Shown here piece after piece: positions 1-64,000 of a DNA stretch of 64,000 nt. How positions within the stretch are numbered: the first letter of the stretch is position 1; each line of letters opens with the position of its first letter. Where the stretch lies: NCBI RefSeq assembly GCF_030908245.1, contig NZ_JAVFJJ010000008.1, positions 1 to 64,000 on the forward strand, read 5' to 3'. The translations under genes and the position numbers were made by a program. Source of the DNA: Sinomonas sp. ASV322. Its GTDB lineage: Bacteria > Actinomycetota > Actinomycetes > Actinomycetales > Micrococcaceae. The notes under the pieces are model-generated. The model was not told where the DNA came from. It saw only the letters and a list, made by a program, of their open reading frames with translations, and did no database searches.

Positions 1-37
1 CTGATATGGAGTAGTCCGCTGTCAAGTGGGCATGGCG

Positions 38-70
38 AGGCGCCGCCGGGAGGGAGTCCTGGCGGCGCCT
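38..70. terminator. Hairpin, 10-bp perfect stem
   Basis: The arms AGGCGCCGCC (38-47) and GGCGGCGCCT (61-70) pair perfectly around a 13-nt loop. It lies about 220 nt beyond the stop of the minus-strand transposase and has no clear T-tract. It may be a terminator of a gene outside the window or a structured IS flank. Confidence 0.4.
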
Positions 71-293
71 CTGTGCTTCGCGTGGCGGGCGCCGGCGAGC
101 GTGTCGTTGGGCGACGCGCGGTCAGGCTGATATGCGCGGGTTGGCTACCGCAGGGCGGTGGTTCGGCTGGAGTCGGTCCGCGTGTCTAGGAGCGAACGTT
201 GGCCCCAGGAGGGGGTCTGTTCATAGTTGCGCCGCGGGTGGCTCCACGCGCTGCCGCCGGCACCTTGCGCCGTGGCGAAGCGGCCTTCGGGAG

Positions 294-1388
294 TCAGTCG
301 TCGTCCATGACTGCCAGGGACCAGCACCAGCCGGCCAGCTCGCGGGCGACGGCGACGTTGGCCACGGTCGGGCGCTTGCGCCGCTCGAGGAACCGCACCC
401 ACCGGGCGTGCAGGCGCTGGTTGCCCTCGTCGCCGCGGGCCCGTGCCGCGGCCGGGGCGAGCTCCCACCGGTCCCGAAGGGTCTTCCCGACCGCGTAGCG
501 GGCACGGTGGTGCCAGGCGGCCTCGACCAGGAGGCGGCGGACGTGGGCGTTGCCGGTCTTGGTGATCGGCCCCTGCGCCCGGGACGCGCCCGAGGAATGC
601 TCGGACGGGGTCAGCCCGACGAAGGAGCCGATGGTGGCCCCGGTGAACCGGTGCCAGTCTCCGATCTCTACCGCGAGGGCGAACCCGGTCAGCGTGCTGA
701 CCCCGCGCAGGCAGCCCAGGCGGTGTACGGCCGGGGCGAACTCGCTGCCCGCAGCGAGCTCCTCGATCGCGCGGTCGAGCCGGTCGCGGCGGGCTTTGAC
801 CGTCAGCACGGCCTCGTAGTCGGAGTCGAACGCCATCCGGGTCGCCCTCGAGCCCAGCGCCGGGGCCGCGTCCCTGCGCAGCCACGTGTCATGGGCCCCG
901 GTCCAGGCATCGCCTCCGTCGTAGACGATCCCGTGCCGCAGCAGCAGCTTCGAGAGCCGGTGCCGGGCCCGCATCAGGTCCCCGCGGCAGTCCTCCCGCG
1001 CCCGCACCAGGTCACGCGCGGACTCCTGCTCCACGGTCGGGACCGCCACCGGGGTGACCTCGTCCAGGCGCAGCAGCCTCGCCAGGTGCACCGCGTCCCG
1101 GGCATCGGTCTTCACCCGGTCCCCCGACGGGCGCTGGAGCCGGGACGGGGCCGCAACCACGCACCTGACCCCCCGTGAGGTCAAGGCCCGCCAAAGCCCG
1201 AACCCCGTCGGGCCGGCCTCATAGACCACGGCGACCGGGCCTGGCAAGCAGGCCAGCCATGACCTGATCGCCTGCTCCGACGGGGCAAGCCTGGCCTGCA
1301 CCAGCTCGCCGGTCACGCCGTCGATCGCCGCCGCGGCAACCGAACGGGCGTGCACATCCAGCCCAACACTCGTACGCTCAATGAACAC
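294..1388 (-). CDS. IS110-family transposase (DEDD recombinase)
   Basis: Site-specific recombinase of an IS110-type insertion sequence, which in this family acts with an element-encoded guide RNA. Taking the GTG at 1388 as start gives 364 residues. The N-terminal RuvC-like DEDD domain shows D11 (GLDVHA), E57 (YEAGPTG) and D95/D98 (KTDARDA). The C-terminal Transposase_20 domain has the helix-hairpin-like LRGVSTLTGFALAVEIGD and the serine-containing segment SSGASRAQGPITKTGNAH. Open reading continues upstream to 1484, but that extension reads as non-coding, whereas FIERTSVGLD is where family members usually begin. No frameshift, so it may be active. Terminal repeats were not recognised, as is usual for IS110. 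Confidence 0.93.
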   Translation of the reverse strand: MFIERTSVGLDVHARSVAAAAIDGVTGELVQARLAPSEQAIRSWLACLPGPVAVVYEAGPTGFGLWRALTSRGVRCVVAAPSRLQRPSGDRVKTDARDAVHLARLLRLDEVTPVAVPTVEQESARDLVRAREDCRGDLMRARHRLSKLLLRHGIVYDGGDAWTGAHDTWLRRDAAPALGSRATRMAFDSDYEAVLTVKARRDRLDRAIEELAAGSEFAPAVHRLGCLRGVSTLTGFALAVEIGDWHRFTGATIGSFVGLTPSEHSSGASRAQGPITKTGNAHVRRLLVEAAWHHRARYAVGKTLRDRWELAPAAARARGDEGNQRLHARWVRFLERRKRPTVANVAVARELAGWCWSLAVMDDD

Positions 1389-1500
1389 CGGGGCCTCCCA
1401 CGCATGTCGGATAGGCCGGGCAGGGGACTCTGCTCGGTAACCCACGAATCTGCGTGAGCGAGGCCCCGGCCCGCAACCACCCACGAAGTGGTGGTCACTC
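1389..1500 (-). ncRNA. Candidate IS110 bridge-RNA leader region
   Basis: Non-coding DNA directly 5' of the transposase. It contains a 10-bp inverted repeat CCGGGGCCTC (1388-1397) / GAGGCCCCGG (1460-1469) and a 6-bp stem ACCACC (1476-1481) / GGTGGT (1490-1495). In IS110-group elements the flank upstream of the recombinase is known to encode a structured bridge RNA. Assignment here rests on position and foldability only; neither boundaries nor target/donor loops could be determined. Confidence 0.3.
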
Positions 1501-2579
1501 CATACCGTCTAGCGATGCGGTCGCCATCAGGGACGTGACGGCCAGCGCCCGTCGGCGGAAAGAACCGGAAAGGATCGAACATGTGAGGCCAGGAAGATTA
1601 CGCACAACGGACACGCCACATTCCCCTCATACATGGAGCTTGCCTAGCGCCTGAACGGCACGACGCGACGGATCCTTCACCCATCCCGGGGCGGCCGATA
1701 GGGGGTCAGCAGAAATCGAGTACTACACGCGCTGATTCCAAGTAGCCACTGACGAAAGCGAGTACCCGTCGGCGCCATCCAGTCGATGGAAATATTGTGA
1801 CCGTACTTCGCGACCGCTAGGATGCGCCCGCCTGGACGCAGCAGCTCGACCCGTGTAGGGCACTCGTGCCCCGAGTGGCATACGGTTTCACGGGCGACCT
1901 GCCGGCGTTCGAGAACGCCCTAGCGCGAGATGCCTCGTGCGGATCGCGTGACGACAGCCTCTTCTGCGGCTCCAGTGGGTCGGGCCCAAACTGCGTGAGT
2001 TGCCGGTACAAGGTGGCCGTCGACCAATCGACCGCTTCGGCTGGATCAGCGGAATCGAGGGCTTACTCAGAAACGAGACGTCGCCACCTCTGATCGCTGG
2101 GTCTTCGGCCGTTTTCCCGGATTGAGAGCCGCCCAAGCCGCAGCAACCGGCGGGCTGTCTCCGGCCTGAAACAATCTCATTCAGTCCCGATCGGGCAGCG
2201 GCTTGACATTGGCGTACTGAGACCGCGCTCGACCGAGTGCCACGGGCGCGCAGCGGCAGCGGCAGCGGCAGCGGCAGCGGATGACGCTCGATCCCACCAT
2301 TGACCGAATGCATGGTCGACAACACCGTCGCCGTCATCCCGGGAGGCCCCGACGTCTGCGCCCATCTCCGGATCCCCGCGCTTGAGAAGTAGTCGGGAGC
2401 ATTCTGAGGCGACATGACCGCCGTCCCGTGAGCCGCCGTCGTCGGCCATTCAATGGAGGCAACACGCTTCCGCACCGCAACCGCCGAGGCGGTGCCCGGC
2501 CGACGGCTTGAACACCAAGCCGAAGTACGTTCGGGTCAACGACAGTGGGCCTTCCGCTGGCGTTGCCGGAGGGCTTTGC
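1501..2579. other. About 1.1 kb without a recognisable gene
   Basis: Open frames on both strands here (for example minus-strand 1888-2475) show no family motif, no convincing ribosome-binding site, and a biased composition of the kind seen in shadow frames. I see only the hexanucleotide repeat at 2251-2280. The stretch may be IS-associated flank or decayed sequence. Confidence 0.5.
2251..2280. repeat. Five perfect tandem copies of CAGCGG
   Basis: A 30-bp run of the hexamer CAGCGG repeated five times without a mismatch. It sits in DNA with no supported gene, so a coding role is unlikely; slippage could make its copy number variable. Confidence 0.9.
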
Positions 2580-2903
2580 CTAGGCGTCGGCGACGGCGGC
2601 GTTGAGGATCGCCGGCAGGAGGCCCGGGAACCTCGCTTCGAGGTCGCCCTCCCTGAGGGTGACGAAGCGCGCGGTTCCTTCGATCCGAGTGTTCGTGATG
2701 CCGGATTCACGGAGCACCTTGAAGTGGTGTGAGCGCGTGGCCTTCGACAGTCCGAGGTCGAAGCTGCCGCACTGCCGCTCGCCGTCCACGTGCAGAGACC
2801 GGACGATCTCGAGACGGGCGCGATCACCGAGGGCGTGCATGACGTCGGCGAGGGTCAGGTCCTCGACGCCCGGCTGCTCGAGATCGCTCGCTTGGGTGGT
2901 CAC
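2580..2903 (-). CDS. ArsR-family winged-helix repressor
   Basis: DNA-binding repressor of about 107 residues. The winged helix runs from LADVMHALGDRARLEIVRSL through LSKATRSHHFKVLRESGI to the wing NTRIEGTARFVTLREGDLEARFPGLL, the layout typical of ArsR/SmtB proteins. The C-x-S in QCGSFDLGLSK is not enough to claim metal sensing. The frame is open to 2990, but the GTG at 2903 is preferred: a minus-strand -10 box TATACT (2915-2910) places transcription start at about 2903, giving a leaderless mRNA. It is divergent from the EamA transporter and two 18-bp dyads lie in the shared promoter, so it probably represses that transporter and itself. Confidence 0.85.
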   Translation of the reverse strand: MTTQASDLEQPGVEDLTLADVMHALGDRARLEIVRSLHVDGERQCGSFDLGLSKATRSHHFKVLRESGITNTRIEGTARFVTLREGDLEARFPGLLPAILNAAVADA

Positions 2904-2920
2904 TGGACCAGTATAGGACT

Positions 2921-2967
2921 GTTTGACACTCATCGAACAATCAGAGTATGTTCGACACCTATCGAAC
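2921..2967. promoter_or_regulatory. Two tandem 18-bp operators in a divergent promoter
   Basis: GTTTGA-N6-TCGAAC (2921-2938) and GTTCGA-N6-TCGAAC (2950-2967) are near-identical dyads 29 bp apart. The second has perfect 6-bp arms. They overlap a plus-strand promoter, -35 TTGACA (2923-2928), 18-bp spacer, -10 TATGTT (2947-2952), which faces the EamA gene. Likely binding sites of the adjacent ArsR-family repressor. Confidence 0.8.
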
Positions 2968-3002
2968 CTGCGACGTGACCCTCGGGCCACAGGAGGTGCC
3001 GC

Positions 3003-3923
3003 ATGCGAAACGTGCCCGCTCCGATCTATCCGTTGATCGCCGTCCTCTCATGGGGCGCGATGTTCCCGCTAGCGGCGATCGCGCTCCCCCATGTCGATCC
3101 GTTCAACATCACGGCCATCCGCTACGGGGTCGCGAGTGTGATCTTCGTGATCATCCTTGCTACAGCCGAGGGCCGGGGTGCCTTTTCGCTGGAAGGGCAG
3201 GGCTGGAGGCTCTTCGCCCTTGGCTCGCTGGGATTCGCCGGGTTCAACCTCCTGGCCTGCCTCGCACTGATCTGGTCGCAGCCCCAGGACGTCGCGGTGA
3301 TCGTGCCGACGATGCCGCTCGTGACCGTCCTCGTGCGATGGGTGCGCGGCGGCGGGCGGCCCTCGCCCATGATTCTGTCGGCATCGATCGCCGCGCTCTT
3401 CGGGGTGTTCCTGGTCGTCACGAAGGGCGACGTCACCAGGCTCTCCGGCGGCCTCGGCGACGCACTGACGTTCGTCGCCGTGGTCTGCTGGGTGATCTAC
3501 ACGATGTCCGCCGCGAAGTTCCCCTCATGGTCAGCCCTCCGCTACACGGGCCTGACCGCGCCGCTCGGCACCATCACGATCCTGGCCGTGACCGCCGTCG
3601 CGGATGCGTTCGGCTGGCAGCGGCTCCCGGCGCCCGCCGACGTCGCGGCGGCCTGGTGGGAGCTCGCGTTCATCGTCCTCTTCGGCGCCGTCGCCGCGGT
3701 CCTCGCGTGGAATCACGGCGCCAGGCTGCTCGGCGCGGCCAACACCGCGCTGTTCATCGTCCTCGTCCCCGTCGTGACCCTCGCGATGCGGATCGCAGGC
3801 GGTTACCAGCCCGCACCCGCCGAAGTGGCAGGCATCGCCGTCGTCGTCGGAGCGCTCGTGGTCGCCAACCTCAGCGGCCGACGAACAGCATCCCGACCCG
3901 TTCCGGCGCCCGCAGCGGACTGA
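3003..3923 (+). CDS. EamA-family (DMT) transporter
   Basis: Inner-membrane permease of the drug/metabolite transporter superfamily, 306 residues, the usual length for ten transmembrane helices in two EamA repeats. The N-terminal repeat starts with PLIAVLSWGAMFPLAAIALPHVDPFNITAIRYG and the C-terminal one with GDALTFVAVVCWVIYTMSAAK, both typical. AGGAGGTG lies at an ideal distance from the ATG at 3003. Paired with a divergent ArsR-type regulator and its operators, so export of a small toxic or signalling metabolite is plausible; substrate cannot be read from sequence. It converges on the next gene with a 9-bp gap. Confidence 0.88.
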   Translation: MRNVPAPIYPLIAVLSWGAMFPLAAIALPHVDPFNITAIRYGVASVIFVIILATAEGRGAFSLEGQGWRLFALGSLGFAGFNLLACLALIWSQPQDVAVIVPTMPLVTVLVRWVRGGGRPSPMILSASIAALFGVFLVVTKGDVTRLSGGLGDALTFVAVVCWVIYTMSAAKFPSWSALRYTGLTAPLGTITILAVTAVADAFGWQRLPAPADVAAAWWELAFIVLFGAVAAVLAWNHGARLLGAANTALFIVLVPVVTLAMRIAGGYQPAPAEVAGIAVVVGALVVANLSGRRTASRPVPAPAAD

Positions 3924-3932
3924 GTCCGCGCT

Positions 3933-4679
3933 TCAGGCGGGGAGAGCCGAGGCCGTGCTCGCCTTGACCCGGGGCCGCGACTTGTAGAGCTGCCGGGTCG
4001 AGACGATGTGGATGGCCAGGATGAGCGGCACCGTGAAGGTCGGAATCAGGGCGAGCGGCAGCTGCGCGATCGCGTGGTTCACAGGCGTCACGTCCACGAC
4101 CTGGAACCCCGTCAGCGCCCCGAGAGTAAGCGCCACGACGAGGTCGAGGATCCCCAGAGCCTCGAGCCACATCGCCCCACGGTAGCTCTGCCCCTTCGCG
4201 ACCCGCGCGGCGATGAACGGCGCCGCGACGCCCACGGCGATGTCGCCGAGACCGGCCGGGAGCGCGAATAGCGCGGGTACCTGCCCCAGGAACATCGCGA
4301 GGACAAACGCGAGTCCGGCGACGCGAAGCGCGTTGACGAGGATGAGGCTGCTCGTCATTCCGGGCGCCTCGAGCGCACGGGCCACGAGGGGGATCCGCGT
4401 CGCCGCGAGGAGGCCTCCGAACGCGAGCACGAACGCGACCGCGAGCCATGGCGGTTGGCCGGCGGTCCTCCCGCCGTACAGGCCCGCCGCGGCGAGCGCG
4501 GCCGACGCCACCAACCCGCCGGCCAGAAGCACGGCCGCGGTCCCGGCCAGAAGCGCCGAGCGCCGTCGTCCGGCGCCTTGCTGCACCGCGCCGCGGTACA
4601 GCAACATGCACGCCGCGGCAGGGATGCCCACGATCCCGACGAGCGCGATCGCCCACACGTACCAAGGGAAATCACTCAT
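3933..4679 (-). CDS. Integral membrane protein, about seven helices
   Basis: A 248-residue hydrophobic protein beginning MSDFPWYVWAIALVGIVG, with about seven predicted membrane segments separated by short basic loops, and ending in a basic tail (QLYKSRPRVKASTASALPA). I do not recognise an enzyme or transport motif. The ATG at 4679 is preferred to the upstream GTG at 4688 because GGTGAAGG is properly spaced before it. It is divergent from an HxlR-family regulator with three shared operator copies between them, so expression is probably under that regulator's control. Confidence 0.75.
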   Translation of the reverse strand: MSDFPWYVWAIALVGIVGIPAAACMLLYRGAVQQGAGRRRSALLAGTAAVLLAGGLVASAALAAAGLYGGRTAGQPPWLAVAFVLAFGGLLAATRIPLVARALEAPGMTSSLILVNALRVAGLAFVLAMFLGQVPALFALPAGLGDIAVGVAAPFIAARVAKGQSYRGAMWLEALGILDLVVALTLGALTGFQVVDVTPVNHAIAQLPLALIPTFTVPLILAIHIVSTRQLYKSRPRVKASTASALPA

Positions 4680-4691
4680 GACCTTCACCTT

Positions 4692-4742
4692 TACTATCTA
4701 AGAGATACTGGTTTGTAGATAGTAGTTCCAAGATAGTAGACT
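4692..4742. promoter_or_regulatory. Three-copy operator between HxlR regulator and membrane gene
   Basis: TACTATCTA (4692-4700) is the exact reverse complement of TAGATAGTA (4716-4724); a third, nearly identical copy AAGATAGTA follows at 4730-4738. A -10 box TAGACT (4737-4742) overlaps the last copy and would start transcription at or next to the GTG at 4750, implying a leaderless regulator mRNA. Unusually AT-rich for this window. Likely bound by the HxlR protein. Confidence 0.78.
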
Positions 4743-4749
4743 CTCAAGG

Positions 4750-5418
4750 GTGAGCCGCAACGTCCGCACGTACACGCACTTCTGCCCCGCCGCCCGGACG
4801 CTCGAGATGATCGGGGACCGGTGGTGCCTGCTCGTGGTCCGGGATCTGCTCACGGGACCGAAGCGCTTCACCGACCTCACCGATCGGCTCGCCGGCATCA
4901 CCCCCAAGACCCTCACCCAGCGCCTGCGGGAGCTCGAGGAGGAGGGAATCGTCGCCGTCGACCGCGAACCGGGCCGCCGCGAGGTCCGCTACCGGCTCAC
5001 CCCCGCGGGCCTGGAGCTCGAACCGCTCATCGAGTCGCTCAGCTGGTGGGGGGTGCGCCATGCATGGCGGTGGCCCCAGCCCGGCGAGCCGATCCATTCG
5101 GAGCATGTGGTCCGCGCCGTGGTCCAGGCCATCGAGCGGACGACGGCGGACCGCGCACCGGCCCGCTGGATCCTCCGCTTCCCGGACGGCGCCTACCTCG
5201 TGACGTGCGACGGCGGGACGTGGGCCCTTGCGGTTGCCGCGCCGGAGGAACAAGCGGACGTCGCCGTGACCGCGACCGTGCCGGAGCTCGCCCGATTCTT
5301 GTTCGGGGCGGAGGGCGGGGCGCCGGACGGCTTCGATATCGACGGCGATGCCTCGGCGGTTGAGAGGTTCCGGCAGCTCTCGCGCGCGCTCGCGGGGGTC
5401 GTCGGCACGCCGGGGTGA
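4750..5418 (+). CDS. HxlR-family regulator with C-terminal SCP2-like domain
   Basis: Winged-helix transcription factor, 222 residues. Residues 1-100 carry the HxlR signature: CPAARTLEMIGDRWCLLVVRDLLTGPKRFTDL, then GITPKTLTQRLRELEEEGIV and the wing DREPGRREVRYRLTPAG. The second half (about 125-215) resembles the SCP2-type hydrophobic-ligand pocket fused to some actinobacterial HxlR proteins, so a small lipophilic signal is plausible. The GTG start has only a weak purine tract before it, consistent with leaderless translation from the -10 box TAGACT. It is divergently paired with a membrane protein gene. Confidence 0.85.
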   Translation: MSRNVRTYTHFCPAARTLEMIGDRWCLLVVRDLLTGPKRFTDLTDRLAGITPKTLTQRLRELEEEGIVAVDREPGRREVRYRLTPAGLELEPLIESLSWWGVRHAWRWPQPGEPIHSEHVVRAVVQAIERTTADRAPARWILRFPDGAYLVTCDGGTWALAVAAPEEQADVAVTATVPELARFLFGAEGGAPDGFDIDGDASAVERFRQLSRALAGVVGTPG

Positions 5419-5426
5419 GCGTAGGG

Positions 5427-6245
5427 CTACGCCCCAGGCAGACCCCCGAGGAAGTCGAGGATGAGCGGGTTGGCCTCGTGCGGCGCTTCGAGCGGGACAA
5501 GATGGGCGGCGCCAGGGATTTCGACATGACGGGCGTGAGGTAGCTTCTGCGCCATTCGCTGACTGTGGAACGACGGCAGGGTGCGGTCTTCCCGGCCCGA
5601 CACGATCAGAGCGGGCACCTTCACTTCGGGCAGCGCGCCGAGGACCGGGGCTCGATCGACGAGCACGGACCGCACCGTCGCGATGAAGCGACGGCGATCC
5701 CACCCGAGGAAGTGTTCCGCAAGCTCGACCGCGAGCGCGGGCTGCTGTCGCCGAGTCCCGGGCGCGAGCAGCGCCTCCACGATCAGACGGGTCGTCACCC
5801 GATCGAGCGTTCCGATCGCGAGGAGTTTCGTCAGGAGCGTCGCCCTCATCCGCTCGAACCGTGCACCCTGATCGGCCGATGTGTTGAACAGCACCATTCC
5901 GCTGACGCGCTGAGGCGCGAGCAACGCGATCCTGGGCGCGACGAACCCACCCCAGGACGTGCCGAAGGCGACGACCGGCGCGCGGACGTCGGTTGCGTCC
6001 ATGATCTGGACTGCCGCCTCCGCGCACTCGTCCATCGTGAAGCGACGCCCGGGGCCGGGGCTCCGCCCGTGGCCGGGCGGGTCGAGCGCCAGCGTCCGCC
6101 AGCCCGCTTCACGCAGAGGATCGATCTGATGCCGCCACATGCGGTGATCGGTAAACAGACTGGGCCAGAGCAGCGCGGTGGGCTGGTCCAGTTCGCCCCG
6201 ATCGTCAACGTACAAGGGGCCGAGAATCGTGTTCACGGTTGTCAT
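5427..6245 (-). CDS. Alpha/beta-hydrolase
   Basis: Cytoplasmic hydrolase of 272 residues with a complete catalytic triad: nucleophile Ser in GTSWGG, Asp in SGREDRTLP and His in PGAAHLVPLEAP. The oxyanion region LDPPGHGRSPGP follows the usual HGxSxGP-like pattern. Closest in style to 3-oxoadipate enol-lactonase or generic esterases, but no ring-cleavage genes are nearby, so the substrate stays open. It lies just downstream of the flavin-reductase gene (33-bp gap) on the same strand, probably in one transcript governed by the TetR protein encoded divergently. Confidence 0.85.
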   Translation of the reverse strand: MTTVNTILGPLYVDDRGELDQPTALLWPSLFTDHRMWRHQIDPLREAGWRTLALDPPGHGRSPGPGRRFTMDECAEAAVQIMDATDVRAPVVAFGTSWGGFVAPRIALLAPQRVSGMVLFNTSADQGARFERMRATLLTKLLAIGTLDRVTTRLIVEALLAPGTRRQQPALAVELAEHFLGWDRRRFIATVRSVLVDRAPVLGALPEVKVPALIVSGREDRTLPSFHSQRMAQKLPHARHVEIPGAAHLVPLEAPHEANPLILDFLGGLPGA

Positions 6246-6278
6246 GATGGTCTCCCGTTCCGGTGGTCTGGCCGGCGG

Positions 6279-6941
6279 TCAGGCGGGGACGAGGTCGTGG
6301 CGGGGCGCGGGGTTGTGCATGCCCCAGAACGTGGCCTTGTGGACCGTGCGGGCGGGCACTCCCGCCTCGGCCAACTGGGTGCCGACTGCGGCGACGAAGT
6401 CCGGTCGTCCGGACAGGACCCAACGGGCGGCGGGTCGGCTGACCATCGTGCGGTCGACGGCGGCTTGCAAGCCTTCGCGGTGCGCGTGATGTTCGGCGTT
6501 GCCGTTCGTTGCGGCGGCGACCTCGTCAAAGAAATGCGGGGCTCCAACGTGGAGCAGGGTTGCGTTCACGCTCCCGTGGGACCGGGCCATCGCCAGGAAC
6601 GGAGTGATGCCGATGCCCTGTGCGACGAAAACCTGGGATTCGGCGGGATCGACGGCCGGCAGGGAACCGATCGCCCCGACGGCGTGCACACGGTCTCCCG
6701 GGCGCAGCACCCCGAGTGCCCGCTTGAACCGGCTGCCGGAGCGGAGCATGGTGGCGATCGAGATCCGCCCGGTCCGATTGTCGGATGCGAAGGTAAACGG
6801 CTTCGCGCCGCCGCCCGGAACGACGATCAGGCCGCCCTGTCCGGGCCGGAACGATAGCGGCTGCGCGGGAAGGAAGACGAATTCGACCGCGTCGGTGGCG
6901 GACTCGATGATGGCCTCGAGGGTCAGAGCCGTGAATCGCAT
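6279..6941 (-). CDS. FNR-like FAD/NAD(P) oxidoreductase domain protein
   Basis: Single-polypeptide reductase of the ferredoxin-NADP+ reductase superfamily, 220 residues. The FAD-binding barrel ends in KPFTFAS, corresponding to RxY[ST] (Arg replaced by Lys, Tyr by Phe), followed by LRPGDRVHAVGAIGS. The NAD(P) lobe has VAQGIGITPFLAMARSH and a C-terminal aromatic tail FWGMHNPAP. No 2Fe-2S domain is present, so it needs an external electron acceptor. ATG at 6941 is chosen because GAGGAGACC precedes it. Divergent from a TetR regulator. Confidence 0.82.
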   Translation of the reverse strand: MRFTALTLEAIIESATDAVEFVFLPAQPLSFRPGQGGLIVVPGGGAKPFTFASDNRTGRISIATMLRSGSRFKRALGVLRPGDRVHAVGAIGSLPAVDPAESQVFVAQGIGITPFLAMARSHGSVNATLLHVGAPHFFDEVAAATNGNAEHHAHREGLQAAVDRTMVSRPAARWVLSGRPDFVAAVGTQLAEAGVPARTVHKATFWGMHNPAPRHDLVPA

Positions 6942-7012
6942 GGTGGTCTCCTCATCGCTGTTATCACTGCTTACTGTTAGCATTGATTACATGATGACTG
7001 GAGAGGTTAGCA
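6942..7012. promoter_or_regulatory. Divergent promoter with repeated TGTTA/GTTAGCA
   Basis: An AT-rich intergenic stretch between the reductase and TetR genes. GTTAGCA occurs at 6976-6982 and again at 7007-7013, and CACTGCTTAC (6965-6974) is close to the reverse complement of GTTAGCAGTG (7007-7016). This is the expected place for a TetR operator, although a clean palindrome is not resolved. Confidence 0.5.
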
Positions 7013-7675
7013 GTGTCAACAGCCAGTGCGGCTAAGGCCCCGAAGCCACTCGCGGAGAGGCTCGTGCAGGAGGCGATCGCCATCGTTCGCGAGGAAGGCG
7101 GCCCCGACTCCGTATCACTTCGTGAGGTCCAACGACGCGCGGGAGTCTCGCCCGCGGCCGCCTACCGGCACTTTCGCGACCGGGAGGCGCTGCTGCTCGC
7201 GGTCGCGCAGGAATCCGCCGGTCTCCTCGCAGACCACCTCGCCGCAGCCCTCGCCGCAGCACCAGCCCCGGTCGACGCATCAGCAGCTCGAGCCCGGCTC
7301 CTCGCCGCGTGCGAGGCCTATGTGGAATTCGCGACCCGAAACCCAGGCCTGTACCGGGCCGTCTTCTTCAGCGGAGAGCAGATCGATGAGCTGCTTTCTC
7401 CGTCCGAGCGGGCACGCGGAAGCGCCGGCGACGGGGGCTACAACCTCTTGGTCGCCACGCTTCAAGACCTCGCGACCGCAACCGGCGGCGCGGCGGTCAA
7501 CCAGTGGGACCCACTCGTCGTCTGGTCATGCTGCCACGGCTTGGCGATGCTCCGCCTTGATGCCGCACTCCGCGCCCTGTCCGAACAGGACTTCTCGCGG
7601 GCGCGGGACCGCGTTCTCCACACGATCGCCGGCGCCGTCCCGCTTGAAACCCTCACCCACGGCCAGCCCGCCTGA
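7013..7675 (+). CDS. TetR/AcrR-family regulator
   Basis: Transcriptional repressor of 220 residues. The HTH spans about residues 15-60: LVQEAIAIVREEGGPDSVSLREVQRRAGVSPAAAYRHFRDREALL. The ligand domain contains VEFATRNPGLYRAVFFSG and the WxHGLAML-like segment VVWSCCHGLAMLRLD, as in the WHG-type C-terminal domain. GTG start with GAGAGG upstream. Divergent from the reductase-hydrolase pair, its most likely targets. A strong hairpin at 7722-7769 follows it. Confidence 0.88.
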   Translation: MSTASAAKAPKPLAERLVQEAIAIVREEGGPDSVSLREVQRRAGVSPAAAYRHFRDREALLLAVAQESAGLLADHLAAALAAAPAPVDASAARARLLAACEAYVEFATRNPGLYRAVFFSGEQIDELLSPSERARGSAGDGGYNLLVATLQDLATATGGAAVNQWDPLVVWSCCHGLAMLRLDAALRALSEQDFSRARDRVLHTIAGAVPLETLTHGQPA

Positions 7676-7721
7676 AAAGCGCGGGCATTGCGCCCCCAAC
7701 GCTGTTCGTCCCCTTGCCGAT

Positions 7722-7769
7722 GGACGACGACGGCGCCAACTCGCGCGGCGGGCGGCGCCGTCGTCGTCC
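7722..7769 (+). terminator. Strong hairpin, 16-bp perfect stem
   Basis: GGACGACGACGGCGCC (7722-7737) pairs exactly with GGCGCCGTCGTCGTCC (7754-7769) around a 16-nt GC-rich loop, 46 bp after the TetR stop codon. There is no long T-run, as is common for actinobacterial terminators. A relative with the same CGACGACGGCG arms occurs at 59580-59623. Confidence 0.7.
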
Positions 7770-7841
7770 GTTCTGCGGAGACGACCGACCGGAGACCGCC
7801 GGCAACACGCGGCCGTGGTCATCGCGACGATGACCGCGGCC

Positions 7842-8111
7842 TTAGGCGTCCCTCCGCACTGGGGCGCGGAGGCGCCGTCGTCCGTGGACCACGAGGTAGG
7901 CGACCGTGCCGATCAAGGGGAATATCACGATGGCGATCGCCCACACGAGCCGCACGGCGGGAGGCAGTGAGGGATCCCTGAGCGCGAGCACGATCACGGC
8001 AATCTCGGCGAGAAGCAGGATCAGGCCCGGCAGAGCCGCAAGCGCCATGAGCCAATAGTTCGGCGCCAAAGGAGAGGGCGCCTCCACGGCCATGAGAAAC
8101 ACATGCCCCAT
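7842..8111 (-). CDS. PLDc_N-type small membrane protein
   Basis: An 89-residue two-helix membrane protein. Two hydrophobic segments (WLMALAALPGLILLLAEIAVIVLAL and LVWAIAIVIFPLIGTVAYLVV) are separated by RDPSLPPAVR and followed by a basic tail, matching the phospholipase-D-nuclease N-terminal (PLDc_N) family, whose members are mostly of unknown role. The frame is open to 8270, but the ATG at 8111 has GGGGGAG at the right distance and avoids overlap with the next gene. Confidence 0.7.
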   Translation of the reverse strand: MGHVFLMAVEAPSPLAPNYWLMALAALPGLILLLAEIAVIVLALRDPSLPPAVRLVWAIAIVIFPLIGTVAYLVVHGRRRLRAPVRRDA

Positions 8112-8212
8112 CTCGACTCCCCCAATGCGACGGACCGCGAAAAGCTCTAGGCCGCTCAGGCTACCGTCCATTTCTCCCCCGCAGAAGCCCTTCAGCGCGC
8201 CGTAAGCGGCGG

Positions 8213-8763
8213 CTACGGCGCACCCGTCGCCTCGGCTGACGAGAGCTGGCCGTTCCTCAAGCGGCGCCACATGGCGGACGAGCTATCTCGGAACGTCAGC
8301 TCGGCGCAGTAGTCGATGTTGCGGAATATCGGTTTGAGTCCAGCTGGCGAAACGGCGGTCAGCATGTCGTCGCCTTTGTCTTTCGGATCAAGGAAATAGA
8401 CGCCTGGCGGAAGAACCTTGAGAGTCAGACTAATCGCATCGATATTCGTTCCATTCTGAGTGACGCCGCGCGGACGACCAACGGCGACGTCATAGATGGG
8501 ATCGTGAGACGTATTCGCAATCGCAACTCCCCATGGCCCCTGCCGGCCGTTGGACAACCGGATGGCGGGCCACGTCGACACACGAAGAGCCTGCCCGCGC
8601 AGCCTCTCCTGCCGCCTCTCCTCGTCCCGCATTCGCTCGACGCCAAGCTGCTGTTCGGCGGCCTCGGCGGCTTCTTGGCGTGGCCCGTCGAGAGAGCGAC
8701 GAAGATCAGCGCGGCGGCTGTTGCCAGACTCCCGACGGCCTGAAAGATGTCAACCAAAGTCAT
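8213..8763 (-). pseudogene. Frameshifted membrane-anchored coiled-coil protein
   Basis: One protein split over two frames. From the ATG at 8763 (GGGGGAT upstream) the first frame gives MTLVDIFQAVGSLATAAALI and a membrane helix; after about 8670-8695 sense continues only in another frame as a charged coiled coil (EAAEAAEQQLGVERMRDEER) and a globular tail ending in AELTFRDSSSAMWRRLRNGQ, a pattern seen in hypothetical actinobacterial proteins. The first frame, if followed, becomes Pro/Arg/Cys-rich and implausible. One missing base explains it. Either a broken gene, a sequencing error, or less likely programmed -1 frameshifting; no canonical slippery heptamer was found. Confidence 0.65.
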
Positions 8764-9134
8764 AACTATCCCCCGATGCTTATTTGACAGGCTGCGTGGC
8801 AACTATGGACTTCATCGGGAGCGGATTTCAAGTCAATGACAAAGCCAGAACAGATATTCAGTGACAATATATCCTTGCCCAAGGGCGCATTTGTCCGGTC
8901 AAGGGCAGGGACGTCATGGCGGCGATTCGATCGTGGCGTGCCCGTAGATCGCGGAGTCCGCCCGCAGCAAGGGGCGAGACCCAGCCGAAACGCCGGCGCG
9001 GCGCAGGGTGGCGACGGCGTCGCCGACCAGGCGCGTGACTCCGTCGTGGCGATCACCGCGCACGAGGAGGCGAACGACCACCTGCTCGTGCAGATCGCCG
9101 CGACGGCGCCCGCGGGCTACCCAGTGTTCATCGG
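8764..9134. other. Intergenic region with an unrecognised open frame
   Basis: A plus-strand frame 8836-9138 could encode 100 residues starting MTKPEQIFSDNISLPKGAFV and ending EEANDHLLVQIAATAPAGYP, but it lacks a ribosome-binding site, changes character halfway and overlaps the next gene's stop. The second half looks like the end of a decayed gene; I cannot name it. Confidence 0.4.
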
Positions 9135-9749
9135 CTAAACGCCCGGTCGGGCGGTCAGCGGACCCCAGCCGGCCATCGCGGAGGCGACGACACCTTCGAG
9201 CTCGTCGCGCGTGGCGCCGTCGCGTGCTTGGATCGACAGCCCCTGAACGACCGTGGCGTAGTAGCGCGACAGTGCGTCGAGATCGGTGGATGCGGCGAGG
9301 TCGCCCTCGGCGACACCGCGCTCAAGGCGTGCGCGGATCGCCGCGCGCTGTCCGCGCCGACCCTCGGCGAGGAACTCGCGCACAGCGTCGTTCTCGATGG
9401 CCCCCGTGGGTGCGGCGAGGACGAGCATGCAGTAGTGCGGTGACTCGGCGCCGGTGATCTGGTCAACCGTGGCGTGCAGCATCCGCTCGATCGCGGTTCG
9501 AGTCGACGGCGTATCGGTGAGCGCCCGCCGCGGCGGAGCGCCCGCGGTCGCGGTGTAGAGCGCCATCACCTGCCGGAACAGGTCCTCCTTGCTGCCGAAG
9601 CACGCGTAGATGCTGGCCGATGCGATCCCCATGGCCTGAGCGAGGTCGGCGAGCGACGTGCCCTCGTAGCCGCGCTCCCAGAACACGTCGAGCGCCCTGC
9701 CCAGCGCGTCATCGGGGTCGAACGTCCTCGGCCTCCCGCGACCGGCCAT
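9135..9749 (-). CDS. TetR/AcrR-family regulator
   Basis: Repressor of 204 residues. The HTH is canonical: ALGRALDVFWERGYEGTSLADLAQAMGIASASIYACFGSKEDLFRQV. The C-terminal part (HYCMLVLAAPTGAIENDAVREFL) matches TetR proteins that control quinone-reductase or short-chain-dehydrogenase genes. CAGGAGG is 6 nt before the ATG at 9749, whereas the ATG at 9755 directly abuts it, so 9749 is chosen. Divergent from a quinone oxidoreductase with a long inverted repeat between them. Confidence 0.88.
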   Translation of the reverse strand: MAGRGRPRTFDPDDALGRALDVFWERGYEGTSLADLAQAMGIASASIYACFGSKEDLFRQVMALYTATAGAPPRRALTDTPSTRTAIERMLHATVDQITGAESPHYCMLVLAAPTGAIENDAVREFLAEGRRGQRAAIRARLERGVAEGDLAASTDLDALSRYYATVVQGLSIQARDGATRDELEGVVASAMAGWGPLTARPGV

Positions 9750-9762
9750 CCGCATCCTCCTG

Positions 9763-9843
9763 ATTTGTTTGTCAGTCGATCAAGTTTACCTTGACGCGCT
9801 TTCGGACGGGTGGGACCATTTTTTTGGTGATCGACAAACAAAT
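9763..9843. promoter_or_regulatory. Shared divergent operator, paired ATTTGTTTGTC arms
   Basis: ATTTGTTTGTC (9763-9773) and its exact complement GACAAACAAAT (9833-9843) sit just before the start codons of the two divergent genes; each is followed inward by a CGATCA/TGATCG element. Two identical half-site clusters, one per promoter, suggest that the TetR protein represses both directions. TTGACG at 9791-9796 may be the -35 box of the oxidoreductase. Confidence 0.72.
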
Positions 9844-9853
9844 GGAGAGAACA

Positions 9854-10852
9854 ATGAATGGAGCTTCCACAATGCGCGCGCTGCGTCAGAAGACGCTCGG
9901 CGGCCCTGCTGATCTGGGACTCGTCGGCGACGTCCCCGTGCCGGCTCCGGGGCCCGGTGAGGTCCTCATCCGGGTCGCCGCCGCTGGAGTGAACTTCGTC
10001 GACATCTCGCAATCGCGCGGAACGTTCGCAGGCGGGCCGCAGCCGCCGTACCTAGCGGGGATCGAAGCCGCCGGGGAAGTGGTCGCGGTCGCCGACGACG
10101 TGACCGGTCTTGAACCCGGCGCGCACATCATCGGCGTCGGAATCGGCGGGGGCGCCTTCGCGGACTACGCGGCCCTGCCGGCGGCGGCCACCATCCCGAT
10201 CCCGGCGGGCTGGGCCGACGTACATGCGCCCGGGCTGCTAGTCAGTGCGCCGACGGCACTTGCCGCGTTGCGGCCACTCGGCCAGCTCGAGGCGGGCCAG
10301 ACGGTGCTCATCCACGCGGCGGCAGGCGGGACGGGCCAGCTCGCGGTGCGGATGGCGAAGCACTACGGCGCGACGGTCATCGCGGCCGCATCCCCCGCCA
10401 AGCACGAGACCGTGCGTGCGCTCGGCGCCGACCACGTCATCGACTCGTGTGCGCCCGGCCTCGCCGACGCCGTCATGCGGCAGACCGGCGGCGCGGGCGT
10501 AGACCTCGTGCTCGAGTCCGTCGGCGGGGAGACCTTCGAGGAGAGCCTCGCCGCTGCGAAGCGGGTGACTGGCCGCGTCGTCGTATTCGGGCTCGTCGCG
10601 GGCGAGGCATCCCTCACCAACTGGGACCTCGTGTACCGCCACCAGGTGCAGGTGATCGGGCTGAACATCGGCGTGCTCATCCAGCGCGCCCCGCAGATCT
10701 TCGGCGCGGTGATGGGCGAGCTGTTCGAGTTGATCGCCGCCGGTGTCGTGCCGCCCGTGGACCCAAAGATCTACCCGCTCGCGGACGGACCCCGGGCCCT
10801 CGCCGACCTCGAGGCACGTGCGACCACCGGGAGAATCGTCCTCGTCCCATAG
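9854..10852 (+). CDS. Zinc-independent quinone oxidoreductase (MDR superfamily)
   Basis: NADPH-dependent one-electron quinone or enone reductase, cytosolic, 332 residues. GroES-like N-terminal domain with AAGVNFVDISQSRG and the PYLAGIEAAGEVVAV segment; Rossmann domain with the nucleotide motif AAAGGTGQLAVRMAK; the family segment GGAGVDLVLESVGGETFEESL follows. Structural-zinc cysteines are absent, typical of the QOR branch. ATG at 9854 is selected because GGAGAG precedes it. Controlled by the divergent TetR, so induction by quinones or electrophiles is a reasonable guess. Confidence 0.88.
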   Translation: MNGASTMRALRQKTLGGPADLGLVGDVPVPAPGPGEVLIRVAAAGVNFVDISQSRGTFAGGPQPPYLAGIEAAGEVVAVADDVTGLEPGAHIIGVGIGGGAFADYAALPAAATIPIPAGWADVHAPGLLVSAPTALAALRPLGQLEAGQTVLIHAAAGGTGQLAVRMAKHYGATVIAAASPAKHETVRALGADHVIDSCAPGLADAVMRQTGGAGVDLVLESVGGETFEESLAAAKRVTGRVVVFGLVAGEASLTNWDLVYRHQVQVIGLNIGVLIQRAPQIFGAVMGELFELIAAGVVPPVDPKIYPLADGPRALADLEARATTGRIVLVP

Positions 10853-10862
10853 ACCCGCCTCG

Positions 10863-11060
10863 GGGATCGAGGCGATCGAGCTCGCCCTGACGGACTACGA
10901 GGCGCTGTCCGGCCACCCGATGATCGACGACTGCCACGTGCACCCCGCTGACCGGGGAACTGATCCCCGTGGTCACGATCGTGACCGACAACGGCGGCCC
11001 GTTCCGCTCGTTCAGCTTCGAACGGTTCATCGTCTCGCTCCGGGAGCTGCGGCACGATTG
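10863..11060 (+). pseudogene. Transposase (rve integrase core) remnant
   Basis: Decayed fragment of an IS transposase catalytic core. One frame reads GIEAIELALTDYEALSGHP; after about 10950 the continuation GELIPVVTIVTDNGGPFRSF then FERFIVSLRELRH lies in another frame, a one-base insertion. The TDNG aspartate of the DDE triad is visible. Both ends are missing: homology stops after about 11060. A relic of an insertion distinct from the IS110 element. Confidence 0.75.
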
Positions 11061-11210
11061 GGGATGTAGTCGGGGTGGGCGCGTCATTGGCTGGGTAGGG
11101 GTCGAGGCCTTCCGGACGGCCCCAGCGAAGCGATCAGCCGCCGCCTCGACTACACCCTGAAATGCGATGAGCCCATTGCCTCGGACCCCACCCATTGGAA
11201 GGATGAGGCC

Positions 11211-11543
11211 GTGGCATACGACGAACTGCTGGCGGACCGGATCCGAGGCGTCCTGATCGGCAAAGCCGATTTCACCGAGAAGAAGATGTTCGGCGGCCTC
11301 GCGTTCCTCATCGGCGGCAACATGGCCGTGAGCGCAAGCGGGAACGGCGGCATGCTCTTGCGCGCGGAGCCCGAAGCGAGCGACGAACTGTGCGCGACCA
11401 CCGGCGTCGAACGCGCCGTCATGCGCGGCAAGGCCATGGACGGCTGGCTCCGCGTGGCCGACGAAGCAATCGACACGGACGAGGACCTCGAACGCTGGGT
11501 GCAGGTCGGCATCGACTACGCGAGCTCACTCCCGCCCAAGTGA
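11211..11543 (+). CDS. TfoX N-terminal domain protein
   Basis: A 110-residue stand-alone TfoX_N protein. The family landmarks are MAYDELLADRIRGVL, then KKMFGGLAFLIGGNMAVSAS and LLRAEPEASDELCA, ending in WVQVGIDYASSLPPK. TfoX is named for competence regulation, but stand-alone versions in actinobacteria have no proven role. GTG start with AAGGATGAG upstream. No operon partner. Confidence 0.85.
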   Translation: MAYDELLADRIRGVLIGKADFTEKKMFGGLAFLIGGNMAVSASGNGGMLLRAEPEASDELCATTGVERAVMRGKAMDGWLRVADEAIDTDEDLERWVQVGIDYASSLPPK

Positions 11544-11645
11544 GGCCGACAACCGACTTCACCCACACGTGACAGCACCGTTCCCGAGTGGTCGAATAGT
11601 GGCACGGGAGGGCCTTGGCGGATTGATGACATCCGAGGAGCCCCC

Positions 11646-12434
11646 ATGGACACGACCCCCGAACCATCGGAGGCCGTCGGGCCGCTCGACACCGTCGACC
11701 TTGAAGACCGGGTCAAGGCAATCTACGAGCAGGTAGCCGACTATCCGTTCCAGGAATTCCATTTCGAGACGGGGCGCAGCCTCGCAGAGCGTCTCGGCTA
11801 TCCGAGAGACGGCCTGGATCGGATTCCCGAAGAAGCCGTCGACTCCTTCGCGGGCGTCGGCTATTTCCACGACCTCGCAGACTTGAAGCCGGGTGAGCGC
11901 GTGCTCGATCTCGGGAGCGGCTCCGGCACCGACTCGTTCCTCGCCGCCTTGGCCGTCCGTCCGGGGCTCGTCGTCGGCATCGACATGACTCGCGCCCAAA
12001 TCGCGAAGGCACGCCGGCTCGCCCACGATCGTGGAAACGTCGAATTCCGCGAGGGCCACATCGAGGAGCCCTCGGTCGAGGACGGATCCATCGATTGCGT
12101 CATATCCAATGGGGTGATCAACCTCGTCCCCGACAAGGGGCGAGTCTTCGCCGTGGCGGCCCGGGCACTGCGGCCGGGCGGACGCCTCGCGATCGCGGAC
12201 ATCGTCACTGACGCGGAGATGCCGGAGACCGTCACGTGCGACGCGTCCCTCTGGGCCGCGTGCATCGGCGGCGCGATGCAGCGAGGCCTGTTCGTCGAAA
12301 CCATCGAAGAGGCCGGTTTCCACATCGAGACGATTCGGCCCAACGAGGCGTATCAGTTCCTGTCACGCCGCGCACAGAAGGCAACCGCAAAATACGGGGT
12401 GACGAGCATCAGCCTGCTCGCCCGCAAGGCCTGA
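11646..12434 (+). CDS. SAM-dependent methyltransferase, ArsM-like
   Basis: Class I methyltransferase, 262 residues. SAM-binding motif I is LDLGSGSGTDSFLAAL, motif II-like VVGIDMTRAQIAKAR, and the post-motif EGHIEEPSVEDGSIDCVISN is followed by LVPDKGRVFAVAARALRPGG. The segment CDASLWAACIGGAM resembles the substrate region of arsenite methyltransferases, including two cysteines, but no arsenic operon is adjacent, so small-molecule methylation of unknown substrate is the safe call. GAGGAGCC precedes the ATG. Confidence 0.82.
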   Translation: MDTTPEPSEAVGPLDTVDLEDRVKAIYEQVADYPFQEFHFETGRSLAERLGYPRDGLDRIPEEAVDSFAGVGYFHDLADLKPGERVLDLGSGSGTDSFLAALAVRPGLVVGIDMTRAQIAKARRLAHDRGNVEFREGHIEEPSVEDGSIDCVISNGVINLVPDKGRVFAVAARALRPGGRLAIADIVTDAEMPETVTCDASLWAACIGGAMQRGLFVETIEEAGFHIETIRPNEAYQFLSRRAQKATAKYGVTSISLLARKA

Positions 12435-12480
12435 GCTGTCGGTCGCCGCGTCGGGTGCGTCGCGTCGTTGTTTTCTAGTA

Positions 12481-12509
12481 TTCACAAAATTATGAAACCT
12501 GCGTACACT
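12481..12509 (+). promoter_or_regulatory. Promoter of the ABC exporter operon, probably leaderless
   Basis: -35 TTCACA (12481-12486), 17-bp spacer, -10 TACACT (12504-12509). Transcription would begin within a base or two of the ATG at 12517, so the first gene is likely leaderless; no Shine-Dalgarno is visible. The spacer holds an imperfect palindrome TTCACAAA/ATTATGAA (12481-12496), a candidate operator for the regulator encoded at the end of the operon. Confidence 0.7.
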
Positions 12510-12516
12510 CACAGCC

Positions 12517-13524
12517 ATGGGAACTGTCATCCAGACTGTTGATCTCCACAAGAACTTCGGCCGCGTCAAGGCCCTCGACGGCCTCGACCTCGAAGTGCAT
12601 GCGGGCGAGATCCACGGCTTCCTTGGGCCCAACGGCGCCGGGAAGACAACGACCCTCCGCATCCTGCTAGGCCTGGCCCGCGCGTCGTCGGGCAGCGCAA
12701 CCGTGCTGGACCGCGACCCCTGGGCGCATGCCGTCGAACTCCATCGCCGCATCGCAAGCGTCCCTGGGGACGTGAACATCTGGCCAAACCTCTCTGGCGG
12801 CGAGACAATCGACCTCCTTTCCCGCCTTCGCGGCGGCACCGCCGACCACGCCGCGTACAAGCAGCGCAAGGCCCGCCTGTGCGAGACCTTCGATTTCGAT
12901 CCGACCAAGAAGGGCCGGGCGTACTCGAAGGGCAATCGGCAGAAGGTCGCGCTCATCGCGGCCCTCGCGACCGACGCCGAGCTGTACCTCCTCGACGAGC
13001 CGACGAGCGGGCTCGACCCCCTCATGGAGGCCGTCTTCATGCGCGAGATCAAGAGGATCGTGCACGAGAACAGCGCCACCGTGCTGCTCTCGAGCCACAT
13101 CCTCTCCGAGGTCGAACACCTCGCCGACCGCGTGAGCATCATCCGCTCGGGCAGGATCGTCGACGGCGGCACGCTCGACTCCCTGCGCCACCTCACCCGC
13201 ACGGAGATTTCTTTCTCAACAGACTCAGTGAACACCGTCGACACCCGCGCCCTCGCCCGCCGCCCCGAAGTGCACGACCTCGCCGTCGTCGACGGCAGGG
13301 TCAAGTTCGGCGCGGACTCCGACCGCGTCCACGAGGTGCTCCCCCTGCTCGGAGCGCTCGGCGTCAAGGGCCTCCTCGTCTCGCCGCCGTCGCTCGAGGA
13401 GCTCTTCCTCCGCCACTACGGAGTGACCGTCGCCCCGCGCGTCGGCGAAGCCGACAACGCGACACAGCACGACGGCGCCACTCGCCGCCAGCGCCACCCC
13501 GCGCCGGAGCGGGAGGGAGCCTGA
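12517..13524 (+). CDS. ABC exporter ATPase subunit
   Basis: Cytoplasmic nucleotide-binding subunit, 335 residues. Walker A GPNGAGKTTTLR, signature YSKGNRQKVALI, Walker B LYLLDEPTSGLDP and H-loop LLSSHILSEVEHLADRV are all intact. The C-terminal 100 residues form the extra domain found in drug and antibiotic exporters of the DrrA/CcmA type. First gene of a three-gene operon with the permease and a MarR/GbsR-like regulator; the operon is 1-base spaced then overlapped. Confidence 0.92.
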   Translation: MGTVIQTVDLHKNFGRVKALDGLDLEVHAGEIHGFLGPNGAGKTTTLRILLGLARASSGSATVLDRDPWAHAVELHRRIASVPGDVNIWPNLSGGETIDLLSRLRGGTADHAAYKQRKARLCETFDFDPTKKGRAYSKGNRQKVALIAALATDAELYLLDEPTSGLDPLMEAVFMREIKRIVHENSATVLLSSHILSEVEHLADRVSIIRSGRIVDGGTLDSLRHLTRTEISFSTDSVNTVDTRALARRPEVHDLAVVDGRVKFGADSDRVHEVLPLLGALGVKGLLVSPPSLEELFLRHYGVTVAPRVGEADNATQHDGATRRQRHPAPEREGA

Positions 13525-13525
13525 G

Positions 13526-15148
13526 ATGAGCAAATTCCTGGTCCTGTACCGGCAGCGGCTTCGGCGCGACCGGTGGCAGCTCGTCATCTGGATCCTCACG
13601 GTCGGCCTCCTCGCGTTGCTGTCCGTCACGACGATCATCAAGACCTACGGCGACGAGCCCTCCCGCGCCGAGGTCCTTCGCCTCGCGACGGCGACCCCCG
13701 CGATCCTCATGCTCCGCGGCCTCGTCCGCGGCGCGAGCGTGGGCGCGTTCGTGTTCTTCGCGCTCTTCGCGTTCATTTCGCTTCTGGCCGGGTTCATGAG
13801 CACGTTCCTCGCCGTCCGGCATACGCGCGCCGAGGAGGAGACCGGTCGTGTCGAGCTCATCTCAGCGACCCCCGCGGGACGCTGGGCGCCGTTGGCCGCG
13901 ACGGTGGTGCACGGACTCGTCGCGAACGTCCTCCTGGCGGCCACCCTCGTCGCGGGGCTCACCGTGGGCGGGCTCGATCCGGGCGGCTCACTCGTTGCCG
14001 GCGCGGCGGCCGGCGCCGTTGGCATCTCGTTCCTCGGCGTCGGGCTGCTTGCGGCTGAGTTCATGAGCACGTCCCGGGGGGCGAACGGGATCGCGTCCGC
14101 GCTCGTGGCGCTCGCGTACCTCCTGCGAGGCTTCGGCGACTCGACCGGCAAGGTCAGCCCGGACGGCCTCACGATGACCGCCGCATGGCCGAGCTGGCTC
14201 TCCCCCATCGGCTGGGGACAGCAGACGTTCGCGTACACGGGCGACCGGTGGTGGCCGATCCTACTCCCGCTAGCGCTCGGAGCCGCGTGCATCGCCGTCG
14301 TCGTCGTCCTCATGGCTCGGCGCGACGTCGGCGCGAGCGTCCTCGCCGGCCGGGTGAGCCGTGCCGACGCGCGGCCGAGCCTCCGTGGCCCGTTCTCGCT
14401 CGCGCTCAGGCTCCAGCAGGGGGCAATCATCGGCTGGTGCCTGGGTGGCCTCGCGGCCGGTCTCCTCGCGGGGGCGCTCGGTTCGGCCGTCCAGTCTGCC
14501 ATGAACGATGCGCCGTCCATCACGAACGTCATTCGTGCCATGGTGCAAGCCCAGGGCACGTCCATGACCCAACTGGTGATCTCGGTCCTGTTCGAGTTCG
14601 CCGGGGTGCTCGCCGCGGCGTGCTGCCTCCAGGCCGTCATCCGGCTGCGGCAGGAGGAGACGACCGGCACGGCCGCCTTCGTCGTGTCGGCGCCGCTGAG
14701 CCGCGTTCGTTGGCTCGCGAGCTTCCTCGCCTTGGGCGCTGCCTCGGTGGTGCTCGTCATGGCGTTCGCCGCAGTCGGCGCGTGGGTGTCCCTGACTGCG
14801 TCCGGGGATACGTCGAGCGCGGTCTCAGACGTGTGGCAGACCGCAGTCGACCAGCTCCCCGCGGCCCTCATCTACCTTGGACTGCCGTCAGCCGTGTTCG
14901 TCCTGTGGCCGCGTGGGACCATGCCGCTCGGCTGGGCAACGCTCCTCCTCGGAGTGATGATCGGCATCTACGGCGGCATGATCGGCCTGGACAAGAGCAT
15001 CCGCGACCTCTCGCCGTTCACTCACACGCCCATCCCCTCGAGCACCGGCAGCGACTGGGTCGGCGGATTCTGGATGCTCGGGATCGCGGCGGCGCTCACG
15101 TTCGTTGCGCTCGTTGCCATGCGGCGCCGGGAGGTAGGGTCAGCCTGA
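13526..15148 (+). CDS. ABC exporter permease subunit, twelve-helix type
   Basis: Membrane subunit of 540 residues with two repeated halves of about six helices each (first helix LVIWILTVGLLALLSVTTII, second half from LQQGAIIGWCLGGLAAGLLA). The pattern, including RHTRAEEETGRVELISATP and its second-half echo RLRQEETTGTAAFVVSAP, matches ABC-2 exporters of polyketide-antibiotic type in actinobacteria. It begins one base after the ATPase stop and overlaps the regulator start (TGATG). Confidence 0.88.
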   Translation: MSKFLVLYRQRLRRDRWQLVIWILTVGLLALLSVTTIIKTYGDEPSRAEVLRLATATPAILMLRGLVRGASVGAFVFFALFAFISLLAGFMSTFLAVRHTRAEEETGRVELISATPAGRWAPLAATVVHGLVANVLLAATLVAGLTVGGLDPGGSLVAGAAAGAVGISFLGVGLLAAEFMSTSRGANGIASALVALAYLLRGFGDSTGKVSPDGLTMTAAWPSWLSPIGWGQQTFAYTGDRWWPILLPLALGAACIAVVVVLMARRDVGASVLAGRVSRADARPSLRGPFSLALRLQQGAIIGWCLGGLAAGLLAGALGSAVQSAMNDAPSITNVIRAMVQAQGTSMTQLVISVLFEFAGVLAAACCLQAVIRLRQEETTGTAAFVVSAPLSRVRWLASFLALGAASVVLVMAFAAVGAWVSLTASGDTSSAVSDVWQTAVDQLPAALIYLGLPSAVFVLWPRGTMPLGWATLLLGVMIGIYGGMIGLDKSIRDLSPFTHTPIPSSTGSDWVGGFWMLGIAAALTFVALVAMRRREVGSA

Positions 15149-15624
15149 TGGACCACACGCCCGCTCCCCGGATGCCCGACGGCGCGGAAGCCTCGGCGGC
15201 CGTTCTGGCCGCCGCAGGCTTCCCCAAGATGCCCGCGCGGGCGCTCATGGCGCTCGTCGTCTCGGACGACGGCTCCCTCACGGCCGCCGAGCTCGGCGAC
15301 ATCCTTTCGGCGAGCCCGGCCGCCGTCTCGGGTGCCGTGCGGTACCTCCAGACGATCGGCTTCGTGCACCGCGTCTCCCAACCTGGCAGCCGGCGCGACC
15401 GCTACGCGCTGCCCGACCACGCGTGGTATGTCGCCTCACTCCGCCAGAACCCCGTCTACGACCGCCTCGCCGACCTCGCGGCGGCGACGGCGGAAGGCCT
15501 CCCAGAGGGCTCGGCCGCCCGCGAGCGCGTCGAGGAGATGGGCGGCTTCTACCGCTTCCTCGTCGCCCGCGTGCCGATCCTCCTCGACGAATGGGAGCAC
15601 GCGAGGGTCCAAGCTTCAACCTGA
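15148..15624 (+). CDS. MarR/GbsR-like regulator of the ABC exporter
   Basis: Winged-helix regulator, 158 residues, starting MDHTPAPRMPDGAEASAAVL. The recognition region LTAAELGDILSASPAAVSGAVRYLQTIGFV and the wing QPGSRRDRYALPDHAWY are typical of the GbsR/MarR type encoded next to ABC exporters. Its ATG overlaps the permease stop by one base, giving translational coupling. It probably represses the operon's own promoter at 12481-12509 and senses an export substrate. Confidence 0.85.
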   Translation: MDHTPAPRMPDGAEASAAVLAAAGFPKMPARALMALVVSDDGSLTAAELGDILSASPAAVSGAVRYLQTIGFVHRVSQPGSRRDRYALPDHAWYVASLRQNPVYDRLADLAAATAEGLPEGSAARERVEEMGGFYRFLVARVPILLDEWEHARVQAST

Positions 15625-15704
15625 CGCAACCCGTTCGTTACCTGGCGGTGGCAGGCTCCCGGCTGGGGGACAGCAGCACTGGAACCCACAAGGGAGTACC
15701 GCCC

Positions 15705-17759
15705 ATGTCAGGCTTGAACCGCCGTCGTTTCCTTCAGCTCTCGGCCACCGCCGCCGCGGGCACCGCCATTTCGGAGATGCTCGGAGCGAGCATCGCGCGC
15801 GCCGCGTCCATCCCGGCGAACCGCGCGACGGGCTCGCTCAAGGACGTCGAGCACGTCGTCATCTTCATGCAGGAGAACCGCTCGTTCGATACCTACTTCG
15901 GCACGCTCAACGGCGTGCGCGGCTTCGGCGACCCGCACCCGGCAGTCCTGCCGTCCGGGAAGAACGTCTGGTACCAGAACAACGGCACGCGGGACATCCT
16001 CCCGTACCACCCGACCGCGCCCAACCTCGGCATGCAGTTCCTCGAGGACCTCGACCACTCGTGGAAGCTCACCCACGAGGCGTTCAACAACGGCAACTAC
16101 GACAAGTGGCTCCCCGCCAAGTCGGAGGCCACGATGGCGTTCTACGAGAAGAACGACATCCCGTTCCACTTCGCCCTCGCAGACGCGTTCACGACCTGTG
16201 ACCAGTACCACTGCTCGATCCTCGGCCCGACCGACCCGAACCGCTACTACATGTTCACGGGCTACACGGGCAACGACTACAAGGGCGGCGGCCCGGACAT
16301 GTGGAACGCCGAGGTCGGCTACGACTGGAGCACATACCCCGAAGAGCTCGAGAAGGCCGGCGTGAGCTGGAAGGTCTACCAGGACGCCGGAACGGGCCTC
16401 GTCGGCCCCGACTGGGGCTGGACCGGGAACGCGTACATCGGCAACTACGGCGACAACGCCCTCCTCTACTTCCACCAGTACCAGAACGCGAAGCCCGGCA
16501 GCCCGCTCTACGAGAAGGCCGTCACGGGCACCGACGCCGTCCACGGCGACGACCTCTTCCGGATCTTCCGAGAGGACGTCAAGTCGGGGAAGCTGCCCCA
16601 GGTCTCCTACGTCGTCGCTCCCGAGGCCTACACCGAGCACGCGAACTGGCCGCCGAACTATGGCGCGTGGTACACGGCGCACATCCTCGACATCCTTACG
16701 TCCAACCCGGACGTGTGGAGCAAGACGGCGTTCTTCATCATGTACGACGAGAACGACGGCCTCTTCGACCACATCGTGCCCCCGCACCCCAACACGCCGC
16801 AGATCCCGGGCGCCTCGACGGTCTCGACCGAGGGCGAGTGGTACGACGGCCGCATGACGGCCTCGGGCCACAAGGATGTCCCAGGCCACTTCGGCCTCGG
16901 CGTGCGTGTGCCCATGATCGTCGCGTCCCCGTGGAGCATGGGCGGCTGGGTCTGCTCCGAGACGTTCGACCACACGTCGATCGTCCAGTTCCTCGAGGCC
17001 CGCTTCGGTGTCAAGTCGCCGAACATCTCCGCGTGGCGTCGCACGGTCTCGGGTGACCTCACGAGCGCGTTCGACTTCTCCTCCACGGGCGGTCCCGTCC
17101 CGGCCATGCCGCCGACCGAGCAGTACAAGCCGATGGACCAGAACCGCCACCCGAACTACTACCCGGTGCCGCCCGCGGTCAACGCGATGCCGAAGCAGGC
17201 CCCGGGGACGCGCCCGTCGCGTCCGCTCGGCTACGCGCTCGACGTCGACGCCTCGCTTTCCGGGGGCAAGCTCGCCGCCCGCTGGACCAACGCGGGCGCA
17301 CTCGGTGCGCACGTCCAGGTCCGCTCGACTCTCCTGCCGGCCGGCCCGTACTCGTACACGATCGGTGCCGGCGCCTCGCTGTCCGCTTCGTGGGCGCTCG
17401 GCGCCGAGTACGACGTGCAGATGCACGGCCCGTCCGGCTGGTTCCGCCGCTTTGCGGGGACGACGGCGGCTGCGGACATCCGCGTCTCCGTCGCCCGGGA
17501 TGGGGCTGCTGCGCACGCGCAGTTCCGAATCGAGAATGCGGGTTCGGCCGCCGTGTCGCTCAAGCTCGTCGACGCGTACGGCGCCGGTTCGCAGACGCTC
17601 GCGCTCAACCCGGGCCAGGCGAAGACCGTCGTGGTCCCGACGCAGGGTGGCTGGTACGACCTCACCGTCACCTCCGCGGATTCGAAGCTCGTTCGGGTTC
17701 TGGCTGGCCGCCTCGAGAACGGCCACGCGCTCACGAGCGACCCGCAGCTCGGCCGCTGA
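15705..17759 (+). CDS. plc: Phosphocholine-type phospholipase C, Tat-exported
   Basis: Secreted phospholipase C, 684 residues. Signal peptide of Tat type with NRRRFLQLSATAAAG near residues 4-18 and AAS cleavage region. Phosphoesterase domain: HVVIFMQENRSFDTYFGTLN, the metal/phosphate core QENRSFD, later FFIMYDENDGLFDHIVPP and FDHTSIVQFLEARFG. The C-terminal about 200 residues hold two DUF756 beta domains (DVDASLSGGKLAARWTNAGA; VSVARDGAAAHAQFRIENAG). It releases phosphate or choline from lipids and is usually phosphate-regulated, though no pho box was identified. ATG 15705 preceded by AAGGGAG. Confidence 0.93.
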   Translation: MSGLNRRRFLQLSATAAAGTAISEMLGASIARAASIPANRATGSLKDVEHVVIFMQENRSFDTYFGTLNGVRGFGDPHPAVLPSGKNVWYQNNGTRDILPYHPTAPNLGMQFLEDLDHSWKLTHEAFNNGNYDKWLPAKSEATMAFYEKNDIPFHFALADAFTTCDQYHCSILGPTDPNRYYMFTGYTGNDYKGGGPDMWNAEVGYDWSTYPEELEKAGVSWKVYQDAGTGLVGPDWGWTGNAYIGNYGDNALLYFHQYQNAKPGSPLYEKAVTGTDAVHGDDLFRIFREDVKSGKLPQVSYVVAPEAYTEHANWPPNYGAWYTAHILDILTSNPDVWSKTAFFIMYDENDGLFDHIVPPHPNTPQIPGASTVSTEGEWYDGRMTASGHKDVPGHFGLGVRVPMIVASPWSMGGWVCSETFDHTSIVQFLEARFGVKSPNISAWRRTVSGDLTSAFDFSSTGGPVPAMPPTEQYKPMDQNRHPNYYPVPPAVNAMPKQAPGTRPSRPLGYALDVDASLSGGKLAARWTNAGALGAHVQVRSTLLPAGPYSYTIGAGASLSASWALGAEYDVQMHGPSGWFRRFAGTTAAADIRVSVARDGAAAHAQFRIENAGSAAVSLKLVDAYGAGSQTLALNPGQAKTVVVPTQGGWYDLTVTSADSKLVRVLAGRLENGHALTSDPQLGR

Positions 17760-17837
17760 CGCCTGGGGGCGGCGGCTCCCCCGCGCCCGCCGTTTCGGCC
17801 CCGGCTTCCCGCTGGCCCGCCTTTCGGCCCCGGCGCC

Positions 17838-17934
17838 CGCGTTCCTGACCGGTTGTGATTTCCCAATCGGTCAGGAACGCGGCGCGTCGGGGCCGACTCG
17901 CGTCCGGCGGCCCTAGAAGTGGGCCGGAGCGCTC
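17838..17934 (+). repeat. Palindromic intergenic repeat, copy A
   Basis: Stem CGCGTTCCTGACCG (17838-17851) / CGGTCAGGAACGCG (17868-17881), 14 bp perfect, with loop GTTGTGATTTCCCAAT. The 3' part continues GGCGCGTCGGGGCC and ends near AGAAGTGGGCCGGAGCGCT. Two related copies lie at 56513-56609 and 57581-57670 in the same orientation. It may also terminate the phospholipase transcript. Confidence 0.85.
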
Positions 17935-17982
17935 GGTACCGTGGCACGTGGACGACGGAACCACCTGAACGCGGGAGGGCAC

Positions 17983-18633
17983 ATGGCGCGGATCGCCGTC
18001 ATCGGCGGGCACGGCAAGATCGCGCTCCTGCTTGAGCCGCTGCTCGCGGCGCGGGGCGATGTCGTCACGGCGATCATCCGCACCCGGGAGCACACGACGG
18101 ACGTCGCGGCGACGGGCGCCCATCCGGTCGTCGCGGACGTCGAAACGCTCGACACGACCGGCATCGCCGAGCTCCTGGCCGGACACGACGCCGTCGTATG
18201 GTCCGCCGGAGCCGGCGGCGGCAACCCGGCCCGCACCTACGCCGTCGACCGCGACGCCGCGATCCGCTCGATGGACGCCGCGGGGCAGGCCGGGGTGAGG
18301 CGCTACGTCATGGTCTCCTACCTCGGGGCGCGGGCTGACCACGGGGTCCCGCCCGAACACTCGTTCTTCCCCTACGCGGAGGCGAAGGCCGCCGCAGACG
18401 AGTACCTGCGCAGCAGTCCCCTCGATTGGACGATCGTCGCACCGAGCACTCTCACTCTCGGCCCCGGTACCGGCCGGATCGGGCTCGCCGATCACACGAA
18501 TTCGTCGCGTGTGAGCCGAGAGGACGTGGCCGCCGTCTTGGCCGCGGTCCTCGAAGCCCCGGGGACTATCGGGAAGTTCGTCGGCTTCAATCAGGGGCAG
18601 ACGCCCATCGCCGAAGCGCTCGCCTCGTTCTGA
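17983..18633 (+). CDS. NAD(P)H-binding epimerase-like protein (atypical SDR)
   Basis: Rossmann-fold protein, 216 residues, with N-terminal nucleotide motif IAVIGGHGKIALLLEPLL and the atypical-SDR segment DAVVWSAGAGGG then GVRRYVMVSYLGA. The YxxxK-like PYAEAKAAADEYLR fits SDR a5/HSCARG-type NAD(P) sensors or flavin-reductase-like proteins. The upstream in-frame start at 17941 is rejected because GGGAGGG lies before the ATG at 17983. 16 bp ahead of the dihydrofolate-reductase-fold gene; likely one transcript. Confidence 0.82.
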   Translation: MARIAVIGGHGKIALLLEPLLAARGDVVTAIIRTREHTTDVAATGAHPVVADVETLDTTGIAELLAGHDAVVWSAGAGGGNPARTYAVDRDAAIRSMDAAGQAGVRRYVMVSYLGARADHGVPPEHSFFPYAEAKAAADEYLRSSPLDWTIVAPSTLTLGPGTGRIGLADHTNSSRVSREDVAAVLAAVLEAPGTIGKFVGFNQGQTPIAEALASF

Positions 18634-18649
18634 CGACCCAGGAGGAGAC

Positions 18650-19207
18650 ATGGGAAAGCTCATCTACGCCGCGATCACGTCCGTGGACGGCTACATCGCG
18701 GACCGCGCTGCGCAGTTCGGGTGGGCCGTGCCCGACGACGAACTCCACGCCTTCGTCAACGACCTTGTCCGCCCGGCCGGAACGTTCCTCTACGGGCGGC
18801 GCATGTTCGAGGTGATGAAGGTGTGGGAGGACCCGTCGTTCGCCGAAGGCGGCCCGGCGCCCGTGGCCGACTTCTCGAAACTCTGGCGCGCCGCGAACAA
18901 GATCGTGTACTCGGGCACGCTCGAGGGCGTGGACACGGCGCGGACACGGCTCGAGCGACGATTCGATGCGGACGCCGTCCGGGAACTCAAGGCGAGTACG
19001 ACGGCGGAGCTCGCCATCGGCGGCGCGGGGCTCGCGGCGGCGGCGTTCGCCGCGGGGCTCATCGACGAGGTGCACCTCTTCCCTGCGCCGGTCTCTGTGG
19101 GCGGCGGCACTGCGTCGCTGCCGGACTTCCGCGTGAACCTCGAGCTCGTCGAGGCGCAGCGCTTCGCGAGCGGCTTCGCGCACCTGCACTATCGCGTGCG
19201 GAACTGA
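18650..19207 (+). CDS. Dihydrofolate-reductase-fold (RibD C-terminal) protein
   Basis: 185-residue protein of the RibD_C/YyaP family: KLIYAAITSVDGYIAD at the start, TFLYGRRMFEVMKVWED, IVYSGTLEGVDTART, and the phosphate-binding ELAIGGAGLAAAAFAAGLIDEVHLFPAPVSVGGGT. It binds NADPH; the natural substrate of stand-alone members is unknown and folate reduction is not implied. AGGAGGAG before the ATG. Follows the NAD(P)H-binding protein in the same direction. Confidence 0.88.
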   Translation: MGKLIYAAITSVDGYIADRAAQFGWAVPDDELHAFVNDLVRPAGTFLYGRRMFEVMKVWEDPSFAEGGPAPVADFSKLWRAANKIVYSGTLEGVDTARTRLERRFDADAVRELKASTTAELAIGGAGLAAAAFAAGLIDEVHLFPAPVSVGGGTASLPDFRVNLELVEAQRFASGFAHLHYRVRN

Positions 19208-19312
19208 CGACGCCGAGAGCCGGACAACCCGACGATAGGCACTGTGTCGCCCTCCCGATGCGACGAAACGTGGGCGGATCTTAGGCGGCCTGAGGGGCGC
19301 GTGGGTGCGATC

Positions 19313-19681
19313 ATGGTGCCCATGGGCACCGTGACGGACTACCTGGAAACGCTGTCTGGACCGAACAGGGAGACTCTCGAACGAGTCGTCGCGATCGCGC
19401 GCGAGATCGCCCCCGAAGCGGTCGAAGGCACGAGCTATGCGATGCCCGCCCTCCTCATCGAGGGCAGGGGCCTTCTGAGTACCCTCGAGACGAAGAAGCA
19501 CCTCGCGATCTACCCGTTCAGCGGAAAGGTCCTCACGGAGCTCGCCGACGAGCTCGAGGGCTTCGACCGGTCTGCCGGAGCTCTTCGCTTCTCGGCCGAA
19601 CACCCAGTTCCGGACGCGCTCGTCCGCCGCATCATCGAGCTGCGCCTAGCGGAAATAGAGGCCAAAACGCGCCGGAAGTAG
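19313..19681 (+). CDS. DUF1801 (YdhG-like) protein
   Basis: Small cytoplasmic protein of the DUF1801 family, 122 residues. Landmarks are TVTDYLETLSGPNRETLERVVAIAREIAPEAVEGTSYAMP and HLAIYPFSGKVLTELADELEGFDRSAGALRFSAEHPVPDALVRRIIELR. Bacillus YdhG is proposed as a frataxin-like iron chaperone, but most members are uncharacterised. ATG at 19313 or 19322 are both possible; neither has a clear Shine-Dalgarno sequence. Confidence 0.8.
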   Translation: MVPMGTVTDYLETLSGPNRETLERVVAIAREIAPEAVEGTSYAMPALLIEGRGLLSTLETKKHLAIYPFSGKVLTELADELEGFDRSAGALRFSAEHPVPDALVRRIIELRLAEIEAKTRRK

Positions 19682-19791
19682 GGCAGTCTCGCGCCAGCGG
19701 CTGGACTCCCAGCTCGTTAGCCGCTACGTCACTTTGGCGTGGTCTAATTCTGGGGTGCCCAAGCCGGCACTAGGCGCAGAGAGCAGGAAAC

Positions 19792-21978
19792 ATGGCTGAC
19801 GCGAGCGTTCCCGAGGGCCAGTACTGGTTCGTCGGATCGTTCTACCCCGATCGTGATCCCCAGGACCAGACGGAGCGGTTCATCGCCGACGGGATCTGGG
19901 AGAACGGCTTCGAAGACCGCGACCTCGACACCGTCAAATCCATGAAGGTGGGCGATCGGATCGCGATCCGGACGACGTCCGTCCGCAGGAATGGCCTCCC
20001 GTTCGATCCCCGTGGGCATGCGGTACCCATCTTGGCCGTCAGGGCGGTTGGTGTTGTCACGGCGAATCCGGGCGACGGCCGCAGCGTGGGGGTCGAGTGG
20101 ACTCGTCTCGACAATCCCCGAGAGTGGTACTTCTACACGGGCCGCCACACCATCTGGAAGGTCACGCCGAGCCACTGGATGCGCGAGGCGCTCATCCGCT
20201 TCGCCTTCTGGGGCGAGGACCAGGACACGGAACGCTTCCGCAACGACCCCGCGTGGGCGAAGCGATTCGCCGACCACGATCCGAAGCCGGAACAGCATTT
20301 CGGGTGGACCGCGTTCTACGAGGAGATGGCGACGGCGCTGCTCGCCTACCGCGACAAGCGTCCGAAGCTCCTGGCCCGCCTGCGGGAGATGCAGGAGCGT
20401 CACGAGGAGCTCAGCTTCCTCATGGACCGCGATCGCCGCGACAATCCCATGCCGCTGCGCGACATCTGCCCGTTCACGGTCATGGGCACGTTCAATCGGG
20501 GCGCAACGCCGGCAAAGCGCACCGAGATCGCAGCAGACTGGGCCGAGTTGCTCGGCGTCAAGGCGCCCGCCCCGACGAGCTTCGACGGCATCCCGCTTCT
20601 GAACAACCAGAACTCGTGGTTCTTCCCGACTGCTGGGACGCGTCAGAAGGACGATATCGACAGCCTGTGGGACGTCTTCGAGGCAGCCATTGCGGCCACG
20701 GATACGAGCGAAGACCACGAACGGCTCCGCTTCGCCCAGGCCTACAGCCGCGCGAGGGACATCTATCGCGTCGGCACGAAGCTCACGATGGGACTCTTCT
20801 GGACCCGGCCGTGGAACTTCGTGCCTCTCGACGGCCGTTCTCGCCAGTACCTCAAGACCGAGCTCATGCTCGACCAGGACTTCTTCGCGGCCGACGGCGC
20901 AGCGTACGCGCAGCTCCTCGACACCCTGGCATCCAAGTTCGAAGACCCGCAGTTCGCCGTCCATTCGTTCCCCGAGCTCTCGTGGACCGCCTACCTCGAG
21001 CGGGACGGCCGCGCGGCCCAGCCCGAAGCGGTTGCAAGGCCCGAGACCGAGGACGACGACGATCCGACCCCGATCTCGCCGCAGGCCAGCTACACGGTCC
21101 ACGACATCGTCACGGACGGCTGCTTCATCGCAGAATCGGCGCTCAACAGCTACCTCGCGCGCTGGCGGTCCAAGAAGAACCTCATCCTGCAAGGCCCGCC
21201 GGGAACAGGCAAGACCTGGCTCGCCCGCCGCCTCGCGTATGCCCTCATCGGCACGAAGGACAACAAGTCGGCGCTGCGCGCGACGCAGTTCCACCCGAAC
21301 TCGAGCTACGAGGACTTCGTTCGCGGCTGGCGGCCCGGCTCGGACGGAAAGCTCACCCTCGTCGACGGTCCCTTCCTCGAAATGGTCGAACGGGCGAACG
21401 CGAACCCCGACGTTCCGCACGTCATGCTCATCGAGGAGATCAACCGAGGCAACCCCGTGCAGGTCTTCGGCGAGCTCCTCACACTCATCGAGGCGGGCAA
21501 GCGCTCGCCCCGCGAATCGCTCCAGCTTGCTTACCCGCGCTCGGGCTCGGAATCCGTTCACGTTCCGAGCAACCTGTACATCATCGGCACGATGAACCTG
21601 GCCGACCGCTCGCTCGCGATCATGGACTTGGCGTTCCGGCGCCGTTTCGCGTTCGTCTCACTCGAGCCGAACGTGAACGACGCGTGGCAGGAGTGGATGG
21701 CCAAGCGGCACAACGTCGCATCCGAAGACCTCGAGCGCGTGCGGCATCGCTTCGAGGCGCTCAACGAGCGCATCGCGGAAGACCCTGGGCTCGGCGGCGA
21801 GTTCCGCCTCGGCCACAGCTTCGTCACGCCGCCTGCGGAAGAGCACGTGGCCTCCTTCAACGATTGGTTCCGGGGCGTCGTCGACACGGAGATCGTGCCG
21901 ACGCTCGAGGAATACTGGTTCGATGACAACGCCAAGGCGGTGGCCGCCACCGAGGCCCTCCTGGATGGCCTCGCGTGA
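19792..21978 (+). CDS. mcrB: McrB-type AAA+ NTPase with EVE-like reader domain
   Basis: NTP-driven subunit of a modification-dependent restriction system, 728 residues. C-terminal AAA+ domain: Walker A GPPGTGKTWLARRL at about residue 468, Walker B HVMLIEEINRGNPVQVFGEL, and the McrB signature MNLADRSLAIMDLAFRRRF near residue 600 (canonical MNxxDRS). The N-terminal 120 residues (YWFVGSFYPDRDPQ, then VKSMKVGDRIAI and VRAVGVVTANPGDG) look like an EVE/PUA-type fold that reads modified bases in related systems; that is inference. GTGA overlap with mcrC shows coupling. Likely cleaves or blocks DNA with modified cytosine or hypermodified phage DNA. Confidence 0.9.
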   Translation: MADASVPEGQYWFVGSFYPDRDPQDQTERFIADGIWENGFEDRDLDTVKSMKVGDRIAIRTTSVRRNGLPFDPRGHAVPILAVRAVGVVTANPGDGRSVGVEWTRLDNPREWYFYTGRHTIWKVTPSHWMREALIRFAFWGEDQDTERFRNDPAWAKRFADHDPKPEQHFGWTAFYEEMATALLAYRDKRPKLLARLREMQERHEELSFLMDRDRRDNPMPLRDICPFTVMGTFNRGATPAKRTEIAADWAELLGVKAPAPTSFDGIPLLNNQNSWFFPTAGTRQKDDIDSLWDVFEAAIAATDTSEDHERLRFAQAYSRARDIYRVGTKLTMGLFWTRPWNFVPLDGRSRQYLKTELMLDQDFFAADGAAYAQLLDTLASKFEDPQFAVHSFPELSWTAYLERDGRAAQPEAVARPETEDDDDPTPISPQASYTVHDIVTDGCFIAESALNSYLARWRSKKNLILQGPPGTGKTWLARRLAYALIGTKDNKSALRATQFHPNSSYEDFVRGWRPGSDGKLTLVDGPFLEMVERANANPDVPHVMLIEEINRGNPVQVFGELLTLIEAGKRSPRESLQLAYPRSGSESVHVPSNLYIIGTMNLADRSLAIMDLAFRRRFAFVSLEPNVNDAWQEWMAKRHNVASEDLERVRHRFEALNERIAEDPGLGGEFRLGHSFVTPPAEEHVASFNDWFRGVVDTEIVPTLEEYWFDDNAKAVAATEALLDGLA

Positions 21979-23102
21979 CGTTCCCGGTCTGGACGACGAC
22001 GGCGGAAGGGGACGGCGCCGTCGTCGCCGGCGGGGTGGAAATCACCCTCCGCAACGTCTGGCTCCTGCTCCTCTACGCCTCGGAGTTCTATCGATCGGGG
22101 CCTGAGGCCTTCGATGGCATCGAAGAGTATCCCGAGAAGCTGCCCGAACTCCTCGCCGAGCTGCTCGTGGCGAGCACGGAGGATCGCCTGCGGCGCCCCC
22201 TCACGCCGTCGTTCGCCCCCGCGGCGCGGGACCTGAGCCGCGTCCGCGGGGGGATCGACACACTCCGGACCGAGTCGCACCAACTGCTCTCGCGGGGGCT
22301 CGTCGCGTGCCGGTTCGAAGAACTGACCGTGGACACGCCTCGAAACCGCATGATCCGATCCGCGCTCGAGGCCATTGCTCCCCTCTGCGCCGAAGAAGAC
22401 CTCGCGCGCCGCTGCCGTTCGCAATCGGAGCGGCTCGCGCGCCTCGGAATCGGAGTCCTCAACCGCCGCGCGGGCGAGCGGGACGCCCACATCCGCATCA
22501 CCCGCAACGACGCCCGCGACCGCTCCGTGCTGCTCGCAGCCAAGCTCGCGCTCGAGCTCGCACTCCCGTCCGGATACTTCACGCCGGGGCACGGCCGCGG
22601 GAACATGTCCGAGCGCCAGTTCCAGCATCTCTTCGAACGGGCCATCGGCGGGTTCTACATCGCGCACGGAACTGCACGAGGGTGGACCGTGCACCGAGGC
22701 CGCAAGGTCGATCTCAAGACGAGCGACGCCACGTCCGGCCTCAGCGCGGTTCTGCCGCACCTCGTCACAGATGTGTGGATCGACGACGTCGCGCGCGGCC
22801 GGCGCCTGCTTCTCGGCGCGAAGTTCATGCCGCCCGTCGCGAGTGGGCGCCTGGCCCGCGAAACGCTCCGACGTGGGCACCTGCTCGAGCTGTACGCCTA
22901 CGTGCGTGCGCAGGAGTCCCCCGCCGATGCGCTCTCGCCCGAGGCGGGAGGGCTCTTGCTGTACCCGGCGGTGGGCGCCGCGCTCACCGAGTCGTTCGTC
23001 ACGGCCGGGCACCGACTCGGGGCGGCCACGGTCGACCTCTCGCTCTCCTCCGTCGATGTGCGCGATCAGCTCATCGCCGCCGTCGCCCCCTACCTCGGCT
23101 GA
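21975..23102 (+). CDS. mcrC: McrC-type nuclease subunit
   Basis: Partner of McrB, 375 residues, GTG start overlapping the mcrB stop by 4 nt. Family landmarks: EITLRNVWLLLLYASEFYR, LSRGLVACRFEELTVDTPRNRMIRSAL, SERQFQHLFERAIGGFYIAH. The C-terminal PD-(D/E)xK nuclease core is LVTDVWIDDVARGRR then LLLGAKFMP. The usual second motif is DxK (as in DAKF or DTKY); here it is G281-A282-K283, so the acidic residue is missing. Either catalysis uses a neighbouring acid or this McrC is impaired. Otherwise full length. Confidence 0.85.
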   Translation: MTFPVWTTTAEGDGAVVAGGVEITLRNVWLLLLYASEFYRSGPEAFDGIEEYPEKLPELLAELLVASTEDRLRRPLTPSFAPAARDLSRVRGGIDTLRTESHQLLSRGLVACRFEELTVDTPRNRMIRSALEAIAPLCAEEDLARRCRSQSERLARLGIGVLNRRAGERDAHIRITRNDARDRSVLLAAKLALELALPSGYFTPGHGRGNMSERQFQHLFERAIGGFYIAHGTARGWTVHRGRKVDLKTSDATSGLSAVLPHLVTDVWIDDVARGRRLLLGAKFMPPVASGRLARETLRRGHLLELYAYVRAQESPADALSPEAGGLLLYPAVGAALTESFVTAGHRLGAATVDLSLSSVDVRDQLIAAVAPYLG

Positions 23103-23111
23103 ACCCATCGC

Positions 23112-23873
23112 TCACTCCGTCCGGCACTGGCCGAGCAGCTCGCCCGCCCGGCGTCGCTCTTCATCCGTCATGCGGAGCCCGTAAGCCGCCTTGATCTCGA
23201 CGATTCTCACCGCGTACTCGCAGCGGAAGGACTTCGCAGGAGGGAGCCACGTCGCGAGGTCGCCGTCGCCCTTTTCCTGGTTGGCTGGACCATCGACGGC
23301 GAGCAGATTGGCGGGATCGTTGGCGAATTCGCGGCGGCGTTCCGCCGTCCACTGCTGTGCGCCCTTCTGCCAGGCATCGGACAGGGGCACGACATGATCG
23401 ATTTGCACGTCGCTTGATCGCTCGCCGCGCCTGAACTCGATAGAACGTGTCGTATACGGGTCGGCGAGAATCCCCGATGCGACCATGCAGCGCGCCGGAC
23501 CAGAGACGAAGGCGACGTCGAGGAGATCGCGAGCCAGGATATCGTTCCGCGTGTCGCAGCCGTTGCGGTCGACGTCGTCCCACGCCGGGCCGAACCTTTC
23601 GCGCGCATACCCGGTCTTCGGCGCACGCCCTGCGACCTCGATGCGCGCGAGATCAGCCTTCGCCGCCTCGAGGCGCGCGGCCGGAACGTGGCCGATCTGC
23701 GAGGCAGCCCACGGTGCAGGCGAGGCCAGACCGGGAGGATCGACGATCCCCACGAGCCATGACGCGGCCACGACGAGCAAGAGACCGACGACAAGACCCG
23801 CCAGACGCAGGGCAAGCCGTGGTGTCCGGAGTCGTGGTCGCCCACGAACTCCGTGCGTCGCTCGCTGCAGCAT
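23112..23873 (-). CDS. Membrane-anchored or secreted HNH endonuclease (DUF1524)
   Basis: Extracytoplasmic nuclease of 253 residues. A basic N-terminus and one hydrophobic segment (LAGLVVGLLLVVAASWLVGI) act as signal or anchor. The domain has FGPAWDDVDRNGCDTRNDIL, the HNH-like core VQIDHVVPLSDAW and NDPANLLAVDGPANQEKGDGD, and the tail FRCEYAVRIVEIKAAYGL, standard for the secreted actinobacterial HNH/DUF1524 group. AGGGG before the ATG. Converges on mcrC with a 9-bp gap; secretion suggests nutrient or environmental DNA degradation rather than restriction. Confidence 0.87.
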   Translation of the reverse strand: MLQRATHGVRGRPRLRTPRLALRLAGLVVGLLLVVAASWLVGIVDPPGLASPAPWAASQIGHVPAARLEAAKADLARIEVAGRAPKTGYARERFGPAWDDVDRNGCDTRNDILARDLLDVAFVSGPARCMVASGILADPYTTRSIEFRRGERSSDVQIDHVVPLSDAWQKGAQQWTAERRREFANDPANLLAVDGPANQEKGDGDLATWLPPAKSFRCEYAVRIVEIKAAYGLRMTDEERRRAGELLGQCRTE

Positions 23874-24011
23874 GGTGACCCCTAAGAACAGTGAAGGCGT
23901 GTTGCGTTCACCGTAGGCAGGTCACACGGCAGGGGTCTCGCGGGTCGGGGCGTATGTGGAAACACGCCGCTCGGCGCTTCTGTGGAGGAGTTACGGAACC
24001 AAGGGGGCCTA

Positions 24012-24048
24012 CCGCAACTGTCCCCTCGACTTCAGAGGACAGTTGCGG
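24012..24048 (-). terminator. Hairpin terminator, 12-bp perfect stem
   Basis: CCGCAACTGTCC (24012-24023) pairs with GGACAGTTGCGG (24037-24048); 8 bp beyond the stop of the minus-strand gene ending at 24057. Confidence 0.75.
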
Positions 24049-24056
24049 GAGAGCCG

Positions 24057-24863
24057 TCAGGAGAAGGTCACGTCCTTGGTCGCGTGGTTGTACACGATCG
24101 TGACGGGTCCGCCGTCGTGCTTGAGCTCGTGGTTCGCGCCGCCCGGGAAGCCGAATGCGCCGTAGTTCTCATCCCACGAACGGTCGATCGCGATCTTGAA
24201 CGTGTACGTTCCGGCAGGGAGGTCGACGGTGCGGCGCCACTGGGCTGCCTCAGCATCGAGGCCCATCTGGACGGCGTCCAGGCTGGGCTCCCAGTCGGAT
24301 TCGGCACCGAGAGCTGCGCCGAAGTCGCCCGCGATGGCAACCGACTGCGGCTGATCCGAGACGAGGGGCTGCTCCTCGGGCTGCGCGGCTTCGCGCGCCT
24401 CGGCGGCCGGTGCCTCGGCGGCGGCCGCCTTCTTCGCGGTGCGCTTGGCCGGCGCCTTCTCGGCGGTGGGCTCCGAGGCCTTCTTGGCCTTGGTCGGCGC
24501 AGCCGGAACTGCGACCTCGGCCGGAATCGGCGTGCCCTCGGCGAGGGCTTCAGCGAGCGCATCGACGGTCGGGAAGGCGACGAGGGCGCGCAGGCCGTCG
24601 TCCGTGATCGACCAGCCAGAGCGGCCCTTGACCATCCACCCAACTTTGGCGAGCTTGGCGGTCGCGGTCGTGAGCGCCTTGTGGCCGCGCGGGATCCCCC
24701 CGGAGAGGAGGAACGCCTCGTGCTCGTCGAACGGAACCTGCTTCACCGCCTCGGCGAGCACGACCCCCGCGTTGGGGTTCCCCCCCGCCCAGCGGGCCTC
24801 TGCGAGCCCGTCGAGCACGGCCTTGAGTCGGGCTTCCAGCTTGTCGGATGCGTTCTTCGCCAT
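24057..24863 (-). CDS. Winged-helix/X25 starch-binding-like domain protein
   Basis: A 268-residue cytoplasmic protein in three parts. Residues 1-125 form an alpha-helical, winged-helix-like domain (LEARLKAVLDGLAEARWAGG; VGWMVKGRSGWSITDDGLRAL). Residues 130-180 are an Ala/Lys/Pro-rich linker (TKAKKASEPTAEKAPAKRTA). The C-terminal 95 residues resemble the X25/CBM48-like module of pullulanases: VAIAGDFGAALGAESDW, LPAGTYTFKIAIDRSWDENYG and the end VTIVYNHATKDVTF. No catalytic glycosidase domain is present. Start at 24863 has AGAGGGGATGGG before it. Possibly links glycogen to a regulatory or helicase partner; function unknown. Confidence 0.75.
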   Translation of the reverse strand: MAKNASDKLEARLKAVLDGLAEARWAGGNPNAGVVLAEAVKQVPFDEHEAFLLSGGIPRGHKALTTATAKLAKVGWMVKGRSGWSITDDGLRALVAFPTVDALAEALAEGTPIPAEVAVPAAPTKAKKASEPTAEKAPAKRTAKKAAAAEAPAAEAREAAQPEEQPLVSDQPQSVAIAGDFGAALGAESDWEPSLDAVQMGLDAEAAQWRRTVDLPAGTYTFKIAIDRSWDENYGAFGFPGGANHELKHDGGPVTIVYNHATKDVTFS

Positions 24864-25103
24864 CCCATCCCCTCTTCTATGCATGGATGTCCTTGCCCAC
24901 CAATGGTCGCGGGTTACCCGCGAGTCGGGGACAAGGTGACCGACTGTGACGCACGGTCGTGACATCGAGCGGTCAGTTTACTCAGCGTGGACGATGCGGG
25001 TTTCCGGAGAGTTAAGGCTTCGCGACGATTCGGTACGAGCTGCGAGGCCAAAAATGTCGGAGGCAGGTGGTGTCATGGATCCAAGAGCGAATGAGGGGGT
25101 CTC

Positions 25104-28100
25104 GTGTTCATTCTCGACAGCCAGGATCTTGTGTTCTCGGCGACCGACGTCGTGACTGCGGCGAAGTGCGAGTTCGCGCTGCTGCGTCGGCTCGATGAGA
25201 AGCTCGGCCGCGTGCCGAAGCTCGTCGTCGAGGATCCGATGCGCGAGCGGGCGTCCAAGCTCGGCGATCGGCACGAACAGGCCGTCCTCGCAGACTTCCG
25301 CGCGGCGTATGGGATCTGGTCGCCGGGCACGAGCGGGGGCGTGGCCGAGATCGCTGAAGCGGCCGAGATGGACCGCGCGGTCCTCGCCGCGAAGCACGAG
25401 GAATCGCTTGCGCCCCTGCGAGACGGGGCTGACGTCGTCTACCAGGCGGGCTTCTTTGACGGTGAGTTCCACGGGCGCTCGGACTTTCTGGTCCGCCAGC
25501 CCGACCGCCGGTACCAGGTCTTCGACACGAAGCTCGCCCGTCATGCGAAGGTCGAGGCGTTGCTCCAGCTCGCCGCGTACGGCGAGCAGCTCGCGAAGGC
25601 CGGCTTCGAGCCTTCCGACGAGGTGACCCTGATCCTCGGCACCGGAGACCAGGCATCCTTCAGCCTGCACGACCTTCTCCCCGCATATCGCGAACGACGG
25701 CGACGCGTCACCGAGCTGACGTCCGCTCACCTCTCTCAGGGCGAACCTGCCGTCTGGGAGGCACCGGGGGTGGCTGCCTGCGGCCGATGCGAATACTGCG
25801 CCGTTCAGGCCGCCGAGCATCGGGACGTCCTCCTCGTCGCGGGCATGAGCCTTTCTCGGCGGAAGAAGCTGCGCGAGGCGGGAATCAGGACGATCGACGA
25901 GCTGGCCGCGTCACGAGAGCAGCAGGACGACGCGACGCTGGCTCGGCTGCGCGAGCAAGCGCGCTTCCAGAGCGGCGTCGAAGCGGGCGACGGCGGAGCG
26001 CTCGCCCCGGCTCACGGGGAGGAACCCGAGCACGAGGTCCGTTTCAAAGTGCTTCCGACCCACACCATCGCCGCCCTCCCCCGATCCAGCGCCGGGGATG
26101 TCTATTTCGACTTCGAAGGCGATCCGCTGTGGCAGGACCCCGAAACGCGTGTGTGGGGCATCGAGTACCTCTTCGGGGTCCTCGAGCCACCCGTGGAGGG
26201 AGCCGCGCCCGTGTTCAAGCCGTTCCTCGCCCACACGATGGCCGAGGAAAAGGCCGCGTTCCTCGACTTCGTCGACTACATCGAGGACCGCCGGAACCGA
26301 TTCCCGGACATGCACGTCTACCACTACGCGTCATACGAGAAGACAGCCCTCCGCCGACTCGCCCAGCGGCATGCGGCGGCCGAGACGGTGATCGATGCGT
26401 GGCTGCGCGAGGGCCTCCTCGTGGATCTCTACGAAACCGTGCGCCACAGCATCCGCATTTCGGAGCGCTCCTACTCGATCAAGAAGCTCGAGCCGCTCTA
26501 TATGGGTGCGGAGCTGAGAACGGCCGAACTCCAGAGCGCCGCCGGGTCCGTGGAGATGTATGCCTCCTTCTGCACCGCGCGGGATCTCGCGCGAAGGGCT
26601 GCTGCCGATGGAGACTTCGCCGAATCCGAGGCGAGGGGCGCCGAAGCCCAGCACGTACTCGACCTCATCCTCGAGTACAACAAGGACGACTGCGTCTCGA
26701 CTCTCCGGCTCGACGAGTGGCTCAGGGAGCTCGCGGCCACCCATCCGGGCGCCCCACCCGTAACCCCACGCCACCTTGAGCCGCCGCCCGACGCCGATGC
26801 CGAGCAGGCCGATGGGCCGCTCCTCGAATATCTCGCCCAGCGCGGCGAGCACGGAACGACCGCCGACGACGGTCGCGCACAGGCAGACGACGTCGCCCTG
26901 GCTCTGCTCGCGGCGGCTGTGCAGTACTGGCCCCGAGAGAAGAAGTCCTACTGGTGGGCGCATTTCGACCGGCTCGAACGCCCACTCAGCGAACTCGAGG
27001 GCGTGCGGAACGCGTTCGTCGTCCGCTCGGCCGAAGTGCTCAGTGGCTGGCAGCGGGACAGGCAGACGCTCGCGCGCACCGTGAAGCTCCGCGGCCAGAT
27101 CACGCCGGGATCGGACTTCCGCGAGGGCAGCTCGTGGTTCCGCGAATTCGCGCAGCCTCTCCCGGCGCCGCTCGAGCCGACGGACGGGCAGGGGCTCGGC
27201 CGGAACGGCTGGAACGGGACGATCGTCCTCGGGATTGGGGCAGAGGACGGCGACGACGTCCTGACCGTGAGGGAGAAGACACGCAAGGGGGTCGAGCCCT
27301 ACGACCAGCTGCCGGTGGCGCTCACGGAAGAGCCGCCGCTCGGGACCAAGAGCATCGAGGCAGCCCAGGCCGAACTCGCGCGCCTCGCTGCAGATGCCCT
27401 TCCCGCCATGCTCGAACAGCCCGCGGTAGACCTTCTCCGGCGGCTCCGACCACGCACATTGGGCGCTGTGCCCCTGCCCGAGGCTGACGGGCCGGGAACG
27501 CTCCCTGACGCGATCGAGGCGGCAGTCCGCGTCCTCGATCGCTCCTATCTGGCCGTGCAAGGCCCGCCCGGCAGCGGCAAGACCTTCGTCGCGAGCCGAG
27601 TCATCGCGCGGCTCGTCCAATCCGGATGGAAAGTGGGTGTGGTCGGCAACTCGCACGCGGTCGTCGAGAACGTCCTGTGCCGGGCCATCGACGACGGCGT
27701 CCCCCGCGGCCTCGTGGCCAAGAAGCCCAAGGACGGCCCGCCCGAGGCGGCTCCGCTCCCCTGGCCTGTGGAGAACCAGAGCAATGAGGCGGTCGAGGCC
27801 CTGCTGAGCGGGTCCCGAGGCTGCCTCGTCGGAGGAACGGCGTGGACTATGACCGGCGCCTCCGTCCCGCCGGGCTCACTTGACTTGCTGGTCATTGACG
27901 AGGCGGGACAGTTCTCGCTGGCAAACACCATCGCGGTGAGCCGTGCAGCGTCGCGGCTCCTCCTGCTCGGCGATCCGCAGCAGCTGCCGCAAGTCAGCCA
28001 AGGCCAGCACCCCGAGCCTGTCAATGAATCGGCACTCGGGTGGCTCGCGCAGGGCCACGCCGTTCTCCCCGCCGAGTTCGGCTACTTCCTCTCGGAGTCG

Positions 28101-28682
28101 TGGAGGATGTCGCCCTTGCTGTGCGAGGCGGTCTCACGGCTCTCCTACGCTGGCCGGCTCCGATCCGCTCCGGCGGCACGAGAGAGAACCCTCGAGGGCG
28201 CCCCAGCGGGGGTCGAGACTGTTTTCGTCGACCATTCGGGCAACGCGACGTCGTCGAGGGAGGAGGCCGAGGAAGTCGTCCGGCGGGTGAGACAGCACGT
28301 GGGGCTCCGGTGGACCGAGGACGCCGTGACACGCTCTCTCGAACCTCAGGACGTCATCGTCGTGGCGGCCTACAACGCGCAGGTCAACCTCATCCGCGAG
28401 GCCCTCGACCGGGCGGGACTCCACGAGTCTCCCGTCGGGACCGTGGACCGCTTCCAAGGGCAGGAAGCCGTTGTCGCGATCGTTTCACTGGCCTGCTCCG
28501 ACCCCGGAGAAGCGCCGCGCGGCATGGAGTTCCTGATTAACCGCAACCGCATCAACGTCGCTGTATCGCGCGCTAAGTGGCGGGCCGTCGTCGTCCGTTC
28601 GCCGGGGCTCACCGTCTATCTGCCGTCGAAGCCCGAGGCCCTAGAGGAGTTGGGGGCCTTCATCGGACTCTGCGGCGGGTGA
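25104..28682 (+). CDS. TM0106-family RecB-like nuclease fused to SF1 helicase
   Basis: Large DNA-processing enzyme, 1192 residues. N-terminal RecB-like nuclease region with four cysteines, C22 (AAKCEFALL) and C226/C229/C232 (CGRCEYC), spaced as in Cas4/AddB 4Fe-4S nucleases. A middle RNase-H-like part starts at GDVYFDFEGDPLWQDPE. The C-terminal superfamily I helicase has Walker A GPPGSGKTFVASRV (about residue 820), motif II VIDEAGQF (about 932), motif III LLLGDPQQLPQVSQG, and motifs V/VI VDRFQGQEAVVAIVSL and NRINVAVSRAKWRAVVVRSP. GTG start with GAGGGGG before it. Role in repair or defence is not settled for the family. Confidence 0.9.
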   Translation: MFILDSQDLVFSATDVVTAAKCEFALLRRLDEKLGRVPKLVVEDPMRERASKLGDRHEQAVLADFRAAYGIWSPGTSGGVAEIAEAAEMDRAVLAAKHEESLAPLRDGADVVYQAGFFDGEFHGRSDFLVRQPDRRYQVFDTKLARHAKVEALLQLAAYGEQLAKAGFEPSDEVTLILGTGDQASFSLHDLLPAYRERRRRVTELTSAHLSQGEPAVWEAPGVAACGRCEYCAVQAAEHRDVLLVAGMSLSRRKKLREAGIRTIDELAASREQQDDATLARLREQARFQSGVEAGDGGALAPAHGEEPEHEVRFKVLPTHTIAALPRSSAGDVYFDFEGDPLWQDPETRVWGIEYLFGVLEPPVEGAAPVFKPFLAHTMAEEKAAFLDFVDYIEDRRNRFPDMHVYHYASYEKTALRRLAQRHAAAETVIDAWLREGLLVDLYETVRHSIRISERSYSIKKLEPLYMGAELRTAELQSAAGSVEMYASFCTARDLARRAAADGDFAESEARGAEAQHVLDLILEYNKDDCVSTLRLDEWLRELAATHPGAPPVTPRHLEPPPDADAEQADGPLLEYLAQRGEHGTTADDGRAQADDVALALLAAAVQYWPREKKSYWWAHFDRLERPLSELEGVRNAFVVRSAEVLSGWQRDRQTLARTVKLRGQITPGSDFREGSSWFREFAQPLPAPLEPTDGQGLGRNGWNGTIVLGIGAEDGDDVLTVREKTRKGVEPYDQLPVALTEEPPLGTKSIEAAQAELARLAADALPAMLEQPAVDLLRRLRPRTLGAVPLPEADGPGTLPDAIEAAVRVLDRSYLAVQGPPGSGKTFVASRVIARLVQSGWKVGVVGNSHAVVENVLCRAIDDGVPRGLVAKKPKDGPPEAAPLPWPVENQSNEAVEALLSGSRGCLVGGTAWTMTGASVPPGSLDLLVIDEAGQFSLANTIAVSRAASRLLLLGDPQQLPQVSQGQHPEPVNESALGWLAQGHAVLPAEFGYFLSESWRMSPLLCEAVSRLSYAGRLRSAPAARERTLEGAPAGVETVFVDHSGNATSSREEAEEVVRRVRQHVGLRWTEDAVTRSLEPQDVIVVAAYNAQVNLIREALDRAGLHESPVGTVDRFQGQEAVVAIVSLACSDPGEAPRGMEFLINRNRINVAVSRAKWRAVVVRSPGLTVYLPSKPEALEELGAFIGLCGG

Positions 28683-28701
28683 TCCGCGTCGGGGCGCCGT
28701 C

Positions 28702-29088
28702 TCAGAATCCGCCCTGTTCGAGTGCGAGGTTGACGGCCACCACCGTCACGATCGTGGCGATGACGAGCCCCAGAACACTGAGCCCGATCCCCAGGAGAGG
28801 AAGGAGCTTCCGGCCCATGCGACGGACGAGGGCGATGATCGCGCAGACCACAGACGAAATCGCTAGGAGGAACGAGAAGAGCGGAATGATGCTCAGGAGC
28901 AGAGCGAGCCCGCCCAGCACGACCGAGACGATCCCGAGAGTCTTGCTCTGGCTTGCGGGAAGCACAACGACGCCGTCCTGGGGTGTGTACCGCGGCGGGG
29001 CCGAGTACTGGGGTGGCGCCGTGGGTACGTGCTGCTGAGAGGACACGTTCGGCTGCCGGTCAGGCGTGGGTGGCGGAGTCGTGCTCAT
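28702..29088 (-). CDS. DUF4190-like small membrane protein
   Basis: 128-residue protein: a Pro/Gln/Ser-rich cytosolic N-terminus (TPPPTPDRQPNVSSQQHVPT) followed by two or three hydrophobic segments (GIVSVVLGGLALLLSIIPLF, LGIGLSVLGLVIATIVTVVA). The architecture matches DUF4190-type proteins common in actinobacteria. GGGGGAT before the ATG. Convergent with the helicase gene (19-bp gap). Confidence 0.72.
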   Translation of the reverse strand: MSTTPPPTPDRQPNVSSQQHVPTAPPQYSAPPRYTPQDGVVVLPASQSKTLGIVSVVLGGLALLLSIIPLFSFLLAISSVVCAIIALVRRMGRKLLPLLGIGLSVLGLVIATIVTVVAVNLALEQGGF

Positions 29089-29311
29089 GGAAATCCCCCT
29101 GTTGGAATCACGGATTCATGGGCCCCCCGGGCGGGTGCCCACGGGTCTCAGCCCATGAGGGATCCTTGCACTGCCGGCCACCACTGATCCGCCCAATGGC
29201 CGCCACGGATGCCCTCGAACGCCCGCACGGAGGCCGTTTTCGGCTCGACGGAGCCGATGATCCGTGGTCGTAGGAGGCGTCGTCTCAGTGGTACGCCACC
29301 CTCTCCGCAGC

Positions 29312-29349
29312 GATCGGGGCCCCCGCGGTGCAGCGCGAGGGCCCCGATC
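29312..29349 (-). terminator. Hairpin terminator, 11-bp perfect stem
   Basis: GATCGGGGCCC (29312-29322) / GGGCCCCGATC (29339-29349), just beyond the stop of the PTQT-repeat surface-protein gene. Confidence 0.72.
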
Positions 29350-29376
29350 GCCCGGAGACAGACACGAACCTTGGGG

Positions 29377-30252
29377 TCAGGCGTGCCGTCCGCGGCGGCG
29401 GTCAGCGAGGGCGGCCAGACCAGCCCACGCTCCGAGCAGGATGCCCGACACGAGCAGCAGGTTGGAGGCGAGGTAGTCGGGAGCCGGCGCGTATGACGCT
29501 GTCTGGGCCGAGAGGGTCACGTCGCCGTTCGCGGGGGCGGGAGTGCTCGTCCCCGGGTCCCCAGCGACGACAATACTCGGCGACGGCGTGATCGTGTGGG
29601 TCTGCGTCGGAGACGGCGTCGCCGCGGGCGTCACCGTCTGGGTCTGCGTAGGCGACGGCGTGATCGTGTGGGTCTGCGTCGGAGACGGCGTCGCCGCGGG
29701 CGTCACCGTCTGGGTCTGCGTAGGCGACGGCGTGCTCGTGTGGCTCTGCGTCGGTGTCGACGAGGGGGTCTCGGTCTCCGTGGGCGTCGGGTTGCTCGTC
29801 TGGGTCGGCGTCGGGTTGCTCGTCTGAGTCTGCGTCGGAGTCGGGCTAGGGCTCGGCGTCGGGATTTTGCAGCCGGCAGCCAAGATCTGCGCGCCGGTCG
29901 CTGTACCGAACTGCGTCGTCAGATTCTGCCCAGCCACGTGGTGCGTCACGCCGTCCTTGACGTAGTCGAATGCCGGCCAGATGTCGTTTGGCGTGCCGTC
30001 GGTGCCGTCGTGGTCGATGTGGCCAGCCTTGTAGAAAGCGGCGACGCTGGTCGTGAGGTCGACGAACGGGTTCGAGTCCGATCCAGTGCCATGGCAGAAC
30101 TCGATCTTCTTGGTGTCGAAGTTGTCCTGTTTGCCGTCGCCCGCCACGGCGAGCGCGGGGCTCGTGGCGACGCCGCCCGCCAGGAGGCAGCACGCGGCCG
30201 CGAGGACGAGCCGGCGCACCGTCCGACGGGAGGGTGAGGTGAGGGAGCGCAT
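29377..30252 (-). CDS. Secreted PTQT-repeat cell-surface protein
   Basis: 291 residues, exported: signal peptide SRRTVRRLVLAAACCLLAGGVATSPALAVAG cleaved after ALA. A small globular domain follows (KKIEFCHGTGSDSNPFVDLT; HIDHDGTDGTPNDIWPAFDY), then about 110 residues of Thr/Pro/Ser stalk with PTQTxT repeats, and a C-terminal membrane helix ending RRRGRHA. That C-terminus has the helix-plus-basic-tail of a sorting signal, but no clear LPxTG or LAxTG. The neighbouring sortase-like gene makes anchoring plausible. AAAGGACC before the ATG. Confidence 0.8.
   Translation of the reverse strand: MRSLTSPSRRTVRRLVLAAACCLLAGGVATSPALAVAGDGKQDNFDTKKIEFCHGTGSDSNPFVDLTTSVAAFYKAGHIDHDGTDGTPNDIWPAFDYVKDGVTHHVAGQNLTTQFGTATGAQILAAGCKIPTPSPSPTPTQTQTSNPTPTQTSNPTPTETETPSSTPTQSHTSTPSPTQTQTVTPAATPSPTQTHTITPSPTQTQTVTPAATPSPTQTHTITPSPSIVVAGDPGTSTPAPANGDVTLSAQTASYAPAPDYLASNLLLVSGILLGAWAGLAALADRRRGRHA
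29590..29733. repeat. Two perfect tandem 72-bp coding repeats
   Basis: Units 29590-29661 and 29662-29733 are identical in every base and encode 24 residues of the PTQTxT stalk. Perfect identity means recent duplication or gene conversion, so stalk length is probably variable between strains. Confidence 0.92.
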
Positions 30253-30314
30253 GATGTGGTCCTTTCGGGATGAACGGAAGAGATGGGTGCCTGGGAGAAA
30301 TCGGGAGAGCCGCC

Positions 30315-31079
30315 TCATGTGCATTGACCGCAGCGGAAGGTCACGAGCACGATCTGGCCGTCGGGGTCGAGGTAGTTGCACGAGAAGGCGACGACGGTGC
30401 ACGGCTGGTTGCCGAAGGTGAACGCCTTCGATTTGTCGACGACCTGCCGGCTCTCGAGGGAGCACTGGGTGACGCGCCCCTGGCGATCAGTGACAGACGC
30501 GGCCTGCCCCACTGCCCATCCGGCGAAGCTCAGCCGGTTGAAGGGGAAGGTCTCGTCGTTGCAGAGAGGGACGCCCGCGTGGCACGTGTGCCCGGCGATG
30601 ACCGCGGGGCGCACGCCGGCGTTCCCACCCGTGTCGACGAGCCAATGCCCGACGGGATCGAAATGACGCGAGTCGAGCGGGGGGTCGACTGGCTCCTTCG
30701 GATCCCAATCCATGGGAACGACGTCCACGGAGAGCCCAGCCGCCGGCCATGAGAAGCCAACGGGAGGGCCGGCAGGCGAGCCGGGCACAGCTGGGGGTGC
30801 CGTGGGCAAGGAGGTTCTGCCGGCCTGCGGCGACGCGGCGCTGGGGAGGGGGCGCGTCGCCGCAGGCCCGGCAGGCTGGGACGGGGAGGACGACGGCGGG
30901 GGCGTCGCCGCGAGGGGGTCGGAGGCGGCGGACCGCCCTGTGGCCTGCGCACCGGATGAGAGCTCTAGCCCGGTTCCGGCAAGGGCCAGAAGGCACGCAC
31001 CAACCAGGACGGCCGAGCGGACGGCATCCGCGATGCCGCGCCTGGACCTGACCCTGCGCACCCCAATCCCCTTTCGCAT
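30315..31079 (-). CDS. Class F sortase-like protein
   Basis: 254 residues: membrane-anchored N-terminus (VRSAVLVGACLLALAGTGLEL), a 60-residue Pro/Ser-rich stalk, then a sortase-like beta domain. Visible landmarks are DSRHFDPVGHWLVDTGGNAG, PAVIAGHTCH (catalytic His candidate), and the C-terminal IVLVTFRCGQCT, where sortases place the catalytic Cys after a TLxTC-like strand. An extra pair of cysteines (CHAGVPLC) is unusual. Encoded directly upstream of the PTQT-repeat surface protein on the same strand, a likely substrate. Start codon not certain. Confidence 0.68.
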   Translation of the reverse strand: MRKGIGVRRVRSRRGIADAVRSAVLVGACLLALAGTGLELSSGAQATGRSAASDPLAATPPPSSSPSQPAGPAATRPLPSAASPQAGRTSLPTAPPAVPGSPAGPPVGFSWPAAGLSVDVVPMDWDPKEPVDPPLDSRHFDPVGHWLVDTGGNAGVRPAVIAGHTCHAGVPLCNDETFPFNRLSFAGWAVGQAASVTDRQGRVTQCSLESRQVVDKSKAFTFGNQPCTVVAFSCNYLDPDGQIVLVTFRCGQCT

Positions 31080-31192
31080 TCCGGATTTCCGGAATTCCCC
31101 GTGGGATTAGTGCAGCAGCTATCTATTCGACGGTTCTAGATCCACCGAAAATGGACTTTCAATGTTCGCTCGGCGAGACCGCAGGCGAAATC

Positions 31193-31213
31193 CTCCCGAC
31201 AATTCTTCGGGAG
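31193..31213 (-). terminator. Hairpin, 7-bp stem
   Basis: CTCCCGA (31193-31199) / TCGGGAG (31207-31213) with a 7-nt AT-rich loop, about 25 bp past the stop of the minus-strand TetR-like gene. Confidence 0.5.
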
Positions 31214-31237
31214 AACTCCACTTGTAAACTCCCCCGG

Positions 31238-32110
31238 TCAGGAGGTAGTCGCGGGTGCAGATCTCCGGACGAATTCCTTCGCGGCATCCTCGACGCTCAA
31301 TCCGTCGCCCGGATCGCACAACGACATGAAAAGTCCGAGGGCAGCCGTTCCCAGGAGGGACGCCTCGTGTTCGGGGTCGAAGATGCGATCCTCCTGGCCA
31401 GCCAGAAGCCGGATTCCGAGGCCCTCGGCAAGTGCCTGCAAGATCATGGCGACGTGCTCCGAATTGATGCCCGGACGCATGCGCAGGGCGAATCGCTCGG
31501 TCACGCGCTCGTGGAGGTCGACGAGGGTGCGGCACATCGACTCGATGGCCTCATGGAGGACGTCGGCCGCCACGTCGTCATCCGCGGAGGCCGCAGCGAG
31601 CAGCTGAAGGCGGAACGCTGGAAGATCGACCATGAGCCGCATGCCGCGGTAGGCGACGGCATGGACGGCGCGCGCGAAGTCGTGACCGGGGGTCGTGAGT
31701 TCCTCGGCCCATTGCGCGATCGTCTGCTCGAAATGACGGTGCCGCACGGCGAGCGCATAGGAGATGAAGTCGGCAAGGAAGTCCTGCTGGCCGACCCAGC
31801 GGTCGCGGAACTTTGCCTCGGTCGGGACGAGCTCCGGCCACGTCTCCTGGGTGCGCCGCAGGACGCGTGGGCGCGAGAGGAAGGCGAGCGGGAGGGCGTC
31901 TTCATCCGCCGCGTCGAACGAGCCTCCCGTGTACCGCTCTTCGACGAGAGTGAGGGCAGATCCGAGAAATGCGCGCGTCAAATCCGAATTTGCAAGCCTT
32001 TGGCGAGTGGCTGAACGAATTCTGTTAAGTCGCGTTACAGTATTTGATAGGTCGAGATGAAATTCGTCACGGGAGCGCGCGTGCGCCGCCGTATCGACTG
32101 CATACCCCAT
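31238..32110 (-). CDS. TetR-like regulator with unusual N-terminal domain
   Basis: 290 residues. The C-terminal two-thirds read as a TetR ligand-binding domain (DFLADFISYALAVRHRHFEQ, then PAFRLQLLAAASADDDVAAD and INSEHVAMILQALAEGLGIRLL). The region where the HTH should be reads RAFLGSALTLVEERYTGGSF then DEDALPLAFLSRPRVLRRTQ: helix 1 is like TetR but the canonical GVSxxTLYxHF recognition helix is not visible. Either a divergent DNA-binding domain or a non-DNA-binding TetR-like sensor. GGGGAGG before the ATG; AT-rich promoter region upstream. Confidence 0.65.
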   Translation of the reverse strand: MGYAVDTAAHARSRDEFHLDLSNTVTRLNRIRSATRQRLANSDLTRAFLGSALTLVEERYTGGSFDAADEDALPLAFLSRPRVLRRTQETWPELVPTEAKFRDRWVGQQDFLADFISYALAVRHRHFEQTIAQWAEELTTPGHDFARAVHAVAYRGMRLMVDLPAFRLQLLAAASADDDVAADVLHEAIESMCRTLVDLHERVTERFALRMRPGINSEHVAMILQALAEGLGIRLLAGQEDRIFDPEHEASLLGTAALGLFMSLCDPGDGLSVEDAAKEFVRRSAPATTS

Positions 32111-32234
32111 GTGAGCCTCCCCATTGTTTTACCGAGACATTTGGAGGATACACAGACGACCTAATCATGACGCCATTCCGGGCACATTCTTTGAAGGATA
32201 GCTAACGCCAGAAATTCTATCCGAGAGCACGTTC

Positions 32235-32750
32235 TCAGCGCTCGAACAGGCCCTTCCCCACAAAAGGAGCAAGACGCCCGCGCTGTTCGGGCGTGAGGCG
32301 CAAAAGCCTGCCCGACGGCTCGTCGACAAAGGCCAGTGCCGTCGTCGCGCGGACACATTCGTGGCCGTCGACGGGATCGTGGATCACGTAGTCGAGAGTG
32401 AGGGCCGCCGCCTTGAGCCCGCTCACCCACACATCGACCTCGGCGGGGACGTTGCGGTAGTCGAGCGGCTTGAGGTAGCGGACCCGGTGCTCGACGACGA
32501 GGGCAAGGGTTCCGTCGGGAACGTCGGAGAAGAGGGGAACCGCCGGATCGATGCCTGAGGCTCCGGTGCCGCCAGGAGGGCCGAAGGCCGCGATGCGCGC
32601 TTCTTCGAGCATGCGCACGATCTGCACGTTGTTGATGTGCCCGTAGGCGTCCATGTCGCCCCATCGCATGGGGACCTGGACTCGCAGGCGATGGCCGCCG
32701 TCGTCCGTCTCCGCCGCTCGCGAGGCACCGGCCTGTTCCGCTGTCGTCAT
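32235..32750 (-). CDS. Hotdog-fold acyl-CoA thioesterase
   Basis: 171 residues, 4-hydroxybenzoyl-CoA/YbgC-type thioesterase. The hallmark RWGDMDAYGHINNVQIVRML contains the catalytic Asp and HINN; then VVEHRVRYLKPLDYRNVPAEVDVWV and LDYVIHDPVDGHECVRATT complete the fold. Hydrolyses acyl-CoA in the cytosol; natural acyl group unknown. It is separated from ureD by 292 bp in which I see no gene. Confidence 0.88.
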   Translation of the reverse strand: MTTAEQAGASRAAETDDGGHRLRVQVPMRWGDMDAYGHINNVQIVRMLEEARIAAFGPPGGTGASGIDPAVPLFSDVPDGTLALVVEHRVRYLKPLDYRNVPAEVDVWVSGLKAAALTLDYVIHDPVDGHECVRATTALAFVDEPSGRLLRLTPEQRGRLAPFVGKGLFER

Positions 32751-33042
32751 GCGGTCCGGTCTATCACACGGCGGGCCACCCGAGGCCCCGCCAACCGGGG
32801 TCGTGCCCGGAGCGCTAGGTGCTCCGCCGGCTCGCCACCCTCGGGGCCTCGGATTGGTCCTGGCGGCGGGACCCGAGCACGGTGCTCGGCCGCCCCGGCC
32901 GTTCGTTGCCTCTAGCCTACGGAGAGCACCTTGCGCGACGGTGTCGCCAGTGTTTAATCTGCGTTACTCGGCGGGGCCTCCGGGGCCCTGCGTGATCTAC
33001 CGGGACGCGCTGGAGACGATCGATGCGGTCGCCCACCGGTGG

Positions 33043-34076
33043 TCAGAGCTTCCTGAGGTCGATCGGCGGGAGACCGTGCCACTCCGCGCGCATCCAGTCG
33101 AGCGCGGAGCGGAGGACTGCCTCCGCACCCTGGGTCGAATCCGCGAGCGCGCGGAGCGCGAACCCCGGCACAGCAAGGCGCGTGACCCCCACGAGCGGGC
33201 CCGCGGGAGGCGACGGACACCGCGCGGCGAGCAGCGCGCGGAGGGCGACGACGGCGCCGTCGTCCGCGCGCGGGTCGACGACGAGGAGCGAGCCGACGTG
33301 AGTTCGGCCGCCGAGCATGAGCGGGCCCGCCCCGCCCTCGCCGGGCCTGATCAGGAGGTTGTCCGCGACCGCAAGCCGCCCGCCCACCCGAACGCGGGTC
33401 ACGAGCGAGACCTCGTCGAAGCGGAACGGCTCGCCGTCCGGGGACCATCCGTGGGTGACGACCTCGGCGAGCGCGAGCGACGCGTCCGGCGCCATGTCCA
33501 CGAGCGTGTCCTGGCGGTAGCTCGCGTCGCGATAGGCGATGAGCGAGTCCGGCACAGACTCGAGCCGCGAGCGGGGGCCCAGCTCGAAGCGCTGCGTGGC
33601 CAGCGCGGGGCCCTGCGGGGTGCGGTAGACCTTTGTCGCGGATTGGGTCGTCAGGAGCGCCGACGCGCCCTCCTCGACCATGATCTCCGTCGCGTAGGCG
33701 TCGCCGCCGAGGTAGCCGCCACCGGGGTTGACGACCGTGAAAATCGGCTGGCCCGTGGCGTCCTCGTTCGGGCGGGCGGGCGGGGCATACGGGCGGGCGG
33801 GCGGGGCATAATAGGCGCGCAGCACGCGCAGAGACCCGACGTGGAACTGCTCGACGGCGGTGCTCCGCCCGCCCCGGCGCGCGATCCGGAGGCGAAGCTC
33901 GCCCGTCAGGGGAGGCGCCGCCGTCGTAGGCTCGCCCGGCTGCGCGTCGGGTCTCCCCGGCTGCTCGGCAGGTCTCCCCGGCTGCGCCGTCAGATCAGAA
34001 GGGTGCGCACCCGCCAGAGGTGACGGCACAAGATGAGGGGACCCGCCAGAGGTGACGGCGCAACCTGACAGCGCCG

Positions 34077-34080
<4 letters not shown>
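33043..34080 (-). CDS. ureD: Urease accessory protein UreD
   Basis: Scaffold protein that binds apo-urease with UreF and UreG for nickel insertion; 345 residues, longer than usual. The core starts near residue 60 ([21 protein letters not shown]) and contains the family motif [30 protein letters not shown] and [20 protein letters not shown]. The first 55 residues are a low-complexity extension with [19 protein letters not shown], and [13 protein letters not shown] interrupts the core. GTG start overlaps the ureG stop (GTGA). Last gene of the operon. Confidence 0.92.
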
Positions 34081-34691
<611 letters not shown>

Positions 34692-34701
34692 GGGGAGCCT
34701 C

Positions 34702-35472
34702 CTAGCTCATGAACATGCGCGCACGCTGGTGCTCGTGCCGCATCTGGTGGATTTCGAGGGCGGGCGCGGCGGCGCCGAAGGTCCGCTGGTCCGCGGCACG
34801 GGAGCGGTCGACGGCGGCGGGCACCTTCGCGCGCAGGGCGGCGAGGACGCGCTGGCCAGCTAGCTGTCCGAGGGGGATCGCGCGAACCGCGTTGTAGGCG
34901 AGCGACGTGAGCGTCGAGTAGAGATAGGCGCCGACGAGCGTCTCCTCGTCGAGGCCCTGGCCGGCGCCCGCGAGCGCAAAGGCGATCGCGTAGTGGCCCG
35001 CGCAGGCGCCGCCCGCCGTCGCCCGCGTGTACGCCTCGACACGCTCGGACGGGAACGAATCCCGCGCGATCTCGAGGAGTCGACGGCCCATCTTGAGGCT
35101 CGCGCCGCGGATCTGGGCCGGGACGAGAAGGGCCGTGAGCTCGGCGTCGAGTTCGACCAGCTCAGCTGCGGTCTCGGCGCGGCACGCCCGGCGGATGGCG
35201 ACGGCGTCGGTGTGCGTGAGCTGGGTCGCGAGGAAGCCCTCGAGCCACGCGAGGAGCGTCGCCTCGTCGTCGACCTCCCCGGTCTCGAGATATGCCTCGA
35301 GACCGAACGAGTGGCTGAACGCCCCGGTGGGCAGGGCGGAGTCGGCGAGCTGGAGAAGTACGGTGAGGGCGGGCGGGGAAGACGCAGCGAGGGCGGGCGG
35401 GGACATAGACGCAGCGAGGGCGGGCGGGGACATAGACGCAGCGAGGGCGGGCAGGGACATAGACGGAGCCAT
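34702..35472 (-). CDS. ureF: Urease accessory protein UreF with repeat extension
   Basis: GTPase-activating partner of UreG, 256 residues. The core begins at [32 protein letters not shown], followed by [12 protein letters not shown] and the C-terminal [13 protein letters not shown] tail. The first 36 residues consist of four copies of ALAAS(MSPP), encoded by 27-bp DNA repeats that start immediately after the ATG. ATG 35472 overlaps the ureE stop (TGATG). Confidence 0.92.
35365..35469. repeat. 27-bp tandem repeats at the ureF 5' end
   Basis: Units at 35389-35415 and 35416-35442 are identical; 35443-35469 differs by two bases and 35365-35388 lacks three. They encode ALAASMSPP units right after the ureF start codon. 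In-frame length, so copy-number change would not break the gene. Confidence 0.88.
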
Positions 35473-35981
35473 CAGTGCGTGTGTTCGGCGTGGCGGAACG
35501 GCACGGCCATGACGCGCTCCTCGCGCGTGTACGGGACGCCGTGCCGGTCGAGGAAGTCCCGCACGGTGTGGTCGTACTGGCACACCATGACGTCCTGACC
35601 GGCCGCGCGGCCGAACTCGCTCTCTGCGCCGAAGAACTGGGCCTGGAGATGCCGGTTCCCGAGCGAGTGCGCCGTAAAGAGCGCCTCGCCGACCGTGCGG
35701 GGGGCGATGACGAGGACGTCCGTGGCCTCGACGGAGACGACGATGAGGTTGCCGCGCGTCGTCCCTTCGGGAGGTTGGGCGGCGAGGATGTCCCCGTCGC
35801 GCAGGTCCGCCGCTCCGGGCGAGAGCCGGATGCCGATCTCCGTCCCGTGGTCGGTGCGGACCCGCTGGATGCGCTTTGCGAGGTCCGCGCTCGGCAGGAC
35901 GACCCGCTCGCGATGGTGACCTTCGTACGCGCCGGCGGCGTCGGCGTCGTGCAGGTTGCCGAGGATTTCGGTGACGATCAT
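35472..35981 (-). CDS. ureE: Urease accessory metallochaperone UreE
   Basis: Nickel-binding chaperone, 169 residues. N-terminal domain with VVLPSADLAKRIQRVRTDHGTEIGIRL; C-terminal domain with LGNRHLQAQFF (the invariant His of the metal site at the dimer interface) and MVCQYDHTVRDFLDRHGVPY. The tail PFRHAEHTH is a short His-rich segment. GGGGAG before the ATG; 14 bp after the ureBC stop. Confidence 0.93.
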   Translation of the reverse strand: MIVTEILGNLHDADAAGAYEGHHRERVVLPSADLAKRIQRVRTDHGTEIGIRLSPGAADLRDGDILAAQPPEGTTRGNLIVVSVEATDVLVIAPRTVGEALFTAHSLGNRHLQAQFFGAESEFGRAAGQDVMVCQYDHTVRDFLDRHGVPYTREERVMAVPFRHAEHTH

Positions 35982-35995
35982 GGGGCTCCCCAGAC

Positions 35996-38284
35996 TCAGA
36001 ACAAGAAGTAACGCTGCGTGAGCGGCAGGGTCTCGACGGGCTCGCACGTGGCCAGTTCGCCGTCGACCGTGACCTCGTAGGTCTCGGGGTCGACCTCGAG
36101 GTGGGGCGTCTCGCCGTTGAACGGAAGATCCGCCTTCCGGAGGGAGCGAATCCCACCGACCGCACGGATCTGCTTGCGGAGGCCGAGTCGCTCGGGCACG
36201 CCGGCCTCGATTGCAGCCTTCGACAGGAACGTGATCGACGAGCTCTCGACGCTTCGCCCGTACGCGGCCCAGGCCATACGCAGGGTCTGCGGCTGCGGCG
36301 TCGGGATGGACGCGTTGGGGTCGCCCATGACGGAGTTCGCGATCGTGCCGCCCTTGACGACGAGGTCCGGCTTGGCGCCGAAGAACGCCGGATCCCACAG
36401 CACGAGGTCGGCGAACTTGCCCACTTCGACCGAACCCACCGAGTCCGCGATGCCCTGCGCGATCGCGGGGTTGATCGTGTACTTCGCGACGTAGCGCTTG
36501 ATGCGGAAGTTGTCCGCGGGGCCCGCGTCCGCGCCGCCACGGGCCGACGGCGCGAGCGCCCCCCGCTGCGCCTTCATCTTGTCGGCGAGCTGCCACGTGC
36601 GGGTGATGACCTCGCCGATGCGCCCCATGGCCTGCGAGTCGCTCGACATGATCGAGAAGACGCCGAGGTCGTGGAGCACGTCCTCCGCCGCGATCGTCTC
36701 GGGGCGGATGCGCGAATCGGCGAACGCGACGTCCTCGGGGATCTGCGGACTCAGGTGGTGGCACACCATGAGCATGTCGAGGTGTTCCTCGGCCGTATTC
36801 CGCGTGAACGGGTTGGTGGGGTTGGTCGAGGACGGCAGGACGTTCGGCTGGCCCGCGATCGCGATGATGTCCGGCGCGTGGCCGCCGCCTGCGCCCTCGG
36901 TGTGGAACGTGTGGATCACGCGGCCGCCGATTGCGGCGATCGTGTCCTCGAGGAAGCCGCACTCGTTGAGCGTGTCCGTGTGGATCGCGATCTGCACGTC
37001 GTACTCGTCCGCGACGCGCAGCGAGGTGTCGATCGAGGAGTGCGTCGCGCCCCAGTCCTCGTGGATCTTGAGGCCGATCGCGCCCGCTTCGATCTGCTCG
37101 GCGAGCGGCTCCGTGCGGCTCGCGTGGCCCTTGCCCAGGAAGCCGAAGTTCATCGGGAGCCCCTCGGCGGCCTCGAGCATGCGCGAGATGTGCCACGCGC
37201 CCGGGGTGACCGTCGTCGCCTTCGTCCCCTCGGCCGGGCCCGTGCCGCCGCCGATCATCGTCGTGATGCCGGACGCGAGCGCCGTCGGCACCTGTTCGGG
37301 CGAGATGAAGTGGATATGCGTATCGATGCCGCCCGCCGTGAGGATCTTCCGCTCCCCCGCGATGATCTCGGTCGACGCGCCGACCACGATGTCCACGCCG
37401 TCCTGCACGAGCGGGTTGCCTGCCTTGCCGATGGCGAAGATGTGCCCGTCGCGGAGCGCGACATCCGCCTTGTAGATGCCCGTGTAGTCGACGATGAGCG
37501 CATTCGTGATGACGGTGTCGGGGACCTCAGGCCCCTCGCCGCCAGAGTCGCCGCTGCGCGTGACCCGCCCGTTCTGGCCCATCCCGTCGCGCAGCACCTT
37601 GCCGCCGCCGAAGACCACTTCCTCGCCATACGTCGTGAGGTCGCGCTCGACCTCGGCGAAGAGGCCCGTGTCCCCGAGGCGCACGCGATCGCCCGTCGTC
37701 GGGCCGTAGAGCTGGGCGTACTGGGCCCGCGGGATCGCGCGGTTCGGCAGCGGCTCGCGGCTTCCGGCCGGACCAGCGGACGACGGCGGGACGTCGCCTC
37801 CCGGGGCGACCTCGGCGCCACCCGCGGTGACCTCGGCGCCACCCGGGGCGACCTCGGCGCCACCCGCGGTGACCTCGGCGCCACCCGCGGTGACCTCGGC
37901 GCCACCCGGGGCGACCTCGGCGCCACCCGCGGTGACCTCGGCGAGAGTGTCGAGCGGCCCGTCGGTGAGGTTCCGCAGCCCGTACACCTCGCGCGCGCCC
38001 CCGAGCGGGACGAGACGAACCGTCTTTCGATCGCCGGGCTCGAAGCGCACCGCAGTGCCCGCGGGGATGTCGAGGCGTCGGCCCCGTGCGGCGTCGCGGT
38101 CAAAGTCGAGCGCCTTGTTCGCCTCGGCGAAGTGGTAGTGGGAGCCGACCTGGACGGGACGATCGCCCGTGTTCGTGACGTCGAGCTCGGTCACGGGTCG
38201 GCCCGCGTTGAGCACGATCTCGCCTGCGGCGGGGATGGTCTGGCCCGGAACGAAAGCGGGGACCGGCAGGTTCTGGTCTTCCAT
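35996..38284 (-). CDS. ureBC: Fused urease beta-alpha subunit UreBC
   Basis: Urea amidohydrolase structural protein, 762 residues, one uninterrupted frame. Residues 1-113 are UreB (beta): PGEI-like [31 protein letters not shown]. Residues 115-163 are seven 7-residue units AEV(TA/AP)GG. Residues 184-762 are UreC (alpha) of normal length: [10 protein letters not shown] (Ni ligands), [12 protein letters not shown] (carbamylated Lys), [26 protein letters not shown], flap MVCHHLS, and [13 protein letters not shown] (Asp ligand), ending RYFLF. All active-site residues are present. Beta-alpha fusion is rare; separate ureB and ureC are usual. The gamma subunit is separate (ureA, 9 bp upstream). Confidence 0.95.
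37796..37942. repeat. Seven 21-bp tandem repeats encoding the UreB-UreC linker
   Basis: 147 bp made of seven 21-bp units in two alternating versions (GCGGTGACCTCGGCGCCACC and GGGGCGACCTCGGCGCCACC patterns on the plus strand), encoding AEVTAGG or AEVAPGG. It lies exactly at the domain boundary. Not CRISPR: no spacers. Confidence 0.93.
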
Positions 38285-38293
38285 CGCGGACTC

Positions 38294-38596
38294 CTAGCGG
38301 ATCGGCTCGTGGACGGTCACGAGCTTCGTGCCGTCGGGGAACGTGGCTTCGATCTGGACGTCGTGGATCATCTCCGGCACGCCCTCCATGACATCGTCGC
38401 GGGAGAGGATCGTCGTGCCCCAGCCCATGAGCTCGGCGACCGAGCGGCCGTCGCGGGCACCCTCGATGAGCTCGTAGCTGATGATCGCGACCGCCTCGGG
38501 GTAGTTGAGCTTGAGCCCGCGCGCCTGCCGCCTCCTCGCGAGATCGGCGGCGACGACGATCATGAGCTTCTCCTGTTCGCGCGGGCTGAGCCTCAT
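38294..38596 (-). CDS. ureA: Urease gamma subunit UreA
   Basis: Structural gamma subunit, 100 residues, standard length: [66 protein letters not shown] and the C-terminal [15 protein letters not shown] are all canonical. GAGGAGAAGG precedes the ATG. First gene of the operon; divergent from the amino-sugar operon with 181 bp between start codons. Confidence 0.97.
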
Positions 38597-38702
38597 GCCT
38601 TCTCCTCACGTAGGGACGACGTCATTGGCGATGCTAGGCGGCTCATGTTACCCGCGTGTTTCTGGGAAACCCGCGGGAAGGGCCGGACTGCCAAAGAGAC
38701 TC

Positions 38703-38727
38703 TTGGCATGCACACGTTTGCATGCCA
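38703..38727. promoter_or_regulatory. LacI-type operator before the amino-sugar operon
   Basis: TGGCATGCA (38704-38712) and TGCATGCCA (38719-38727) flank CACGTT: 22 of 24 bases are symmetric with a central CG, the hallmark of LacI-family operators. TTGGCA (38703-38708) overlaps it and resembles a -35 box. It is 51 bp before the SSS transporter ATG and is probably bound by the LacI protein encoded at 43579. Confidence 0.8.
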
Positions 38728-38777
38728 GCATTTTCGCTATTCCCAGTCTTTGGACTGCGCACTCGAAGGAGAGATCT

Positions 38778-40328
38778 ATGCACGTGCTCGACTGGCTCGT
38801 CCTGGGCGCCTACTTCCTCGTCATGGTGTGGATCGGCTGGTTCGCCAAGAGGCGGGTCAAGAACGCGGCCGACTTCTTCACGGCCGGCGGGAAGATGCCG
38901 TGGTGGCTGTCCGGCATCTCGCACCACATGTCGGGGTATTCGGCCGCGGTCTTCGTCGGCTACGCCGCCCTCTGCTACACGACCGGATTCGCGGTCTACG
39001 TGTGGTGGGCCATCAGCATTACCCTCGCCTGCCTCGTCGGTTCGTGGCTCTTCGCGCCGCGCTGGGCCCGGCTGCGGCAGCGGCTCAACGTCATCTCACC
39101 GCTCGAATACCTCTCGATCCGGTACGGCCTGCCCGCGCAGCAGGTCCTGGCCTGGTCCGGGACGGCGCTCAAGATCTTCGACGTCGCCGCGAAGTGGGCC
39201 GCGAGCGCCATCCTGCTGAACGCGTTCGCGGGCGTCCCGCTGCTCTGGGGCGTCATGATCGTGGGCGGGGTGACGCTGATTTACTCGACGATCGGCGGAC
39301 TGTGGGCCGACGCCCTGACCGACTTCGGGCAGTTCGCGATCCAGCTCGTGGCCGGGATCGCGCTGCTCGTGGCGACGATCGCGAAGCTCGGCGGCGTCTC
39401 CTCGATCGTCGACGTGTGGGGCAAGCTCCCGGCGTCGCACTCGTCGCCGTTCGCGGGGAACCTCACCGTGGGCTTCTTCCTCGCCTACTGCCTCATCAAC
39501 ACGGTCTCGTACAACGGCGGGACGTGGAACCTCGCGCAGCGCTTCATCTCCGCGCCCACGGGCTCGGCGGCGCGGCGCTCGATCCTGCTCTCTGCGGGGC
39601 TGTACCTCGTGTGGCCGCTCGTCTTGTTCTTCCCGATGTGGGCCGCCCCGGTGCTCCTGCCGAACCTCGCCCACCCGGACGAGTCGTACGCGCTGCTCAC
39701 GCAGAGCCTCCTGCCCGCCGGGCTCGTCGGGCTCGTCCTCGCCGGCCTGTTCTCGCACACGATGGCCATGACCTCGTCCGACGCGAACGCGATCGCCGCC
39801 GTCGTGACCCGCGACATCATCCCGGCGTTGCGAGGAAAGCGGGCCCCGCTATCGGGCCGCGTCGAACTGGCCGTGGGACGCCTCGCCACCTTCCTGTTCA
39901 TCGGCCTGTCTATGGCCATCGCGCTCACGTCCGATTCGTTCGGCGGCGTCCTCGGCCTCCTCATCACGTGGTTCGGAGCGCTCGTGGGTCCCGTCGCGAT
40001 CCCGATGCTCCTCGGAATGCTCAAGCCGTTCCGCCGGTGCGGCTCGGTCGCGGCGCTCGGCTCGTGGGCCGCGGGGCTCGTGGTCTTCGCGATCACCAAA
40101 TACGTCCTCGCGGGCCAGATTGCGGCGCTCGGCGCCAACGGCGCGGCCGTGAGCGTCGCGGCGCCGATCCTCGCGTCCGTGCTCGTGTTCCTCGTCGCGG
40201 GACTCGTCGTCCCGCAGGGCATGCCAGCCTCGGACGCCCTCATCGCCTCGCTCGACGCCGACCTGCCCGAGGCGGAGGCGCGGCCCGGCGGCGCCGGCGA
40301 ACCTGTCGGCACGGGGGCGCGCGCATGA
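38778..40328 (+). CDS. Sodium:solute symporter (SSS family)
   Basis: Na+-coupled uptake carrier, 516 residues, with about 13 membrane helices. Family landmarks: FFTAGGKMPWWLSGISHHMSGYSA near residue 35, PLEYLSIRYG, the motif IYSTIGGLWADALTDFGQF, and AGLFSHTMAMTSSDANAIAAVVTRD. SSS members carry sialic acid, sugars, proline and others; the genes co-transcribed here (AGE epimerase, NagB, NagA) point to an N-acetylated amino sugar. GAAGGAGAG precedes the ATG; the stop overlaps the next start (ATGA). Promoter carries the LacI operator. Confidence 0.9.
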   Translation: MHVLDWLVLGAYFLVMVWIGWFAKRRVKNAADFFTAGGKMPWWLSGISHHMSGYSAAVFVGYAALCYTTGFAVYVWWAISITLACLVGSWLFAPRWARLRQRLNVISPLEYLSIRYGLPAQQVLAWSGTALKIFDVAAKWAASAILLNAFAGVPLLWGVMIVGGVTLIYSTIGGLWADALTDFGQFAIQLVAGIALLVATIAKLGGVSSIVDVWGKLPASHSSPFAGNLTVGFFLAYCLINTVSYNGGTWNLAQRFISAPTGSAARRSILLSAGLYLVWPLVLFFPMWAAPVLLPNLAHPDESYALLTQSLLPAGLVGLVLAGLFSHTMAMTSSDANAIAAVVTRDIIPALRGKRAPLSGRVELAVGRLATFLFIGLSMAIALTSDSFGGVLGLLITWFGALVGPVAIPMLLGMLKPFRRCGSVAALGSWAAGLVVFAITKYVLAGQIAALGANGAAVSVAAPILASVLVFLVAGLVVPQGMPASDALIASLDADLPEAEARPGGAGEPVGTGARA

Positions 40329-41650
40329 CGGTCGACGCGCGGGATCACCTTGAGAACGTCGTCCTGCCGTGGTGGGACCGAGAGGCGGCGGACGACGCGC
40401 GGGGCGGCGTCTTCACGTGCTTCGACAACCGCGGCCGTCTCCTCTCCCAGGACAAGCTCACGTGGTCGCAGGGGCGATGGGCGTGGCTCTGCGCCGAGCT
40501 CTCGCTCGACGCCGAGTCGGGCAACCTCTCCGTTGATCCTGAGCTGTGGGCGGCGCGCTCGAACGCGACGGCCGGCTTCGTCCGCAACCACGCGCTGCGG
40601 CCCGATGGAAGTACACGGTTCCGGGTCGCGGGCGACGGCGCGGCGCCGGCCGAGCCGGGGAACGCCGAGCCGCGGAGCGGCGAGCCGGGGAACGCCGAGC
40701 CGCGGAGCGGCGAGCCGGGGAACGCCGAGCCGCGGAGCGCCGAACGGATGAACGAAGAGAGCGTCTTCGCGGACCTCTTCGCGGCGCTCGGCCTCGCGGG
40801 GGCCGCGGGCCTCCCCGGCCCGGACGACGGTCACCGCGCGTCGCTGCGGGCTGACGCCGCGGCGATCCTCGCCTCCGCACACGCCCGGATCTCCGCTGGA
40901 ACGGCCCAGACCGAGCCATATCCGGTTCCCGCGGGTTTCACGGACCTCGCCTCGCCGATGCTCCTTCTGCACGTGGCCTCGGAAGCTCAGCGCGCCGGCG
41001 TGGCCGGCGCGCGCGAGGTGGCTGCGGCGGCCCACGAACTCCTCGTCGGCCGCCGGGGCATGCTCGGCCCGGGCCGCTGGTGGGAGTACCGCCCCTCCGG
41101 CCTCGCGGACGAGGACACCCTGGTAGCCCGCCACGTGACCCCGGGCCACCTCCTCGAGCTCGCGTGGATGCTCGTGCACGCCGAACGAGTGGACCGTTCC
41201 CTCGCCGCGCCCGGCTGGCTGCCGGACCTCGCGCTAGCCGCCCTCGAATGCGGCTGGGACGCCGAGCACGGCGGCATGCTGCGGTACGCGGACCGCGCCG
41301 GTGGCCGGCCCGAGGGCCGTTCGCTCCCCGGTGACCGGTACGAAGCTCTGGTCCGCGAAACGTGGAGCACCAAGCTCTGGTGGGTCCACGTCGAGGCACT
41401 CTACGCAGCGCGGCTCTTCGCGGAAACGACGGGCGACCCACGCTTCGCGCGCTGGGCCGAGCGGCTCGCGGACTACACGTTCGCGACGTTCCCCGACCCC
41501 GAGGGCCGCGAGTGGATCCAGATCCGCGACCGGGCCGGAGGCCCCCTCGACGCCGTCGTGGCGCTCCCCGTCAAGGACCCGTTCCACATCGCCCGGGCCC
41601 TCCTGCTCCTCAACCGACTCGACGCCAACGCGTCAGCGACCCTTCGATGA
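40325..41650 (+). CDS. AGE-family epimerase/isomerase
   Basis: N-acylglucosamine 2-epimerase family, (alpha/alpha)6-barrel enzyme, 441 residues. Starts HLENVVLPWWDREAADDARGGVF; the active-site region includes LTWSQGRWAWLCAELS, HVTPGHLLELAWML (catalytic His in PGHxLE), and ETWSTKLWWVHVEALYA with KLWWVH. Residues 109-141 hold three GEPGNAEPRS repeats in a surface insertion. Probably interconverts N-acetylmannosamine and N-acetylglucosamine, or a related 2-epimer pair, before NagA and NagB act. Overlaps both neighbours by 4 nt. Confidence 0.87.
   Translation: MTVDARDHLENVVLPWWDREAADDARGGVFTCFDNRGRLLSQDKLTWSQGRWAWLCAELSLDAESGNLSVDPELWAARSNATAGFVRNHALRPDGSTRFRVAGDGAAPAEPGNAEPRSGEPGNAEPRSGEPGNAEPRSAERMNEESVFADLFAALGLAGAAGLPGPDDGHRASLRADAAAILASAHARISAGTAQTEPYPVPAGFTDLASPMLLLHVASEAQRAGVAGAREVAAAAHELLVGRRGMLGPGRWWEYRPSGLADEDTLVARHVTPGHLLELAWMLVHAERVDRSLAAPGWLPDLALAALECGWDAEHGGMLRYADRAGGRPEGRSLPGDRYEALVRETWSTKLWWVHVEALYAARLFAETTGDPRFARWAERLADYTFATFPDPEGREWIQIRDRAGGPLDAVVALPVKDPFHIARALLLLNRLDANASATLR
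40651..40740. repeat. Three 30-bp tandem repeats inside the epimerase gene
   Basis: Units 40651-40680, 40681-40710 and 40711-40740 are identical except for the last base of the third. Each encodes GEPGNAEPRS in frame. Inserted between barrel helices, probably a disordered loop. Confidence 0.92.
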
Positions 41651-41676
41651 ACACAGAACCACCACTGAAAGAGACC

Positions 41677-42399
41677 ATGCGCATTCATTCCTTCCCGACG
41701 CCCCTCGCCCTCGGACAGGCCTGCGGGGCCCAGGCAGCGAGCCTGCTCGCGGAGCGGCTCGACTCCCCCGGAACCGCGCGCGTCATGCTCGCCGCCGCAC
41801 CGAGCCAGCAGCACACGCTCGAGGCGCTCCGCTCCGCCGATCTGGACTTCTCCCGCATCGAGTTCTTCCACATGGACGACTATCTGGGCCTCCCCCTCGC
41901 GGCGCCGCAGGCGTTTGGCAACTGGCTCGACCGCGTCCTGTTCTCCCATGTCACGCCCGCGGCGTTCCACCGTATCGACCCGAGCCGCGACCCCGAGGCG
42001 GAGGCCGCCCGCTACAGTTCAGTCATGGGCTCCGACGACTTCGACGTGACCCTCTGCGGCCTCGGCGTCAACGGCCACCTCGCGTTCAACGATCCGCCCG
42101 CCGATCTCGACGACCCGCTGGCCGCCCGGCCGGTCCGGATGGACGAGGCCTCGCGCCGCCAGCAGCTCGACGAGGGCCATTTCCCGACGCTCGAGGACGT
42201 CCCGACGGACGCGATCACCGTGACGATTCCCCGACTCCTTCGCGCGCGCCACGTGCTCGTCTCCGTGCCCGGCGCCGCCAAGCGCCAGGCCGTCCAGGAC
42301 ACGCTCACCGAACCGGTCTCGGGGGCGCACCCCGGCACGGCGCTCCGGAACCACCCCGAGGTCGATCTCTACCTCGACGCCGAATCGGACCCTCGATGA
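41677..42399 (+). CDS. nagB: Glucosamine-6-phosphate deaminase NagB
   Basis: Converts glucosamine-6-phosphate to fructose-6-phosphate and ammonia; 240 residues from ATG 41677. Family landmarks: FSRIEFFHMDDYLGLP (catalytic Asp region MDDYL), FDVTLCGLGVNGHLAFNDPP (GxGxNGHxAFNxP), and RHVLVSVPGAAKRQAVQDTL. The frame also starts at 41647, overlapping the epimerase stop; 41677 is preferred because AAAGAG precedes it and MRIHSFPTPLALG is a normal family N-terminus. Overlaps nagA by 4 nt. Confidence 0.92.
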   Translation: MRIHSFPTPLALGQACGAQAASLLAERLDSPGTARVMLAAAPSQQHTLEALRSADLDFSRIEFFHMDDYLGLPLAAPQAFGNWLDRVLFSHVTPAAFHRIDPSRDPEAEAARYSSVMGSDDFDVTLCGLGVNGHLAFNDPPADLDDPLAARPVRMDEASRRQQLDEGHFPTLEDVPTDAITVTIPRLLRARHVLVSVPGAAKRQAVQDTLTEPVSGAHPGTALRNHPEVDLYLDAESDPR

Positions 42400-43547
42400 C
42401 GGCACCCGCCCGCGGAGCCGTGCGGGGCCGCGACCTCGCGACGGGCGGCCTCCTCGAGATCGAGCACGACGGCGGGGTCATCAGTTCCGTGCGCCGGCTC
42501 GGCTCGGGCGCGTCCGACGTCCCGTTCCTCGCGCCGGGCTTCGTGGACCTCCAGGTCAACGGCTTCGCAGGCCACGACGTCAATGGACCAGACTCGTCCG
42601 CCGAAGAGGTCGCCGCCATCACGGCGGCCCTCGCCCGCACGGGTGTCACGACGTGGCTCCCCACGATCATCACGGCGAGCGAAGAGCAGATCGTGCACAG
42701 CCTTCGGGCCGTCGCGGAGGCCCGCGCGGCCGACCCGACTGTGGCGGCCGCGATCCCCGGGGTCCACGTCGAGGGGCCGTTCATCTCCGAGGTCGAGGGG
42801 GCTCGCGGGGTCCACGACCCGGCGCAGATCAGGCCGCTCGATCCCGCCGAGGTCCGGCGCTGGGAGACGCCCGGCGCGCCGCTCGAGATCCTCACGGTCT
42901 CGCCCCACGGGCCGGACGCCCCCGAGCGGATCGCCGAGATCACGGCCCTCGGGATCTCGGTCGCGATCGGCCACACGCACGCCACGGCGGACGAGGTCCG
43001 CGCGGCGGCGGACGCTGGCGCGAGCCTCTCGACCCATCTCGGCAACGGCATGCCGAGCCTCATCCCGCGGCATCCCAACGCGATCTGGGCCCAGCTCGCC
43101 GACGATCGCCTCGCCGCGGGACTCATCGCCGATGGCCACCACCTCCCGGCGGACACGCTCACGTCGATGCTGCGCGCCAAGCCCTCGCAGGGCGCGTTCC
43201 TCGTCTCCGACGCGACCGCCCTCGCGGGCTGCGCTCCGGGGACGTACACCGCTCCGGTGGGCGGCGCCGTCGTCCTCGATGCGGACGGAAGGCTCTCGGC
43301 GGCGGGGACGGGCTATCTCGCGGGGGCCGCCCTGGGTCTTGCGGAGGGCGTCCGCCTGGCCGCGTTGGCCGCCGGGATCGGGCTCGCGGCCGCGGTCCGC
43401 CTCGCGACCATCAATCCCGCGCGCCAGCTTCGCCGGGCCCGCCCCGGGCTCGGGTCCCTCACCGTCGGCGCCCCGGCGGACTGTGTCCTCCTCGACGGGA
43501 CGGGCCACGTCGTCGAGGTCGTACAGGGCGGGCGAACCGTCGCATGA
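42396..43547 (+). CDS. nagA: N-acetylglucosamine-6-phosphate deacetylase NagA
   Basis: Metal-dependent amidohydrolase removing acetate from GlcNAc-6-phosphate, 383 residues. LAPGFVDLQVNGFAGHDVNG starts the barrel; IPGVHVEGPFISEVEGARGVHD carries the HxEGP metal ligand, VAIGHTHATADEVR and STHLGNGM the His ligands, and SDATALAGCAPG the catalytic Asp. C-terminal NPARQLRRARPGLGSLTVGAPADCVLLD is typical. Product is the substrate of NagB encoded just upstream. Confidence 0.94.
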   Translation: MTAPARGAVRGRDLATGGLLEIEHDGGVISSVRRLGSGASDVPFLAPGFVDLQVNGFAGHDVNGPDSSAEEVAAITAALARTGVTTWLPTIITASEEQIVHSLRAVAEARAADPTVAAAIPGVHVEGPFISEVEGARGVHDPAQIRPLDPAEVRRWETPGAPLEILTVSPHGPDAPERIAEITALGISVAIGHTHATADEVRAAADAGASLSTHLGNGMPSLIPRHPNAIWAQLADDRLAAGLIADGHHLPADTLTSMLRAKPSQGAFLVSDATALAGCAPGTYTAPVGGAVVLDADGRLSAAGTGYLAGAALGLAEGVRLAALAAGIGLAAAVRLATINPARQLRRARPGLGSLTVGAPADCVLLDGTGHVVEVVQGGRTVA

Positions 43548-43578
43548 CTGCCGCGCTCGGAGCGGACCGGGGGCGCGC

Positions 43579-44574
43579 GTGAACCGCTACAAGGCCCCGA
43601 CGATCGTCCAGCTCGCAAAGCTCCTCGGCGTCGCGCCGTCGACCGTGTCCCGGGCCTTCACGGACCCCGGCAAGCTCCTGCCCGAAACCGTGGACAGGGT
43701 GCGGCGCAAGGCGAGCGAGATCGGGTACGTGCCGAACAATCACGCGCGCGCTCTCATCACGGGCCGCTCGAGCATCGTCGGGCTCATCGTCCCGGACATC
43801 GCGAACCCGTTCTTCCCGCCGATCCTGCGTCAGGCCCAGCGCACCGCGGAGGAGCAGGGGCTCTCGCTCATCCTTGCGGACTCCGACGGCGATCCGGAGC
43901 GCGAGCTGCAGCTCGTCGGGAGGATGACGCCGCAGGTCGAGGGCCTCGTGCTGGCGGCGTCGCGCCTCCCGGAGAAGAGCCTCGTCACGATCGCGGAGCG
44001 GCTTCCCACCGTGCTGGTCAACCGCGACGTCGAGGGGATTCCGCGGGTTCTTGTGAGCGCCGACGAGGCCCTCGACTTGGCCGTCGCAACGTTTGTCCGC
44101 GATGGCCATCGGAGCCTCGCGTACGTGGGCGGGCCCCCGGAATCGTGGTCCAACGCGCAGCGGGCCAGCCGGGTCGAGCGGTCCGCGCGCGAGCACGGGC
44201 TCCCGATGGCACGCTTGGAGGCACCCGGCGGAACCTACTCCGAGGGCTTCGACGTGGCGCGCGCGGTGACCAGCGCGGGGGCGACCGCGGTCATCGCGTT
44301 CGACGACGTCATCGCCCACGGCCTCATTTCGGGCTTCCAGGCCGCGGGCCTGAGCGTGCCGCACGACGTAAGTGTGCTCGGCTGTGACGACACCCTCTCA
44401 ACGACCACGTACCCGCCCCTCTCGAGCATTTCCCTCGACCTGCGGGGAGCCGGCCGCTTGGCTGTCGAGACGCTGCGGGCATCGGCTGGCCCTTCTGCCG
44501 CCGCGCCCGCGCGATTCGAGCTCGAGGGAAAGCTCGTGCTCCGGGGCTCGACCGGTCGAGCCCCGGAGCGGTAA
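43579..44574 (+). CDS. LacI-family regulator of the amino-sugar operon
   Basis: 331 residues, GTG start with a purine tract (GGGGG) before it. HTH: TIVQLAKLLGVAPSTVSRAFTDP; hinge YVPNNHARALITGRSSIVGLIVPDIANPFF; effector domain to LGCDDTLSTTTYPPLSSISL and the DLRGAGRLAVETL tail. Last gene of the operon; it probably binds the CG-centred operator at 38704-38727 and responds to an amino sugar or its phosphate. Its last codons form a perfect palindrome. Confidence 0.92.
   Translation: MNRYKAPTIVQLAKLLGVAPSTVSRAFTDPGKLLPETVDRVRRKASEIGYVPNNHARALITGRSSIVGLIVPDIANPFFPPILRQAQRTAEEQGLSLILADSDGDPERELQLVGRMTPQVEGLVLAASRLPEKSLVTIAERLPTVLVNRDVEGIPRVLVSADEALDLAVATFVRDGHRSLAYVGGPPESWSNAQRASRVERSAREHGLPMARLEAPGGTYSEGFDVARAVTSAGATAVIAFDDVIAHGLISGFQAAGLSVPHDVSVLGCDDTLSTTTYPPLSSISLDLRGAGRLAVETLRASAGPSAAAPARFELEGKLVLRGSTGRAPER
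44538..44569. repeat. 32-bp perfect palindrome in the end of the lacI gene
   Basis: GCTCCGGGGCTCGA-CCGG-TCGAGCCCCGGAGC reads identically on both strands. It covers the codons for VLRGSTGRAPE, finishing 3 bases before the stop. It may act as a transcription terminator overlapping the coding end. Confidence 0.9.
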
Positions 44575-44602
44575 CCCGGCTTCTCGACGGGGACAACGCC
44601 CC

Positions 44603-44632
44603 GGCCCGCCGCGGACAATGCCGCGACGGGCC
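44603..44632. terminator. Hairpin between convergent operons
   Basis: GGCCCGCCGCGG (44603-44614) / CCGCGACGGGCC (44621-44632), 12 bp with one mismatch, 28 bp after the lacI stop and 35 bp before the end of the convergent ABC gene. Usable in both directions. Confidence 0.7.
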
Positions 44633-44666
44633 AGAGGGGATGGCTGCGGCGGACTGCCGCGGGGGC

Positions 44667-46787
44667 TCAGGCCTCCTGCGAACCGCCCACCGAGGCTCCG
44701 CCGCCGGGCCGAGCGCCAGCCGCCGCGGCGCCGGCCGTGGCCGCAGCGGCCTCGGCGTCGAGATCTTGGCCGCCCGCGAACTGGCTCATGTACAGGCGGT
44801 GGTACGCGCCGCGCCGGTCGAGCAGTTCATCGTGGTTGCCCTGCTCGACGATCCGGCCGTTCTCCATGACGAGGATCGTGTCCGCGTCGCGGATCGTCGA
44901 GAGGCGGTGCGCGATGACGAACGACGTGCGATCCGTCCGCAGCGCCCGCATGGCCTTCTGCACGAGCAGCTCGGTGCGGGTGTCCACGGACGACGTCGCC
45001 TCGTCGAGGATGAGCAGCGACGGGTTCGAGACGAAGGCGCGAGCGATCGTGATGAGCTGCTTCTCGCCCGCGGAGACGTTCGTGCCCTCCTCGTCGATGA
45101 CCGTCTCGTAGCCGTCCGGAAGCGCGCGCACGAAGCGATCCACGTACGTCGCCTTCGCGGCCGCCATGACCTGCTCCTCGGTCGCGTCGAGGTTGCCGTA
45201 GCGGATGTTGTCGTAGATCGTGCCGCCGAAGAGCCACGCGTCCTGGAGGACCATCCCGACCTTGGACCGCAGCTCGGCCCGCGAGAGGTCGCGGATGTCC
45301 ACGCCGTCGAGCGTGATCCGGCCCGACTGGATCTCGTAGAACCGCATGACGAGGTTCACGAGCGTCGTCTTGCCAGCTCCAGTCGGGCCGACGATCGCGA
45401 CCGTGTGGCCGGGCTCGGCCGTGAGCGAGAGGTCCTCGATGAGCGGCTTGTCGTCGGAGTAGGAGAAGTACACGTTCTCGAACGTGACGTGCCCGTCCGT
45501 GACGTCCGGGAGGTGCTTCGTGGCCGTCTCCGGATCCTGCTCCTCCGCGTCGAGCAGCTCGAACGTGCGCTCGGCCGAGGCCACACCGGACTGGAGCATG
45601 TTCGCCATGCCCGCGATCTGGCCGAGCGGCTGCGTGAACTCACGCGAGTACTGGATGAACGCGGTCGCGTCGCCGAGGCTCATCTGCCCCGCCGCGACGC
45701 GGAGGCCGCCGATCACGGCGATCCCGACGTACGCGAGGTAGCTCACCCAGTTCATGATCGGGAAGATCATGCCCGAGACGAACTGGGCGCCGAACGAGGC
45801 CCGATACAGCTCCTCGTTCTTGCCGTCGAAGCGCGTGACCATATCTTCCTGCCGGCCGAAGACGGTCGCGAGCTCGTGGCCCGAGAACGACTCCTCGATC
45901 TGGCCGTTGAGCGCGCCCGTGTTCTTCCACTGCGCTTGGAAGAGCTTCTGGCTCCGCGCACCGATGACGCCCGCGACAACGCCCGAGAGCGGAAGCGCGA
46001 TGAGGGCGATGAGGGCCAGCTGCCACGACACGATGAACATCATGACGACGATGCCGAGCACCTGGAGGAGCGACGACAGCAGCTGCGAGAAGGCCTGCTG
46101 GAGCGCCTGCTGGATGTTGTCGACGTCGTTCGTCACGCGCGAGAGCACGTCGCCGCGCTGGCGCGTGTCGAAATAGCCGAGCGGGAGCCGGTTGAGCTTC
46201 GCCTCGACCTCGCGGCGGAGGCCGGCGACGACCCGCATCACGAGCCGGTTGAGGATGTACCCCTGCGCCCACATGAAGATGCCCGCCACGAAGTACATGA
46301 GCAGGATCACGGCGATGAGGAACGTGAGCTCGTTGAAGTCGATGCCCTTGCCCGGCACGAGGTTCATGCCCGAGAGCATGTCCGCGAAGTTGCCCTGGCC
46401 CTGGGACCGGAGCCTTTCGATGACCTGTTCCTTCGAAACCCCTGCGGGCATCTGCTTGCCGATGACGCCCGCGAAGATGACGTCCATCGCCTTGCCGAGG
46501 ATCTTCGGCGCGATGACCGTGAGGACCACGGAGACGGTGATGAAGACGACGACGATCCCCATCCTCCCCGCCTCCGGCTTGAGCAAGCCCATGAGACGCT
46601 TCGCGCTCGGGCCGAAGTTCTTGGCCTTCTTCGCGGGCATCGAGCCCCAGGCCCCGCCGTCGGCCTCGGTTGGGCGGTACTCCTCCTCTTCGACCTCGTC
46701 GTGGGGAGCGTGGCCTGCGGGGTTCTCGGCAGCGGTTCCAGCAGTCGCCGTCTTCGTGTTCTTGCCGTGCGTGTTGTCGGTGCTCAT
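44667..46787 (-). CDS. Heterodimeric ABC multidrug exporter, second subunit
   Basis: Fused membrane and ATPase half-transporter, 706 residues, with a 60-residue acidic N-terminal tail (EVEEEEYRPTEADGGAW). Six membrane helices (MGIVVVFITVSVVLTVIAPK; LTFLIAVILLMYFVAGIFMW). ATPase: Walker A GPTGAGKTTLVNL, signature NVSAGEKQLITIARA (SAGEKQ rather than SGGQ), Walker B LLILDEATSSVDTRTE with catalytic Glu. It pairs with the upstream subunit, whose stop/start overlap by 4 nt. Ala/Gly-rich C-terminal tail. Likely exports drugs or peptides; no regulator adjacent except the distant MarR. Confidence 0.93.
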   Translation of the reverse strand: MSTDNTHGKNTKTATAGTAAENPAGHAPHDEVEEEEYRPTEADGGAWGSMPAKKAKNFGPSAKRLMGLLKPEAGRMGIVVVFITVSVVLTVIAPKILGKAMDVIFAGVIGKQMPAGVSKEQVIERLRSQGQGNFADMLSGMNLVPGKGIDFNELTFLIAVILLMYFVAGIFMWAQGYILNRLVMRVVAGLRREVEAKLNRLPLGYFDTRQRGDVLSRVTNDVDNIQQALQQAFSQLLSSLLQVLGIVVMMFIVSWQLALIALIALPLSGVVAGVIGARSQKLFQAQWKNTGALNGQIEESFSGHELATVFGRQEDMVTRFDGKNEELYRASFGAQFVSGMIFPIMNWVSYLAYVGIAVIGGLRVAAGQMSLGDATAFIQYSREFTQPLGQIAGMANMLQSGVASAERTFELLDAEEQDPETATKHLPDVTDGHVTFENVYFSYSDDKPLIEDLSLTAEPGHTVAIVGPTGAGKTTLVNLVMRFYEIQSGRITLDGVDIRDLSRAELRSKVGMVLQDAWLFGGTIYDNIRYGNLDATEEQVMAAAKATYVDRFVRALPDGYETVIDEEGTNVSAGEKQLITIARAFVSNPSLLILDEATSSVDTRTELLVQKAMRALRTDRTSFVIAHRLSTIRDADTILVMENGRIVEQGNHDELLDRRGAYHRLYMSQFAGGQDLDAEAAAATAGAAAAGARPGGGASVGGSQEA

Positions 46788-48559
46788 GCGATCTCCCCCA
46801 CTTCCGTGCCGATCGTGCCCGCCACACTCTCGGCCTCTTCGGCCGAGATCTGCGACTGGACGATCTCCTGATAGGTCGGCGACGTCTCGAGCAGCTCGTC
46901 GTGCGTGCCGCGGTCCACGATGCGCCCGTTCTCGAGCACGAGGATCTGGTCGGCGTCGACGATGGTCGAGACGCGCTGGGCGACGATGATGACGGTCGCA
47001 TCCGCCGTCCGGGGCCGGAGCGCGCGCCGGAGCTTCGCGTCCGTCGTGACGTCGAGCGCCGAGAACGAATCGTCGAAGAGATACACCTTCGGCTGGGCCA
47101 CGAGCGCCCTCGCGATGCAGAGACGCTGGCGCTGGCCGCCCGAGACGTTCGTGCCGCCCTGCGCGATCCGCGAGCCGAGGCCGTGGGGCTTCTCACGGAC
47201 GAAATCCGAAGCCTGGGCGACGTCGAGCGCCTCCCACAGTTCGTCGTCGGTCGCGTCCTGCCGCCCGAAGCGGAGGTTGTGCTCGACCGTTCCCGAGAAC
47301 AGGTACGGGCGCTGCGGCACCATGCCCACTCGGGACGTGATCTCGTGGCGGTCGAGCTGCGCGACGGGCACGCCGTCGAGGAGCACCTCGCCGTCGGCCG
47401 TGTCGAAGAGCCGCGGGACGAGGTTGAGGAGCGTCGTCTTGCCGGAACCCGTCGCGCCGATGATCGCGAGGGTCTGGCCTGGGCGGGCCGTGAACGAGAT
47501 GCCGCTGAGGACAGGCTTCTCGGCGCCCGGGTAGCAGAACGAGACATCCCGGAACTCGACGACGCCTTCCCGGCGCGCGGGCGTCACCGGGTTCTCCGGC
47601 TCGCGCATCGAGGGCTCGACGTCGAGGACCTCCCCGATGCGGTCGGCGCACACCATGGCGCGCGGGACCATCATGGCCATGAACGTGCCCATCATGACGG
47701 CCATGAGGATCTGCAGGAGGTACTGCATGAAGGCCGTGAGCGAGCCCACCTGCATGTCGCCCGAGTCGACGCGGTGCCCGCCGAAGAACAGGACGGCCGC
47801 CGTCGCGAGGTGCAGGAAGATCATGATGACCGGGAACATGAGGACGAAGATCGAGCCGACCCTGACCGAGACGTCCGTGAGGGCCTTGTTCGCCTCGCCG
47901 AAGCGCTCCTCCTCGTACGGCTCGCGCACGAACGCGCGCACCACCCGGATGCCGATGATCTGCTCGCGCAGAACGCCGTTGATGCCGTCGATCTTCGCCT
48001 GCATGCCGCGGAACAGCGGCATGAGCAGGTACACGAGATAGCCGACGACGGCGAACAGGAGCGGGACCGAGACCCACACGAGCCACGAGAGGCCAGCATC
48101 CTCGCGCAGCGCCATGATGATGCCGCCCACGCACATGATGGGCGTCGAGACCATGAAGTTGAGGCCCATGAGCAGGACCATCTGGACCTGCTGGACGTCG
48201 TTCGTCCCGCGGGTGATCAGGGTCGGCGCGCCGAAGCGCTGGACGTCCTGCGTCGAGAACGACGAGACCTTGCGGAAGACGCCGCGGCGCAAGTCGCGGC
48301 CGAACGCCATCGAGGTCTTCGAGCCGAAGTAGACGGCGAGGATCGCCGCGATCACCTGGGCGAAGGCGACGCCGAGCATCATGCCGCCTTGGCGCCAGAT
48401 GTAGTCGGTATCGCCCTTCGCGACGCCTTGGTCGATGATCTGGGCGTTGAGGCTCGGGAGGTACAGAGTCGCGATGGTGGTCGCGAGCTGGAAGACCGCT
48501 ACGGCCAGGATCCATGGCCAATAGCGGGCGCCGTAGCGCTTGAGCAGAGTGAACAGCAT
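46784..48559 (-). CDS. Heterodimeric ABC multidrug exporter, first subunit
   Basis: Half-transporter of 591 residues. Membrane domain from YWPWILAVAVFQLATTIATL; ATPase with Walker A GATGSGKTTLLNL, signature NVSGGQRQRLCIARA and Walker B VYLFDDSFSALDVTTD. The residue after the Walker B Asp is Asp instead of the catalytic Glu, whereas the partner keeps Glu: an asymmetric pair with one degenerate ATP site, as in TmrAB/BmrCD-type exporters. Coupled to the second subunit by ATGA overlap. Confidence 0.93.
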   Translation of the reverse strand: MLFTLLKRYGARYWPWILAVAVFQLATTIATLYLPSLNAQIIDQGVAKGDTDYIWRQGGMMLGVAFAQVIAAILAVYFGSKTSMAFGRDLRRGVFRKVSSFSTQDVQRFGAPTLITRGTNDVQQVQMVLLMGLNFMVSTPIMCVGGIIMALREDAGLSWLVWVSVPLLFAVVGYLVYLLMPLFRGMQAKIDGINGVLREQIIGIRVVRAFVREPYEEERFGEANKALTDVSVRVGSIFVLMFPVIMIFLHLATAAVLFFGGHRVDSGDMQVGSLTAFMQYLLQILMAVMMGTFMAMMVPRAMVCADRIGEVLDVEPSMREPENPVTPARREGVVEFRDVSFCYPGAEKPVLSGISFTARPGQTLAIIGATGSGKTTLLNLVPRLFDTADGEVLLDGVPVAQLDRHEITSRVGMVPQRPYLFSGTVEHNLRFGRQDATDDELWEALDVAQASDFVREKPHGLGSRIAQGGTNVSGGQRQRLCIARALVAQPKVYLFDDSFSALDVTTDAKLRRALRPRTADATVIIVAQRVSTIVDADQILVLENGRIVDRGTHDELLETSPTYQEIVQSQISAEEAESVAGTIGTEVGEIA

Positions 48560-48711
48560 CGGTGTCCTTTGGGTCAGGCCCGAACTGGGCGACGCTCACC
48601 GGATCGCTCGTGGAGCAGACCGCTGGGCGGACTCCACGTGGGCAGGCTCGGTGGAGCAGACTCCAGCGTAGACCCGAGTTCTCGCCGGGGGGATCCTCCG
48701 CAGGGAGTAAT

Positions 48712-48750
48712 CTGACAGGCTGCGGACAGGATGTGTCCGCAGCCTGTCAG
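48712..48750 (-). terminator. Strong hairpin, 17-bp perfect stem
   Basis: CTGACAGGCTGCGGACA (48712-48728) / TGTCCGCAGCCTGTCAG (48734-48750) with a 5-nt loop, 60 bp past the MFS stop on the minus strand. It separates MarR-MFS from the ABC exporter genes. Confidence 0.85.
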
Positions 48751-48809
48751 AAGAGGCCCCAGCCTTCGCAAGCTCAGGCCGGATCCCTCGCCGGCGTGGC
48801 CCCAGTCAG

Positions 48810-50894
48810 CTACCCGGCGCTGTGCCGCCCCCGCGTCGCGAGATAGAACGCGGCCTCCTTCTGAAGCTCCCGCTCGGCGTCGAGCTCTGCCTGAATCCGC
48901 GCGAGCTCCGCCGCCGTCTCCGCCTGCTGCCGGGCCGCGGCCTCGTGCTTCGCGGCGAGCTCCTGCTGCGCCGAGAGCTGGTCTGCGAGGCGGGTCATGA
49001 GGCTCGCAAGCTGGCCCTGCTGGCCCGCGAGGAGCCGCTGGGTCTCCTGGAGCGCGGCGAGCGTCTCCGCCGTCGTAGTCGGACCAGCCAACCCGGCCTC
49101 CCCGGGCTCGGCGAGGAGCAGCTGGAGCTCGGCGTCGAGGGCGGAACCTTCTGCCGTGCGGGCGGCGAGGGCCGCGCGAGCCGCGGCGCGCCGCGTCGGA
49201 CTCAGCGGCGCACCGCCGTCGGCCCCATCGGACGACGGCGAGGCGGGCGCCTCGGGTGCCTCGCCGTCGTCGTCCGTCCCTCCCCCGGCGAGCGCCGCGG
49301 ACGGTGCGACGGCCGCCACGGGCGATTCGGCGCCGTCGCCCGCCGCCTGCGAGGCCGGCCGCATGCGCTCGGTGATGTCCACGGTCCGGCGAAGCGGGAC
49401 CTCCTTGATGAAGAGGACCGCGAGGAACGCGACGACCCCGACGATCCCGGCGATGAGGAAGACGCGGGCCGAGGCGTCGCCGAACGCGCTGCGGACGATG
49501 TCCGCGATCGGGGCCGGCATGTCCTTGATGTCGAGGCTCGCGCCGCCGCCCGCGAGCGCCTTGATGCCCTTGGCCTGCAGGCCCTGCGTGATGAGCTCGC
49601 TCGAGCGGTTGTTGAGGACGGCGCCGAGCACCGAGACGCCGACCGCTCCGAAGACCGAGCGGAAGAACGCGACAGTCGAGCTCGCGGCGCCGATGACCCC
49701 GACCGGAACCGTGTTCTGGACCGCGAGGACGAGGTTCTGCATCGTCATGCCGAGGCCGACGCCCAGGAGGAACGAATACACGCCCGTGATGGTGAGATCG
49801 GTCGAGTGGTCGATCGTGCCGAGGAGGCCCATGCCGCCCACGATGAAGACCGTGCCCGCCACGAGGTAGCCCTTCCACTTGCCGAAGCGCGTGATGAGCT
49901 GGCCCGTGACGACCGAGCCGAGGAAGTTGCCCGCGATCATGGGGAGCGTCAGGAGGCCGGCCTCGGTCGGTGTCGCGCCGCGGGCCACCTGGAAGTACTG
50001 GCCGATGAACGACGACGACGCGTACATCGAGACGCCCACCGCCGCCGACGCGATGATGCTGAGCGCGGTCGTGCGGTTCGCGACGATCTTGAGCGGGATG
50101 ATCGGCTGCGCGACCTTCGACTCGACGACGATGAGCAGGATGATGCCGACGAGCGAGCCGCCCACCATCGCGGCCGTCTGCCACGACCACCAGTCGTAGT
50201 AGTCGCGCTGGCCCGCGAACGAGACCCAGATGAGGAGCGTGCTCACGGAGGCCGTGAGGAGGACCGCGCCGAGCCAGTCGATCTTCGCGGTGCGGCGGAC
50301 GTGCTTGAGCTTGAGGGTGGCCTGGATGACGATGAGCGAGATGATCGCGAGCGGGACGCACACGAAGAAGGTCCAGCGCCAGCCGAGCGGCGAGTCCACG
50401 ATGAAGCCGCCCAGAAGCGGGCCGCCGGCCGTGCCGACCGCCATGACGGCGCCCATGTAGCCCGAGTAGCGGCCGCGGTCGCGCGGGGGGATCATCGTGC
50501 CGAGGATCGCCTGGGCGAGCGCAATGAGGCCGCCCATGCCGATGCCCTGCACGACGCGCGCGGCGATCATCTGCGGGATGTCCTGCGCGAGGCCGGCCAC
50601 GACTGAGCCGATCACGAAGATGACGATGTTGAGCTGGGTGAGGAGCTTCTTGTCGAAGAGGTCGGCGAGCTTGCCCCAGATCGGAACCGTCACGGCGCTC
50701 GCGAGGAGGGAGGCCGTGATGACCCACGCGAAGTCGGTCTGCGTGCCCTTGAGGTCCGCCATGATGGTCGGGAGGGCGTTCGAGACGATCGTGCTGCTCA
50801 GGATCGCGGTGAAGAATGCGGCGAGGAGGCCCGAGAGGGCCTCGAGGATCTGGCGGTGGCTCATCTGCGGAGCCGGTGCATCAGCGGGCAGCAA
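48810..50894 (-). CDS. DHA2-family MFS drug exporter with C-terminal coiled coil
   Basis: Proton-coupled efflux pump, 694 residues, 14 helices. Motif A-like GKLADLFDKKLLTQLN, motif C region GGPLLGGFIVDSPLGWRWTFF, and motif B VVQGIGMGGLIAL are present. After helix 14 (VFLIAGIVGVVAFLAVLFI) there are about 180 cytosolic residues: Ala/Pro/Asp-rich linker, then a coiled coil (LAALQETQRLLAGQQGQLAS; ELARIQAELDAERELQKEAA), uncommon in this family. The start is TTG at 50894, set by AGAAGGAGG six bases ahead, inside the end of marR. Function: multidrug export, MarR-controlled. Confidence 0.9.
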   Translation of the reverse strand: MLPADAPAPQMSHRQILEALSGLLAAFFTAILSSTIVSNALPTIMADLKGTQTDFAWVITASLLASAVTVPIWGKLADLFDKKLLTQLNIVIFVIGSVVAGLAQDIPQMIAARVVQGIGMGGLIALAQAILGTMIPPRDRGRYSGYMGAVMAVGTAGGPLLGGFIVDSPLGWRWTFFVCVPLAIISLIVIQATLKLKHVRRTAKIDWLGAVLLTASVSTLLIWVSFAGQRDYYDWWSWQTAAMVGGSLVGIILLIVVESKVAQPIIPLKIVANRTTALSIIASAAVGVSMYASSSFIGQYFQVARGATPTEAGLLTLPMIAGNFLGSVVTGQLITRFGKWKGYLVAGTVFIVGGMGLLGTIDHSTDLTITGVYSFLLGVGLGMTMQNLVLAVQNTVPVGVIGAASSTVAFFRSVFGAVGVSVLGAVLNNRSSELITQGLQAKGIKALAGGGASLDIKDMPAPIADIVRSAFGDASARVFLIAGIVGVVAFLAVLFIKEVPLRRTVDITERMRPASQAAGDGAESPVAAVAPSAALAGGGTDDDGEAPEAPASPSSDGADGGAPLSPTRRAAARAALAARTAEGSALDAELQLLLAEPGEAGLAGPTTTAETLAALQETQRLLAGQQGQLASLMTRLADQLSAQQELAAKHEAAARQQAETAAELARIQAELDAERELQKEAAFYLATRGRHSAG

Positions 50895-51381
50895 GTGGTT
50901 CCTCCTTCTGTGGATCGCGGCCGTGGACGAGGGGCGCGGCGGCGCGATGGCCTGCCGTGCGGAGAGTGTCGGTGAGGCGCCGGATCGAGTCGCCGCACGC
51001 CGCGGCCTCCTCCTCGTCCCAGCCCGCGAGGAAGTCGAGCAGGAGCGCCGTGCGGGCCTCCTCGATCTCGGCGAGCTTGGCCTTGCCGGCCTCCGTGAGC
51101 TCGAGCAGCTGGGCGCGGCGATCCTCCGGATCGGGCGTGCGGGCGACGAGCCCGCGTTCCTCGAGCTCCGCGACGTGTCGGCTCAGCACGGGGGCGCTCA
51201 CGCTGAGCTTCTCGGCAATGTGCACCGCGCGGCCGCCGACTTCGCTGATCATGCGGAGCACTCCGGCTTCCGCCGACCCGACGTTCGTCGACTTGTGCTC
51301 GTGGGCGACGCAGCGCAGCGTGCGCTGGAGGTCGAACACGCTGTGGATGAGCGCCCGGGCTGTCTGCGGCTCTACCGCCAT
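50881..51381 (-). CDS. MarR-family repressor of the MFS exporter
   Basis: 166 residues from ATG 51381 (GAGGGAAG before it; the longer frame to 51441 would run through the promoter). Winged helix: GSAEAGVLRMISEVGGRAVHIAEKLSVSAPVLSRHVAELEERGLVARTPDPEDRRAQLLELTEAG, the DxR wing being canonical. It overlaps the MFS start by 14 bp, so the two are co-translated. Two operators overlap its promoter, indicating autoregulation by a ligand such as an exported drug. Confidence 0.92.
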   Translation of the reverse strand: MAVEPQTARALIHSVFDLQRTLRCVAHEHKSTNVGSAEAGVLRMISEVGGRAVHIAEKLSVSAPVLSRHVAELEERGLVARTPDPEDRRAQLLELTEAGKAKLAEIEEARTALLLDFLAGWDEEEAAACGDSIRRLTDTLRTAGHRAAAPLVHGRDPQKEEPLAAR

Positions 51382-51400
51382 GGCTACTTCCCTCGATTGA

Positions 51401-51441
51401 TTGCTTATAGCAACTATATATCTTGGAGGTTGCTTAGGCAA
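51401..51441 (-). promoter_or_regulatory. marR promoter with two TTGC/GCAA operators
   Basis: Minus-strand promoter: -35 TTGCCT (51441-51436), 17-bp spacer, -10 TATAGT (51418-51413). Two dyads TTGCTTATAGCAA (51401-51413) and TTGCTTAGGCAA (51430-51441) cover the -10 end and the -35, an arrangement expected for autorepression. Confidence 0.82.
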
Positions 51442-51480
51442 ACTAACGTGACGGGCGACGGAGAACCAGCGCCCCTTAAA

Positions 51481-51534
51481 CGTTCAGGGGTCACGTCCCG
51501 TGGGTGAGAACCCACGGAACGTGACCCCTGAACG
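51481..51534 (-). terminator. Long hairpin terminator, about 24-bp stem
   Basis: Outer arms CGTTCAGGGGTCACGT (51481-51496) / ACGTGACCCCTGAACG (51519-51534) and inner arms CCGTGGG / CCCACGG are perfect apart from one mismatch; loop TGAGAA. It lies 33 bp beyond the stop of the TPP enzyme gene and upstream of marR. Confidence 0.88.
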
Positions 51535-51566
51535 GCGGGAGGGCGGGACAGACCGGCGGTGCCGCC

Positions 51567-53261
51567 CTACTGCACCTCGAGGTGCGTCGGCGCAAACATC
51601 TTGAGCTGGGTCTCGACGACGACGACGTTCGGCCCGTCCGCGGCAAAGCCCGCCTCAAGCGCCTCCCGAACGCCCTCGGGCGCCACGCGGCGCGCCGGGA
51701 CGCCGAAGGACTCCGCAAGCTTCACGAAGTCGGGCCGTGAGAGCTCCGTCGCGGTCGCCTTGCCGAACGCGCCGATCATGTACTCGCGCAGGATCCCGTA
51801 CCCGCCGTCGTCGACGATGAGCCACGTGACGGGGACGTTGTGCTGCCTCGCGGTCGCGAGCTCGCTGATCGAATACATCGCCGAGCCGTCGCCCGAGACG
51901 GCGAGCACGCGCGAAGGCCTGCCCGTCGTCTCCAGCCCCACGGCCCCGCCGATCGCGGACGGGAAGCCGAAGCCGAGGCCGCCCGCGCCCTGCGCGGAGT
52001 GGAACTGACCCTCACGGGAGTCCCAGCAGCTCCAGCCCCAATACGCGGCGATCGTCATGTCCCAGAACGTCTGCATGTCGTCCGGCACGGCCGCGCGGAT
52101 GTCCTCCATGAAACGCAGCTCCTTCGCGAGGTCCTGCGACTCAAGGCGCGCGCGGACCGCAGCGAGCGAATCGGCCACGAGCTGCTCGGGGGTCTTCCCG
52201 TGCCAGTCGGGGGCGAGGGTGACTCCGCCCATGGCCGCCTCGAGGGCGCCGTCGATCGCGGCAAGAGCCTGGCCGGCGTCGGCGCGGATGCCGAGGCCAG
52301 GCCGGTTCGACTCGAGGACGCGCGGCTCGGCGTCGATCTGGATGATGCGGCCGCGGGGCTCGAACGTGAAGTAGTTCGACGTGACCTCGCCGAGGGAGGA
52401 GCCGACCACAACGAGGACGTCCGCGTCCTCGAGGACGTCGGTCATGTGCCGGTCCTCGACCCACGACTGGAGCGAGAGCGGATGCGTCCACGGGAACGCG
52501 CCATTGCCGCCCGGCGTGCAGATCACGGGCGCGTGCAGGCGCTCGGCGATCGCGAGGAGCGACTTCTCGGCGCGCCCGCGGCGCGTGCCGCCACCCGCGA
52601 TGATCGCGGGGCGTTCGGCCGCAGTGAGCCACTTGACGGCTTCGCGCACGAGCTCGACGCGCGGCGGGTTGTCCGCGGCGACGGCGAGCGCGTCCTCGAC
52701 CGGCGGGACCACGATTGGATCGAGGAGGACGTTCTGCGGGATCTCAACCCACACCGGGCCCTGCGGCGAGGAGATCGCATCCGTCCACGCGTCCTGGATC
52801 GCGGACGGGATGCCCGAGGCGTGCTGGATGAGCCGCTGGCTCTTCGTGACGTTCGCCGCCGAGGCCTTCTGGTCGTCGAGCTGGTGCAGCATGCCCTTGC
52901 GGCGCGCGCCGAGGCCCTCGAGAGGGATCTGGCTCGCGATCACGACCATCGGGACGCCCGTCGCGTAGGCCTCCTGGAGCCCGGCGAGCGAAGTCAGCGC
53001 GCCGGGGCCGGTCGAGAGGAACAGCACGCCGACTTCGCCCGTCGCGCGCGAGTAGCCGTCCGCCGCGAACGCCGAGTTGTTCTCGACGCGGCTCGAGACG
53101 AACTTGAGATTCCCGCGGCCCATGGCGTCGAAGAGGCCGAGCGCATGCTGGCCCGGGATTCCGAAGACCGTCTTCGCGCCGAGCGCCTCGAGCGTCTCGA
53201 CGACGAGGTCGCCGCCGTTGCGGTACTGGTCGCGCTGCTCAGCTGCCGACTGCATGGTCAT
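51567..53261 (-). CDS. Thiamine-pyrophosphate enzyme, acetolactate-synthase-like
   Basis: ThDP-dependent enzyme, 564 residues, three-domain fold. Pyr domain: [20 protein letters not shown], catalytic Glu in [21 protein letters not shown], then [17 protein letters not shown]. Central domain: [12 protein letters not shown] domain: ThDP motif [35 protein letters not shown] (GDG...N-like). No ilvN small subunit is adjacent, so a branched-chain role is unlikely; the ATGA coupling to an agmatinase-family gene suggests a decarboxylase or lyase in guanidino or amino-acid catabolism. Confidence 0.85.
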
Positions 53262-54274
53262 CGAGCCACCGCCGTCGTCCGCTCGCCCTCGGTGAGGGGA
53301 GCGCCAGCCTTGGGCTGCTCGCTCAGGAGGGACACGAGGTCGTAGGCGACGTGGCTTGCGGCGACGCCTGTGAGCTCGGCGTGGTCGTAGGCCGGGGAGA
53401 CCTCGACCACGTCGGCGCCCACGAGGTTGAGGCCGCGGAGGCCACGGATGATCTCGAGGAGCTCGCGGCTTGTGATGCCGCCGGCTTCGGGCGTGCCCGT
53501 GCCGGGAGCGTGGGCGGGGTCGAGGACGTCGATATCCACCGAGACATAGAGCGGACGGTCGCCGATGCGGTCGCGCAGCTTCGCGACGATTTCGCGCACG
53601 CCCTGGTAGTAGACGTCCGAGGAGGTGACGATGCCGAAGCCGAAGCGCCGATCGTCCTCGAGGTCCTTCTTGCCGTAGAGCGGGCCGCGCGTGCCCACGT
53701 GGCTCAGGGCATCGGTGTCGAGGATGCCTTCCTCGACGGCGCGGCGGAACGGCGTGCCGTGCGTGTACTCGGCGCCGAAGTACGTGTCCCACGTGTCGAG
53801 GTGGGCGTCGAAGTGGAGGAGCGCCACGGGCCCGCCAGCGCGCTCCGCAGCGGCGCGGAGCAGCGGGAGGGCGATCGTGTGGTCGCCGCCGATCGTGAGG
53901 AGGCGCGAGCCGCCGGCCGTGAGGTCGAGGGCGTTCTGCTGGATGGTCTCGATGGCCTCGTTGATGTTGAACGGGTTCACGGCCATGTCCCCCGCGTCGG
54001 CGACCTGGGCCTCGGCGAACGGCGAGAGGTCGAGGGCCGGGTTGTAGGGGCGCAGGAGCCGACTCGCCTCGCGGACGTGGTTGGCGCCGAAGCGGGCGCC
54101 GGGGCGGTAGGAGACGCCGGTATCGAACGGGACGCCGACGACGGCGACATCCGCGTGCGCGACCTGATCGAGACGCGGGAGCCGCGCGAACGTCGCGGCT
54201 CCGGCGAAGCGGGGGATGCGGGACGAGTCAATGGGGCCGAGTCGGCCGTTGTCCTCGATGCGCAGCTCTTCCAT
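53258..54274 (-). CDS. Agmatinase/ureohydrolase-family enzyme
   Basis: Mn2+-type ureohydrolase, 338 residues. Metal ligands: [11 protein letters not shown] (His), [16 protein letters not shown] (DAHxD) and [20 protein letters not shown] (DxD) are complete. N-terminal [19 protein letters not shown] is typical of agmatinase and guanidinobutyrase; a guanidino-acid substrate is therefore likely and the product is urea, which the urease operon in this window could use. ATG 54274 has GGAGGG before it. Coupled to the TPP enzyme; a dyad operator lies just upstream. Confidence 0.88.
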
Positions 54275-54290
54275 GAGTGCCCTCCAAAGC

Positions 54291-54310
54291 GTGAATCGGT
54301 TGTGATTCAC
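54291..54310. promoter_or_regulatory. Dyad operator upstream of the agmatinase-family gene
   Basis: GTGAATC (54291-54297) / GATTCAC (54304-54310), 7-bp perfect arms with a 6-bp spacer, immediately 5' of the ribosome-binding site. Regulator unknown; candidates are not encoded next to it. Confidence 0.65.
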
Positions 54311-54513
54311 ACTACAGTAAAGTTGCCTTTTATGCACCCGATGTTTCCACATAGCTGACACAGCACGGCCCATGGACGACGGCGGGACCCCGCCGCGCGG
54401 GTCGGCCGGGACTTTGTCACGTGGAACACAGCCGTTAAGGATCCATAAAAACTGCCGGGGCAGGCCGTACACGGGGCCTACGCTCCCTCCTGAACGCTGA
54501 AGGAGCTGCACGC

Positions 54514-56490
54514 ATGTCAACACTCACCCGGCCGCCGGCCGACCCGTCGGACCGCACGAGGCCGGCCACCCCTGGCTTCCGCCGCTGGCTCCTCGAAGGC
54601 ATGCCGGAGGGGGCAGGTCAGCACCAGGGCCCCCACGGCGTCCCGAACGAGCACCACACGCCGCAGTCCTGGTGGAAGGTCATGTGCCTCACGGGTGTCG
54701 ACTACTTCTCGACCCTCGGCTACCAGCCTGCCATCGCGGCCGTCGCAGCCGGACTCCTCTCGCCCATGGCGACGGTCATCCTCGTCCTCGTGACTCTCTT
54801 CGGCGCCCTGCCCGTGTACCGCCGCGTCGCGAAGGAAAGCTTCAAGGGCGAAGGCTCGATCGCGATGCTCGAGCGGCTCATGCCCCGGTGGACGGGCAAG
54901 CTGTTCGTCCTCGCGCTCCTCGGGTTCGCGGCGACCGACTTCATGATCACCATGACGCTCTCCGCGGCCGACGCGAGCGCCCACCTCGTCGAGAACCCCT
55001 ATGTTCCCGACGCGTTCCACGGCCAGCAGATCACGATCACCCTCGTGCTGCTCGCGGCCCTCGGCATCGTGTTCCTGCGCGGCTTCCGCGAAGCGATCAA
55101 CGTCGCCGTCGTGCTCGTCGGCGTGTACCTCGTACTCAATGCGGTCGTCGTCGTCGTCGGCCTCGGCCACCTGTTCACGGACCGCGGGGCCGTCGTCAAC
55201 TGGTGGTCAGCCCTCACGGCCCAACACGGCGACCCGCTGGTGATGATCGGCATTTCGCTGCTCGTGTTCCCCAAGCTCGCGCTCGGGCTCTCGGGCTTCG
55301 AGACGGGCGTCGCGGTCATGCCCCAGATCAAGGGCGACGCGCGGGACACCGAGGAGAAGCCCGTTGGACGCATCCGCGGAACCCACCGGCTCCTCACGAC
55401 CGCTGCGCTCATCATGTCCGCGTTCCTCATCGCGACGAGCTTCATGACCATCACGCTCATCCCCGAGGCCGAATTCCAGCCCGGCGGGAAAGCCGACGGA
55501 CGCGCGCTCGCGTTCCTCGCGCACCAGTTCCTCGGCGACGGGTTCGGGACGGTCTACGACGTCTCGACCATCGCGATCCTGTGGTTCGCGGGCGCCTCCG
55601 CCATGGCGGGCCTGCTCAACCTCGTGCCGCGCTACCTGCCGCGGTACGGCATGGCCCCCGCGTGGGCCCGTGCCGTGCGCCCGCTCACGCTCGTGTTCAC
55701 CGCGATCGGGTTCATCATCACGTGGATCTTCGAGGCCAACGTCGACGCGCAGGGCGGGGCGTACGCGACTGGGGTGCTCGTCCTCATGACCTCCGCGGCC
55801 ATTGCCGTGACGCTCTCCGCGTGGCGCAAGAAGCAGCGAACGCTCACGTGGGCGTTCGGATTCATCAGCGCCGTGTTCCTCTACACGACCGTCGCGAACT
55901 CGCTCGAACGGCCCGACGGCATCCGGATCGCGGCGGTGTTCATCGTCCTCATCGTGATCGTGAGCTTCGCCTCGCGCGTTCGGCGTTCCTTCGAGCTCCG
56001 CGCGACGCTTGTGAAGCTCGACGAGCAGGCACTCGAATTCCTCGCCGAGCTCGACGAGGGGCCGATCCGGCTCATCGCCCACGAGCCCCAGCGACTCGAC
56101 TCGGAGCGGTACCGGAATAAGCTCGTCCACGCGCGTGCCGCCAACCACCTGCCCGAAGACGCGGAGATCCTGTTCATCGAGGTCGTCGTGGACGACAGCT
56201 CGGAGTTCGAGCAGGAACTCGACGTGCGCGGGATCAAGCGCCACGGGTTCAAGGTCCTCGAGGTCCACTCGAACAACGTCCCGAACACGCTCGCGGCCAT
56301 CCTCTTGCACTTGCGGAACGCGACCGGGCTCATGCCGCACATCTACTTCCGCTGGACCGAGGGAAACCCGGTCATGAACCTCACGAAGTTCCTGTTCTTC
56401 GGCGAGGGCGAGATCGCCCCCGTCACGCGCGAGGTGCTGCGCGAGGCCGAGCCGCGCGTGACCGAAAGGCCATGGGTGCACGTCGGCTAA
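54514..56490 (+). CDS. APC-superfamily transporter with cytosolic tail
   Basis: Membrane carrier of 658 residues. N-terminal 45 residues are hydrophilic, then [20 protein letters not shown] opens about 12 helices ([40 protein letters not shown]). The last 145 residues form a cytosolic domain ([40 protein letters not shown]). This layout resembles the APC/KUP-like family that includes the KimA potassium importer, so potassium or amino-acid uptake are both possible. GAAGGAG before the ATG. Divergent from the agmatinase-family gene. I looked for a c-di-AMP riboswitch in the leader and did not see one. Confidence 0.78.
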
Positions 56491-56512
56491 CCCAGGCGCG
56501 GGGCCCCTCACT

Positions 56513-56609
56513 CGCGCTCCCGCCCAGTTGTGTTTTGCCAATCGGTCGGGAGCGCGGCGCGTCTTGGCCGGACGCCCAAATCGGAATGTCAGAAGTGGGC
56601 TCGACCGCT
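56513..56609 (+). repeat. Palindromic intergenic repeat, copy B
   Basis: Stem CGCGCTCCCG (56513-56522) / CGGGAGCGCG (56547-56556), 10 bp perfect, loop containing AGTTGTGTTTTGCCAATC. It continues GGCGCGTCTTGGCCGGA and ends near AGAAGTGGGCTCGACCGCT, as in copy A. Relative to copy A, two stem positions change on both arms (T-A to C-G), keeping the pairing. It sits just after the APC transporter stop and 5' of the DUF559 gene. Confidence 0.85.
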
Positions 56610-56717
56610 CTGGCCCCGCGGCGTCCAAAGCTCCTCCACAGAATCCAACGCGGCGTGTCGCCCACATAGCCTGACACTCAGCCGCTCGTGCCGACGCGAG
56701 CGTGAGCTGCTGATGAG

Positions 56718-57566
56718 ATGGACCCTCTTCAGATCCTCGGCTCACTCGGCGGCGTGGCCCGCACCGCAACACTGATCGAGGCCGGACTCAGCCGGACGGA
56801 CCTCGATTACGTAGCCAGGCGTGCCGCGCGGCCAAAGCGGGGCGTCTACGCCCTCGATGGCTGCCGCCGAGACTTCCTCTCTGCCATCATGCACAACGCG
56901 GTCATCACGTGCGCGTCAGCTGCACGCGACTATGGCCTGTGGCTCCGAAAACCGCCCCATCAGGACCATCTCGGCTGCGATCACGGGCATGGGGCAAGTC
57001 GGGGAACTGGCGGCATCAGACCCGTCGTGCATCGTGGTCTTCGGTACCCTGCACATCACTCGCTCCCGCTCGCAGCCTTGGAGGACGTGCTTCTCCATGC
57101 CCTTCGCTGCCTTCCTGCCCAAGCCGCGGTACCGCTTGCCGCCTCCGCCATCAGGCTGCACGGGCTCCGCATCGCTTTTCTCGAGGAAGAGCTCACCGCC
57201 CAGAAAAGCGGCCGCTCGCTTGCGACCCTCCGCGCGGTCGAGCCGCGGGTTGAATCCCTCCCCGAGGCCGAAGCGCTCCTCCTCCTGATCCCCCTCGCCA
57301 AGGAACTCGGCCTTGACGTTGAGCCGCAGGCGCTCATCCCCGGCATCGGTCGGGTCGACTTCCTCATCGGAGGATTCCTCATCGTGGAAATCGACGGGGT
57401 CGCCTACCACTCGGACCGGGATTCAGTGCGCAGAGACCGGCGGCGAGACAACTCGGCCACCCTGAGGGGATACCTGCGCCTTCGCTATCTTCCCGAGGAA
57501 ATCTGGAACGAGCCGGACCGGTTCATCGCAGAGGTCCGTGCCGCCCTGACCGGTCGGGCTCTCTGA
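56718..57566 (+). CDS. AbiEi-like/DUF559 Vsr-type nuclease-fold protein
   Basis: 282 residues. The first half resembles the winged-helix AbiEi-type antitoxin N-terminus (LGGVARTATLIEAGLSRTDLDYVARRAARPKRGVYAL) and the HTLR-like VVHRGLRYP segment. The C-terminal 110 residues are a DUF559 domain, a PD-(D/E)xK/Vsr-like fold: GIGRVDFLIGGFLIVEIDGVAYHSDRDSVRRDRRRDNSATLRGYLRLRYL, with Asp in RVDF, Glu-x-Asp in VEIDG and RDRRRD. Activity of the family is unproven. No clear Shine-Dalgarno before the ATG. It is bracketed by repeat copies B and C. Confidence 0.8.
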   Translation: MDPLQILGSLGGVARTATLIEAGLSRTDLDYVARRAARPKRGVYALDGCRRDFLSAIMHNAVITCASAARDYGLWLRKPPHQDHLGCDHGHGASRGTGGIRPVVHRGLRYPAHHSLPLAALEDVLLHALRCLPAQAAVPLAASAIRLHGLRIAFLEEELTAQKSGRSLATLRAVEPRVESLPEAEALLLLIPLAKELGLDVEPQALIPGIGRVDFLIGGFLIVEIDGVAYHSDRDSVRRDRRRDNSATLRGYLRLRYLPEEIWNEPDRFIAEVRAALTGRAL

Positions 57567-57580
57567 GCCGGCATGCCCGT

Positions 57581-57670
57581 GCTCTGGCCCGGTTGTGGAT
57601 TCCCAATCACTCGGAGCCCGGCGCGTCGCGAGGGCGCGCCGAGAGGGCTGGCTCAGAAACGGGCCCGAAC
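57581..57670 (+). repeat. Palindromic intergenic repeat, copy C
   Basis: Shares GGTTGTGGATTCCCAATC and CCCGGCGCGTC with copies A and B and ends near CAGAAACGGGCCCGAAC, but its stem is degraded (GCTCT/GGAGC, 5 bp with one wobble). It begins 15 bp after the DUF559 stop, in the same orientation as copy B. Confidence 0.75.
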
Positions 57671-57722
57671 GCGACGGCGGGGGCCGGAACCAGAGCGCGA
57701 CGGCGGGGGCCGGAACCCGAGC
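57671..57722. repeat. 26-bp tandem repeat, two copies
   Basis: Units 57671-57696 and 57697-57722 share GCGACGGCGGGGGCCGGAAC with one difference near the end; a partial third follows. Intergenic, between repeat C and the XRE-cupin stop. Confidence 0.8.
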
Positions 57723-57740
57723 GCGACGACGACGGCGTGG

Positions 57741-58316
57741 CTACCGGCTCGCGGCCGGGACCAGGACCCACAGGACGGTCGCGGGCTCGTCCAATGGGTT
57801 GACCCACGTGTGCGGCTCGCGGCCGGGGAATGTGAGGGTGTCCCCCGCCTCAAGCTCATAGCGGTCGTTCGTCATGACGAGCTGGAGCCGGCCACGCACG
57901 ACGTGCAGCACGTCTACGTCGCAGTCGACCGCATACAGCTCGGACTCCCCCGCGCCCCGAGGCTCGATCTCGGCCTGGATGATCTGGAGGCGCCGCTCGG
58001 ACCGCGCCGTGAGCAGCCGCTCGACGATGCCCTTGCCGCCGAGCGAGATGCGGGGAGCCTCGGCGCCGCGCGTGAGATGCGTCTCCGGCGTCGCGAAAAG
58101 CTCCCCGATGGGAAGCGAGAGGACTTGGCAGAGAGTCACGAGCGAGGCCACGCTCGGCGAGGATTCGTCACGCTCGACGCGGCTCAGGAAGCCCTTCGAG
58201 AGGCCCGCCGCCTCGGCCACCTGCTCGATCGTCATGCGCTGCGCCTCGCGCGCCGCCCGAATCCTCGAGCCGATCGCCACAGACACATTGCTCGGCTCGA
58301 CCGGCAGGGCTTTCAT
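57741..58316 (-). CDS. XRE-family HTH regulator with cupin domain
   Basis: 191 residues. HTH_XRE near residues 15-68: IGSRIRAAREAQRMTIEQVAEAAGLSKGFLSRVERDESSPSVASL. The C-terminal cupin_2 (YAVDCDVDVLHVVRGRLQLVM, then ELEAGDTLTFPGREPHTWVNPLDEPATVLWV) is a small-molecule or metal-binding sensor. This type (PuuR/SutR-like) often governs amine or aldehyde metabolism. The same 15-bp element precedes this gene and the adjacent alcohol dehydrogenase at equal distance, so autoregulation and control of that enzyme are likely. Confidence 0.88.
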   Translation of the reverse strand: MKALPVEPSNVSVAIGSRIRAAREAQRMTIEQVAEAAGLSKGFLSRVERDESSPSVASLVTLCQVLSLPIGELFATPETHLTRGAEAPRISLGGKGIVERLLTARSERRLQIIQAEIEPRGAGESELYAVDCDVDVLHVVRGRLQLVMTNDRYELEAGDTLTFPGREPHTWVNPLDEPATVLWVLVPAASR

Positions 58317-58376
58317 ATGACGCCTCTCGAACTCATGCAGGTCAACGACTGTTAACCTGTCGGCTACATCACACCG

Positions 58377-58391
58377 AGTCTACAAGACAAC
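58377..58391 (-). promoter_or_regulatory. Shared element before the XRE-cupin gene
   Basis: Minus-strand GTTGTCTTGTAGACT, 61 bp before the ATG at 58316, followed by TGTGAT and AGC at the same offsets as in the alcohol-dehydrogenase promoter. It contains the near-palindrome GTCT-TG-TAGAC and overlaps the dehydrogenase stop. TTGTCT could serve as a -35 box. Confidence 0.72.
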
Positions 58392-59426
58392 AGTCGATGC
58401 ACGAGAGGAATCGTCGTCGGGCATGCTCAGCACCGCGACGCCGCTGAATGCACCGCGCGCGAGGTCGTCGAGCGCCCGGTCGGCGTCTGAAAACGCGTAG
58501 GGCGTCACGGCGGCGCGGAGTCCGAGCCGCGCCGCGAGTCGGAAGAGTTCTTCCCCGTCCCGTCTCGTGTTGGCGGTCACGGATGTGAGGCGACGTTCGC
58601 GGAAGAGGTGCTCCGCGTAATTCAGCTGAGGGATGTCGCTCAGGTGGATTCCCGCGACAACGAGCGTGCCGCCCTGCTCGAGGCCAGCGAGGGCGGTCGG
58701 GACAAGCTCCCCGGCCGGCGCGAAGAGGATCGAGGCGTCCAAGGGGACGGGAGGCGCCGCGTCGGCCGGCCCCGCCGAGGCCACGCCAAGATCCAGCGCG
58801 AGCCGCCGCGCGTCAGCACCTCGGGTCATGACGTGCACTTCGGCACCTTGGGCGACGGCGATCTGCGCCGTGAGATGGGCGCTCGCCCCGAAGCCGTAGA
58901 TGCCGAGGCGCCCGCCCGGCGGAAGATCGGCGCGCCGCAACGCCCGATACCCGATGATCCCCGCGCAGAGGAGCGGCGCGGCCTGTTCGCTCGGCAGGCC
59001 CTCCGGGATCCGGTACGCGAACACTTCCGCAACGGTCGCGTAGAGGGCGTAGCCGCCGTCGGCATCCCAGCCCGTGAACTGGGCGTCGCGGCAGAGGTTC
59101 TCGCGGCCCGAACGGCACCAACGGCAGGCTCCGCACGTGGCACGCAGCCACGCGATCCCCACTCTGTCGCCCAGCTCGAACCGTGCTGCATCCTCGCCCA
59201 GCGCGACGACTCGGCCGACGGCCTCATGCCCCGGGATCACGTGTGGCTTGTGTACGGGCAGGTCTCCCTCAGTGACGTGGAGATCGGTCCGGCAGACGCC
59301 GCACGAGTCGATGCGGACGAGGACGTCCCCTCCGCCGGGCTCAGGCACGGGCCGCCGGACGCGCCGGATTCGCCCGGCACCACCAATGGCTTCCCAGGCG
59401 GGCATGGTCCGCGGGACCTCATTCAT
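58380..59426 (-). CDS. Zinc-dependent alcohol dehydrogenase
   Basis: MDR-superfamily dehydrogenase, 348 residues from ATG 59426 (GAAGG upstream). Catalytic zinc: CGVCRTDLHV and PGHEAVGRVVALG; structural zinc lobe CGACRWCRSGRENLC with four cysteines; Rossmann region LGIYGFGASAHLTAQIAVAQ; ending with SDADRALDDLARGAFSG. Segment VGIAWLRATCGACRWC is typical of the AdhP/AdhA-like zinc-binding alcohol dehydrogenase family. Oxidises an alcohol or aldehyde with NAD(P). Shares a 15-bp promoter element with the XRE-cupin regulator gene. Confidence 0.9.
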   Translation of the reverse strand: MNEVPRTMPAWEAIGGAGRIRRVRRPVPEPGGGDVLVRIDSCGVCRTDLHVTEGDLPVHKPHVIPGHEAVGRVVALGEDAARFELGDRVGIAWLRATCGACRWCRSGRENLCRDAQFTGWDADGGYALYATVAEVFAYRIPEGLPSEQAAPLLCAGIIGYRALRRADLPPGGRLGIYGFGASAHLTAQIAVAQGAEVHVMTRGADARRLALDLGVASAGPADAAPPVPLDASILFAPAGELVPTALAGLEQGGTLVVAGIHLSDIPQLNYAEHLFRERRLTSVTANTRRDGEELFRLAARLGLRAAVTPYAFSDADRALDDLARGAFSGVAVLSMPDDDSSRASTVVL

Positions 59427-59485
59427 ACAAGACCTTCGCGACACGGACCGCGGCACACTCTTAAGACGTATGCTCAATCACATTT

Positions 59486-59500
59486 AGTCTACTAGACAAC
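59486..59500 (-). promoter_or_regulatory. Shared element before the alcohol dehydrogenase gene
   Basis: Minus-strand GTTGTCTAGTAGACT, 60 bp before the ATG at 59426. It is 14/15 identical to the element before the XRE-cupin gene, and contains a perfect 5-bp dyad GTCTA-G-TAGAC. Confidence 0.75.
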
Positions 59501-59579
59501 ACCTGTTGCATGACAGGCAAAGACGACGAGCGTGAGGCGGCGCCCGTCGCTTGATCGGGGCCTGACCGGAAGGCAACGC

Positions 59580-59623
59580 ACGACGACGGCGAGCGGCCCG
59601 CGCGGGCTGCTCGCCGTCGTCGT
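59580..59623. repeat. Long near-perfect palindrome in a divergent intergenic region
   Basis: ACGACGACGGCGAGC (59580-59594) pairs exactly with GCTCGCCGTCGTCGT (59609-59623). The 14-nt loop contains GCCCGCGCGGGC, itself palindromic, so almost all 44 nt are symmetric. Arms share CGACGACGGCG with the hairpin at 7722. Both flanking genes point away from it, so a simple terminator role is unexpected. Confidence 0.8.
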
Positions 59624-59705
59624 TCGCCAGGGCAGAAAGTTCAGGCGGGCCGAACTCTCGGGCGTGGGTGAACCGGCCGAAAATCAGCGCAGATCCGGGC
59701 TAGAG

Positions 59706-59742
59706 TGCTGTGGGCAAAGGCGCCCGGAACGCTCCCACAGCA
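59706..59742 (+). promoter_or_regulatory. Hairpin in the 5' leader of the VIT1-type gene
   Basis: TGCTGTGGG (59706-59714) / CCCACAGCA (59734-59742), 9-bp perfect stem, ending 2 bp before the ribosome-binding site AGGAGA. It could modulate translation or be an operator; no known metal riboswitch was recognised. Confidence 0.5.
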
Positions 59743-59754
59743 TGCAGGAGAACC

Positions 59755-60885
59755 ATGCCCCAGCCCGCGGACCATCAGCCCGCAGAACCCGCCCTACCCC
59801 GCCCCCAGCCCACCGCCGCAGACCATCGGCGCTGGCGCCAGTACCTCGCCGACGAGAAGGCCGAGGCCGGCATCTACCGCGCCCTCGCCGAGCGGCGCGA
59901 CGGCGAAGAGCGCGCGATCCTCCTCGGGCTCGCCGAGGCCGAGGGCCGGCACGAGGCGCACTGGAAAGGGCTCCTCGGGGATCAGATCGGCAAGCCGCGA
60001 CAGGCATCTCTGCGCAGCCAGCTCGTCGGCTTCCTCGCGCGGCACTTCGGCTCCGTGTTCGTGCTCGCGATGGCGCAGCGCGCCGAGAGCCGCTCGCCCT
60101 ACTCCACCGATCCCTTCGCGACGCAGGCGATGGCGGCCGACGAACGCATCCACGAGGAGGTCGTGCGCGGGCTAGCGATCCGCGGGCGGACGCGCCTCTC
60201 GGGCTCGTTCCGGGCGGCCGTGTTCGGCGCGAACGACGGCCTGGTCAGCAACCTTTCGCTCGTGACCGGCATGGCGGCGTCCGGGGTGTCGAGCCACGTC
60301 GTGCTGCTCTCGGGCGTCGCGGGCCTCCTTGCGGGCGCGCTCTCGATGGGTGCCGGCGAATACATCTCCGTCAAGTCGCAGCGCGAGCTGCTCTCGGCGT
60401 CACGCCCCACGCAAGTGACACTCAGCGCCGCCCCGGCCCTCGACCTCGACCACAATGAGCTGGTGCTCGTCTACAAGGCGCGAGGCATGAGCCAGGAGGC
60501 TGCCGAGCACCGCGCGGCCGAACGGCTCGGGTACTTCACGTGCGACTGCGATCCCAGCCTCTCGCTCCGCCCCGAGAAGGCCTCCGAGGAGGACGAGCAC
60601 GAGGCGATCGGCTCGGCCTGGCAGGCGGCCGTGAGCAGCTTCAGCTTCTTCGCGTCCGGCGCGATCGTGCCCATCATCCCGTTCCTGTTCGGCATGGTGG
60701 GCGTCCCGGCACTCGCCGTCGCGGCCGCGCTGGTGGGCCTCGTTCTCCTCGGGACCGGCGCGATCGTCGGCCTGCTCGCCGGCGCGTCGCCGCTGTGGCG
60801 CGCGATGCGGCAGCTGCTCATCGGCTTCGGCGCCGCGGCCGTCACGTACGTTCTCGGCTGGGTGTTCGGCGCGACGATCGGCTAG
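59755..60885 (+). CDS. Ferritin-like/VIT1 metal transporter
   Basis: Membrane iron or manganese exporter of the erythrin-VIT1 type, 376 residues. N-terminal ferritin-like four-helix domain (residues 25-140) with di-metal ligands in LADEKAEAGIYRALAERRDGEE, EAEGRHEAHW and DERIHEEV. The CCC1/VIT1 membrane domain follows: GSFRAAVFGANDGLVSNLSLVTGM, SMGAGEYISVKSQRE, then the metal-binding loop and helices up to VTYVLGWVFGATIG. CDCD (residues near 262) is an odd short cysteine motif. ATG 59755 has AGGAGA before it. Likely detoxifies Fe2+ or Mn2+. Confidence 0.92.
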   Translation: MPQPADHQPAEPALPRPQPTAADHRRWRQYLADEKAEAGIYRALAERRDGEERAILLGLAEAEGRHEAHWKGLLGDQIGKPRQASLRSQLVGFLARHFGSVFVLAMAQRAESRSPYSTDPFATQAMAADERIHEEVVRGLAIRGRTRLSGSFRAAVFGANDGLVSNLSLVTGMAASGVSSHVVLLSGVAGLLAGALSMGAGEYISVKSQRELLSASRPTQVTLSAAPALDLDHNELVLVYKARGMSQEAAEHRAAERLGYFTCDCDPSLSLRPEKASEEDEHEAIGSAWQAAVSSFSFFASGAIVPIIPFLFGMVGVPALAVAAALVGLVLLGTGAIVGLLAGASPLWRAMRQLLIGFGAAAVTYVLGWVFGATIG

Positions 60886-60911
60886 CCCAGGCTGATGCGT
60901 GGGCAGTCGCT

Positions 60912-61844
60912 TCAGCGGCCAGCACCTAGTTCCGGGCCGCTCGTCGCGGTGGCCAGGTCCCGCGCCGCCTCGATGACGGCGTCCACGCGGCGCGGGCGGC
61001 GGGTCCCGGGCGCGACGGCGGCGGCGACGGCGTTAGCAGGGGTGTCGTCGGCCACCCGCACCATGGCGACGCCCGACGCTGCGAAGAGATGCTCCGCGCC
61101 GCGCCACACATTTGTGACACTGTAGGCCCGCCCGCTCGCGACGAGGCCCCGGATCGTCTCGGCCACGACGCTCCTCCACCGCACCCGCGGTTCGATGCCC
61201 GCCGAGCGGAACATCGCGAGCACGCGCTCGGCGCTCGGCGGGACATCGAAGAGCACAGCGTCCTCGTCCGCGAGATCCGCGAAATGCGCTGACTCCCGCC
61301 CCGCGAGCGGATGGTCCGGGGAGAGCAGGAAATGCGGCCGGGATTCGGCGATCGGGAGAAGGTCGACGCCGGGAACGGCTTGGAGCGAGTACACGAGCGC
61401 GGCGTCGAGCTCGCCTCCCGCGACGGCCCGCTGGAGTTCCTCGGCTGCGCCCTCGGTGAAGTCGAGCTCGATCTCAGGCCAGCGCTCGCCCACCTCGGCA
61501 ATGAGGCGGGGCATGAGACGCGGGCTGATCGCGATCATGCAGCCAACGGAGACGCGCCCACGCAGCTCCTCGAAGCCGGTGCGCACCGCCCCGGGAATCT
61601 CAGCGGCCTCGGCAAGGATCCGCCGGGCCCGAACGCCGAGCGCGTGCCCCGCTTCAGTCGGCACGACGCGCTTCGAGCGCGTCCGCAGGAAGAGGTCGAC
61701 GCCGATTGCCCGCTCGAGCTGCGCGATCGCCATGGACGCGGCCGCTTGCGAGATGTTGCTGCGCTTCGCGGCATCCGTCACGGACCCGGCATCAAGCACG
61801 GCGACGAAGTACTCGAGCTGGCGGAGCGTGAATTCAGATGCCAT
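60912..61844 (-). CDS. LysR-family regulator
   Basis: 310 residues. HTH: FTLRQLEYFVAVLDAGSVTDAAKRSNISQAAASMAIAQLERAIGVDLFLRT; effector domain with VSVGCMIAISPRLMPRLIAEV and FLLSPDHPLAGR. ATG 61844 with CAGGAGA before it. Divergent from a metallo-beta-lactamase-fold hydrolase and an MHS transporter, likely its targets; the intergenic DNA between them is AT-rich. Confidence 0.9.
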   Translation of the reverse strand: MASEFTLRQLEYFVAVLDAGSVTDAAKRSNISQAAASMAIAQLERAIGVDLFLRTRSKRVVPTEAGHALGVRARRILAEAAEIPGAVRTGFEELRGRVSVGCMIAISPRLMPRLIAEVGERWPEIELDFTEGAAEELQRAVAGGELDAALVYSLQAVPGVDLLPIAESRPHFLLSPDHPLAGRESAHFADLADEDAVLFDVPPSAERVLAMFRSAGIEPRVRWRSVVAETIRGLVASGRAYSVTNVWRGAEHLFAASGVAMVRVADDTPANAVAAAVAPGTRRPRRVDAVIEAARDLATATSGPELGAGR

Positions 61845-61937
61845 TGATTCTCCTGATAAGCCTCCTCGAATTGATTGATTATACAAATGTTGTGGGTCGC
61901 ACCACACTGGAATCCAGTCAGAACCGAAGGAGTTTCC

Positions 61938-62960
61938 ATGGCTTCCCGCCTCGCCCCGCACGTCGTCACCCTCGGCACCGCCGGCGGTCCCCGCTGGTGG
62001 GCAGCCGCAGACTCGGGCGAACGCACGGGGACCTCGACCGCCGTCGTCGTCGGCGATTCGTTCTATCTCGTGGACTGCGGCCAGGGCGCCGGCCGCCGCA
62101 TAGCGCAAGCTGGGCTGGACCTCGCGAACCTCCGAGCGCTGTTCATCACGCACCTTCACTCGGACCACGTCTACGACCTCGCAGGCCTCGGCATCTTCGG
62201 CCTCTACGCCCTCCAGGACCGCGCCGGCGACCCAGTGCGCATCATTGGACCCGGCAACCGAGGCGCGCTGCCCCCGGTTTCGCCGCGCGCCGTCGTCGCC
62301 CCTTCCCCGCTCGCGCCCACGAACCCGACCCCCGGCACAAAGCGGACGTTCGAAACGCTCATGGCCGCGCACGCCACCGACCTCAACGACCGCATCCTCG
62401 ACAGCCTCAAGCCGAGCCCCCTCGAGGTCTTCCGCGCCGAGGACATCGAGATCCCCGACGACGTCGGCTACCACCCCAACGACAACCCGACCCCGGACAT
62501 GGCACCGTTCGAGGTCTACAGAGACGAGCTCGTGACGGTCACGGCGATCCTCGTCGAGCACCCGCCGGTCGCGCCCGCGTTCGCGTTCCGCTTCGACACC
62601 GCCGAAGGCTCGGTGACCATCTCCGGGGACACGAGCTTCACGCCGAACCTTGTGACGCTCGCCGAGGGCACCGATCTCCTGCTCCACGAGGCCATCGACT
62701 TCGAGTGGGTCGAGCAGCTCTACGGCGACAAGACCGACGACGCCTCCAGAGCCGCGCGCGACCACCACTACAAGTCGCACACGAGCGCCCGCGACGCCGC
62801 GAAGGCCGCCGAGGCCGCCGGCGCGCGCCAGCTCGCGCTGCACCACCTCGTTCCAGGCCACGCGCCCAGCCGCGTGTGGGAGGAGGCCGCCGAGCACTTC
62901 TCGGGCCGCTTCGTCCTCCCCCGTGACCTCGACACCATCCCGTTCGGCTCTCAGCGCTGA
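61938..62960 (+). CDS. Metallo-beta-lactamase-fold hydrolase
   Basis: 340 residues from ATG 61938 (AAGGAG before it). Metal motif FITHLHSDHVYDLAGLGIFG (HxHxDH), FSGDT-like VTISGDTSFTPNLVTLAEGTDLLLHEA and the C-terminal LALHHLVPGHAPS supply the remaining His/Asp ligands. Overall order resembles RNase Z/arylsulfatase-like members. No signal peptide. Transcribed just ahead of an MHS transporter (25-bp gap), so it may hydrolyse an imported ester or lactone under LysR control. Confidence 0.87.
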   Translation: MASRLAPHVVTLGTAGGPRWWAAADSGERTGTSTAVVVGDSFYLVDCGQGAGRRIAQAGLDLANLRALFITHLHSDHVYDLAGLGIFGLYALQDRAGDPVRIIGPGNRGALPPVSPRAVVAPSPLAPTNPTPGTKRTFETLMAAHATDLNDRILDSLKPSPLEVFRAEDIEIPDDVGYHPNDNPTPDMAPFEVYRDELVTVTAILVEHPPVAPAFAFRFDTAEGSVTISGDTSFTPNLVTLAEGTDLLLHEAIDFEWVEQLYGDKTDDASRAARDHHYKSHTSARDAAKAAEAAGARQLALHHLVPGHAPSRVWEEAAEHFSGRFVLPRDLDTIPFGSQR

Positions 62961-62985
62961 GAGAAAACCCGTCAGGAGAAGCACT

Positions 62986-64000
62986 GTGACCGCCACCCAG
63001 CTCCGTTCGGGCGCGCCGAACTCCCTCAACACGAAGGACATGCGCCGGATCCTCGGCTCGTCCTTCATCGGCAGCGCGATCGAGTACTACGACTTCATGC
63101 TGTACGCGACCGCGGCGTCGCTCGTGTTCGACAAGGTGTTCTTCTCTAACCTCGGCCCCGGCTTCGCGCTCTTCGCATCGTTCGCGACGCTCGCGGTGGG
63201 GTACATCGCTCGGCCCCTCGGCGGCGTCGTCTTCGGACACTTCGGGGACATCCTGGGGCGCAAGAAGATGCTCGTGCTCTCGATGCTCATCATGGGCTTT
63301 GGCACCGTCGCGATCGGGCTATTGCCTACGACGGCGCAAGCCGGCATCGCGGCGCCCGTCACTTTGGTGGCGCTCGCCTCGTCCAAGGAGTCGCCGTCGG
63401 CGGCGAATGGGGCGGCGCCGCGCTCATGGCGGTCGAGCACGCGCCTGCGTCGCGGCGCGGGTTCGCCGCGGCGTTCGCGAACGCGGGCGGGCCGGCAGGC
63501 GCGATTCTCGGAACGCTCGCGCTCTCGCTGTCTGCGGCGGTCTCGGGCAAGGAATTCCTCGTGTGGGGCTGGCGCGTCCCGTTCGTACTCAGCGCGCTGC
63601 TCATCGCCGTCGGCCTCGTGATCCGGCTCAAGGTCTCGGAGACGCCCGCGTTCAAGCGGCTCGAAGCCGCGGGCGAGCAGCGGAGGGTCCCGCTCCTCGA
63701 CGTCCTGCGCAACAACTCCCGCGCCGTGGTACTGGGCCTCGCCGCGACCACCGCGTTCTACGTATGCCAGGCCATGACGACCGTGTGGGGCGTCTCGGTG
63801 GCGGTGGCGAGCGGGGCCGACAAGAACGGCGTGCTGAACATCAAGGCGGCGGCAGCCGTGCTGACGCTCGTCGTGTGCTTCTACTCGGCGCGGCTGAGCG
63901 ACCGGATCGGGCGCAATCGGGTGCTCATCGGGGCCTCGGTGCTCGGCGCGGCGCTGGCGTACCCCATGCTGTGGCTCATGACGAACGGGACGCTGTGGGG
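62986..64000 (+). pseudogene. MHS-family MFS transporter with a frameshift, cut by window end
   Basis: Metabolite:H+ symporter family. GTG start, AGGAGAA before it. The first part, IEYYDFMLYATAASLVFDKV and GHFGDILGRKKMLVLSMLIM, is typical. At about 63371-63380 sense moves to another frame, continuing LVQGVAVGGEWGGAALMAVE and KEFLVWGWRVPFVLSALLIA to the window end. The expected ALRLVQG is written GCGCTC-GCCTCGTCC, consistent with one missing base. Without correction translation stops at 63621. Real decay or sequence error; the 3' end lies beyond the window. Confidence 0.82.

Follow-up and report, generated by a model that had tools for sequence, protein, structure and literature searches.

A Vsr-like DUF559 nuclease gene bracketed by a dispersed, covarying hairpin repeat in Sinomonas

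Described systems and the Sinomonas locus

The closest described counterpart of the locus reported here is the pairing of REP/REPIN repeats with RAYT (TnpA-REP) enzymes, which it resembles in that a nuclease gene is flanked by a dispersed family of palindromic repeats (here of the alpha, beta and G159 types). REP elements have been described as 20 to 40 bp long and as lying close to gene 3' ends (PMC3733652), a position shared by the alpha elements, and the RAYT enzyme has been described as vertically inherited (PMC8049555). Compared with these descriptions, the alpha element is longer (~100 bp against 20 to 40 bp) and has three stems, the enzyme is predicted to combine an AbiEi-like with a Vsr-like region where RAYT is a tyrosine transposase, and the host belongs to the Actinomycetota.

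Other systems share single features with the locus. The Vsr-like homing endonuclease I-Bth0305I has the same fold in its catalytic domain, but the DUF559 gene was not seen inside an intron or intein, carries an added AbiEi-like region and is accompanied by hairpin repeats rather than a unique target. Ssn of Neisseria is reportedly a site-specific GIY-YIG nuclease with a short target and dispersed cognate NTS repeats, some of them around its own gene; the likeness would lie in a nuclease with dispersed cognate repeats, the enzyme here being Vsr-like and the repeat a hairpin. AbiE toxin-antitoxin systems share the N-terminal AbiEi-like fold (6y8q), but in the window protein this region is joined to a nuclease, and no AbiEii nucleotidyltransferase partner lies beside the gene in the window, where its neighbors are a membrane protein and an HTH/cupin regulator. 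Caulobacter VsrA, a DUF559 Vsr-like putative endonuclease, is reported to cause the SOS response in cells lacking the ScmA methyltransferase; it differs in being tied to cytosine methylation, with a proposed role in mismatch repair, and the parts of that report available to us mention no repeats (PMC12907096). Titles and abstract openings in the open-licence PMC literature yielded no paper linking DUF559 genes to repeats.

The window analyzed here is the first 64 kb of contig C32 of a Sinomonas genome (G000). It contains three copies of a folded repeat of ~100 bp (alpha), two of them on either side of a gene whose product matches DUF559, a "protein of unknown function" family in Pfam (23.9 bits against a cut-off of 20.6). 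The repeat was modeled with a covariance model, R1, trained on 12 copies that include A, B and C of the following features.

17832-17934, + strand: copy A, solo element, 3' of the gene at 15705-17759; R1 match of 96.5 bits (training-set member)
54514-56490, + strand: upstream neighbor, a 658-aa membrane protein, permease-like by eye
56507-56610, + strand: copy B, upstream hairpin element; R1 match of 93.1 bits, E 4.1e-17 (training-set member)
56658-56666, + strand: degenerate DnaA-box-like 9-mer, TCGCCCACA, 60 bp 5' of the start codon, with two differences from TTGTCCACA
56718-57566, + strand: DUF559 gene, 282 aa, predicted AbiEi-like fold plus DUF559/Vsr-like nuclease
57572-57674, + strand: copy C, downstream hairpin element; R1 match of 84.6 bits, E 3.4e-15 (training-set member)
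57741-58316, - strand: downstream neighbor, an HTH and cupin regulator (Pfam HTH_3, Cupin_2)

The original prediction had proposed copies A, B and C. All three are real and lie on the + strand, with extents in the covariance model slightly wider than first given; the words GTTGTG, CCAATC, GGCGCGTC and AGAA..GGGC are indeed common to them, and the Pfam match with model matches on either side confirms the gene between B and C. No Rfam family matches the elements at its gathering score. The sole Rfam match in the window, 5_ureB_sRNA, lies elsewhere (37282-37594, + strand, 90.7 bits). The 658-aa membrane protein, for which a Pfam scan at E 0.001 returned no family, is encoded beside the cassette in G000, G009, G001 and G007, and in G010 beside the empty site. 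A flank with the HTH/cupin gene is recognizable by eye beside five Arthrobacter/Pseudarthrobacter DUF559 genes (L159, L160, L162, L163 and L171).

An AlphaFold2 model of the window protein (pLDDT 94.5, pTM 0.89) matched the AbiEi antitoxin 6y8q in Foldseek (E 1.4e-4, TMt 0.49; the sole match below E 0.001). The catalytic domain of I-Bth0305I, 3r3p, was matched both by fold (E 1.1e-3, TMt 0.72-0.74) and by sequence (E 0.018). On these models, the protein is predicted to combine an AbiEi-like fold with a homing-endonuclease domain of the Vsr-like kind. Among 49 family members, Pfam AbiEi_4 is found in 32, DUF559 in 45 and MTES_1575 in 33; AbiEi_4 was not matched in the window protein at E 0.001. 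Residues D214, E224, H231, D240 and R243 are retained in 49/49 members and, judging from the fold class, are probably catalytic. The Pfam and Foldseek matches listed include no Y1/HUH tyrosine transposase.

Bracketing and fold of the elements

A BLASTN search of the own genome with copy B gave 11 other matches (E 1.5e-13 to 2.4e-4), two of which are opposite strands of one place; copy C was too diverged for this search and was picked up by its motif. R1 matches at least 40 places in G000 at E < 1e-6, a lower bound from scoring 150 of 11077 first-look candidates. Four of the 40 bracket two close DUF559 genes and 36 lie elsewhere. Within the window, B and C have decayed outer stems; relatives show cleaner inverted arms. 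Neither flank of the window gene (L075) reached the inverted-repeat threshold, and B and C score only 12 as direct repeats.

With the window protein as query, 15 genomes of the genus yielded five close-clade members, the protein itself included, at 69-100% identity: two in G000 (on contigs C32 and C1) and one each in G009, G007 and G001. All five genes lie between two co-oriented R1 matches; the orthologs of the window gene in G009, G001 and G007 likewise have one element upstream and one downstream. Across 58 genomes, searched with stricter filters and 68 candidates scored per genome, R1 matches at E <= 0.01 in eight, own included, all within the genus. The beta subfamily (G005, G004, G013 and G012), at 45-49% identity, has other arms in a similar layout.

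Judged by flanking genes, G000, G009, G001 and G007 have the C32 site in common. The DUF559 gene lies there between two whole elements, and in G010 the distance between the flanking matches is 67 bp and no element is present. The empty G010 site (L112, G010:C34, about 164330-164396) holds instead a long unrelated palindrome, TGCTCCACAAGTGTCGTT..AACGACACTTGTGGAGCA. The C1 gene of G000 is a second-site paralog, 70% identical to the C32 gene, with its own variant of the brackets. At the corresponding site no element was seen by eye in G007, G009, G006, G010, G011, G008 or G003, and G001 keeps only a ~35-bp 3' fragment. The proposal that sites without the cassette would keep one repeat therefore fails at both sites checked. 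A candidate solo element in G001 at the C1 site was rejected, the match being a tandem duplication of the neighboring gene's 3' end. In several species (L139, L143 and L251), the gene to the left of the C1 cassette has a tandemly repeated 3' end.

Bracketed flanks extend beyond the close clade, with hairpins spelled differently at the more distant DUF559 genes. With a score of at least 10 within 350 bp as criterion, inverted arms are present on at least one side of 26 of 31 Sinomonas DUF559 genes, the window gene being among the other five. At 79 loci from Sinomonas, Arthrobacter, Pseudarthrobacter, Paenarthrobacter and one unplaced Micrococcaceae bin, arms occur in 38 upstream and 36 downstream flanks, against 143/1519 control windows. 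We assembled 90 genes with full flanks, 75 from these 79 loci plus 15 hand-chosen Sinomonas genes (doubles avoided), the flanks beginning at the match edge and so in some loci inside the gene. A direct-repeat score of at least 12 between the two flanks was obtained for 48/90 DUF559 genes, against 10/209 control genes (Fisher 7e-21) and 6% of 1500 mismatched flank pairs; 42/90 scored lower. Inverted arms of at least 10 were found upstream of 46/90 genes (19/209 controls) and, with weak enrichment, downstream of 27/90 (36/209 controls; p 0.02), and any flank criterion in 57/90 (19/209 controls). Because the genes are related, these p-values are optimistic. The downstream element of Arthrobacter sp. 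Soil763 (L159 4780-5130) is present in two tandem copies.

The family occurs at E <= 1e-25 in 24/118 genomes of the class. Of 30 loci in all, 26 lie outside Micrococcaceae; 13 of these score at least 12 and 10 at least 14, compared with 3/33 and 1/33 control genes and with 8.4% and 1.1% of mismatched pairs (n = 1482). Bracketing, first noticed at one locus, is systematic and no coincidence of that locus, as both the close clade (5/5) and the wider comparison (48/90 versus 10/209) indicate.

The alpha element has a 13-pair outer stem (its central pair mostly mismatched), a GGTTG/CAATC hairpin and a CGTGTC/GACACG hairpin. Across 68 distinct copies, 84.6% of the cells of this three-stem fold are paired, and the outer stem covaries, with one pair read as CG in 39 copies and as UA in 13. 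The covariation score (0/500 shuffles reach it) and the number of cells changed on both sides (66) exceed all 500 shuffles, and 7/500 shuffles reach the 12 pairs with a double change; the alignment leans toward the model that made it, and the shuffles ignore relatedness. An alternative fold joining the 5' arm to the middle arm may also form; it has 76.6% of cells paired and a covariation score topped by one slid control (0.116 versus 0.100). The G.T pair of stem P2 was considered as a Vsr mismatch target and dropped because it is not invariant (GU in 51 of 67 sequences with letters, GC in 7, AU in 2, unpaired in 7). Inverted arms are present at the element ends, where by eye there is no GTAG or CGTC tag such as REP palindromes carry at one end.

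Co-diversification, DnaA-box word and turnover

The upstream element of one gene resembles the downstream element of another mainly when the two proteins are related: alike pairs make up 3-6% below 60% identity, 18% at 60-70%, 33% above 70% and 53% within the same gene. Element similarity correlates with protein similarity (Mantel r 0.25, 0/999), a correlation that may partly reflect shared ancestry of the genomes.

Alpha and beta elements reside in largely separate genomes, following nuclease type. At E <= 0.01 the alpha model finds nothing in G002, G004, G005, G008, G011, G012 or G013, which include the beta-nuclease genomes. The beta model matches 12 distinct places in G012, 8 in G013, 7 in G004 and 6 in G005, as well as 4 in G008, the carrier of a truncated beta-like gene; elsewhere its matches are weaker (0-3 places per genome), and two coincide with alpha elements. 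Two genomes go against this pattern, having many alpha matches but no alpha nuclease (G006, 24; G010, 13). G159, which belongs to another family of the order, carries the element of one gene at 8 places, two of them bracketing that gene; two relatives lack it save for one 42-bp match (E 0.05). The G159 elements (L305-L318) look to be built of a repeated ACACCTGCACGAC-like motif in two direct and two inverted copies.

The word TCCACA occurs in the 150 bp upstream of 73/90 DUF559 genes and 5/331 control genes, and the 9-mer [TC][TC][AG]TCCACA in the same interval of 49/90 and 2/331. A slightly wider form of the 9-mer starts at -59 to -62 in 44 of its 69 occurrences within 350 bp. Both TTGTCCACA and TTATCCACA are given as high-affinity DnaA boxes in Table 1 of PMC4285127, and each of six dnaA loci surveyed contains between 1 and 5 such words, against a background of 13 in 400 kb.

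The elements also lie toward the origin. In four genomes with dnaA located, 43/43 sites counted among the matches listed fall within 62% of the origin-terminus distance (KS p 1.5e-6), with neighboring copies merged, the length of G159 rounded to 3.4 Mb and one terminus-proximal 28-bp partial match in G159 (E 0.001) left out. G009 contributes 23 of these sites, G013 7, G004 6 (alone not significant, p 0.13) and G159 7. Spacers are not scarce near the G009 terminus (46 in 8 samples versus 82 in 12), and 560 kb sampled in that genome between 1.34 and 3.18 Mb gave one match at E 0.074 and none better. Leading and lagging strands show no bias (12/23). Origin proximity is a correlation, and old elements could also have persisted there through conservation of gene order around the origin.

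Site sharing was judged from 55 alpha elements, of which G000 contributes 30 (of its 40) and relatives 25, some mutually orthologous. Of the relatives' loci, 17/25 correspond to an element site of G000, the C32 cassette accounting for four; at least 9 of the 30 G000 loci compared are common sites, and that of copy A aligns with element loci of G001, G003, G006, G009, G010 and G014. With many element sites common to species, turnover looks slow, and there is no sign of recent movement. Neither transposition nor cleavage was seen, and the few sites read closely showed no exact insertion boundary and no target duplication. The two genes around the top-scoring G000 copy, L020, have matches in G005, G008 and G013 that are separated by 43-52 bp without an element; the copy was rejected as a gained solo element, the spacers being too diverged for insertion boundaries or for telling gain from loss. 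The original suggestion of a RAYT/REP-like cassette stands for systematic bracketing and for repeat type tracking nuclease type, but not for movement by the nuclease, which is not seen at sites so often common to species (17/25).

A paired system and its alternatives

The association and co-diversification of gene and element are strong, and in this little-studied nuclease family of soil actinobacteria the frequent bracketing by a gene's own type of repeat, together with further chromosomal copies, suggests a working pair of enzyme and repeat. Reasoning from comparative sequence data, we give about an even chance to nuclease gene and hairpin repeat forming one two-part system, a REP/RAYT-like pairing on an unrelated nuclease that would include nicking or cutting of the hairpin. 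Recognition of the hairpin by the nuclease is likely and the simplest reading; movement of elements by it is plausible, if uncertain. The bracketing, the covarying fold, the dispersal, the co-diversification and the conserved residues of catalytic type are observed; binding, cutting and a role in element spread are what we infer. The protein, with its AbiEi-like winged-helix region and Vsr-like domain, would recognize its subfamily's hairpin, most likely in an extruded or single-stranded state while DNA replicates, and would nick or cut it; the gene would be placed between two of its own target sites, and solo copies would be older, either produced or targeted by that activity. Cut-and-repair between elements would account for their direct orientation, the similarity of paired brackets, the spread of solo copies and the second cassette at another site.

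One alternative, unlikely but the most serious of the rivals, treats the hairpins as operators through which the winged-helix region autoregulates the gene, the solo copies being a regulon or leftovers and the nuclease acting elsewhere, for example on invading DNA. AbiEi proteins bind inverted repeats and autoregulate, and the predicted fold matches a solved AbiEi antitoxin, with AbiEi_4 in 32/49 members (the window protein not among them). Elements after the stop codon and solo copies mostly at 3' ends are, however, poor operator positions, and some arm positions conserve pairing, through compensatory change, and not sequence.

Somewhat less probable again is that the elements are structured RNAs at transcript ends, such as Rho-dependent terminators or RNA stabilizers, that merely happen to lie on either side of DUF559 genes. 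Position favors this idea. With our own gene caller, 54 of the 55 alpha elements overlap no predicted gene, at least one gene ends toward the element in 52 (the other three lying between divergent genes), and between co-directional genes sense outnumbers antisense 25 to 7 (p 0.002; 12 to 5 in the own genome alone, p 0.14). Yet a T-tract is found in 0/54 elements on either strand (L023, at a contig end, left out), no Rfam family reaches its gathering score, and the idea leaves unexplained both why element similarity tracks nuclease similarity and why paired repeats are seldom found at control genes of the same loci. Ordinary terminators, distributed independently of DUF559 genes, had been named at the outset as the reading that would speak against a cassette; the 3'-end positions agree with them (52/55), but the missing T-tracts and the dependence of repeat type on DUF559 type do not.

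We regard as improbable a MITE-like nature of the elements, with another enzyme spreading them and the nuclease gene as a passenger between two of them. Inverted end arms would fit, as would the bracketing of ordinary genes, which also counts against the paired system. A phospholipase-C-like gene (by eye) at 15705-17759 has elements on both sides in G001 and G006, and its left element is absent in G000; the stretch corresponding to window positions 15600-17960 appears to have lost the gene in G010, where one element is left, and most of it in G009. The G010 arrangement fits recombination between direct repeats. Against MITE-like spread, the same passenger would have to be captured repeatedly and independently by many elements, with correlated divergence. 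Vertical inheritance with bracket similarity from functionless local gene conversion is very improbable: the C32 locus is common to G000, G009, G001 and G007, but brackets recur elsewhere (G000 C1, beta loci, other families), solo copies are dispersed and control genes are bracketed at a rate of only 10/209.

Returning to the paired system, a broader form of it is possible but doubtful, and we advance it tentatively: that actinobacteria-wide AbiEi-Vsr nucleases with a DnaA-box word at about -60 act on their own three-stem hairpins in time with replication initiation, and so build and maintain origin-proximal, subfamily-specific repeats, a system previously undescribed. Bracketing by a cognate hairpin gives the DUF559 family a testable substrate. 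If the pairing is true, nuclease-repeat partnerships of the RAYT/REP kind would gain a second, unrelated type of enzyme, and the DnaA-box word and the position of elements toward the origin would connect such a system with replication.
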